33,993 nt of DNA from Natronohydrobacter sp. Lineage in GTDB: Bacteria > Pseudomonadota > Alphaproteobacteria > Rhodobacterales > Rhodobacteraceae. Below, piece by piece: positions 1-33,993 of this stretch. A program made the translations under genes and the position numbers. The stretch lies in NCBI GenBank assembly GCA_020832585.1, contig JAFIEL010000015.1:1-33993 (forward strand), in the 5' to 3' direction. The notes beneath the pieces were generated by a model that saw only the letters and a list, made by a program, of their open reading frames with translations, did no database searches and was not told the DNA's origin. The number at the start of each line of letters is the position of its first letter. The stretch's first letter is position 1.

Positions 1-58
1 GCTTAGCCGCGTAAGGCGGGGTTCGCAGGCACCTGGCAACAGAAGCCTGCACTTTTCG
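1..58 (+). ncRNA. ssrA: Probable 3' end of permuted alphaproteobacterial tmRNA (partial)
   Basis: The first bases read GCT TAG (Ala-stop), as at the end of a tmRNA tag frame. A short helix CCGC (7-10)/GCGG (16-19) follows, then a strong hairpin GCAGGC (25-30)/GCCTGC (45-50) closed over the loop ACCTGGCAACAGAA, and then a TTTT run. In alphaproteobacteria the tmRNA gene is circularly permuted so that the coding piece comes last, and a GGCACCTGGCAACAGAAGCC-like hairpin after the tag stop matches my memory of that family. The position just before sspB, which encodes the adaptor for ssrA-tagged proteins, agrees with this. The tag frame and acceptor piece lie outside the window, so the call is tentative. 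Confidence 0.5.
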
Positions 59-165
59 CACATCGTAGTCGTTCTGAAAGCCGATAGCAGAATCTTGCAG
101 GGGCGGTTCAGTCTGGTCTTTCAATCGCGCGTGAAACTTTTAATGTAGCGATAAAGAGAGGGCAC

Positions 166-627
166 ATGAGTCGCGGAATTGATTACGGCAATCTGATGCA
201 TGACGCCATGCGGGGACTGATCCGCAAGGTCATGGAAGCCGTTGCGCGTGACGGTCTGCCTGGTGATCATCATTTTTTCATCACGATCGACACCACGCAT
301 CCAGAGATGCAGATGGCCGATTGGCTGCGCGAGCGCTACCCGGAAGAGATCACTCTGGTCGTGCAGCACTGGTTCGAAAATCTGACGGTTGAAGAAGACG
401 GTTTCGCGATCACCCTGAATTTCGGCAACGCCCCGGAACCGCTCTATATCCCTTTCGATTCGATCTCGACCTTTGTCGATCCATCGGTGGAATTCGGTCT
501 ACGCTTCGAATTGCATCATGATGACGACGACGATGAGGATGATGACGAAGAAGCGCCCATGCTTGAAGATGCGCCGCAAGAGCCGAAATCCGGCGAAGTG
601 GTGAGCCTGGATCGTTTTCGCAAGTGA
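166..627 (+). CDS. sspB: SspB family ClpXP adaptor (alphaproteobacterial type)
   Basis: This 153-aa protein matches the alphaproteobacterial SspB adaptor, which binds ssrA-tagged proteins and hands them to ClpXP in the cytoplasm. Residues 1-115 form the substrate-binding domain, starting MSRGIDYGNLMHDAMRG and containing ITIDTTHPEMQM and FDSISTFVDPSVEFGLRFEL. A very acidic linker (about residues 118-130, almost all Asp/Glu) follows. The C-terminal tail GEVVSLDRFRK has the position and character of the ClpX-docking motif. The ATG at 166 follows a GAGAGG ribosome site. Its substrate source (putative ssrA) lies directly upstream, and clpX and clpP follow after fumC, so the neighbourhood supports the role. 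Confidence 0.93.
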   Translation: MSRGIDYGNLMHDAMRGLIRKVMEAVARDGLPGDHHFFITIDTTHPEMQMADWLRERYPEEITLVVQHWFENLTVEEDGFAITLNFGNAPEPLYIPFDSISTFVDPSVEFGLRFELHHDDDDDEDDDEEAPMLEDAPQEPKSGEVVSLDRFRK

Positions 628-632
628 GGCTT

Positions 633-660
633 GGTATGCGACCGCATACCGATTGATTTT
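633..660 (+). terminator. Hairpin terminator after sspB
   Basis: A perfect 7-bp inverted repeat, GGTATGC (633-639) and GCATACC (644-650) with a GACC tetraloop, is followed by GATTGATTTT. It starts six bases after the sspB stop, as a rho-independent terminator would. The U-run is interrupted, so an operator or attenuator role ahead of fumC is also possible. Confidence 0.55.
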
Positions 661-714
661 CCCACGTCACCCCGCTAAGCACTGCACGAACAACCGTTGC
701 AAGGAGCTTTGCGC

Positions 715-2109
715 ATGACCGCCACCCGCCGCGAGACTGACAGTTTCGGCCCGCTCGATGTGCCTGCCGACAAATATTGGGGCGCGCAGACGCAACGCTC
801 GATCCTGAACTTCCCGATTGGCTGGGAACGCCAGCCTGTCCCGATCATCCGCGCGCTGGGGGCCATCAAATGGGCCTGCGCAATGATCAACATGGAGCAG
901 GGCGATCTGGACGAGACCCGTGGCAAGGCGATTGTTGCGGCCGCCGGGGAAGTGTTTGAGGGCAAGTTCGACGACAATTTCCCGCTGGTGGTCTGGCAGA
1001 CCGGATCAGGCACCCAGTCCAACATGAACGCCAATGAGGTGATCTCAAACCGCGCCATCGAAATGCTGGGCGGGGTGATGGGGTCGAAAGACCCGGTGCA
1101 TCCGAATGACCATTGCAACATGGGCCAGTCGAGCAATGACACCTTCCCGACAGCGATGCATGTCGCGATCGGGATGCTGGCGCGCGATGTGCTGTTGCCG
1201 GGTTTGGCCAAGCTGCAAGCAGCGCTTGCGGCCAAGTCCGAAGAGTTCAAGGATATCATCAAGATCGGGCGCACCCATACGCAGGACGCCACACCCCTGA
1301 CGCTGGGACAGGAATTCGGCGGCTATGCGCATCAGGTCAAGATGGGCATCGCGCGCATCGAGATGTGCCTGCCGCATATCTACGAGTTGGCGCAGGGCGG
1401 CACGGCGGTCGGCACCGGGCTGAATACGCGGGTCGGCTGGGATGTGAAGGTCGCAGCGCAACTGGCTGAAATCACAGGGCTTCCTTTCCGCACCGCCCCC
1501 AACAAGTTTGAAGCGCTTGCCGCGCATGACGCGATGGTCATGTTCTCTGGCGCGCTGAAAACCGTTGCAGCCTCGCTCTTCAAGATCGCCAATGACATGC
1601 GGCTTCTGGGCTCTGGACCGCGCTCGGGTCTGGGCGAGTTGATCCTGCCTGAGAATGAGCCCGGTTCCAGCATCATGCCCGGCAAGGTGAACCCGACCCA
1701 GGCCGAGGCGCTGACCATGGTCTGCGCACATGTGATGGGCAATGACGCTGCTGTGGGCTTTGCCGGGTCGCAGGGGCATTTCGAACTGAATGTCTACAAT
1801 CCGATGATGAGCTACAATGTGCTGCAGAGCATGCAACTTCTGGGCGATGCGGCGTCATCCTTCACGGATAATATGGTGGTCGGCACACAGGCCAATGTCG
1901 AGCGGATCGACCGGCTGATGAAGGAATCGCTGATGCTGGTCACGGCGCTTGCGCCGACGATTGGCTATGACAATGCAACCAAGGTCGCCAAGACCGCGCA
2001 TAAAAACGGCACGACGCTGCGCGAGGAAGCGATCAATCTGGGCTTTGTCGATGGCGAGACCTTCGACCGCGTCGTGCGGCCAGAGGATATGATCGGCCCC
2101 AAGGGCTGA
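715..2109 (+). CDS. fumC: Class II fumarate hydratase
   Basis: This 464-aa enzyme interconverts fumarate and malate in the TCA cycle as an iron-independent homotetramer. The family signature [11 protein letters not shown] lies at residues 317-327 in the mobile active-site loop, with catalytic Ser318. [10 protein letters not shown] with the conserved His188, and the substrate-contact segments [14 protein letters not shown] (97-109) and SSNDTFPT (139-146), are all intact. Length is normal for the family. The ATG at 715 has AAGGAG at 701-706. An in-frame TTG at 697 would add six residues but would put the start inside that ribosome site, so I reject it. The gene appears monocistronic, with hairpins on both sides. 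Confidence 0.97.
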
Positions 2110-2127
2110 TCTGACCTGCAAGACAGC

Positions 2128-2158
2128 AAAAACCCGGCCAGATGGCCGGGTTTTCTTT
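2128..2158. terminator. Bidirectional terminator between fumC and clpX
   Basis: The 11-bp stem AAAACCCGGCC (2129-2139)/GGCCGGGTTTT (2144-2154) has an AGAT loop and is flanked by A5 on the left and TTTTCTTT on the right. It is a good intrinsic terminator for both convergent genes. Confidence 0.9.
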
Positions 2159-2190
2159 GGATCATATCTGACGACAAGGACGGTCTGTGA

Positions 2191-3453
2191 TCAGCCCGCG
2201 CTGGCCGCCGCTTTCTTCGCATCCGTGTAAATGACCAGCGGCTTCGCGGCAGAGGTGGCGGCTTCCTCATTCACGACGACTTCGCTCACATTCTCCATGC
2301 CCGGCAATTCGAACATCGTATCAAGCAGGATATCCTCCAGAATCGAGCGCAGACCGCGTGCCCCTGTCTTGCGCGCAATCGCGCGCTTGGCGATCGCCCT
2401 TAGCGCTTCTTCGGTGAAGCTCAGGTCTACACCCTCGATATCGAAAAGCTTCTGATACTGTTTGACCAAGGCATTCTTGGGCTGGGTCAGGATCGTGACC
2501 AGAGCATCCTCGTCCAGATCCATCAGCGTGGCCACCACAGGCAGACGACCCACGAATTCCGGAATCAGGCCGAATTTCAACAGATCCTCGGGTTCCAGCT
2601 GTTTCAGGGACTGGCCAATGGTGATCTGGCTTTCGTCCTTTACATCCGCACCAAAGCCAATCGCCGTGCCTTTGCCGCGCTGGTTGATGATCCGGTCAAG
2701 CCCGGCAAAGGCCCCGCCGCAGATAAAGAGGATATTCGTCGTGTCCACTTGCAGGAATTCCTGCTGCGGATGCTTGCGCCCGCCTTGTGGGGGCACAGAG
2801 GCGACAGTGCCTTCCATCAGCTTCAACAACGCCTGCTGCACCCCTTCGCCCGACACGTCGCGGGTGATAGAGGGGTTGTCGGACTTGCGGGTGATCTTGT
2901 CCACCTCGTCAATATAGACGATGCCGCGCTGCGCGCGTTCGACATTGTATTCGGATGCCTGCAACAGCTTGAGGATGATGTTTTCCACATCCTCGCCGAC
3001 ATAACCCGCTTCCGTCAGCGTCGTCGCATCGGCCATTGTGAACGGCACATCCAGGATGCGCGCCAGCGTCTGCGCCAGAAGCGTCTTGCCGCAGCCCGTG
3101 GGGCCGATCAGCAGGATATTGGATTTCGACAGTTCCACTTCACCGGATTTGCCGGAGTGGTTGAGCCGCTTGTAATGGTTGTGCACAGCGACGGACAGGA
3201 CGCGCTTGGCCTGTTCCTGCCCGATCACATAGTCATCAAGCACGTTGCAGATTTCGCGCGGGGTCGGCACGCCGTCGGTGGATTTCAATCCGCCCGACTT
3301 TGTTTCCTCGCGGATGATATCCATGCACAGTTCGACACATTCATCGCAAATAAAGACTGTTGGCCCCGCGATCAGCTTGCGCACTTCATGCTGGCTCTTG
3401 CCGCAGAAAGAGCAGTAAAGCGTGTTCTTGCTGTCTGAATCGGATGTCGGCAT
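2191..3453 (-). CDS. clpX: ATP-dependent Clp protease ATP-binding subunit ClpX
   Basis: This 420-aa AAA+ unfoldase forms a hexamer that recognises, unfolds and threads substrates into ClpP. The N-terminal zinc-binding domain has Cys14, Cys17, Cys36 and Cys39. Walker A is GPTGCGKT (117-124) and Walker B is IVYIDE (178-183). The pore loop GYVG is at 150-153, the RKH loop at 226-228, and the IGF loop that docks on ClpP at 265-267. The start [10 protein letters not shown] puts the zinc finger at the usual distance from the N-terminus. clpP lies upstream on the same strand after a 153-bp gap with its own candidate promoter, so the two may be transcribed together and separately. Confidence 0.98.
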
Positions 3454-3524
3454 TTCAAACCTCTGTGGTCTCTACTGCGATAGGCGTCTGGATCGTCGGG
3501 GCGTTGGTCGCCTTCTTGCCCTCT

Positions 3525-3553
3525 AGGGTAGGCGAGAGCGGGGGGCGGGACAA
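3525..3553 (-). promoter_or_regulatory. Possible promoter for clpX
   Basis: On the minus strand TTGTCC (3553-3548) is separated by 17 bases from TACCCT (3530-3525), about 72 bases before the clpX start. Both hexamers are imperfect matches to the housekeeping consensus, so this is tentative. Confidence 0.3.
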
Positions 3554-3606
3554 TGCAAAACTGCGCCGCCGCCCTGATTTCCCGCACTTGCCCGGATCAC
3601 GTTTCC

Positions 3607-4230
3607 TCATGCGCTGCCAGAATCGGCGCGTGATGTCACGATCTCGTCGATCAAGCCCCAATCCTTCGCCATTTCGGCGGTCATGAAGTTGTCGCGCTCA
3701 AGGGCATCCTCGACCTTTTTCAGGGTCTGGCCCGTGTGCTTGACATAGATCTTGTTCAGCCGTTCTTTCAGTTCCAGAATCTCGCGCGCATGGATCGAGA
3801 TGTCGGTCGCCTGACCCTGAAACCCGCCAGAGGGCTGGTGCACCATGATCCGCGAATTGGGCAACGAGAAGCGCATCCCCTTTTCGCCCGCACAAAGCAG
3901 CAGCGAGCCCATCGAGGCCGCCTGGCCCACGACCAGCGTCGAGACCTTGGGCTTGATATACTGCATCGTGTCATAGATCGACAGGCCCGAGGTGACGACG
4001 CCGCCGGGGCTGTTGATATACATCGAAATTTCTTTCGACGGATTCTCGGCTTCCAAATGCAGAAGCTGGGCCACGATCAGGCTGGCCATGCCGTCATGCA
4101 CCGGGCCGGTGACGAAGATGATGCGCTCTTTCAGCAGGCGCGAGAAGATATCATAGGCCCGCTCGCCCCGGCTGGTCTGTTCGACGACCATGGGAACAAG
4201 GTTCATGTAGGTTTCAATCGGATCGCGCAT
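3607..4230 (-). CDS. clpP: ATP-dependent Clp protease proteolytic subunit
   Basis: This 207-aa serine protease is the barrel component of ClpXP and possibly ClpAP. The catalytic triad is visible as Ser106 in GQAASMGS, His131 in [10 protein letters not shown] and Asp180 in [12 protein letters not shown]. Length and the N-terminal segment [28 protein letters not shown] are typical for proteobacterial ClpP with a short propeptide. The ATG at 4230 follows AAAGGCAGGCAG. It is transcribed in the order clpP then clpX, as in many bacteria but without tig upstream. The upstream neighbour on the same strand is a PIN-domain gene. Confidence 0.98.
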
Positions 4231-4293
4231 CTGCCTGCCTTTGTGACTGTGACCACTCTGGTCGTCTGGTGATATCGGAACTCTGTTGACAGA

Positions 4294-4322
4294 ATCTTAG
4301 TGCTGCGCTTTCCCAGCCGCAA
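4294..4322 (-). promoter_or_regulatory. Promoter of clpP
   Basis: On the minus strand TTGCGG (4322-4317) and TAAGAT (4299-4294) are 17 bases apart, predicting a start near 4287 and a leader of about 57 bases. The same stretch reads CCCCTTGCGG and CACTAAGAT, so a heat-shock sigma factor could also use it. The choice between the two is inference. Confidence 0.5.
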
Positions 4323-4356
4323 GGGGAGGCAGGGATTTTGTGGTTTTGACGCAGTC

Positions 4357-4896
4357 TCACCCCAAGGCCTTGCCAAGTCTGGGCAGTCTTGCGCGTTTGA
4401 GAAGCGCGCGCAAAGGCTGGTCACGGCCAGAGAGGGATTCGGTCCTGACATGCACAGACCGGACAGCGGTTTCCACCGCCGATGCGTCGATAAGCCAGCG
4501 TTCCATCAGGAAATCATCGGGGCTTTGCGCCTGCACGCCCTCGGGGGCAAGCGCGCGGTTGGGAAAATCGCGCAGGTTCAGCGTGACGATCAGGGCCGCG
4601 CCGCCTGCAATCGCCGTGGCCAGCACATGCGCATCAGCGGGGTCAGGCAGCCACAGGCGCGTTTCCAGATCGGGGTTCGCGATGATCTCGGCTTCGGGCC
4701 ATGTGCTGCGCAGCATCGCGATTTCGCCCGACGCGATGGCCGCGCCCTCTGGTCCCAGCCGGGCGGCCGCGCGTTGCCATTCGCCAAGGATGCGGGCCGA
4801 CCAGAGCGGCGTGAACCCGCCCTGCGCCGCAAAGCCCATCAGGATTTCGCGCAGCACACTCGGGTAGAGCACGCAGGCGTCGAGGACTGCCCTCAT
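4357..4896 (-). CDS. PIN-domain protein (RSP_2648-like), putative RNase
   Basis: This 179-aa protein has a PIN nuclease fold starting MRAVLDACVLYPS. The acidic metal-binding positions seem intact: Asp6, Glu39 (ILGEW), Asp88 (DPADAHVLA) and Asp110 (LNLRDF). PIN domains are magnesium-dependent ribonucleases and include VapC-type toxins. The sequence resembles the Rhodobacter RSP_2648 family. The start codon overlaps the stop of the upstream RNA methyltransferase gene in an ATGA tetranucleotide, implying coupled translation. An in-frame extension upstream exists but would overlap the methyltransferase by about 180 bases. No antitoxin-like small gene lies beside it. Target and physiological role are unknown. 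Confidence 0.85.
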   Translation of the reverse strand: MRAVLDACVLYPSVLREILMGFAAQGGFTPLWSARILGEWQRAAARLGPEGAAIASGEIAMLRSTWPEAEIIANPDLETRLWLPDPADAHVLATAIAGGAALIVTLNLRDFPNRALAPEGVQAQSPDDFLMERWLIDASAVETAVRSVHVRTESLSGRDQPLRALLKRARLPRLGKALG

Positions 4897-6086
4897 GCAT
4901 CCAGCCGGAAGAACACCGCTTTCAGATAACCGCTTTCGGCCAGTTGCGGCAATTGCGGATGGTCTGGCCCGGCGAAACCGGTATGGATCAACTGCCCGCG
5001 CCGGCCCGCGCGTCCGATCCCGCGCGCGGATGCGTTGCGAAAACTGGTCAGGTCCGCCGCATGCGAGCAGGAGCACAGGCCCAGATAGCCCCCCGGCGCG
5101 ACAAGGGGGGATGCGAGTTTCGCCACGCGCTCATAGGCGCGCAGACCTGCGCTCAGCGCTTCCTTGTTGGGCGCGAAAGCGGGCGGGTCGCAAACCACCA
5201 AATCAAACTGCGCGCCTTCTTTTGCAAGGGTTTCCATGACCGCGAAAGCGTCACCCTGCCGCGTGGTGAAGCGTGCTGCGCTGCCAGACGCGCTTGCCCC
5301 CTGTTCTGCCAGCGCCAGCGCCGGGGCCGAACTGTCCACGGCCAACGCGCTCTCTGCGCCAGCGGCAAGCGCGGCAAGGGAAAACCCGCCCACATGGCTG
5401 AAAACATCAAGCACCCTCGCGCCCTTGGCCAGCGTTGCGGCAAAGGCATGGTTCGGGCGCTGGTCGAAGAACAACCCGGTTTTCTGCCCGCCCAGCAGGT
5501 CCGCCATATAGGTCGCGCCATTCATCGGCACCGGCACCGGGCCGTCGAGGGGGCCGCGATAAAGCGTTGTTTCCTCGCCCAAACCTTCCAGAACGCGGGC
5601 ACGGCCAGAGCCGTTCTTGACAATCGTGCTGACGCCCGTGACCGCGCGCAACGCCTCTGCCAGCATGTCGAAATGCGTTTCGGCCCAGGCCGCATTGGGC
5701 TGGATCACGGCGGCATCGCCAAAGCGGTCGATCACGATTCCGGGCAGGCCATCGGCTTCGGCATGGACAAGGCGGTAGAACGGGGAATCAAACAGGCGAT
5801 CACGATGCGCGCTTGCATGGCGCAGCTTGTCTGTCAGCCAGTTCAGGTCGATCATTGCATCCGGGTCGCGATCGAGTATCCGCGCAATGATCTTCGAATT
5901 GGGATTGACCGTCACCACACCCAAGGCGCGGCGCTCGGCATCTTCCAGTCGCGCGAATGTTCCGGGCACAAGCGCGCGGGTGCGCCGGTCTGTGACCAGT
6001 TCATTGGCAAAGACCCAGGGAAAACCGTGACGGATGGCACGGGCTTCGGCCTTGGGCATCAGGCGGATGATGGGAAGATCTGACAT
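4893..6086 (-). CDS. Class I SAM-dependent RNA methyltransferase (RlmI-like, RSP_2647-like)
   Basis: This 397-aa protein has the RlmI layout. A PUA-like N-terminus (about residues 1-75, with RHGFPWVFANEL) is followed by a central segment ending in GGQKTGLFFDQR (199-210). Then comes a Rossmann methyltransferase domain with SAM motif VLDVFSHVGGFS (225-236), the motif-IV-like CDPPAF (299-304) and LCSCSH (338-342), whose Cys is expected to be catalytic for cytosine C5 methylation. By family it probably modifies 23S rRNA, but the exact site cannot be read here. The ATG at 6086 follows AAAGGA. An ATG 36 bases upstream in frame would read through that ribosome site. It is coupled to the downstream PIN gene. 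Confidence 0.85.
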   Translation of the reverse strand: MSDLPIIRLMPKAEARAIRHGFPWVFANELVTDRRTRALVPGTFARLEDAERRALGVVTVNPNSKIIARILDRDPDAMIDLNWLTDKLRHASAHRDRLFDSPFYRLVHAEADGLPGIVIDRFGDAAVIQPNAAWAETHFDMLAEALRAVTGVSTIVKNGSGRARVLEGLGEETTLYRGPLDGPVPVPMNGATYMADLLGGQKTGLFFDQRPNHAFAATLAKGARVLDVFSHVGGFSLAALAAGAESALAVDSSAPALALAEQGASASGSAARFTTRQGDAFAVMETLAKEGAQFDLVVCDPPAFAPNKEALSAGLRAYERVAKLASPLVAPGGYLGLCSCSHAADLTSFRNASARGIGRAGRRGQLIHTGFAGPDHPQLPQLAESGYLKAVFFRLDA

Positions 6087-6128
6087 CTGGGGCGGTCCTT
6101 TGTCGACATGCCCCTGTGCCATAGGGCA

Positions 6129-6156
6129 GGGCCGGGGTTTTGGAAAGCCCCGGCCC
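6129..6156. terminator. GC-rich hairpin downstream of the 54-aa gene
   Basis: A 9-bp inverted repeat, GGGCCGGGG (6129-6137)/CCCCGGCCC (6148-6156), lies between the stop of the 54-aa gene and the start of the methyltransferase gene on the minus strand. It has no U-tract on either strand, so it may pause or terminate only weakly. Confidence 0.4.
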
Positions 6157-6169
6157 GTGCGTTATGGGA

Positions 6170-6334
6170 TCAGGCTTCGGCCTTGCCGGTCGTTGCGTTC
6201 TGGAAGAACGCCACGATTTTCGCTTTCAGGCGGGCGAAACCGGCCGCGAAGACTTCCGCGCGCATGCGGCGCGCTTCGGCTTCGATTTGCAGGACGTCAA
6301 CGATGACGGGTTGGGTGTCTTTGATCTCAAACAT
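6170..6334 (-). CDS. Small conserved protein, RSP_7527-like, 54 aa
   Basis: This 54-aa product begins MFEIKDTQPVIVDVLQIEAEARRM and is mostly predicted amphipathic helix (residues 14-45) with alternating Ala, Arg and hydrophobic residues. The ATG at 6334 has an AAGAGAG ribosome site. Longer in-frame starts up to 6433 have no such site and add an unrelated, low-complexity N-terminus. It resembles a short protein family annotated only by its Rhodobacter locus (RSP_7527), distantly reminiscent of YjiS/DUF1127-type small proteins. That memory is not firm. Function unknown. It precedes the methyltransferase/PIN pair on the same strand, separated by a GC-rich hairpin. Confidence 0.7.
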   Translation of the reverse strand: MFEIKDTQPVIVDVLQIEAEARRMRAEVFAAGFARLKAKIVAFFQNATTGKAEA

Positions 6335-6457
6335 GGCTCTCTTGCCTCGGGTTCTTGTTACGCAGCTCAGATAGTCGCCGCGCTGCGGCATTGCGACAGA
6401 CAAATCTGTAATCCCGCCATGCATGGCTTGCATGGCTATCGCGGACAGATCAGGGAA

Positions 6458-6486
6458 TTGAATTGTTAGCGCTAACTGCCTATATG
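6458..6486 (+). promoter_or_regulatory. edd promoter with LacI-type operator in the spacer
   Basis: TTGAAT (6458-6463) and TATATG (6481-6486) are exactly 17 bases apart. The spacer contains the perfect 12-bp palindrome GTTAGCGCTAAC (6465-6476), which has the central CG and half-sites typical of LacI-family operators. A repressor bound there would block RNA polymerase directly. The edd start is 42 bases beyond the -10 element. The regulator gene is not in the window. Confidence 0.75.
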
Positions 6487-6528
6487 TCCTGAAACCGATT
6501 CCCCACTTGCCGGATGATGGAGACCCTG

Positions 6529-8334
6529 ATGCCCCTCGATCCTCGCCTTGAAGCTGTGACAGACCGTATCAAGACCCGCTCACACGCGCGCCGTTCGGCC
6601 TATCTGGCCCGGATGCACGCTGCAGCGGAAGCGGGACCGGCTCGGGCGCATCTCACTTGCGGAAATCAAGCCCATGCCTATGCCGCGATGGAGACGGACA
6701 AGGACGCCCTGGCCGCAGGCCGCGCGCCCAATCTGGGCATCGTCACGGCCTATAATGACATGCTGTCGGCGCATCAACCGTTCGAAACCTACCCCGAGAT
6801 CATTCGCCGCGCGGCCCGCGCGGCAGGGGGCACGGCGCAAGTGGCAGGCGGCGTGCCTGCCATGTGCGACGGTGTCACGCAGGGCCAGCCGGGGATGGAA
6901 TTGTCGCTCTTCTCGCGCGATGTGATCGCGCTCTCGGCAGGGGTGGCGATGTCGCATAACTGTTTTGATGCGGCAGTGTGGCTGGGGGTCTGCGACAAGA
7001 TCGTGCCGGGGCTGGTGATGGCGGCGGCGACTTTCGGGCATGTGCCTGCGGTCTTTGTTCCGGCGGGGCCGATGACCAGCGGCTTGCCCAATGACGAGAA
7101 AGCCAAGGTGCGCCAGAAATTCGCCCAAGGTGAAATCGGGCGCGAGGAATTGATGAAGGCCGAAATGGCCAGCTATCACGGTCCCGGCACCTGCACCTTC
7201 TACGGCACGGCCAATACGAACCAGATGCTGATGGAATTCATGGGCCTGCACATGCCCGGCGCGGCTTTCGTCAATCCCGGCACGCCGCTGCGCGAGGCGC
7301 TGACCGTGGCCGCGACCGAACGCGCGCTGGCGATCACGGCGCAGGGCAATGACTACCGACCTGCCGGGCAGGTTCTGGACGAGCGCGCTTTCGTCAACGG
7401 GATCGTGGGGTTGATGGCAACAGGTGGCTCGACCAATCTGGTGCTGCATCTGCCTGCGATGGCGCGGGCTGCAGGGATCGAACTGACGCTTGAGGATTTT
7501 GCCGATATCTCGGAGATGGTGCCCTTGATGGCCAAAGTCTATCCCAACGGGCTGGCCGATGTGAACCATTTCCATGCGGCCGGTGGTCTGGGCTACATGA
7601 TCGGGGAATTGCTCGATGCCGGGTTGTTGCACGACGATGTCTGCACCATCGCAGGCGATGGCTTGAAACGTTATGCGCAAGAACCGAAGCTGAAAGACGG
7701 CGTTCTGGTCTGGGAAGATGGTGCAGGGACAAGCCTGAATGACCGCATCCTGCGGCCTGCGCATGATGCCTTCCAGCCCACCGGGGGCTTGCGGCAACTG
7801 GCGGGCAATCTGGGGCAAGGGGTGATCAAGACCTCGGCTGTGGACCCTTCGCGCCATGTGATCGAGGCGCGCGCACGGATTTTCCACGATCAGCCAAGCG
7901 TCAAGGCCGCGTTTCAGGCGGGCGAGATCACCGAGGATACGATTGTCGTCGTGCGATTTCAGGGGCCTGCGGCGAACGGAATGCCGGAACTTCATTCGCT
8001 GACGCCCATTCTGGCTGTGTTGCAGGATCGCGGCTTGAAAGTCGCGCTGGTGACAGATGGGCGCATGTCCGGTGCCAGCGGCAAGGTGCCTGCCGCGATC
8101 CATGTTGCGCCGGAAGCGGCCAAGGGCGGGCCCCTCGCGAAACTGCGGGATGGAGACCTAGTGCGGCTTGATGCCGTGGCGGGGCGGCTGGATGTGCTGG
8201 AAGAGGGGTTCGAGACGCGCGAGGCGGTCACGGTCGATCTCAGCGCCAACGGGTTCGGGATCGGGCGCGAATTGTTCGGGATGTTCCGCGCGAATGTCGG
8301 GGATTCGACCGAAGGGGCAAGCGTGGTGCTCTGA
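6529..8334 (+). CDS. edd: Phosphogluconate dehydratase (Entner-Doudoroff)
   Basis: This 601-aa enzyme of the IlvD/Edd family dehydrates 6-phosphogluconate to 2-keto-3-deoxy-6-phosphogluconate. It belongs to Edd rather than IlvD by the N-terminal segment [24 protein letters not shown], by [16 protein letters not shown] (111-126), and by [18 protein letters not shown], with cysteines that can hold the Fe-S cluster. The C-terminal [22 protein letters not shown] motif region is also intact. I chose the ATG at 6529, which has GGAG at 6519-6522. An ATG at 6514 would add five residues across that site. The partner aldolase gene eda is not next to it. It appears monocistronic under a LacI-type operator. 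Confidence 0.96.
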
Positions 8335-8431
8335 GCGCGGTGGTGGGGTGATACCCAGCCTGCATCCGCCGGAATATCCTGCCGATTGCGCCATGCACCA
8401 CCGGAGGGCGACAGTCCCGACATGGCCCGCA

Positions 8432-8465
8432 GCCCCCTTGATGGGGGCAAGGGGCATCCCCCCTT
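8432..8465. repeat. Two adjacent GC-rich hairpins between convergent genes
   Basis: GCCCCC/GGGGGC (8432-8437, 8443-8448) with a TTGAT loop is followed immediately by AAGGGG/CCCCTT (8449-8454, 8460-8465) with a CATCC loop. They lie between the convergent ends of edd and the M48 peptidase gene and probably help end transcription, although neither has a clear U-run. Confidence 0.45.
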
Positions 8466-8472
8466 CTGCGCT

Positions 8473-9165
8473 TCATGCCTCCGGCGAAAGTTTCCAGCGC
8501 GCCTCGTTTTCTTCAATCGCGCGGATGCGCTCTTCGCTTTTGGGGTGGCTCAGCATCCAGGCAGGCGCACCGCCCCCCATGCCGACCAGCCCTTCAAGCT
8601 TGCGAAACAGCGATTTCTGCGGCTCGACCCCGATCCCGGCCTTGACCAGCAGGGCAGAGGCATAGGCATCGGCTTCATATTCATCATCGCGTGACAGCCG
8701 CGCCATCAGAAGCGTGGTCAGGAAATTGGCAAGGATCACGCCCAGGCCCGGCAAAAAGCGGTTGAACACAGTGGCCAGCGCCATGCGGATGGCATTGGTG
8801 CCAGAGAAATCAATCATCCGCTTGCGCGTATGCCCAAGCGCCACATGGCCCAGTTCATGCGCAATGACACTGGCCATTTCCTCGGCGGAAACCTCGCCTG
8901 CGCGATACTTGTTGTAGAACCCACGCGTGATGAAGATGCGCCCGTCCGGTGCGGCCAGACCGTTCACCGGCTCGATCTCGTAGATATGCACCATCACGCG
9001 TTCGATGCCGATGGCCTTCGCCATGCGCTCGGTCAGGGATTTCAATTTTGCATCAGCCAGCGGCGTCGAGCGCTCATCCAGCTCGCGCGAGGTGCGCCAG
9101 GCCGAGAACAGATACATCATCAGCCCGTAGCCGAGGATCAGCAGGAAGGGGAGCAGTTTCATCAT
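8473..9165 (-). CDS. M48 family metallopeptidase (membrane-anchored)
   Basis: This 230-aa protein starts with a membrane segment (residues 3-22) that anchors a zinc protease domain. The HELGH motif is at 103-107, and the third zinc ligand is probably Glu162 in SRDDEYEAD. A second hydrophobic stretch lies at about 138-156. The arrangement fits the HtpX/Ste24-like M48 family, which degrades misfolded or membrane proteins. It is shorter than HtpX (about 290 aa), so I do not use that name. The start is one of two adjacent ATGs (9165 or 9162) with a weak ribosome site. It follows the ZIP transporter gene on the same strand by 41 bases and may be co-transcribed. Confidence 0.88.
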   Translation of the reverse strand: MMKLLPFLLILGYGLMMYLFSAWRTSRELDERSTPLADAKLKSLTERMAKAIGIERVMVHIYEIEPVNGLAAPDGRIFITRGFYNKYRAGEVSAEEMASVIAHELGHVALGHTRKRMIDFSGTNAIRMALATVFNRFLPGLGVILANFLTTLLMARLSRDDEYEADAYASALLVKAGIGVEPQKSLFRKLEGLVGMGGGAPAWMLSHPKSEERIRAIEENEARWKLSPEA

Positions 9166-9206
9166 GATCCAGATATGGGGCAGGGGCCGGGACAGGGCAA
9201 GAGTGC

Positions 9207-9947
9207 TCAGCCCAGAACCAGCGTCAGGGCCATCATGAGCGTGAAGGCCAGTGTCACGATCACACCCAACAGGGAATGATCGACCTCTGTCCCGGCTTCA
9301 GGCAGCAGTTCCGAAAAGATCATCCACAGCATCGCGCCCGCCGCCAGCCCCAGTCCGATGGGCAGGAACGGTGCAAACCACAGCACGAACAGGAAGGCCG
9401 GCACAGCAAGCAGCGGTTGCGGCACCGAGGACAGGATCGCCCACCACCCCGCTTTCCCGACAGAAGCCCCGCGCGGCACCATGATCAGCGCGATGGCCAG
9501 ACCTTCGGGCACATTGTGCAGCGCAATCGCCACGGTGATGAAATTGCCAAGATCGCTGCCCCCGCCATAGGCAACCCCCACACCCACACCTTCGGCGGCG
9601 GAATGGGCGGTCATCACCCCCATGATCAGCAGGATTTTCAGTGCATCCGCGCCTTTCGTGTCGGCAATGCTGACATCAGACCGGCCATTGAGCCAGCGAT
9701 GCGCCAGCCAGATGCCCCCAAGACCCAGTAGCAACCCGGCGAGCGTGCGTGGCTGCGAGATCTCGAACCCTTCGAGCACCAACTGGAAGGTTGCCGCCAG
9801 CATCAGCCCGGCAGCTACAGCATTTCCCATTGCAAGCGTGCGGGGGGTCACATTGCGCATGGCCAGCAGCGGAAGCGCCCCCAGCCCTGTGGCCAGCGCC
9901 GTGATGGCGGCCGCGATAAAGACCAGCAGGACAGTAGGATCGGACAT
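9207..9947 (-). CDS. ZIP family metal transporter
   Basis: This 246-aa inner-membrane protein has about eight predicted transmembrane segments. The ZIP signatures are clear: MTAHSAAEGVGVG in the fourth segment and ALHNVPEGLAIAL in the fifth, whose His and Glu residues bind the metal in the transport path. ZIP proteins move Zn, Fe or Mn into the cytoplasm. The His/Asp-rich loop common in eukaryotic members is absent, as usual in bacteria. An Irr-like iron control element sits 14 bases before the start codon, which hints at an iron-linked role. Specificity cannot be read from the sequence. Confidence 0.92.
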   Translation of the reverse strand: MSDPTVLLVFIAAAITALATGLGALPLLAMRNVTPRTLAMGNAVAAGLMLAATFQLVLEGFEISQPRTLAGLLLGLGGIWLAHRWLNGRSDVSIADTKGADALKILLIMGVMTAHSAAEGVGVGVAYGGGSDLGNFITVAIALHNVPEGLAIALIMVPRGASVGKAGWWAILSSVPQPLLAVPAFLFVLWFAPFLPIGLGLAAGAMLWMIFSELLPEAGTEVDHSLLGVIVTLAFTLMMALTLVLG

Positions 9948-9961
9948 GCGCTACGCCAATA

Positions 9962-9978
9962 TTTAGAATAATTCTAAA
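9962..9978 (-). promoter_or_regulatory. Irr-type iron control element (ICE-like palindrome)
   Basis: TTTAGAA-TAA-TTCTAAA is a perfect 7+3+7 palindrome and the only strongly AT-rich stretch around. It matches the alphaproteobacterial Irr box (TTTAGAA-N3-TTCTAAA as I recall it). It lies 14 bases upstream of the ZIP transporter ATG, where binding would repress that gene. Confidence 0.75.
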
Positions 9979-10021
9979 CTAACGACTGCCCGCGCTTTGT
10001 CAAGAACTGTCCTGCGACCGC

Positions 10022-11212
10022 TCAGCGCACGCCTATGCCCATCTGCATCAGGGCACGCCGCACCGGGGCGGTGGAATACATGGCGTCAAGGATTTTCGCG
10101 CGCGCATCCCGCAAGGGCTGGGCGTGGATCATAGAGGCACGGTTGAGCATGCCCACACCCGCGACACGCAGCGCCACGTCAGGGTAGCGGCGGCGCTGAT
10201 ACGCCGCAAGCATGGCGGTCGTGCCAAGTGTCTCGGGCGTGGCCAGATCCATCAGCGCGGTCAGATCCGCAAGCGACATGTTCAACCCCTGTGCGCCGAT
10301 GGGGGGGACGACATGCGCCGCTTCGGCCATCAGGGCTGTGCGTTCACCATAAAACCGCTCGGCAATCTGGCTGATGATCGGCCAGACGGTCAGGCGCGAC
10401 GCCAGCTTCAAGGGCCCGAACAGCCCGCAGGAGCGCGTGTTCATCTCGGCCTCGAACTCTGGCACCGGCAGGGCGGACAGGCGCGCGACCTCGGGCCCGG
10501 TTTCCATCCAGACGATCGCGGAACAGGGCTGGCCCTCACGGTCGGGCAGCGGAACAAATGTGAATGGCCCGCCCGAGCGGTGAATCTCGGTCGAGACATT
10601 CTCATGCGGGACAGGATGCGTGACCGCGAAGGCCAGCGCCTTCTGCCCGAAACGCGTGGTGCGCACACCGATACCGAGCGCCTGCCGCATGGGTGAGTTG
10701 CGCCCGTCCGCAGCGATCAGAAGCCTCGCCTCGACGCTCGTGCCATCCGACAGGCCGACCAGAGCGCCCGTGTCGCGCGTGGTCAGGCGTGTCGTGGCAA
10801 TACCGGGGCGGAAAGTGACATTGGGCAATTCCGCAAGCCGCGCCGAAATCTCGCGCTTCAACAGCCAGTTGGGCAGATTCCAGCCAAAGGGCTGGTCCGA
10901 AATATCAGCGGCATTGAAATCATGGCTGACACGCGGCTCAGGGGTTTCGCCGCCTGCATCGACAATGCGCATCACCTGCAAGGGCATGGCATGGGCGCTG
11001 AAACGCTCCCAAAGCCCGGCCTGTTCCAGAACCTTGACCGATGGATGCAGAAACGCCGTGCTGCGCAGGTCAGAGCCGGGATCGGCTTCGGCAATGACAG
11101 GCGGGGCAGGGTCCACGCAAAGCGTAGAGTATCCTGCACTGCCGAAAGCGGCGGCAGCGGTCATGCCTGCAATGCCGCCGCCAGAGATCACGATGTCGAA
11201 TTGCGCGCGCAT
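10022..11212 (-). CDS. UbiH/UbiF/VisC-like FAD-dependent monooxygenase
   Basis: This 396-aa flavoprotein belongs to the UbiH/COQ6 group that hydroxylates the ubiquinone ring. The N-terminal Rossmann fold has IVISGGGIAGMTAA (residues 8-21). The central DG motif is LIAADGRNSPMRQALG. The second FAD motif, normally GDAAHxxxPxxGQG, reads AEAAHVVPPIGAQGLN, with Glu in place of Asp and an extra change before the glycine. Length is normal. Which ring carbon it acts on cannot be told from sequence. It is followed by the ZIP gene on the same strand but separated from it by the ICE-like promoter, and it has its own candidate promoter upstream. Confidence 0.88.
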   Translation of the reverse strand: MRAQFDIVISGGGIAGMTAAAAFGSAGYSTLCVDPAPPVIAEADPGSDLRSTAFLHPSVKVLEQAGLWERFSAHAMPLQVMRIVDAGGETPEPRVSHDFNAADISDQPFGWNLPNWLLKREISARLAELPNVTFRPGIATTRLTTRDTGALVGLSDGTSVEARLLIAADGRNSPMRQALGIGVRTTRFGQKALAFAVTHPVPHENVSTEIHRSGGPFTFVPLPDREGQPCSAIVWMETGPEVARLSALPVPEFEAEMNTRSCGLFGPLKLASRLTVWPIISQIAERFYGERTALMAEAAHVVPPIGAQGLNMSLADLTALMDLATPETLGTTAMLAAYQRRRYPDVALRVAGVGMLNRASMIHAQPLRDARAKILDAMYSTAPVRRALMQMGIGVR

Positions 11213-11240
11213 GGTTCGCCCCCGGTTATTCTCGCCAATG

Positions 11241-11268
11241 ATAATAGCGCGGCAAACAAGGGGCGCAA
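11241..11268 (-). promoter_or_regulatory. Candidate promoter of the UbiH-like gene
   Basis: On the minus strand TTGCGC (11268-11263) and TATTAT (11246-11241) are 16 bases apart, 28 bases before the start codon. The -10 element is a strong match and the -35 moderate. Confidence 0.45.
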
Positions 11269-11281
11269 TGCGTCAAGCTGA

Positions 11282-11494
11282 CTAGCCTTTGACGATCAGC
11301 AAGAGCAGGATCACCATGCCAAGAGCCGCGGGCACCATCACGGCAACCAGCCCCGCAAGCCCCCAGACCTTGGCAGAGATCACAAGGATATTGAGGAATA
11401 CGAGGATCGCCGCCCAAATGGGCCAGGGTTCGTCGGACTCGCGCCAGTTGCGGCGGGTCTGGCGCGGCGTATCAGAGTCGAATGTCGCGGTCAT
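11282..11494 (-). CDS. Small two-helix membrane protein, 70 aa (paralogue B)
   Basis: This 70-aa protein has a charged N-terminus (MTATFDSDTPRQTRRNWRESD) followed by two hydrophobic segments at about residues 28-42 and 46-68. The ATG at 11494 has a CAGGAAA ribosome site. The C-terminal half, AGLVAVMVPAALGM then LLLLIVKG, is nearly the same as that of the 68-aa neighbour, and both carry EPW before the first helix. The two genes are therefore tandem paralogues. I do not recognise a family with a known function. Inner-membrane location is inferred from hydrophobicity. Confidence 0.72.
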   Translation of the reverse strand: MTATFDSDTPRQTRRNWRESDEPWPIWAAILVFLNILVISAKVWGLAGLVAVMVPAALGMVILLLLIVKG

Positions 11495-11577
11495 GGCGTT
11501 TCCTGTCGTTAATGTGCACGCCGGATGTAGGATATCGGGCCCGCCCAGACAGGATGGCACAGTGTCGCGCGGCAGAT

Positions 11578-11631
11578 GCGCGCAGTCGGCACAGGCCCGG
11601 ACTGAACGCGGCCTGCACGCAGACTGCGCGC
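11578..11631. repeat. Structured inverted repeat between the paired membrane-protein genes
   Basis: GCGCGCAGTC (11578-11587) and GACTGCGCGC (11622-11631) form a perfect 10-bp outer stem. Inside it CAGGCC (11592-11597) and GGCCTG (11610-11615) form a second stem. No U-run follows on either strand. It could be a transcript-processing, attenuator or stabilising element between the two genes. Confidence 0.6.
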
Positions 11632-11641
11632 GGATTGCGAC

Positions 11642-11848
11642 CTAGCCGAAGACGATCAGGCTCAGCAGCGCCAGCATCCCCAGAGCCGCTGGCACCATGA
11701 CCATGACCAGTCCGGCAACGCCGAAGGTCAGAACCGATGTGACCAGCGTGGCAATCACGAACAGCACAGTTGCCCACAGGCCCCAGGGCTCATTCGCAAG
11801 GGCTTTGGGCAGAGTGACAGGGGCGGGGGTGGCGGTTGCAGTGGTCAT
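11642..11848 (-). CDS. Small two-helix membrane protein, 68 aa (paralogue A)
   Basis: This 68-aa protein starts MTTATATPAPVTLPKALANEPW and has two hydrophobic segments at about residues 24-44 and 46-66, ending AGLVMVMVPAALGMLALLSLIVFG. The ATG at 11848 has a near-ideal GGAGGAG ribosome site, which shows the gene is real although short. Its closest relative in the window is the next gene downstream on the same strand (11282-11494). Function unknown. It lies between pccR and the ubiH-like gene, and nothing in the context fixes a role. Confidence 0.75.
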   Translation of the reverse strand: MTTATATPAPVTLPKALANEPWGLWATVLFVIATLVTSVLTFGVAGLVMVMVPAALGMLALLSLIVFG

Positions 11849-11892
11849 GGGAACTCCTCCGGGACAAAAGATGCGCACCCCCTACCGGTTTT

Positions 11893-11911
11893 CATGCTGC
11901 GCTGCAGCATG
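11893..11911. repeat. Perfect 8-bp inverted repeat downstream of pccR
   Basis: CATGCTGC (11893-11900) and GCAGCATG (11904-11911) flank a GCT loop. It lies 29 bases past the pccR stop and 45 bases before the start of the 68-aa gene. It could help end pccR transcription, although no U-run follows on the minus strand, or it could be an operator of the small gene. Confidence 0.5.
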
Positions 11912-11939
11912 ACGGATTGTCGCGGGTCAGGGCCGGGGA

Positions 11940-13331
11940 TCACTCAATCCGGTATGGCAGCAATTCGCGCCGGTCGTGATCGATGCGCAACCGCCGCTCC
12001 AGTGGCGGAACCGAGCGCTGGTGGCAATTGTCGCGCTCGCAGATCCGGCAGGAAATCCCGATCGGGTCGAAGGCAGCTGTGCGGCTGATATCCATACCAT
12101 CGGCATAGACCAGACGGCTTGCATGATCGACCTCGCAGCCCAGACAGATCGCATAGCGCCGCACGGGCGCATGAAACGAGCCGCCACCTTTCGTCACCGC
12201 CAGTGCAAGACAGAAGTAGCGCATCCCGTCCGGGGTCTCTGCAAGCTGGCGCAGAAAACGGCCCGGTGTTTCAAAAGCCTGATGCACATTCCACAGCGGA
12301 CAGGCCCCGCCAAACCGCGCGAATTGCAGCCGCGTGGCAGAATGGCGCTTGGTGATGGTGCCCGCGTGATCAATCCGCACGAAGAAGAACGGCACACCTT
12401 TCGCACCGGGACGTTGCAGCGTCGAAAGGCGATGCGCCACCTGCTCGATGGACGCCCCGAACTGATCGGCCAGTGTTTCCAGATCATGCCGCGTGGCGAT
12501 GGCGGCATCCTGAAACCGGCGATAGGGCATCAGGGCCGCGCCCGCGAAGTAATTGGCAAGCCCAATCTTGGCAATCGCGCGCGCTTCATCCGATTGAAAG
12601 CGGGCCAGATCCAGCGTGGCGTCCAGCAGATCAGTTTGCGTGATCAGCGCGACCTGATGCAACATCTGAAAGGCCTGGGTCGCGCGCGTGGCCTTGGCCG
12701 AGATCTCGAGCGTGCCCGTTTCCGGGTCCAGATGCCGCAGGTTGCGAGTATTGGTCAGGCGCAGCGTGATCTTGCGCCGCGCCAGCGCTTCCGTCGCAAG
12801 CTGCATCGGGTCGCGCCCGCTGGTGGCGAAATGTTCTGCGGCACGGTCCACGGCATCGATGTAATTGTCGCAATAATGGAAGAAATCGCGCACTTCTTCC
12901 CAAGGGGACAGGCGCAGGGTTGTGTCCTCGCGCCCCAGTGCCTCATCGAGCGAGGCAAGCTGTTCCTGCGCCTGCCGATAAGCGCGATGCAGGTCGAGAA
13001 AGGCGCGGGCGAAGCCGGGCGCATTGGCACCGACCAGCCGCAGATCGGGCAGGGCAGGCGTGGTCTTGGCGAAAAGCGGATCGGCAAAGGCTTCGCGCAG
13101 ATCCGACACCAGCCTTTCGCTGTCACCTGCCGACAGCTCGGTTACATCCATCCCGAACTCGCGCGCGAGCGCCAGAACCACGGAGGTCGAGAGCGGGCGG
13201 TTATTGTTCTCCATCTGGTTGAGATAGGGCAAGGACACGCCCAGCCGGGCGGCAAAATCCTTTTGCGTCAGCGCCAGATGGCTGCGGGTCTCGCGCAGTT
13301 TCGCGCCAGCATAGAGTTTTTGCGGCGGCAT
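11940..13331 (-). CDS. pccR: Short-chain fatty acyl-CoA regulator (PccR/ScfR family)
   Basis: This 463-aa transcription factor combines an XRE-type helix-turn-helix (about residues 9-63, LRETRSHLALTQKDFAARLGV then YLNQMENNNRPLS) with a central IrrE/ImmA-like domain. It ends in the ScfR C-terminal domain rich in cysteine and histidine (ICLGCEVDHASRL and CRICERDNCHQRS). In Rhodobacter sphaeroides the PccR member senses propionyl-CoA-related compounds and activates propionyl-CoA carboxylase genes. Here pccB and pccA lie 2-5 kb away, giving the specific call. The ATG at 13331 has GAGGT. TTTGCAAA sites directly upstream of its start suggest autoregulation. Confidence 0.88.
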   Translation of the reverse strand: MPPQKLYAGAKLRETRSHLALTQKDFAARLGVSLPYLNQMENNNRPLSTSVVLALAREFGMDVTELSAGDSERLVSDLREAFADPLFAKTTPALPDLRLVGANAPGFARAFLDLHRAYRQAQEQLASLDEALGREDTTLRLSPWEEVRDFFHYCDNYIDAVDRAAEHFATSGRDPMQLATEALARRKITLRLTNTRNLRHLDPETGTLEISAKATRATQAFQMLHQVALITQTDLLDATLDLARFQSDEARAIAKIGLANYFAGAALMPYRRFQDAAIATRHDLETLADQFGASIEQVAHRLSTLQRPGAKGVPFFFVRIDHAGTITKRHSATRLQFARFGGACPLWNVHQAFETPGRFLRQLAETPDGMRYFCLALAVTKGGGSFHAPVRRYAICLGCEVDHASRLVYADGMDISRTAAFDPIGISCRICERDNCHQRSVPPLERRLRIDHDRRELLPYRIE

Positions 13332-13355
13332 CGGACCTCGCGCGGGTTAGCTTGC

Positions 13356-13376
13356 TTTGCTGGCAGGGTTTGCAAA
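13356..13376 (-). promoter_or_regulatory. PccR-type operator upstream of pccR
   Basis: A perfect TTTGCAAA (13369-13376) and a degenerate copy TTTGCTGG (13356-13363) have centres 13 bases apart and lie 25-45 bases before the pccR start. TTTGCAAA repeats are the motif I recall for PccR. The same motif occurs at pccB. Confidence 0.65.
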
Positions 13377-13390
13377 GTCCTGCGGATCGG

Positions 13391-14602
13391 TCAAGAAGAA
13401 ATCCGTGCTTCGCGCCGGATGACATACAAAAGCGGCAAAAAGCCCAGCCCGGTGGTCGTGACCATCAGCCAGATCAGCGGCATGGCCCCGCTCTCGCTGG
13501 TCAGGAGCACGCCTGCCAGCGCCGACAGCCCCGCGCCCCCACCGATCATGATCGCGCCCCCGATGCCGCTCGCCGTGCCTGCCAGATGCGGGCGCACTGA
13601 CATCATCCCCGAGGTGGCCGATGGCAAGAGCATCCCGTTGCCCAGACCAACGGTCACGAACAGGCCGAAGAACAGGACCGGGCCAAGCGGCAGCAGCAAT
13701 GAGAGCACCAGCAGCGCCAGCATCCCGCCAAAGGCAACAGTGCAGCCCAGCAGGATCATCCGGTTGATCCCGATATGGCCCGCATAGCGCCCCGACAGAA
13801 AATTCCCCAGAGCATAGCCCACGGCGGGTGCCCCGAAGAACAGACCAAGCTGCGCAGGTGACATGCCAAAAACAGTCGCCCCCACGAAAGGCGCGCCGCC
13901 CAGATAGGCAAAGAACGCGCCGGATGCGAGCGTCGCCGTGCCGCAATATCCCCAGAACCGCCTCGCACGCATCAGTTCGGGCAATTCGCGCACGACCCCG
14001 AACATGCTGGATGAGCGCACGAGTTTGGTCTCGCCCATATCGCGCCATGTCAGCGCCAGCACCGCGACGCCGGCCAACAGCATCAGCCCAAAACTGCCGC
14101 GCCAGCCGAAAATCTCATCCAGCAGCCCGCCGATGGCAGGCGCGATCATCGGCACGATGGCCATGCCCATGGTGACATAGCCGATGCGCGAGGCCGATTG
14201 CGCCTCGTCCAGCACATCGCGGATCGACGCGCGGCTGACGACCATGGCGGTCACGACAACCGCCTGCCCCATGCGAAACAGCAGGAATACCAGAGCCGTG
14301 GTCGCCAGCAAAGTTCCGATCGTGGCGAGGATGAACCCGATCAGCGCCACGATCATCACCGGTCTGCGGCCATATCGGTCGGAAATGGCCCCGACGAAAA
14401 GCTGCAGCACCGCATTGACCAGCAGATACAGCGACACCGAAAGTTGCATCACGGCATAATCGGTGTCGAAATAGGCGGTCATTGTGGGAAGGGATGGCAG
14501 AAAGACATTCATCGCCAGCGCCGCGACGGAGGCCTGCGCAACCAATGTCATCACATGCGGGGCCGTCGTCGGATCCAGAAACCGGACAGGTGCAGTGCTC
14601 AT
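13391..14602 (-). CDS. Bcr/CflA family MFS transporter
   Basis: This 403-aa inner-membrane protein has 12 predicted transmembrane segments. The major-facilitator signature between segments 2 and 3 reads GAISDRYGRRPVM, and the order of segments fits drug:proton antiporters of the Bcr/CflA type (multidrug efflux, sometimes sulfonamide or bicyclomycin). The substrate cannot be told. I chose the ATG at 14602, which overlaps the stop of the upstream DMT-type gene in ATGA, over an ATG 12 bases earlier. Its product may be made by coupled translation with that gene. It ends 14 bases before the pccR operator region. Confidence 0.88.
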   Translation of the reverse strand: MSTAPVRFLDPTTAPHVMTLVAQASVAALAMNVFLPSLPTMTAYFDTDYAVMQLSVSLYLLVNAVLQLFVGAISDRYGRRPVMIVALIGFILATIGTLLATTALVFLLFRMGQAVVVTAMVVSRASIRDVLDEAQSASRIGYVTMGMAIVPMIAPAIGGLLDEIFGWRGSFGLMLLAGVAVLALTWRDMGETKLVRSSSMFGVVRELPELMRARRFWGYCGTATLASGAFFAYLGGAPFVGATVFGMSPAQLGLFFGAPAVGYALGNFLSGRYAGHIGINRMILLGCTVAFGGMLALLVLSLLLPLGPVLFFGLFVTVGLGNGMLLPSATSGMMSVRPHLAGTASGIGGAIMIGGGAGLSALAGVLLTSESGAMPLIWLMVTTTGLGFLPLLYVIRREARISS

Positions 14603-14949
14603 GTGGGCCCCCATTTATGGAAGATGAAGAAGGCACCGAGCGCGATAAAGGCAAACCCCAGAAGGTGATTCCAGTGCAGGGGTTCCTTCAGATACCAGAC
14701 CGAGAAGATCGCGAAGATCGACAGCGTCAGCACTTCCTGAATGGTCTTGAGTTCCGCTGCGCTGAAATAGCCATGCCCGATCCGGTTGGCGGGCACCTGA
14801 AACATATATTCGAACAGCGCAATCCCCCAGGCAATGAAGATCACCGCCAGCAGCGGCGCAGATTTGAACTTCAGATGCCCATACCAGGCGAAGGTCATGA
14901 AGACATTCGAAATGGTCAGAAGCAGGATCGTGGTGACAGGGACGGGCAT
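14599..14949 (-). CDS. DMT family protein (DUF486)
   Basis: This 116-aa protein has four predicted transmembrane helices (about residues 3-20, 32-50, 68-86 and 94-112). It matches the short DUF486/DMT-superfamily proteins by features such as SNVFMTFAWYGHLK, FIAWGIALFEYMFQVPANRIGHGYFSAAELK and the closing AFFIFHKW. Half-size members like this usually act as dimers, and no substrate is known. It is coupled by a 4-base overlap to the MFS gene. Its start region faces pccB across a 197-bp divergent spacer that holds the PccR-type sites, so it might share that control. Confidence 0.88.
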   Translation of the reverse strand: MPVPVTTILLLTISNVFMTFAWYGHLKFKSAPLLAVIFIAWGIALFEYMFQVPANRIGHGYFSAAELKTIQEVLTLSIFAIFSVWYLKEPLHWNHLLGFAFIALGAFFIFHKWGPT

Positions 14950-15027
14950 GGACGACTCACCGTTGCGCGAAGGAATTGAACGTGTTCACTAATGCGGAAA
15001 CCCTCGCCAATGGCAAGCCCGGAGGGG

Positions 15028-15067
15028 TTTGCAAATTAGCGGCGCAATGTGTTGCATAGTTTGCAAA
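15028..15067 (+). promoter_or_regulatory. PccR-type operator cluster upstream of pccB
   Basis: Two perfect TTTGCAAA palindromes (15028-15035 and 15060-15067) flank weaker copies GGCGCAAT (15041-15048) and GTTGCATA (15051-15058). The group lies 80-119 bases before the pccB ATG and in front of an AT-rich stretch (TTTTCTTTATTTTCC). It fits a binding region for the nearby PccR regulator. Confidence 0.75.
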
Positions 15068-15146
15068 TTTTCTTTATTTTCCTTTCGCCCTTATCCTGTC
15101 CCGCGTATGGTCCGGCGAAATTCGGCTGCGGTGCGGAGGGGCGCTT

Positions 15147-16679
15147 ATGAAAGATATCCTGCAACAACTCGATGATCGGCGCAAAACGGCTCGCATGGGC
15201 GGGGGGGAGCGCCGCGTTGCAGCGCAGCATTCAAAAGGCAAGCTGACCGCGCGCGAGCGGATCGAATTGCTGCTTGATGAAGGCAGCTTCGAGGAGTTCG
15301 ACATGTTCGTGGCCCATCGCTGCGTCGATTTCGGGATGCAGGCGGACCGTCCGGCAGGGGACGGCGTGGTGACGGGCTGGGGCACGGTCAATGGCCGCCA
15401 GGTCTATGTCTTTGCGCAGGATTTCACGGTCATGGGCGGGTCGGTGTCCGAGACGCACGCCAAGAAAATCTGCAAGATCATGGATATGGCCCTGCAGAAT
15501 GGCGCACCGGTCATCGGGTTGAACGACTCGGGTGGCGCGCGGATTCAGGAAGGTGTGGCCTCGCTCGCCGCCTATGGCGACGTGTTTGACCGCAATATCC
15601 GCGCGTCCGGCGTGGTGCCGCAGATCAGTGTCATCATGGGGCCCTGCGCGGGTGGTGCAGTCTACAGCCCGGCCATGACCGATTTCATCTTCATGGTGAA
15701 AGACAGCTCTTACATGTTCGTCACCGGCCCCGATGTGGTGAAAACCGTGACGAATGAAGTTGTGACCGCCGAAGAACTGGGCGGGGCCAGCACGCATACG
15801 CGCAAATCCTCGGTCGCGGACGGGGCCTTCGAGAACGATGTTGAAGCGATGATCGAAGTGCGTCGCCTGATCGATTTCCTGCCGCTGAACAATCGCGAGA
15901 AACCGCCTGTGCGGCCTTTCTTCGATGATCCTGCACGGATCGAGACCAGCCTCGACACGCTGATCCCCGACAATCCCAATACGCCCTATGATATGAAGGA
16001 ATTGATCCTGAAAATCGCCGATGAGGGCGATTTCTACGAGATTCAGGCCGATTTCGCGAAGAACATCATCACGGGTTTCATTCGTCTGGAAGGGCGCACA
16101 GTGGGTGTGGTCGCCAACCAGCCGATGGTTCTGGCAGGGTGTCTGGATATTGACAGCTCACGCAAGGCCGCGCGCTTCGTGCGTTTCTGCGATGCGTTTG
16201 AAATCCCGATCCTGACGCTGGTCGATGTGCCGGGCTTCCTGCCCGGTGTCGGGCAGGAATATGCCGGTGTGATCAAGCATGGCGCGAAACTGCTCTATGC
16301 TTACGGCGAAGCCACTGTGCCAAAAGTGACCGTGATCACCCGCAAAGCCTATGGCGGGGCCTATGTGGTGATGTCCTCGAAGCATCTTGGAGCGGATTTC
16401 AACTATGCCTGGCCCACGGCAGAGATTGCGGTGATGGGGTCCAAGGGGGCTGTCGAAATCCTCTATCGCTCGGAACTGGGCGATGCAGAAAAGACCGCCG
16501 CGCGGATCAACGAGTATGAAGAGCGCTTCGCCAATCCCTTTGTCGCGGCAGAAAAAGGGTTCATCGACGAGGTTATCATGCCGCAATCGACCCGCAAGCG
16601 TGTCGCCCGCGCTTTTGCTGCGCTGCGCAACAAGGCCCTGCACACGCCGTGGAAGAAACACGACAACATCCCGCTGTAA
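15147..16679 (+). CDS. pccB: Propionyl-CoA carboxylase beta subunit
   Basis: This 510-aa carboxyltransferase subunit moves CO2 from biotin to propionyl-CoA, giving (S)-methylmalonyl-CoA, in an alpha6-beta6 complex with PccA. It has the crotonase-like N and C halves of the family. The oxyanion-hole glycines are in [13 protein letters not shown] and [12 protein letters not shown] in the N half, and in [11 protein letters not shown] and [13 protein letters not shown] in the C half. Length matches PccB rather than the shorter AccD. The ATG at 15147 has GGAGGGG with an 11-base context repeated ahead of the 126-aa gene downstream. Control by PccR is likely from the upstream sites. Confidence 0.97.
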
Positions 16680-16688
16680 GGATTGGCC

Positions 16689-17111
16689 ATGCGCGCCGCG
16701 CTCCTGATCATCGCAACAGGTCTGGCTGCTCTCGCGCCCGCGATGGCATCCCCGGCCCTGATCTTGCCATCAGGGGAGCAGGCGACACCGCTGCCTGTCA
16801 TCTGGGACGAGGATGAATCCGTGATTCGCCTGCGCTTCGTCGTGGAACGTCTGCGCGAGCCGCAGAGCCTGTATGGTGCTGACCCGCAAAGGGTTTTCGA
16901 CGACATGCAGTGGCTGTGTGAAACACAGGTCACGGGGCTTTTCGAGGCGGATAGGGATCCGCGCGACGATGGCTGGACAGGTGCCGTGGTGACACTGATG
17001 GATCGCGAGGTTGATTTTGGCACGGTCGACAGCGAATCCTTCCAGCTTTTCGAATGGTTCAGCTTCGGCATGGACGGATGCGAGCTTGACCTTGGAGACT
17101 ATCATGAGTGA
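16689..17111 (+). CDS. Secreted DUF6497-like protein
   Basis: This 140-aa protein begins with a clear Sec signal peptide, MRAALLIIATGLAALAPAMA, with cleavage predicted before SPALILPSG. The mature part is acidic and has two cysteines (WLCETQ and MDGCELD) that could form a disulfide in the periplasm. It resembles the Rhodobacteraceae DUF6497 family, sometimes misnamed acetolactate synthase. No catalytic motif is apparent. The ATG at 16689 has AAGGAT at the pccB stop. A TTG six bases earlier would lie inside that site. Because it starts 9 bases after pccB, it is almost surely in the pccB transcript. Confidence 0.75.
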   Translation: MRAALLIIATGLAALAPAMASPALILPSGEQATPLPVIWDEDESVIRLRFVVERLREPQSLYGADPQRVFDDMQWLCETQVTGLFEADRDPRDDGWTGAVVTLMDREVDFGTVDSESFQLFEWFSFGMDGCELDLGDYHE

Positions 17112-17248
17112 CCGAACCCACTGCAGGCGAGATGATGCAAGCGCGCCACAAGCCGATGGCATCAAAAGTTTTTCGTGGTCAGGATTCTGCAAAACCGATA
17201 TGATGCGCGGGTATGCGTCCGTTCTGGCGCATATGTGTGAAAAACAAA

Positions 17249-17276
17249 GGGCGCGTGATTCCAAAAAACCGCGCCC
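17249..17276 (+). repeat. Leader hairpin before the first small lipoprotein gene
   Basis: GGGCGCG (17249-17255) and CGCGCCC (17270-17276) enclose a 14-base A-rich loop, 14 bases ahead of the ribosome site of the 48-aa gene. A TATGAT -10-like element at 17199-17204 without a clear -35 could start a transcript that includes it. The rest of the 189-base gap shows nothing else recognisable. Confidence 0.4.
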
Positions 17277-17300
17277 AGGCAATTCGAGCAGGAGAATAAA

Positions 17301-17447
17301 ATGGCGAAACTCGCTCTGGTGTCAGCGTTCCTGGTGTCCCTCATCCCGGCCACCTGCGCACGCAAGGCCCCTGAACCCACGCATTTCGAGCCGATCGGCG
17401 CACCGATCTATGTCGAGCCCGCATCGAGCAAGGGCAAATACCACTGA
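17301..17447 (+). CDS. Small lipoprotein-like protein, 48 aa (copy 1)
   Basis: This 48-aa product reads MAKLALVSAFLVSLIPATC through residue 19 and then ARKAPEPTHFEPIG, ending KGKYH. It has a hydrophobic signal-like segment and a single Cys19, but the residues before the cysteine (PAT) are a poor lipobox, so lipidation is uncertain. AGGAGA seven bases upstream gives a good ribosome site. It shares CARKAPEP and VEP...KGKY with the 46-aa gene 235 bases downstream, so the two are tandem paralogues. Function unknown. Position inside the propionyl-CoA carboxylase region may be incidental. Confidence 0.65.
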   Translation: MAKLALVSAFLVSLIPATCARKAPEPTHFEPIGAPIYVEPASSKGKYH

Positions 17448-17456
17448 TTTGCTTTC

Positions 17457-17480
17457 GGGGCAGAGCCTTCGCTCTGCCCC
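17457..17480 (+). repeat. Strong hairpin after copy 1
   Basis: A perfect 10-bp stem, GGGGCAGAGC (17457-17466)/GCTCTGCCCC (17471-17480) with a CTTC tetraloop, starts nine bases past the stop codon. No U-tract follows. It may protect the 3' end of the message ahead of the true terminator downstream. Confidence 0.6.
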
Positions 17481-17505
17481 AAACCGGCGATCCGCCCAGT
17501 CAGTT

Positions 17506-17537
17506 GCCCTGCGCCTTCTGCGCAATGGGCTTTTTTT
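17506..17537 (+). terminator. Intrinsic terminator between the two small lipoprotein genes
   Basis: GCCC-TGCGC (17506-17514) pairs with GCGCA-AT-GGGC (17520-17530), with an AT bulge, and is followed by seven T residues (17531-17537). This should end transcripts coming from pccB through the first small gene. The remaining bases to 17681 contain no clear promoter hexamers. Confidence 0.8.
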
Positions 17538-17681
17538 CTCTGCTGACAATTTCCTGTGGTCAGCGCCCGCGGCTTCCGTTAGCGTTCTGTATTGGCGCGG
17601 TGGTCAATGCCGCGCTTCGGCAAGCTTCTGGCGGGGGTCAACTGCCAAGGCATCTGCCGAACCCGTCAACAGGAGATTCCC

Positions 17682-17822
17682 ATGTCCAAGATCACCATCA
17701 TGTTGGCTGTCGGCGCAACCCTCGCGCTCTCGGCCTGCGCCCGCAAAGCCCCTGAACCCGCGCCGGTCATGGCCCAACCGATCATGGTCGAGCCCGTCGC
17801 AGGCAAAGGCAAATATCGCTAA
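17682..17822 (+). CDS. Small lipoprotein, 46 aa (copy 2)
   Basis: This 46-aa product has an N-terminal segment MSKITIMLAVGATLALSAC with a good lipobox (LSAC, Cys19), so it should be a lipidated protein. The mature peptide is only 28 residues: ARKAPEPAPVM, then PIMVEPVAGKGKYR. CAGGAG upstream of the ATG at 17682 is a proper ribosome site. An in-frame start at 17592 would hide the signal peptide behind 30 residues and is rejected. It is a paralogue of the 48-aa gene upstream. Function unknown. Confidence 0.75.
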   Translation: MSKITIMLAVGATLALSACARKAPEPAPVMAQPIMVEPVAGKGKYR

Positions 17823-17870
17823 GGCAATCGCAGGTTCGGTTTTCCGGCCTGACGTGCCTGCAGCGACAGT

Positions 17871-17893
17871 GGCGCCCCGCACGGAGGGGCGCC
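17871..17893 (+). promoter_or_regulatory. Hairpin over the ribosome site of the 126-aa gene
   Basis: GGCGCCCC (17871-17878) and GGGGCGCC (17886-17893) form a perfect 8-bp GC stem with loop GCACGGA. The Shine-Dalgarno bases GGAGG (17883-17888) lie across the loop and the 3' arm, and the stem ends one base before the ATG at 17895. Such a structure would hinder initiation unless opened. Confidence 0.65.
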
Positions 17894-17894
17894 C

Positions 17895-18275
17895 ATGCTG
17901 AAACATCGCGGTTTTCCGGGACGCTTGCCCGGCACTGATCATCAGTTCACCATCCGTCGCGCCAATCCCAAGGGTGTGACGCCCTTGCAGCCGCGCAAAC
18001 GCTTTGCGGATCGCAAGCTTGTCGACCGCCGCGCCGACGAGGCGTTCCTCGGCGCACTGATCGCACATTTCGCCGACGCGCCCTTCGAGCGCGGCAATCT
18101 CGACGCGGGCCGCCTGTCCTGGTTTCTGGGGCGCGAGGTGGTCTCGGCGTCAGACCCCTTTGATCCTGTCAGCTATGAGCAGCTTCTGCGTGTGGACATG
18201 CGCGCGGCAGAGGCCAGTTTCCCGCAGCTTTTCGACGGATCGTCCGAATTTGCCTTTGATACATGGGAAGAGTGA
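17895..18275 (+). CDS. Conserved-looking hypothetical protein in the propionyl-CoA carboxylase locus, 126 aa
   Basis: This 126-aa soluble protein starts MLKHRGFPGRLPGTDHQFTI. The N-terminal 50 residues are rich in Arg/Lys/Pro and basic, and the rest is acidic with a Phe/Asp-rich C-terminus (QLFDGSSEFAFDTWEE). No signal peptide, membrane segment or known motif is visible. The ATG at 17895 has GGAGG in the same 11-base context (CGGAGGGGCGC) as pccB. A gene of unknown function at this place between pccB and pccA is, as I recall, usual in Rhodobacter relatives, so a role in carboxylase assembly, biotinylation or regulation is possible but unproven. pccA begins 37 bases after it. Confidence 0.75.
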   Translation: MLKHRGFPGRLPGTDHQFTIRRANPKGVTPLQPRKRFADRKLVDRRADEAFLGALIAHFADAPFERGNLDAGRLSWFLGREVVSASDPFDPVSYEQLLRVDMRAAEASFPQLFDGSSEFAFDTWEE

Positions 18276-18312
18276 TGACCCTTCCCGCGACCCGCCCTGG
18301 AGAGGAGCCAGT

Positions 18313-20310
18313 ATGTTCTCGAAAATCCTGATCGCCAATCGTGGTGAAATTGCCTGCCGCGTGATCAAGACCGCCCGCAAGATGGGGATCAAGACGGTCG
18401 CCGTCTATTCCGATGCCGACCGCAACGCGCTGCATGTCAAAATGGCCGACGAAGCCGTCCACATTGGCGCGTCGCCCGCGAACCAATCCTATATCGTGAT
18501 CGACAAGATCATGGACGCGATCCGCCAGACTGGCGCGGAAGCGGTGCATCCGGGCTATGGGTTTTTGTCCGAGAACATGAAATTCGCCGAAGCTCTCGCC
18601 GCCGCCGGTGTCGCCTTCATCGGCCCGCCTGCCGGTGCCATCGAGGCGATGGGCGACAAGATCACCTCGAAGAAACTCGCGCAGGAAGCAGGCGTCAGCA
18701 CGGTTCCGGGCTATATGGGCCTGATCGCAGACGCGGAAGAAGCCGTGAAAATCTCGGGCGAGATCGGCTATCCGGTGATGATCAAGGCTTCCGCCGGGGG
18801 CGGTGGCAAGGGGATGCGGATCGCGTGGAAAGAGGATGAGGTCCGCGAAGGGTTCCAGTCCTCCAAGAACGAAGCCGCATCGAGTTTCGGCGATGACCGG
18901 ATCTTCATCGAGAAATTCGTCACCCAGCCGCGCCATATCGAAATTCAGGTGCTGGCTGACAGCCACGGCAACTGCGTCTATCTGCACGAGCGCGAATGCT
19001 CGATCCAGCGCCGCAACCAGAAGGTCATCGAGGAAGCGCCCTCGCCGTTTCTGGATGAAGCGACCCGCAAGGCGATGGGCGAGCAGGCTTGCGCCTTGGC
19101 GCAGGCGGTGGGTTATACATCGGCGGGCACGGTTGAATTCATCGTCGATGGCAATCGCAATTTCTACTTCCTCGAAATGAACACCCGTTTGCAGGTGGAA
19201 CACCCTGTGACCGAACTGATCACCGGGGTCGATCTGGTCGAACAGATGATCCGTGTCGCGGCGGGCGAGAAGCTGCCCTTCGCGCAGTCTGACCTCAAGA
19301 TCAACGGCTGGGCGATGGAATCGCGCCTCTATGCCGAAGACCCCTATCGCAACTTCCTGCCCTCGATTGGCCGTCTGACGCGCTACCGCCCACCTGCGGA
19401 AGTGGCGGAAACCGCACGCGCCGTGCGCAACGATACCGGCGTCTATGAGGGCGGCGAGATCAGCATGTATTATGACCCGATGATCGCGAAACTCTGCACC
19501 TGGGCGCCCACGCGCGGGCAGGCGATCGAGGAAATGCGCCTCGCGCTCGATGAGTTCGAACTGGAAGGGATCGGCCATAATCTGCCCTTCCTCTCAGCGG
19601 TCATGGACCATCCGCGCTTTGTCTCGGGCGAGATCACGACAGCCTTCATCGCCGAGGAATATCCCGACGGTTTCGAAGGTGCGACGCTCGACGGTGATCT
19701 GATCCACCGCGTGGCCGCTGCGGCCTGTGCGATGAACCGCGTCGCTGAAATCCGCCGCGCGCGCGTCTCGGGACGGATGGACAATCATGAGCGCGTTGTC
19801 GGTACCGATTGGGTGGTGATGATCGCGGGCCAAAGCCTGAGCGGGACAATCCAGGCCGACCGCGAAGGGGCCAGTGTGACACTGGAGGGGCAAGCATACC
19901 GGATCACTTCGGACTGGCAGCCCGGCCAGCCGCTCGCGCGGTTGATGGTGAATGGCACGCCGCTGGTCATGAAGGTCGGTAAACTGCCGGGGGGCTACCG
20001 TATCCGCTTGCGCGGGGCGGATCTGAAAGTGCATGTGTTCGCTCCCCGTCAGGCAGAACTCGCGCAGCTCATGCCCGAGAAAATGCCGCCCGACACGTCG
20101 AAACTTCTGCTCTGCCCGATGCCGGGCATGGTCGTCTCCATTGCGGTCGAGGAAGGGCAGGAAGTGTTCGAGGGGCAGGCGCTGGCGACAGTCGAAGCCA
20201 TGAAGATGGAAAACATCCTGCGCGCCGAACGCAAGGGGCGCGTGACCAGGATCAACGCCGCTCCCGGCGCCTCGCTGGCGGTGGATGATGTGATCATGGA
20301 GTTCGAATGA
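18313..20310 (+). CDS. pccA: Propionyl-CoA carboxylase alpha subunit (biotin carboxylase/BCCP)
   Basis: This 665-aa subunit carboxylates biotin with ATP and bicarbonate and carries the biotin to PccB. Order of domains: biotin carboxylase N-domain from MFSKILIANRGEIACRVI; ATP-grasp with the glycine loop KASAGGGGKGMRI and the catalytic region EMNTRLQVEHPVTE; the C-terminal carboxylase domain; the linker (BT) domain; and a C-terminal biotin carrier with EAMKMENIL, where Lys631 is the biotinylation site. The ATG at 18313 has GAGAGGAG. An open frame continues 153 bases upstream through the preceding gene in another frame but has no family similarity. The downstream membrane-protein gene overlaps it by 4 bases. 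Confidence 0.97.
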   Translation: MFSKILIANRGEIACRVIKTARKMGIKTVAVYSDADRNALHVKMADEAVHIGASPANQSYIVIDKIMDAIRQTGAEAVHPGYGFLSENMKFAEALAAAGVAFIGPPAGAIEAMGDKITSKKLAQEAGVSTVPGYMGLIADAEEAVKISGEIGYPVMIKASAGGGGKGMRIAWKEDEVREGFQSSKNEAASSFGDDRIFIEKFVTQPRHIEIQVLADSHGNCVYLHERECSIQRRNQKVIEEAPSPFLDEATRKAMGEQACALAQAVGYTSAGTVEFIVDGNRNFYFLEMNTRLQVEHPVTELITGVDLVEQMIRVAAGEKLPFAQSDLKINGWAMESRLYAEDPYRNFLPSIGRLTRYRPPAEVAETARAVRNDTGVYEGGEISMYYDPMIAKLCTWAPTRGQAIEEMRLALDEFELEGIGHNLPFLSAVMDHPRFVSGEITTAFIAEEYPDGFEGATLDGDLIHRVAAAACAMNRVAEIRRARVSGRMDNHERVVGTDWVVMIAGQSLSGTIQADREGASVTLEGQAYRITSDWQPGQPLARLMVNGTPLVMKVGKLPGGYRIRLRGADLKVHVFAPRQAELAQLMPEKMPPDTSKLLLCPMPGMVVSIAVEEGQEVFEGQALATVEAMKMENILRAERKGRVTRINAAPGASLAVDDVIMEFE

Positions 20311-20687
20311 TGAAACGCACGCCCCTGCGTCTGTTCGCGACCTATTTCCTGTGCTTCTTCGCAGGGCTGGTGCTGGCCTGGGTCATCCTGACACAACTGA
20401 TCGAGGGCGTGCGCGACGGCTATCTGGTGCTTTTGCTCCTGCCTCCGCTCGGTGGAATGGCGCTTTTCCACGGCCTTTTCCCGCTTCTCAGCCGCATCCG
20501 ATTGGGGCTGGAATTCGTTGCCGTCGGTGGCGGGCTGGTTTACGGCGTGGGCGCGATCATGGCAGGCGTGGTCTGGCTGGGTCTGCTCGATCCCGGCACC
20601 GCCTTTGTCTTCTGGCTCGCCGGTGTCTTCGGACCCGGTTGGTGGCTGATGTCCGGCTATGCCGAGAAGATCGGATATTACCAATGA
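20307..20687 (+). CDS. Hypothetical membrane protein coupled to pccA, 126 aa
   Basis: This 126-aa protein has about four predicted transmembrane helices (residues 8-27, 39-57, 67-91 and 98-117), ending WWLMSGYAEKIGYYQ. The start overlaps the pccA stop in ATGA; a second ATG three bases on is equally usable. The overlap implies coupled translation with pccA. I recognise no family. Its position suggests, but does not show, a role connected with propionate or acyl-CoA metabolism. Codon use and composition look like the neighbours. Confidence 0.75.
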   Translation: MMKRTPLRLFATYFLCFFAGLVLAWVILTQLIEGVRDGYLVLLLLPPLGGMALFHGLFPLLSRIRLGLEFVAVGGGLVYGVGAIMAGVVWLGLLDPGTAFVFWLAGVFGPGWWLMSGYAEKIGYYQ

Positions 20688-20689
20688 CA

Positions 20690-20760
20690 GTTTCATCTTG
20701 CCCCAAATACTCGCGGGGGAACCTGCCCCTTGGGGCTGGTGGGGGCGGCAGCCCCCTGAA
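20690..20760. repeat. Interspersed Rhodobacterales-type intergenic repeat with hairpin
   Basis: The segment begins TTTCATCTTGCCCCAAATAC and continues through a GCGGGGG stretch to the perfect stem GGGGGC-GGCA-GCCCCC (20741-20756). This layout, TTGC.CAAATAC followed by G/C-block hairpins, is one I recall as a common repeat in Rhodobacterales intergenic regions. It lies between convergent genes and may act as a terminator for both. Confidence 0.5.
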
Positions 20761-20799
20761 AGATAAATCTGGCGTCAGCCGCAATCTGGAAATTGCAGG

Positions 20800-21297
20800 T
20801 CAGCGCCCCGAGGGCAGCCGTTCCAGCATTTCCTGCCGCCGTGTCGGAAACCGGTCGATCACCGCCATCAATTCGCGTCCCGAGCGCACGGCGGGGCGGC
20901 GGGCCTTGACCTCGCCATCCTTGTCGATGATCGCGGTCATGAAACCACGCGGGCGCAGCACTTGCCGCAGGGGGCTGCGATCTGCCGGATGGGCGTCGAA
21001 GATCACCACTGCGTCGCGGGCAACAAACTCCATTTCACGCTCGCGCAGCGCGTCCAGTTGGCGGGTGAATTGCGGATCATCGGGCGTGTCAGCCATCACC
21101 ACGATCAACCGCCGTGTCCAGATGAACTCGCGCACATCGATGTCGCGGGCATCGAGGAACAGCAGCACCTCATCCGGATTCAGCGCCGGCTCAAGGTCTT
21201 CACTGACCTCGGCAGGATCCACGGGTTCAGTGCCCTCTGTGGCGCCAAGGCCAAGTGGGAAAATCAATGCGAAAACAAGTGTCCAGACCAGTTTCAT
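20800..21297 (-). CDS. Exported DUF4174-like protein
   Basis: This 165-aa protein has a signal peptide, MKLVWTLVFALIFPLGLGA, with cleavage likely near GATEG. The mature part fits the DUF4174 pattern: WTRRLIVVMADTPDDPQFTRQLDALRE, then ERDAVVIFDAHP-like segments (here RDAVVIFDAHPADRSPLR) and GFMTAIIDKDGEVKAR. The fold is predicted to be thioredoxin-like but has no CxxC pair. Function unknown. GGAGGA precedes the ATG at 21297. It is read against the surrounding propionyl-CoA genes and shares a divergent spacer with the mutase gene. Confidence 0.82.
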   Translation of the reverse strand: MKLVWTLVFALIFPLGLGATEGTEPVDPAEVSEDLEPALNPDEVLLFLDARDIDVREFIWTRRLIVVMADTPDDPQFTRQLDALREREMEFVARDAVVIFDAHPADRSPLRQVLRPRGFMTAIIDKDGEVKARRPAVRSGRELMAVIDRFPTRRQEMLERLPSGR

Positions 21298-21329
21298 GCG
21301 TCCTCCTGCATGGGTCTTATATAGGCGCG

Positions 21330-21343
21330 GTTTTCAGGAAAAC
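21330..21343. promoter_or_regulatory. Palindrome in the divergent DUF4174/mutase spacer
   Basis: GTTTTC-AG-GAAAAC is a perfect 6+2+6 palindrome next to TATATA (21318-21323) in the 96-base spacer. It may be an operator for either gene. Paired -35/-10 hexamers could not be placed with confidence, and no TTTGCAAA site is present here. Confidence 0.35.
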
Positions 21344-21393
21344 ACCAGAGCGGACGGATATTTGCCGCTGAATGACGACAGAAAGGACCAGCC

Positions 21394-23532
21394 ATGAGCG
21401 ATCCCAAATCCCGTTGGGCCGCCCTTGCTTCGAAAGAGTTGCGCAATCGCCCCCCCGAGAGCCTGACCTGGAACACGCTCGAGGGCATCCCGGTTCAGCC
21501 GCTCTATACCGAGGCCGATACTGCGGGCCTGCCGCATCTGGGCAATATCCCCGGCGAGGCTCCTTATACCCGCGGCGTCAAGGCCACGATGTATGCAGGC
21601 CGCCCCTGGACGATCCGGCAATACGCAGGCTTTTCCACGGCGGAAGAATCGAACGCCTTCTACCGCAAGGCGCTGGCCGCCGGGCAGCAGGGCGTGTCGG
21701 TGGCCTTCGATCTGGCCACCCATCGCGGCTATGACAGCGACCATCCGCGCGTCGAGGGCGATGTGGGCAAGGCCGGTGTGGCGATTGACTCGGTCGAGGA
21801 CATGAAGATCCTCTTTGACGGCATCCCGCTGGAAAAGGTCTCGGTCTCGATGACGATGAACGGGGCGGTTATTCCGATTCTGGCGAATTTCATCGTGACG
21901 GGCGAAGAGCAGGGGGTGGATCGCAAACTGCTGTCGGGGACCATTCAGAATGACATTCTGAAGGAATTCATGGTCCGCAACACCTATATCTTCCCGCCAG
22001 AGCCCTCGATGCGGATAATAGCGGATATCATCGAATATACCTCCGCCGAGATGCCGAAATTCAACTCGATCTCGATTTCCGGCTATCACATGCAGGAAGC
22101 GGGTGCCAATCTGGTGCAGGAACTGGGCTTCACTCTGGCCGATGGGCGCGAATATGTCCGCACCGCGATTGCGCGCGGCATGGATGTGGACCATTTCGCC
22201 GGGCGGCTGTCCTTCTTCTTTGCGATTGGCACCAATTTCTTCATGGAAATCGCGAAACTCCGCGCCGCGCGTCTGCTCTGGTCGCGGGTGATGGAGGAAT
22301 TCCAGCCCAAAGACCCGAAATCCAGCATGCTGCGCACGCATTGCCAGACCTCTGGCGTCAGTCTGCAGGAACAAGACCCCTATAACAACGTGATCCGCAC
22401 TGCCTATGAGGCTATGTCGGCGGTTCTGGGTGGCACGCAATCGCTGCACACCAATGCGCTCGATGAGGCGATTGCGCTGCCGACCGAGTTCAGTGCCCGG
22501 ATCGCGCGGAACACGCAGTTGGTGTTGCAGGAAGAAACCGGTGTCACACGCGTCGTCGATCCGCTGGCGGGCAGCTATTACATCGAAAAGCTGACCCATG
22601 ATCTGGCGGAAGCCGCCTGGGCCTTGATGGAAGAAGTCGAGGAAATGGGCGGCATGACCAAGGCCGTGGCCTCTGGCATGCCCAAGCTGCGGATTGAAGA
22701 AACCGCCGCGCGGCGTCAGGCGATGATCGACCGGGGCGAGGAAGTGATCGTCGGCGTCAACAAATACCGCAAGGACAAGGAAGACCCGATCGATATTCTG
22801 GATATCGACAACATGAAGGTGCGCGACAGCCAGATCGCCCGGCTGGAGAAGATGCGCGCAAGCCGCGACCAGAACGCCTGTGATGCGGCGCTGGCGGAAC
22901 TGACACGCCGCGCCGAGGAGGGTGGAAACCTTCTCGAAGCCGCAGTCGAAGCTGCCCGTGCGCGGGCCTCAGTCGGAGAGATTAGCATGGCGATGGAGAA
23001 AATCTTTGGCCGCCACAGGGCCGAGGTCAAGACATTGGCCGGGGTTTACGGCGCAGCTTATGAGGGCGACGACGGTTTCGCGGCGATCCAGAAGGATGTG
23101 GAAGCCTTTGCCGAGGCCGAGGGCCGCCGTCCGCGGATGCTGGTCGTCAAGATGGGGCAGGACGGGCATGACCGGGGCGCGAAAGTGATCGCCACGGCCT
23201 TCGCCGATATCGGCTTTGACGTGGATGTGGGCCCGCTGTTCCAGACGCCCGCAGAGGCTGCGCAGGATGCCATTGACAATGATGTGCATATCATCGGCAT
23301 CTCCAGCCAGGCGGCAGGGCACAAGACGCTTGCGCCGCAACTGGTCAAGGCGCTGAAAGAGCAGGGGGCCGAGGATATTCTGGTGATCTGCGGTGGTGTG
23401 ATCCCGCAGCAGGATTACCAGTTTCTCTATGATGCCGGGGTGAAGGCGATTTTCGGTCCCGGCACCAATATACCCGAAGCCGCGAAGAAGATCCTCGATC
23501 TGGTGCGCGCGGCGCGGGGGCTTGCGGGCTGA
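21394..23532 (+). CDS. scpA: Methylmalonyl-CoA mutase
   Basis: This 712-aa adenosylcobalamin enzyme isomerises (R)-methylmalonyl-CoA to succinyl-CoA, completing propionyl-CoA assimilation. The N-terminal TIM-barrel part shows [20 protein letters not shown] and [15 protein letters not shown]. The C-terminal B12-binding domain has [14 protein letters not shown], with His592 as the cobalt ligand, and later GGVIPQQDY. As a single 712-aa chain it matches the homodimeric form (also called mcm), with no separate small subunit needed. The ATG at 21394 has AAAGGA. Methylmalonyl-CoA epimerase and a MeaB-type chaperone gene are not in the window. Confidence 0.97.
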
Positions 23533-23551
23533 TCCACCCGGGGTGACGAGA

Positions 23552-23581
23552 AGAAAAAGGGCGGGGGTAATCCCCGCCCTT
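23552..23581. terminator. Terminator between mutase and doxX-like gene
   Basis: AAGGGCGGGG (23557-23566) and CCCCGCCCTT (23572-23581) form a 10-bp stem with loop GTAAT. Read on the minus strand the stem is followed by TTTTTCTT, a proper intrinsic terminator for the DoxX gene. In the plus direction the U-run is only two bases, so it would work less well for the mutase. Confidence 0.8.
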
Positions 23582-23587
23582 GATCAT

Positions 23588-23986
23588 TCATGCATAGGCT
23601 GCGTTGTCGCGGCCCAGCTTGGCGTCAAGCGACCACGCACCGGCACCGGTGATCCACAAAGCCAGATAACCACCTGCAAGGCCAAGGTTTTTCAGAAGCT
23701 GTGTCATCTGCATCTGATCGGCCGGGTCGAAATGGTAGAGCAGGCCAGAGACCACACAGAAGGCCGCGAGCGCCAGCGCCACGATCCGCGTCTGAAGGCC
23801 GATAATCAGGGCCAGACCGCCGAGGATCTCGAAAAGCACAACAGGCCAGGCCAGCACAGCCGGGATACCACCAGTGGCCATGAAAGCGCCGAAACCTTCG
23901 ACATTGCCGAGTTTGCCGAAGCCGGCGACGACGAAAAGCAGGCCGAGCAGGATACGCGCGACCAGAAGAAGCGAAGTGTTTGTCAT
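23588..23986 (-). CDS. DoxX family membrane protein
   Basis: This 132-aa protein has four predicted transmembrane helices and the DoxX pattern, beginning LLVARILLGLLFVVAGFGKLGN and continuing GIPAVLAWPVVLFEILGGLALIIGLQTRIVAL. DoxX-type proteins are linked to quinone or thiol redox chemistry in some bacteria, but most are uncharacterised. I chose the ATG at 23986 with AAAGGACAG upstream; an in-frame ATG 21 bases earlier lies over that site. A near-perfect long inverted repeat covers the ribosome site, suggesting control. Confidence 0.88.
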   Translation of the reverse strand: MTNTSLLLVARILLGLLFVVAGFGKLGNVEGFGAFMATGGIPAVLAWPVVLFEILGGLALIIGLQTRIVALALAAFCVVSGLLYHFDPADQMQMTQLLKNLGLAGGYLALWITGAGAWSLDAKLGRDNAAYA

Positions 23987-23991
23987 GTGAG

Positions 23992-24030
23992 CTGTCCTTT
24001 TGTCCAAACTGTGCTGGACATAAAGGACAG
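23992..24030 (-). promoter_or_regulatory. Long inverted repeat covering the doxX ribosome site
   Basis: CTGTCCTTTTGTCC (23992-24005) pairs with GGACATAAAGGACAG (24016-24030) except for one bulged T, leaving a 10-base loop. On the minus-strand message the 3' arm contains AAAGGACAG, the ribosome site of the DoxX gene. It could be a translational control hairpin or, as DNA, a dyad for a repressor. Confidence 0.7.
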
Positions 24031-24086
24031 ATCATCGTCCACGCCATTCCCTGTCTGGTCACAGGGCCTGTGCAAAGCTGCGCGCC

Positions 24087-24551
24087 TTACCCGCCCGATT
24101 GCGCTTTCTTCTGCCAGCGCCCAGCCTCTTCGGACCAGTATTCCGCCAGAACGCCTGCCGCGGTCATGGCTTTCCAGTCCTCGCGCGCCGCCTGCATTGC
24201 CGCAGTGTCCTGCCCGTCAAACAGCACCCAGAGCCGTTCCAGCCCTGCGACCTCATCAGGTGTGACCGGCGCGCGGTCCACCGCCATCACGCCCTGGGGG
24301 GCGTTCGGTGCCGTGGGGTCCACCGTCAGCAGCACCGGCTGATCCGCATCATGCGGGCCACCGGCCAGCCCATGCGGCAGGAAACTGGCCTTGTCATCGG
24401 TCCAAAGTGCAAGGTCCAGCTGTTCGAGCATGCCCCGGTCGCGCCCGCGCAAGGCCACGCGCCAGCCCTGATCCAGCGCGCGCGTCAGCAACGTGCGCGC
24501 TGTCGCCTCCAGCGTGCTATGGGTCAGGTGGTAGAACATGGCCTTGCCCAT
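24087..24551 (-). CDS. holC: DNA polymerase III chi subunit
   Basis: This 154-aa protein matches HolC, the clamp-loader accessory subunit that links the polymerase III holoenzyme to SSB. It begins (MGKA)MFYHLTHSTLEATARTLLTRALDQGWRV and contains DLALWTDDKASFLPHGLA and RLWVLFDGQD, which are typical of the family. The ATG at 24551 has AGGTGA overlapping the pepA stop. An ATG 12 bases further in is the alternative. Its position directly after pepA is the usual pepA-holC arrangement in proteobacteria, and the 4-base spacing implies one transcript. Confidence 0.92.
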   Translation of the reverse strand: MGKAMFYHLTHSTLEATARTLLTRALDQGWRVALRGRDRGMLEQLDLALWTDDKASFLPHGLAGGPHDADQPVLLTVDPTAPNAPQGVMAVDRAPVTPDEVAGLERLWVLFDGQDTAAMQAAREDWKAMTAAGVLAEYWSEEAGRWQKKAQSGG

Positions 24552-24555
24552 CGCG

Positions 24556-26019
24556 TCACCTGTCCTCGAACCGCGCGCGGATCAGCGCATCCAGTGCCAG
24601 CACGCCCCAGCCAGAGGCCCCCTTGGGCGCATGCGCGCTGTCAGACTTGGTCAGGGCAACCCCGGCAATGTCGAGATGCATCCAAGGCGTGCCAGGCTTG
24701 ATGAAACAGTGCAGGAATTCCGCCGCCGTGATCGACCCGGCAGGGCGTCCGCCGGTGTTCTTGATGTCGGCAATGCGCGATTTGATCAGCGTGTGATAGG
24801 CGGGATCAAGCGGCATCCGCCACGCGCCTTCGCCTACATCTGCCGCAGCTTTCAGAAATGCATCAGCCAGCGCATCGTCATTGGCGAAAACGCCTGCCTT
24901 CTCATGCCCCAGCGCGATGATGATCGCGCCCGTCAGTGTGGCCAGGTCAATGACGGCAGAGGGCTTGAATCGTTCCTGCGCATACCAGAGCACATCAGCC
25001 AGCACCAAACGCCCCTCGGCATCGGTATTGATGACCTCGATCATGTCGCCTTTCATGGATTTGATGACATCGCCGGGGCGCTGAGCGCGGGCATCGGGCA
25101 TGTTCTCGACCAGCCCCACCAGCCCGACGACATTCGCACGCGCTTTCCGGGTGGCCAAAGCCTGCATCAGCCCGACCGTGACCGCCGCGCCGCCCATATC
25201 CATGGTCATCTCTTCCATGCCCGCACCGGGTTTCAGCGATATGCCGCCTGTGTCGAACATCACGCCCTTGCCGACCACAGCGAGCGGTGCACCCTCCGCC
25301 CCCTGCCAGTGCATCACCGCGACCTTGGACGGGCTGTCAGAGCCTTGCCCCACCGCCAGAAGCGCGCGCATCCCCAGCTTTTCAAGTTCCGGCTCATCAA
25401 GGATCTCGACCTTCAGGCCAAGCGCCTCCATGCCCTTGATCTGGTCCGCGAATGTGGTCGTGGTCAGCACATTGGCAGGCGCATTGACCAGATCGCGGGT
25501 CAGATGCACCGCGCTTGCCAGTGCGGTGGCCTCTGCGATGGCGGGCGCGGCAGTCTCGGGCGATTTGACCATGACGCGGGTAGGGCCGAAACCGGGCTTG
25601 GGGTCGGATTTCTGCGCTTCATACTGGTAAGCGCGCAACAGCGCCGCGCGCAGCATCTCGCCCAAGGGCAGGGTATTGGCGCAGATCAGCATTGCGCTGC
25701 GGGTCTGAAGCTTGCCGATGCTTAGCCCCGCGCGGCGCAGAGCCTCCGGCGTGACGCGCTTGGGCATATGGATGATCTGCAACGCCTCGGCGGCCATGCC
25801 GGTCGGCCATGCCAGCGTCAGCGCGTCACCGGGTTTCAGCTTGGCGAAAGCAGGGCTGTTGAGCGCGCGGGTCACAGCGCCGCGCGTCAGCTTGTCGGCA
25901 TGGCGGGTCAGCCGGGGCAAGGGGGCGTCGGGACCCGCAAAGACCGACACGCGCCCCTCATGCGCGGTGATCGTGTCGAGCGAAAGATCGCAGAGTTCGG
26001 GTATAGGCAAGCTGGTCAT
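24556..26019 (-). CDS. pepA: Leucyl aminopeptidase (M17 family)
   Basis: This 487-aa cytosolic enzyme removes N-terminal residues from peptides using two divalent metals, normally as a hexamer. The M17 active site is complete: Lys251, Asp256, Lys263, Asp274, Asp333 and Glu335 with Arg337, in VGKGVMFDTGGISLKP, MDMGGAA and the signature NTDAEGRL. The N-terminal domain (1-155) is diverged, as is common. The ATG at 26019 has GGAGC. A GTG/ATG extension to 26046 would place that site within the coding region. In some bacteria PepA also binds DNA; nothing here speaks for or against this. Confidence 0.95.
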   Translation of the reverse strand: MTSLPIPELCDLSLDTITAHEGRVSVFAGPDAPLPRLTRHADKLTRGAVTRALNSPAFAKLKPGDALTLAWPTGMAAEALQIIHMPKRVTPEALRRAGLSIGKLQTRSAMLICANTLPLGEMLRAALLRAYQYEAQKSDPKPGFGPTRVMVKSPETAAPAIAEATALASAVHLTRDLVNAPANVLTTTTFADQIKGMEALGLKVEILDEPELEKLGMRALLAVGQGSDSPSKVAVMHWQGAEGAPLAVVGKGVMFDTGGISLKPGAGMEEMTMDMGGAAVTVGLMQALATRKARANVVGLVGLVENMPDARAQRPGDVIKSMKGDMIEVINTDAEGRLVLADVLWYAQERFKPSAVIDLATLTGAIIIALGHEKAGVFANDDALADAFLKAAADVGEGAWRMPLDPAYHTLIKSRIADIKNTGGRPAGSITAAEFLHCFIKPGTPWMHLDIAGVALTKSDSAHAPKGASGWGVLALDALIRARFEDR

Positions 26020-26089
26020 GGGCGCTCCGTTCACGGGTTCGCCCAAGACCTAGCGCGCGAGGGCGCGCTTGGCCATGCCAGATTAGCGC

Positions 26090-26866
26090 TCAGAAGCGCA
26101 GATTGAAATGCCGCGTCAGGCCGATTTCGGCGCTGAGCTGGTTGCGACTGCCCTGTATTACGATGGGCGAGCGCCCCGCATCCCCGCGCAGACGGTCATA
26201 GCGCACCGCGCCAGTGATGCCCCAATCGGCATTGAGAGGCTGATAGGCGCCGATTTCTAGGCCCACCGAATGGAAGCCACCGGAGAGCGTGTAGGGATTG
26301 AGAGTATTGCCCGGATCAGCTGCTTCTGCTGCCGTCACCCCGAAATAAGTCCGGTTGAACCGGCTGTTGCCGAATTCCGCACGCGGACCGCCATGCAGGA
26401 CCAACCCGCTCGGGGCGCGCCAGATCACATCGGCCCCGACCTCGCCCGCGATCGCCTTATGGCCGATCACGCCATAGCGAAGATCAGCAAAGACGTGCCA
26501 GAATTCATCCGTGTAATGGGCGCGCAGACCAACTTCGAGCGAGGCTTTCACATCCTCCATCCCGGCCAGTTCCTTCGTGCCCTTGCGCTTGGGGATGAAG
26601 CGGAACGCCCCGCGCAGCGCAGCGCCCGGCGCAAATTGTGTGGGGCCGTCAGGGTCGCCGATCTGGACAGAGCCAAAGCTCAACCCGTTGAATCCAATGC
26701 CGCCGGACGGTCCGACACGAAAATCGCTGGACCCGAAATATTTCGGAGACACCTTTGCCCCGCCCGTCAGCGAAAACGACAGCGCACGATCCTGCGCCTG
26801 CACGGGCAGGGCGAATGTGGCGATTGCGATTGCAGTTGCAAGTGTCAGGCGACGGCTGGCAGTCAT
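26090..26866 (-). CDS. MipA/OmpV family outer membrane protein
   Basis: This 258-aa protein has a signal peptide, [24 protein letters not shown], with cleavage after residue 24. A beta-barrel-like sequence follows, with alternating hydrophobic residues and many glycines and aromatics, ending in phenylalanine (LTRHFNLRF) as outer-membrane barrels do. Segments such as [23 protein letters not shown] and [16 protein letters not shown]-like stretches (here [16 protein letters not shown]) match MipA/OmpV proteins, which are linked to murein hydrolysis scaffolds or osmolarity. The specific role is unknown. AAGGAACG precedes the ATG at 26866. It is divergent from cmk across 150 bases in which I found no clear regulatory element. 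Confidence 0.87.
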
Positions 26867-27016
26867 CTACTCGTTCCTTGTTCTCCATACCTGGAGCGGT
26901 TATTACGCCAACGCGAGACCAGGTCCAATCACATCAGGGGAAACTGTGCCTATGTGCCAAAAATGCCACCCGATTGCCGCACAGATCAACCGGATCGAGA
27001 AACAGGCTCGCGTGCT

Positions 27017-27604
27017 ATGAGCTTCTGTGTCGCGATAGACGGACCCGCAGCCGCTGGCAAAGGCACGATCAGCCGCGCGGTGGCGGCACAATTCGGCCTT
27101 GCGCATCTCGACACGGGGCTGCTCTACCGGGCGGTCGGCATGAAGGGGGGCGATCCTGTCATGGCAGCCCGGAACCTGACCCCGGAAGACCTTGCACGCC
27201 CTGATCTGCGCAGCATGGCGGCAGGCGAGGCCGCCAGTCGTGTCGCCGTGATCCCGGAGGTGCGCGCGGCGCTGGTGGCGTTCCAGCGCGAGTTTGCGCA
27301 GCGCGACGGGGGCGCAGTGCTGGACGGGCGCGACATCGGCACGGTCATATGCCCGGATGCCGAGATAAAACTCTTTGTCACAGCCAGTGCCGAAGTCAGG
27401 GCCGAGCGGCGCTTTGCCGAGATCGGAGAGGGCACATTTGCCGAAGTGCTCGAACAGGTGCGCGCCCGCGATGCCCGCGACATGGGTCGCGCGGATGCGC
27501 CCCTGCGCCCGGCCGAAGATGCGGTGATCCTCGACACCAGTGACCTGAGCATCGAGGATGCCGTGGCGCGCGCCTGCGCGGTGATCGCCACGCGGCGGGG
27601 CTGA
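27017..27604 (+). CDS. cmk: (d)CMP kinase
   Basis: This 195-aa kinase phosphorylates CMP and dCMP. The P-loop [10 protein letters not shown] (8-17) is followed by the nucleotide-binding segment [13 protein letters not shown] and by [32 protein letters not shown], which are all Cmk markers. It is shorter than the E. coli enzyme (about 225 aa), as is usual where the CMP-binding insert is reduced. The ATG at 27017 has only a weak ribosome site, but residues upstream do not match the family. Unlike the common arrangement, rpsA does not follow and aroA does not precede it. It ends four bases from the convergent gpt gene. Confidence 0.93.
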
Positions 27605-27608
27605 GGGA

Positions 27609-28112
27609 TCAGCGCCCGCGATAGGGCTCCACATATTGCAGCGCCATGTCCCAGGGGAAGAAAATCCACGTATCCTGCGACACTTCGGTGATGAAACTGT
27701 CCACCATTTCGCGGCCCATGGGCTTGGCATAGACGGTCGCGAAATGGGCCTTGGGATAGAGCTTGCGCACCAGTTCCAGCGTCTTGCCGGTATCCACCAG
27801 ATCGTCGATGATCAGCACGCCCTCGCCATCCGCGCCCATGATCTCGGCCTGCGGGGCTTTGAGCACCTTGGCCTCGGTCTGTTCCTGCCAGTCATAGGAT
27901 TTCACGCTGATCGTATCGACCACGCGAATGTCCAGTTCGCGCGCGATGATCATGGCAGGCGCCAGCCCACCGCGCGTGATCGCCACGACCGCGCTCCACT
28001 GGCCGCCATTTGGGCCCTGCTTGTCAAGCCGCCACGCGAGCGCCCGGCTGTCGCGGTGGATCTGGTCCCAGCTGATATGAAAGCCTTTTTCATGGGGCAG
28101 GCGGTCGGTCAT
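27609..28112 (-). CDS. gpt: Xanthine phosphoribosyltransferase
   Basis: This 167-aa purine-salvage enzyme joins xanthine, guanine or hypoxanthine to PRPP. The PRPP-binding motif reads [13 protein letters not shown] (99-111), and the N-terminal segment [21 protein letters not shown] together with [20 protein letters not shown] are typical of Gpt. The ATG at 28112 has AAAGGC. A much longer open frame upstream overlaps the LysE gene in another frame and is not coding. It is the last gene of an apparent fabI-lysE-gpt operon, 11 bases after lysE. Confidence 0.95.
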
Positions 28113-28123
28113 GGTCTTGCCTT

Positions 28124-28738
28124 TCAGGTGGCCACGATCTTGACGCCCAATGCCGCAAGGCCCGCGCCAAAGATCCGGTCGATCACGGTTTTCAGGGAAA
28201 TGTAGCCCGCACGGGTGCGGTCGAGCGAGAAGATGCGCGCAACAGCCGTGTTCCAGAGAGATTCGTTCAGGAACACGACGACGAGCAGCGCAACAAGCAC
28301 CCAGAGCGGGGTTGTCGCGGGCACAGTGCCAAGGAAGATTGCGGCGAACATCACGGCAGGTTTCGGGTTGGCCAGTTGCGTGAACAGGCCCAGCCGAAAG
28401 GCTGACGCCGCTGAGCGCGGCAGAGCGGGCGTGGCGCTCAGGTCCAGTGGCGCGCGGGCAGAGCGCCAGAGCGTCCAGCCCAGCCAGCACAGATAGGCGG
28501 CACCGAGGATCTTGAGCGCCCAAAGAAGCGCCGGGGCCAAGGCAAACAGCACGCCCAGCCCGAACAATGCCGCACTGGCCCAGACGACCGCGCCCAGCCC
28601 GATGCCCGCCGCCAACCATGCGCCTGTGCGAAAGCCTTCGGTCAGCCCGGTCCGCGCCGCCATCAGCACGGCAGGGCCGGGGCTGATCGCGGCCATCAGC
28701 GACAATCCTGCGAATGCAAGGAATGCCGCGAGTGTCAT
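28124..28738 (-). CDS. LysE/RhtB family amino-acid exporter
   Basis: This 204-aa inner-membrane protein has six predicted transmembrane segments and the LysE start [31 protein letters not shown]-type pattern, with the conserved ISPGP and the later [18 protein letters not shown]. The family exports amino acids such as lysine, threonine or homoserine lactone-like compounds. The substrate cannot be predicted. The ATG at 28738 overlaps the fabI stop (TGATG), so translation is coupled. The LysE gene is followed by gpt. Confidence 0.9.
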
Positions 28739-29562
28739 CAATGCGCGTCCTTCTTGCCGGTCACGACATCGATATCGGGCGCGTCCACGGCTTTCATGCC
28801 GACGACGTGATAGCCTGCATCGACATGCAGGTTTTCGCCCGTCGTGCCCGAGCCCAGATCCGAGAGCAAGTAGAGCGCGGCCTTGCCGACCTCTTCCTGC
28901 GTCACATTGCGGCGCAGCGGCGAATTCAGCTCGTTCCATTTCATGATGTAGCGGAAATCACCGATGCCAGAGGCCGCGAGCGTCTTGATCGGACCGGCGC
29001 TGATCGCATTGCAGCGGATGCCGTCCTTGCCCAGATCTTCGGCGATGTATTTCACCGACGCCTCCAGCGCGGCCTTGGCCACACCCATCACATTGTAATG
29101 CGGCATGACCTGCTCGGCACCGTAATAGGTCATCGTCAGCAGGCTGCCGCCATCGGGCATCAGCTTCGCCGCGCGCGCGCAGACCGCAGTGAAGGAATAG
29201 ACCGAAATATCCATCGTCATGGCGAAATTGTCACGGCTCGTATCGACATAGCGGCCGCGCAATTCGTTCTTGTCGGAAAAGCCGATGGCATGAACGACGA
29301 AATCGATCTTGCCCCAAAGCGCCTCGATCCCGGCAAAGAGCGCATCGACCGAGGCCATGTCAGCGACATCACATTCAAACAGATGCGGTGTGCCCAATTT
29401 TTCAGCAAGTGGCAGAACGCGCTTCTTCAGCGCCTCGCCCTGATAGGAAAAGGCCATCTCCGCACCATGGTCGGCCAGCGCCTTGGCGATACCCCAGGCG
29501 ATCGATTTGTCATTCGCAAGCCCCATGATCAGCCCGCGTTTGCCGCTCATCAATCCTGTCAT
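28738..29562 (-). CDS. fabI: Enoyl-[acyl-carrier-protein] reductase (NADH) FabI
   Basis: This 274-aa short-chain-dehydrogenase-type enzyme performs the last reduction of fatty-acid elongation. FabI features are the NAD site [16 protein letters not shown], the catalytic pair Tyr and Lys in YNVMGVAK (spacing of six residues), and [13 protein letters not shown] near the substrate loop. This marks a triclosan-type FabI rather than FabG. I chose the ATG at 29562 ([10 protein letters not shown]), with AGAGA upstream. ATGs at 29577 and 29550 are close alternatives, and a still longer frame lacks similarity. It heads the fabI-lysE-gpt group. Confidence 0.95.
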
Positions 29563-29817
29563 TGTGTCTCTGCCCATTGTGAAAAATCGTCGCTGTCTTC
29601 TAGGGTATCGCTTGGCTTGCTGCAAGCTGGCACGCGCCTGCCCAAGCATCACTGCCATGCCTGCCAAAGGAATAATTCAAAAGATTTGGCTTTGAAGGCT
29701 TGCGCGGCAGTTCAGAGTTGTTAACACATACAGCTTTGAGATCAGGTGAATGTAACAGGAGAGGTGTCAGGAACTGTAGTGTGACCTTTCCTGTTCCCGT
29801 TGTGACCGGAGGAAAGT

Positions 29818-30423
29818 GTGAACGACAGAACTGGCATTTTTGCAGGGCAGGATCCGTTTGACATCGCCCGGCGATGGCTTGCGGAAGCTGAGCTGACAGA
29901 ACCCAATGACCCCAATGCCATGGCTTTGTCGACTGTCGATCCCGACGGCCTGCCGAATGTGCGGATGGTGCTGCTCAAGGAAATCGGCGCAGGCCAGTTC
30001 GTGTTCTACACAAATTACGAAAGCACCAAGGCGCGGGAAATCCTGGCTACCGGCAAGGCGGCCTGCGTGATGCACTGGAAATCCCTGCGTCGCCAAATTC
30101 GGGTGCGCGGTGATGTTTCCAAGGTTGACGGCCCTGAGGCTGATGCCTATTACGCCTCGCGGTCGCTCAAAAGTCGGCTCGGGGCATGGGCGTCGCGGCA
30201 GTCGCAACCGCTTGGGTCGCGGGCAGAGTTGATGGCCGAGGTCGCGCGGCAGACCGCGCGGCACGGTACCAACCCGCCGCGCCCGCCCTTCTGGGGAGGG
30301 TTCGCGATCCGGCCGGTAGAGATCGAGTTCTGGGCCGACGGGGCTTTTCGGTTGCATGATCGATTCTGTTGGCGCAGGTCGGTGAGTGAAATAAGCTGGG
30401 ATATCGTCAGGTTGTCACCCTGA
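29818..30423 (+). CDS. pdxH: Pyridoxamine 5'-phosphate oxidase
   Basis: This 201-aa FMN enzyme makes pyridoxal 5'-phosphate from the pyridoxine or pyridoxamine phosphate. FMN/substrate segments [27 protein letters not shown] and [16 protein letters not shown] are present, as is the C-terminal PEIEFW-type segment (here [17 protein letters not shown]) and the closing WDIVRLSP. The start is GTG at 29818 with GGAGGA at 29808-29813, and no ATG fits. It is divergent from fabI across 255 bases, in which I see an AT-rich stretch (TTGTTAACACATACAGC) but no confident promoter pair. Confidence 0.95.
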
Positions 30424-30508
30424 TGCGCGATCGACATGATCTTTGTGGTTCTTGTGCTCGTTGCGTACCCCAAAATACCGTGATGCGCGCAATGCGGATC
30501 ACCAAAAA

Positions 30509-31087
30509 ATGAGCGAGACACTATTCATGGTTTCGGATGAAAACCCGTCTGAGGTGGTTGAGGGCGTTGTAAAGTGGTTCGATCCGGCCAAGGGGTTCGG
30601 ATTCGTCGTTGTCGCCGGGCTGGAATCGGATGTTCTTCTGCATGCCAATGCGCTGCGCAATTTCGGGCTGAGTTCTGTCTGTGACGGGGCGAAGATCCGT
30701 CTGGTGATGCAACGCACGCCACGCGGGCTGCAAACACTGGAAGTGCTTGAAGTTCAGCCACCTGAAACAGACACGGATGATCACACAGCGATGGATCCGC
30801 GCCTGAGCGCAGAGATCGACCGTTCGATCCCGCTGGAACCTGCCCGCGTGAAATGGTTCGACAAGGTCAAGGGATTCGGTTTCGCCAATGTCTTCGGCAA
30901 ACCCTCGGATGTGTTTATCCATATGGAAACGCTCCGGCGGTCCGGCCTTGCGGAATTACAGGCGGGCGAGGCGATTGCCGTGCGTGTCATCGATGGCGAA
31001 CGCGGGCGCATGGCGGTGTCGATCGAATCCTGGGAGGCGAGCCTGACCGATACATTCGCGACGCAAGGCGGGGCGCAGGTTCAATGA
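30509..31087 (+). CDS. Protein with two cold-shock domains
   Basis: This 192-aa protein contains two cold-shock (OB-fold) domains joined by an acidic linker. The first has VVKWFDPAKGFGFVVV (about residues 20-35) and the second RVKWFDKVKGFGFANV (about 114-129). Each keeps the RNP1 core KGFGF that binds single-stranded RNA or DNA. Tandem CSD proteins of this size are typical of alphaproteobacteria and may act as RNA chaperones. The start could be the ATG at 30509 or that at 30527; both ribosome sites are weak. It is coupled to the next gene by a 4-base overlap. Confidence 0.9.
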   Translation: MSETLFMVSDENPSEVVEGVVKWFDPAKGFGFVVVAGLESDVLLHANALRNFGLSSVCDGAKIRLVMQRTPRGLQTLEVLEVQPPETDTDDHTAMDPRLSAEIDRSIPLEPARVKWFDKVKGFGFANVFGKPSDVFIHMETLRRSGLAELQAGEAIAVRVIDGERGRMAVSIESWEASLTDTFATQGGAQVQ

Positions 31088-31560
31088 ACCGGCTCGCGCG
31101 GCTTGCTCTGGGGATTGTTGCTGCCCTTTGGACCGGGCTTGCGCAGGCCGCCTGTTCCGAGGGGACGGTCGATCTGCGCGGCTCCTGGGGGCAGGCGCGC
31201 TTCAGCGTCGAGATCGCGGATAATGATGAAACGCGCGCACGCGGGTTGATGCATCGCGAACGCATGGCGCGCTCGGCGGGAATGCTCTTCATCTATGACC
31301 GGCCCGTGGCCGCGTCCTTCTGGATGCGCAACACGCTGATTCCGCTGGATATGATCTTTGTCGATCCGACAGGCCGCGTCAGCCATATCCATCACGAAGC
31401 GATCCCGCTGGACGAGACCCCGATCTCTGGTGGCGAGAATGTGTTGATGGTGCTTGAGATCAATGGCGGGCTGGCCCGCGCGATGGGCATGACCATCGAC
31501 AGCGAATTGCGTCATCCCCGGCTCGATCAGGACACCGCACTCTGGTCCTGTGACGGTTAG
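31084..31560 (+). CDS. DUF192 family exported protein
   Basis: This 158-aa protein has a signal peptide, MNRLARLALGIVAALWTGLAQA, before the mature ACSEGTVDLRG. The body follows the DUF192 pattern: FSVEIADNDETRARGLMHRERMARSAGMLFIY, then FWMRNTLIPLDMIFVDPTGRVSHIH. The family is a periplasmic or extracellular small fold of unknown function. The ATG at 31084 overlaps the stop of the cold-shock gene in ATGA. The longer open frame upstream reads through the cold-shock gene in another frame and is not used. Confidence 0.92.
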   Translation: MNRLARLALGIVAALWTGLAQAACSEGTVDLRGSWGQARFSVEIADNDETRARGLMHRERMARSAGMLFIYDRPVAASFWMRNTLIPLDMIFVDPTGRVSHIHHEAIPLDETPISGGENVLMVLEINGGLARAMGMTIDSELRHPRLDQDTALWSCDG

Positions 31561-31587
31561 ACGGATTTCGTGGCGTCGGGTGCATTT

Positions 31588-31624
31588 CGCTCTTTCCACC
31601 CGTCCGCTTCATCGCTAAAGAGCG
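31588..31624 (+). repeat. Inverted repeat before tRNA-Pro
   Basis: CGCTCTTT (31588-31595) and AAAGAGCG (31617-31624) form an 8-bp stem with a 21-base loop, between the DUF192 stop and the tRNA. There is no U-run. It could be a weak 3' end for the upstream message or a processing site for the tRNA. Confidence 0.4.
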
Positions 31625-31630
31625 CTCAGT

Positions 31631-31707
31631 CGGGGCGTGGCGCAGCCTGGTAGCGCGACGGTTTTGGGTACCGTAGGTCGTAGGTTCGAATCCTATCGCC
31701 CCGACCA
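31631..31707 (+). tRNA. tRNA-Pro (anticodon TGG)
   Basis: The sequence folds as a complete cloverleaf. The acceptor stem is CGGGGCG (31631-31637)/CGCCCCG (31697-31703), with discriminator A and an encoded CCA at 31705-31707. The anticodon stem ACGGT/ACCGT encloses the loop TTTGGGT with anticodon TGG (31665-31667), and the T-loop is GGTTCGAATCC. Base C1:G72 is usual for proline tRNA. It reads CCA codons and, by wobble, others. Confidence 0.98.
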
Positions 31708-31717
31708 TTCTTTCACA

Positions 31718-32335
31718 TCAGCCCGTCGCGACGAATTCCGCTGCAATCAGCCCGCGCAGGGCGTTGCCGACCCAAAGGCGCACATGCGGCAGCGCGTCTG
31801 CCAGCAACAACTCTTCCGGATAGTCCATTTGGGCACGCAACACCCCCGGCAATAGACCCGAAGAGAGCGGCGGTGTGCGCATCCCCGCACCACGGTCGAA
31901 GAAAACGGTCGTGATGGTGCCGTCACAGACCTCGCCGCGTTCATTGAGAAAGATCACTTCGTCCAGCCCATCGGGCAATGTGGCGCGGGCGGTGTCATAG
32001 GCGGCGCGGCGGGTGGATTTGACGCGCAGCCAGGGATCATCCGATGCAAGCCGAAGCTGCGCCAGTCCGACGCGCCAGAGCGGTTTCGCCGGGGGCAGGG
32101 GGCTGACCGTCATCTCGGTCTGGCCGTCCATGCCAAGCGTCAGGCGCAACCGGGCGGGCTGTCCAGGCGGCCCTTGAAACGTGACCTCCGGGCAGGTCCA
32201 GCCCAGCGCCTGCGCCCCGCTGCGCAACCGCGCAAGGTGCAATGGCGCGCGCGGCGCGGATTTGCCATCCCACAGAACAGTCTCGATCAGGCGCAGGCCG
32301 GGGTCGTCAGCGCCTGCGCGTAGCGGGTTTTCCAC
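31718..32335 (-). CDS. pabC: Aminotransferase class IV, probable aminodeoxychorismate lyase
   Basis: This 205-aa PLP enzyme matches the class IV fold. The PLP lysine is Lys106 in LRVKSTRRAAYDTA, and the downstream segment is FLNERGEVCDGTITTVFF. The motif usually reads EGT.S/TN, so Asp for Glu and Thr for Asn are small departures. PabC removes pyruvate from aminodeoxychorismate, giving 4-aminobenzoate for folate. The protein is shorter than E. coli PabC (269 aa). The start is GTG at 32335 with GGAGG seven bases upstream. It overlaps the end of pabB by 49 bases, and this pairing supports the function. Confidence 0.8.
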   Translation of the reverse strand: MENPLRAGADDPGLRLIETVLWDGKSAPRAPLHLARLRSGAQALGWTCPEVTFQGPPGQPARLRLTLGMDGQTEMTVSPLPPAKPLWRVGLAQLRLASDDPWLRVKSTRRAAYDTARATLPDGLDEVIFLNERGEVCDGTITTVFFDRGAGMRTPPLSSGLLPGVLRAQMDYPEELLLADALPHVRLWVGNALRGLIAAEFVATG

Positions 32336-33438
32336 AGCGCTTCCTCCCATTCGCCTGCCGCAGTGCTGTCTTGCACCACGCCGCCGCCCACATTCGCCAG
32401 AATCTCCCCCGAGGGCGCAATCTGCATGGTCCGGATCGCCACCGACCAGCATTGATCACCACTTGGTGCGGCCCAGCCGATCGCCCCGCAATAGGCCCTG
32501 CGCGGCTGCGCTTCCAACTCGTGGATGATCTGCATCGCGCGGATCTTGGGCGCCCCTGTGACCGAACCGCATGGAAAAAGCGCTGCCATCAACTCGGGCA
32601 GGCCCGCATCATGCAGCAATTCGCCACGAATACGACTGCTCATCTGATGGACGGTCGCGAAGCTCTCGATCTCGAACAGCTCCGGCACGCGCACGGAGCC
32701 GATGCGGCTGATCCGCCCGATATCGTTGCGCAACAGATCGACGATCATCAGGTTTTCGGCCTGCACCTTCTCGCTCGCGGCAAGCTCTGCCTTCAGGCGG
32801 GCATCCTCGACCGGGTCGCTGCTGCGCGGCGCGGTGCCCTTCATGGGCCGGCTCTCCAGCACACCCGCCCGCACCTGAAAAAACATCTCGGGGCTGCGCG
32901 AAACAAGCGCGCCCCCATCCCCCAGATCGACAAAGGCCCCGAATCCCACAGGTTGACGCGCGCGCAGCGCCCCATAAAGCCCCAGCGCAGAGCCCGCGCT
33001 CTGGCGGGTCTCGACCGGAAAGGTCAGGTTGATCTGATAGCAATCGCCCGCGCCAATATACGCCTGCAGCCGCGCGAAGGCGCTGTCATAGGAATCGCGG
33101 GTGATCCCCGGTAGCAGGGGCTCAAGCCGCACATGCATCGCGGCCCCCATCGCGCGGGCGAGCACAGCATCGGGCAGAAGCGGGGCGTCATGGATGCGCA
33201 GATCGACCAGCGGCCCTGCCTCGGGCGTCCAGAGGGGCGCAAGACGCGGCTCGAACGCATAGCCTGCCTCATAGGCCAGATACCCCGCCACCCATTTTCC
33301 CGCACGCCGCGCGGCTTCGGCCTGTTCCAGCATCGGAAGGACATCGGCCAGCCCATGCGCAACCAGACGCTGCTCGGGCGCATCAAAGAGGACAGGGCGG
33401 CCTTGCGGCCCATGTTCGATCAGGATCACGCGCGGCAC
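32287..33438 (-). CDS. pabB: Aminodeoxychorismate synthase component I
   Basis: This enzyme (383 aa from the start chosen) aminates chorismate as part of 4-aminobenzoate synthesis. The chorismate-binding domain fills the C-terminal 270 residues. Lys200 lies in PMKGTAPR, the lysine that marks PabB among chorismate enzymes. The later motifs are ENLMIVDLLRNDIGR, FATVHQMSS and FPCGSVTGAPKIRAM. The N-terminal 110 residues are the diverged PabB domain. The start is uncertain: GTG at 33438 or 33429 fits best, since no ATG with a ribosome site precedes the conserved part. pabC overlaps its 3' end. Confidence 0.92.
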   Translation of the reverse strand: MPRVILIEHGPQGRPVLFDAPEQRLVAHGLADVLPMLEQAEAARRAGKWVAGYLAYEAGYAFEPRLAPLWTPEAGPLVDLRIHDAPLLPDAVLARAMGAAMHVRLEPLLPGITRDSYDSAFARLQAYIGAGDCYQINLTFPVETRQSAGSALGLYGALRARQPVGFGAFVDLGDGGALVSRSPEMFFQVRAGVLESRPMKGTAPRSSDPVEDARLKAELAASEKVQAENLMIVDLLRNDIGRISRIGSVRVPELFEIESFATVHQMSSRIRGELLHDAGLPELMAALFPCGSVTGAPKIRAMQIIHELEAQPRRAYCGAIGWAAPSGDQCWSVAIRTMQIAPSGEILANVGGGVVQDSTAAGEWEEALWKTRYAQALTTPACA

Positions 33439-33576
33439 TCGCTTTCGATTCACTGCACGCGAACAGATAGCGCGTGCCGCAGGGTTTTGCACCCGCACAG
33501 TGCGACCCAGAGGGGCTGAAAACCGGCACCGAAGCGCATCACCATGCGACTTATTGCCAATCAGCACGCAGCACGC

Positions 33577-33613
33577 TTGTTTATGGGCTGCAAAACGCTA
33601 TCTTGTATACAAG
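33577..33613 (+). promoter_or_regulatory. Promoter with a perfect 12-bp palindrome
   Basis: TTGTTT (33577-33582) and TATCTT (33599-33604) are 16 bases apart. The palindrome CTTGTATACAAG (33602-33613) overlaps the -10 element and the likely start site. A TTGTATACAA core is typical of GntR-type operators, so a repressor bound there would block the 99-aa membrane-protein gene downstream. Confidence 0.5.
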
Positions 33614-33630
33614 GTTTACAGGAGGTGCGT

Positions 33631-33930
33631 ATGCCCAAACTGGTGAAGCTCTATATCCAGCAAGTGTTGATCGGCTTTGGCATCTCTGCGGTGTTCACAA
33701 CCATTCTGATCTATTTCAACATCGGCAATCTGCAGCGTCTGGTATTCGGCTCCAGCGATGGACTCCTGGGTCTGTTCCTGATCTTCTTCTTCAACGGGCT
33801 GGTCTTTGCCGGGGTGCAATTCGCGATCCGCATCATGCGGATGGGCCATGAAGACGAAGATGATGATGACGATGATCGCGGCACGCCCATTCGCGGCGAT
33901 CTGATCCCGATCCGTATTTCGGCGCGATAG
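33631..33930 (+). CDS. Small membrane protein with acidic C-terminus, 99 aa
   Basis: This 99-aa protein has two predicted transmembrane helices (about residues 11-31 and 46-68). A cytoplasmic tail follows, starting RIMRMGHEDEDDDDDDRG with eight acidic residues in a row or nearly so, and ending PIRISAR. The ATG at 33631 has a perfect GGAGG at 33621-33625. Starts further upstream (33544) would run through the promoter region. I do not recognise a named family. A palindromic operator in its promoter suggests that it is regulated. The 63 bases after it hold nothing I can identify. Confidence 0.78.
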   Translation: MPKLVKLYIQQVLIGFGISAVFTTILIYFNIGNLQRLVFGSSDGLLGLFLIFFFNGLVFAGVQFAIRIMRMGHEDEDDDDDDRGTPIRGDLIPIRISAR

Positions 33931-33993
33931 GGCAGGGCGGCAGGCCCGCAGCGACCGTGGCGGCGTGAATTTCCCGAGAGCCTGAGTTTATCA

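Follow-up and report, generated by a model that had tools for sequence, protein, structure and literature searches.

The transposase of IS10/Tn10 is reportedly protected from external promoters, as Davis, Simons and Kleckner are said to have described in 1985: RNA entering from outside would fold in a way that hides the ribosome site, and RNA from the element's own promoter reportedly does not carry the upstream arm. In IS200, 5' secondary structures are said to repress transposase synthesis (a result ascribed to Beuzon, 1999), and the element reportedly employs an upstream terminator in addition. Thermometers and translational riboswitches are cis-acting regulators that sequester the Shine-Dalgarno (SD) sequence. 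Antisense RNA control of transposases is treated in PMC8450116. Our literature searches found nothing on a -10 region pairing with an SD, which is the arrangement predicted here for the chromosomal gene doxX.

The locus lies in a stretch of 33,993 nt of Natronohydrobacter sp. DNA (contig JAFIEL010000015.1, assembly GCA_020832585.1), called the window in this text. The genes concerned are:

23588..23986, minus strand: doxX, 132 aa, ATG start at 23986..23984 (Pfam DoxX PF07681, E 5.1e-17)
24087..24551, minus strand: holC, DNA polymerase III chi (Pfam DNA_pol3_chi, E 7.9e-32)
24556..26046, minus strand: pepA, M17 aminopeptidase, start codon provisional (Pfam Peptidase_M17, E 3.3e-119)

The holC gene is co-directional with doxX, ends 100 nt ahead of the doxX ATG and is the presumed source of read-through RNA into doxX; this gene order is common to many relatives. 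A longer TTG frame of doxX, from 24007, overlaps the leader. From the opposite side a methylmalonyl-CoA mutase gene converges on doxX, and between them, directly 3' of doxX on the minus strand, sits a strong intrinsic-terminator-like hairpin (23557..23581, 10 pairs, 8 of them G-C). Terminator-like sites in the 900-nt region number 4 against 0.9 in shuffles, one being the strong site after doxX. The holC-doxX gap holds a single weak terminator-like stem of 5 pairs (24040..24025), which could limit read-through itself.

Natronohydrobacter and Roseinatronobacter records were the nearest relatives found for the window, and doxX is present in 36 of the 37 genus genomes searched, the window's own included. 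In several more distant Rhodobacteraceae (L006, L014, L016, L018 and others) the doxX relative adjoins gyrA, and the gyrase A C-terminal domain was matched by 11 of the 42 scanned neighbour ORFs of doxX relatives. In L017 (G208) a second DoxX-domain frame adjoins the doxX relative, placing two doxX genes close together there.

Across the ribosome site of doxX, the following elements were read:

23992..24030, minus strand: hairpin or inverted repeat of 39 nt, read in the sequence
24030..24016, minus strand: 5' arm of the hairpin, with a bulged A at 24021
24015..24006, minus strand: loop of the hairpin
24005..23992, minus strand: 3' arm of the hairpin
24000..23995, minus strand: SD of doxX, AAAGGA, read in the sequence, inside the 3' arm

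The minus-strand letters of 24030..23992 are CTGTCCTTT-A-TGTCC-AGCACAGTTT-GGACA-AAAGGACAG, and CTCAC separates them from the doxX ATG. They build 9 + 5 pairs with one bulged A and a 10-nt loop, 39 nt in all; an extended form of the hairpin has 15 Watson-Crick pairs and leaves a loop of 8 nt. The gap from SD to ATG is 8 nt, and the SD is identical or similar in relatives. The original prediction, a 39-base near-perfect inverted repeat over the doxX SD, is borne out, with AAAGGA lying in the 3' arm. Its extent (23986-24030) was too generous at the lower boundary, since 23986..23984 is the doxX ATG and the element proper stops at 23992.

In a scan for Watson-Crick stems with at most one single-nt bulge and a loop of 3-12, no other hairpin in the 34-kb window reached 14 bp, and this one is the longest of its type there. 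Dinucleotide shuffling of the window never produced one (0 of 40), so the hairpin exceeds what chance would give in a single stretch of this size; these figures concern a hairpin that had been picked out of the whole window, which qualifies their significance. The RNA fold of 76 nt at the hairpin has a z of -3.49, with 0 of 200 shuffles equally stable. One comparable hairpin somewhere in a 3.3-Mb genome would not be remarkable, judging from the shuffle counts at 10-13 bp.

The region upstream of the hairpin contains these promoter elements:

24072..24060, minus strand: activator-like box CACAG-GCC-CTGTG, from the alignment of 35 distinct upstream regions
24050..24044, minus strand: GGAATGG element, from the same alignment
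24017..24022, minus strand: predicted -10 element TATGTC, from the TATnT spacing in relatives, inside the hairpin 5' arm
24010, minus strand: predicted transcription start (TSS), about 7 nt after the -10 element from which it is inferred, in the hairpin loop

In the alignment of 35 distinct upstream regions, a promoter common to the relatives has the form GCACAG-N3-CTGTG-N9-GGAATGG-N21-TATnT. The GCACAG-N3-CTGTG-N9-GGAATGG box is kept in the genus and found in a looser form in other Rhodobacteraceae, the CTGTG half being looser in some relatives such as the Roseibaca types. By a regular expression, 23 of 49 distinct upstream regions (window counted) match the window exactly in the distance between GGAATGG and TATnT. 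Despite the fixed GGAATGG-N21-TATnT spacing, the distance from TAT to the ATG is variable in relatives, from 35 to 41 nt. A standard sigma-70 scan gave no promoter at this site. TATGTC (24022..24017) resembles the Caulobacter RpoD -10 consensus GCTANAWC, as given in PMC8144410. Taken as sequence, the conserved upstream region resembles an activator-dependent promoter with an alphaproteobacterial-type -10.

The only perfect copy of the box in the genome is the window's own. Sites with at most 2 mismatches number 11 against 1 in the control, and two sites have a single mismatch; of these, one falls within a long open frame and the other at the end of one. A LysR-type regulator beside doxX was considered as the owner of the box and rejected, HTH_1 being matched by 1 of 42 neighbouring ORFs of relatives (picked from 86 listed).

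The earlier reading of the dyad was right about the SD and overlooked the -10, as the 5' arm holds the conserved -10-like element. RNA from that promoter would therefore lack the hairpin, which makes a classic riboswitch or thermometer on it unlikely. We suggest, as a tentative reading that we hold at slightly under even weight, that the doxX hairpin is a start-site-dependent mask of the ribosome site, made from the promoter itself. The 5' arm would be part of doxX's own promoter, namely the -10 element plus the bases to the predicted start, and the 3' arm would carry the SD. Read-through RNA from pepA-holC would have both arms, and its SD would be hidden; RNA from doxX's own promoter would start in the loop, have no 5' arm and be translated. 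If the mask acts on read-through RNA only, doxX would be expressed only when its own promoter, which includes the conserved upstream box, is active. This is the simplest model that fits both the promoter and the pairing.

In the tree of the pepA-holC-doxX region, which has long-branch rows (for instance L038 and L044, with no holC upstream), the window groups with L035 and L036 (98/96). The exact dyad is not conserved: it is absent from these nearest sisters and was seen in none of the relatives' upstream regions displayed. The stem is near-perfect in the window and imperfect in its sisters. In three species of another group (L038, L042 and L044) a stem occurs at the homologous place with the letters TGTGC/GCACA or TCTGC/GCAGA, keeping the same surrounding CCTTT-A / AAAGG as in the window. 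Among the displayed regions, that of L085 (titled Enemella evansiae, an actinobacterium) is identical to the region of L019, a locus of the family Rhodobacteraceae, and L073 (titled Flavobacteriia) agrees with Roseobacter L072 in both upstream region and contig number; both records are probably mislabelled or contaminated.

Two ways of reading the repeat had been offered in the original prediction, an RNA switch and a DNA dyad, the former to be recognized by compensatory changes and the latter by further copies upstream of other genes. Compensatory changes were found among relatives (TGTCC/GGACA, TGTGC/GCACA, TCTGC/GCAGA), which favours base pairing over a fixed operator. The search for copies went the other way: the genome contains TGTCC-N10-GGACA 4 times and the reversed control 11 times, and as an operator family the motif was discarded. 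The dyad does reach from the -10 to the SD, a plausible place for a repressor bound to TGTCC/GGACA half-sites at the promoter; nevertheless the other 3 sites lie within long open frames (993 to 1146 nt), and the letters of the half-sites, their register and their spacing differ among relatives, so that we consider such an operator highly improbable. A redox switch at doxX finds no support; none of the results obtained concerns redox, quinones or heat.

In 9 chosen species, changes on both sides were seen in 4 of 15 pairs, a number matched by 170 of 500 shuffles. For the covariation score of the same 9 species, 3 of 500 shuffles did as well and slid versions of the structure never did; over the slid versions the structure has an advantage, having been taken from the window. 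RNAalifold on 9 sequences found the stem unprompted but weakly (-1.71 kcal/mol, covariation term 0.01). Across relatives, the stem has neither a conserved loop nor a fixed register. The shuffle count for both-sided pairs, the nearest sisters without the stem and the lack of the exact dyad in the relatives' regions displayed are what would be expected if the -10 and the SD happened to be complementary in the window species, with the signal of the relatives inflated by shared descent. We judge this chance origin decidedly unlikely, owing to swap tests from which the window is excluded.

These tests compared the pairing of each species' -10 region with its own leader and with the leaders of other species. 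From 49 distinct upstream regions (amino acid identity of at least 69%), 27 distinct regions entered the TAT-anchored tests (28 in one run, L135 repeating L063), selected by an automatic promoter match score of at least 3 and a TAT-to-ATG distance of 33-42; those left out had no promoter match, a weaker match or another TAT-to-ATG distance. The TAT-anchored figures exclude the window (L002). The duplex energy averaged -9.79 kcal/mol with the own leader and -7.83 kcal/mol with those of other species (n=26), giving z -4.91 with 0 of 2000 permutations, although permutation counts are not exact probabilities here since the species are related. Reversing either partner abolished the effect (z -0.31 and +0.39), and codons 1-4 used as a control gave z +0.76. 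One control was not clean, as the box/GGAAT region with the leader gave z -1.99 (60/2000). Without L038, L042 and L044 the effect was still z -4.13. Sub-windows narrowed the 5' partner to TAT-4..TAT+12 (z -3.4, -3.5), with the 3' partner consisting of the SD and the bases immediately behind it; TAT-12..TAT+4 alone gave z -0.70, so the pairing partner in relatives is the -10 plus the following bases, not the -10 alone.

Applied to 104 further positions of these loci, an identical geometry gave a mean z of 0.27 (sd 1.18, minimum -2.83), against -4.60 for the target. When one species per clade was taken, three draws of 13 gave z -3.05, -3.98 and -2.32. Anchored on the ATG, with 7 offsets tried, doxX reached at best z -4.2 in 32 genus leaders, which are largely the same species as the TAT-anchored set and constitute a re-anchoring rather than an independent sample. 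At the same 7 offsets, the leaders of nine other genes (pccA, hyp20307, DUF4174, mcm, holC, pepA, mipA, cmk and xpt, with 12-23 sequences each) gave z no lower than -2.1. Neither the null places nor the control leaders come near the doxX value, and the signal surviving in the one-per-clade sets argues against shared descent as its source.

The helix registers differ among species, with TATGTCC/GGACATA in L037 and L043, ATGTGTCG/CGACACAT in L094 and a window-like register in L038, L042 and L044, and this variation of spacing points to RNA pairing rather than to a protein-bound dyad. The own leader is no or hardly better than those of others in seven relatives (L036, L035, L039, L041, L058, L060 and L075), the nearest two relatives of the window, L036 and L035, being among these weak pairers. 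In the Roseibaca-type clade the duplex z of -1.67 is on par with its reversed control (-1.73). Taken over the relatives, the complementarity of the -10-to-start segment with the leader is kept by covariation.

Such complementarity could also be kept by mutation instead of selection, if template switching during replication recopies one arm from the other: an imperfect inverted repeat would be rewritten, and the result would look like compensatory changes. Template switching has been described for RNA hairpins in PMC8794818, and it would suit both the two nearby pairs changed on both sides inside one small group and the stem that is near-perfect in the window but not in its sisters. We hold it to be rather unlikely, as the signal involves the SD and the energy of opening it, is spread over several registers and clades, and does not show in any of the nine control leaders.

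The computed state of the SD fits the mask, being paired in the longer RNA and free in the own-promoter RNA, although the masking in relatives weakens with RNA length. In the window, opening the SD costs 11.6 kcal/mol in the long RNA and 1.25 kcal/mol in RNA from the predicted TSS, and the site is masked at every RNA length tried (10.7 to 13.0). For the 26 relatives (window excluded), RNA from TAT-20 costs 4.00 kcal/mol as against 2.78 kcal/mol with the upstream part swapped (z 5.3, 0/5000), and RNA from the predicted TSS costs 1.64 kcal/mol on average. The long RNA exceeds the short one by more than 0.5 kcal/mol in 20 of these 26 relatives, the opposite being seen in 1. The nine control genes range from z -2.3 to +2.0, with doxX anchored likewise at 3.6. 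A shuffle test of SD occlusion in the long RNA covered 31 regions and gave a mixed outcome: with the window set aside, 7 of 30 regions had p<0.1 but 5 were at the opposite extreme (rank at least 95 of 100); the Fisher p was 0.005.

The masking signal peaks for RNA starting 12-20 nt ahead of TAT and weakens with a longer 5' stretch (z 1.9 at TAT-50, 2.9 to 3.4 at TAT-65), being lost in L054 and L053. This counts against the mask, since real read-through RNA is long. It favours a little another arrangement, in which the TSS slightly precedes the 5' arm and the main doxX mRNA carries the stem as a regulatory hairpin, gating translation in response to a protein, an RNA, a ligand or temperature; the unprompted, if weak, recovery of the stem by RNAalifold is also in its favour. 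We regard this as unlikely, because TATnT is fixed relative to GGAATGG and variable relative to the ATG, as a -10 would be, and because the stem varies in loop and register. Moreover, Rfam gave no match above chance level in 23400..24400 (the single match, sraA, scores 22.2 bits, where the gathering score is 56), and neither a known riboswitch or RNA thermometer family nor a conserved sensor loop was found there. A simple thermometer would probably need a less stable stem than the window's.

Returning to the start-site-dependent mask, the mean opening energy is 4.71 in the 14 cases where a co-directional holC is upstream and 2.19 in the 6 of the Roseibaca-type clade, a comparison of very few independent clades in which non-holC loci were oriented by open frames only. 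The model agrees with this stronger masking behind holC. In L058, of the Roseibaca-type clade, the upstream frame appears divergent; even so, SD opening in this clade gives z 2.1. A broader proposal, that a promoter's -10-to-start segment doubles as an anti-SD arm, with the RNA start deciding translation, and that this is kept genus-wide at an ordinary chromosomal gene, is possible but we advance it with more doubt than confidence.

If true, the arrangement would be a compact insulation from a neighbour's transcription that needs no strong terminator and is built of two signals that the gene requires anyway. It would be overlooked by screens confined to structure in mapped mRNA, and further genes that follow a co-directional neighbour may be insulated in this way. 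The swap test can be applied to any set of orthologous leaders.

Among known systems, thermometers and translational riboswitches share with doxX a stem whose 3' arm contains the SD; they differ in that, by the promoter reading, the doxX mRNA would lack the 5' arm, and in that the doxX stem has no conserved loop and no Rfam match above chance. IS200 is similar in having a stem that hides the SD of a single gene, but it reportedly has an upstream terminator, where the doxX gap has only the weak 5-pair site. The likeness to IS10 is that read-in RNA hides the ribosome site and own-promoter RNA lacks the upstream arm, the doxX version being predicted. IS10, however, is a mobile element, whereas doxX is chromosomal and its upstream arm overlaps the predicted -10.
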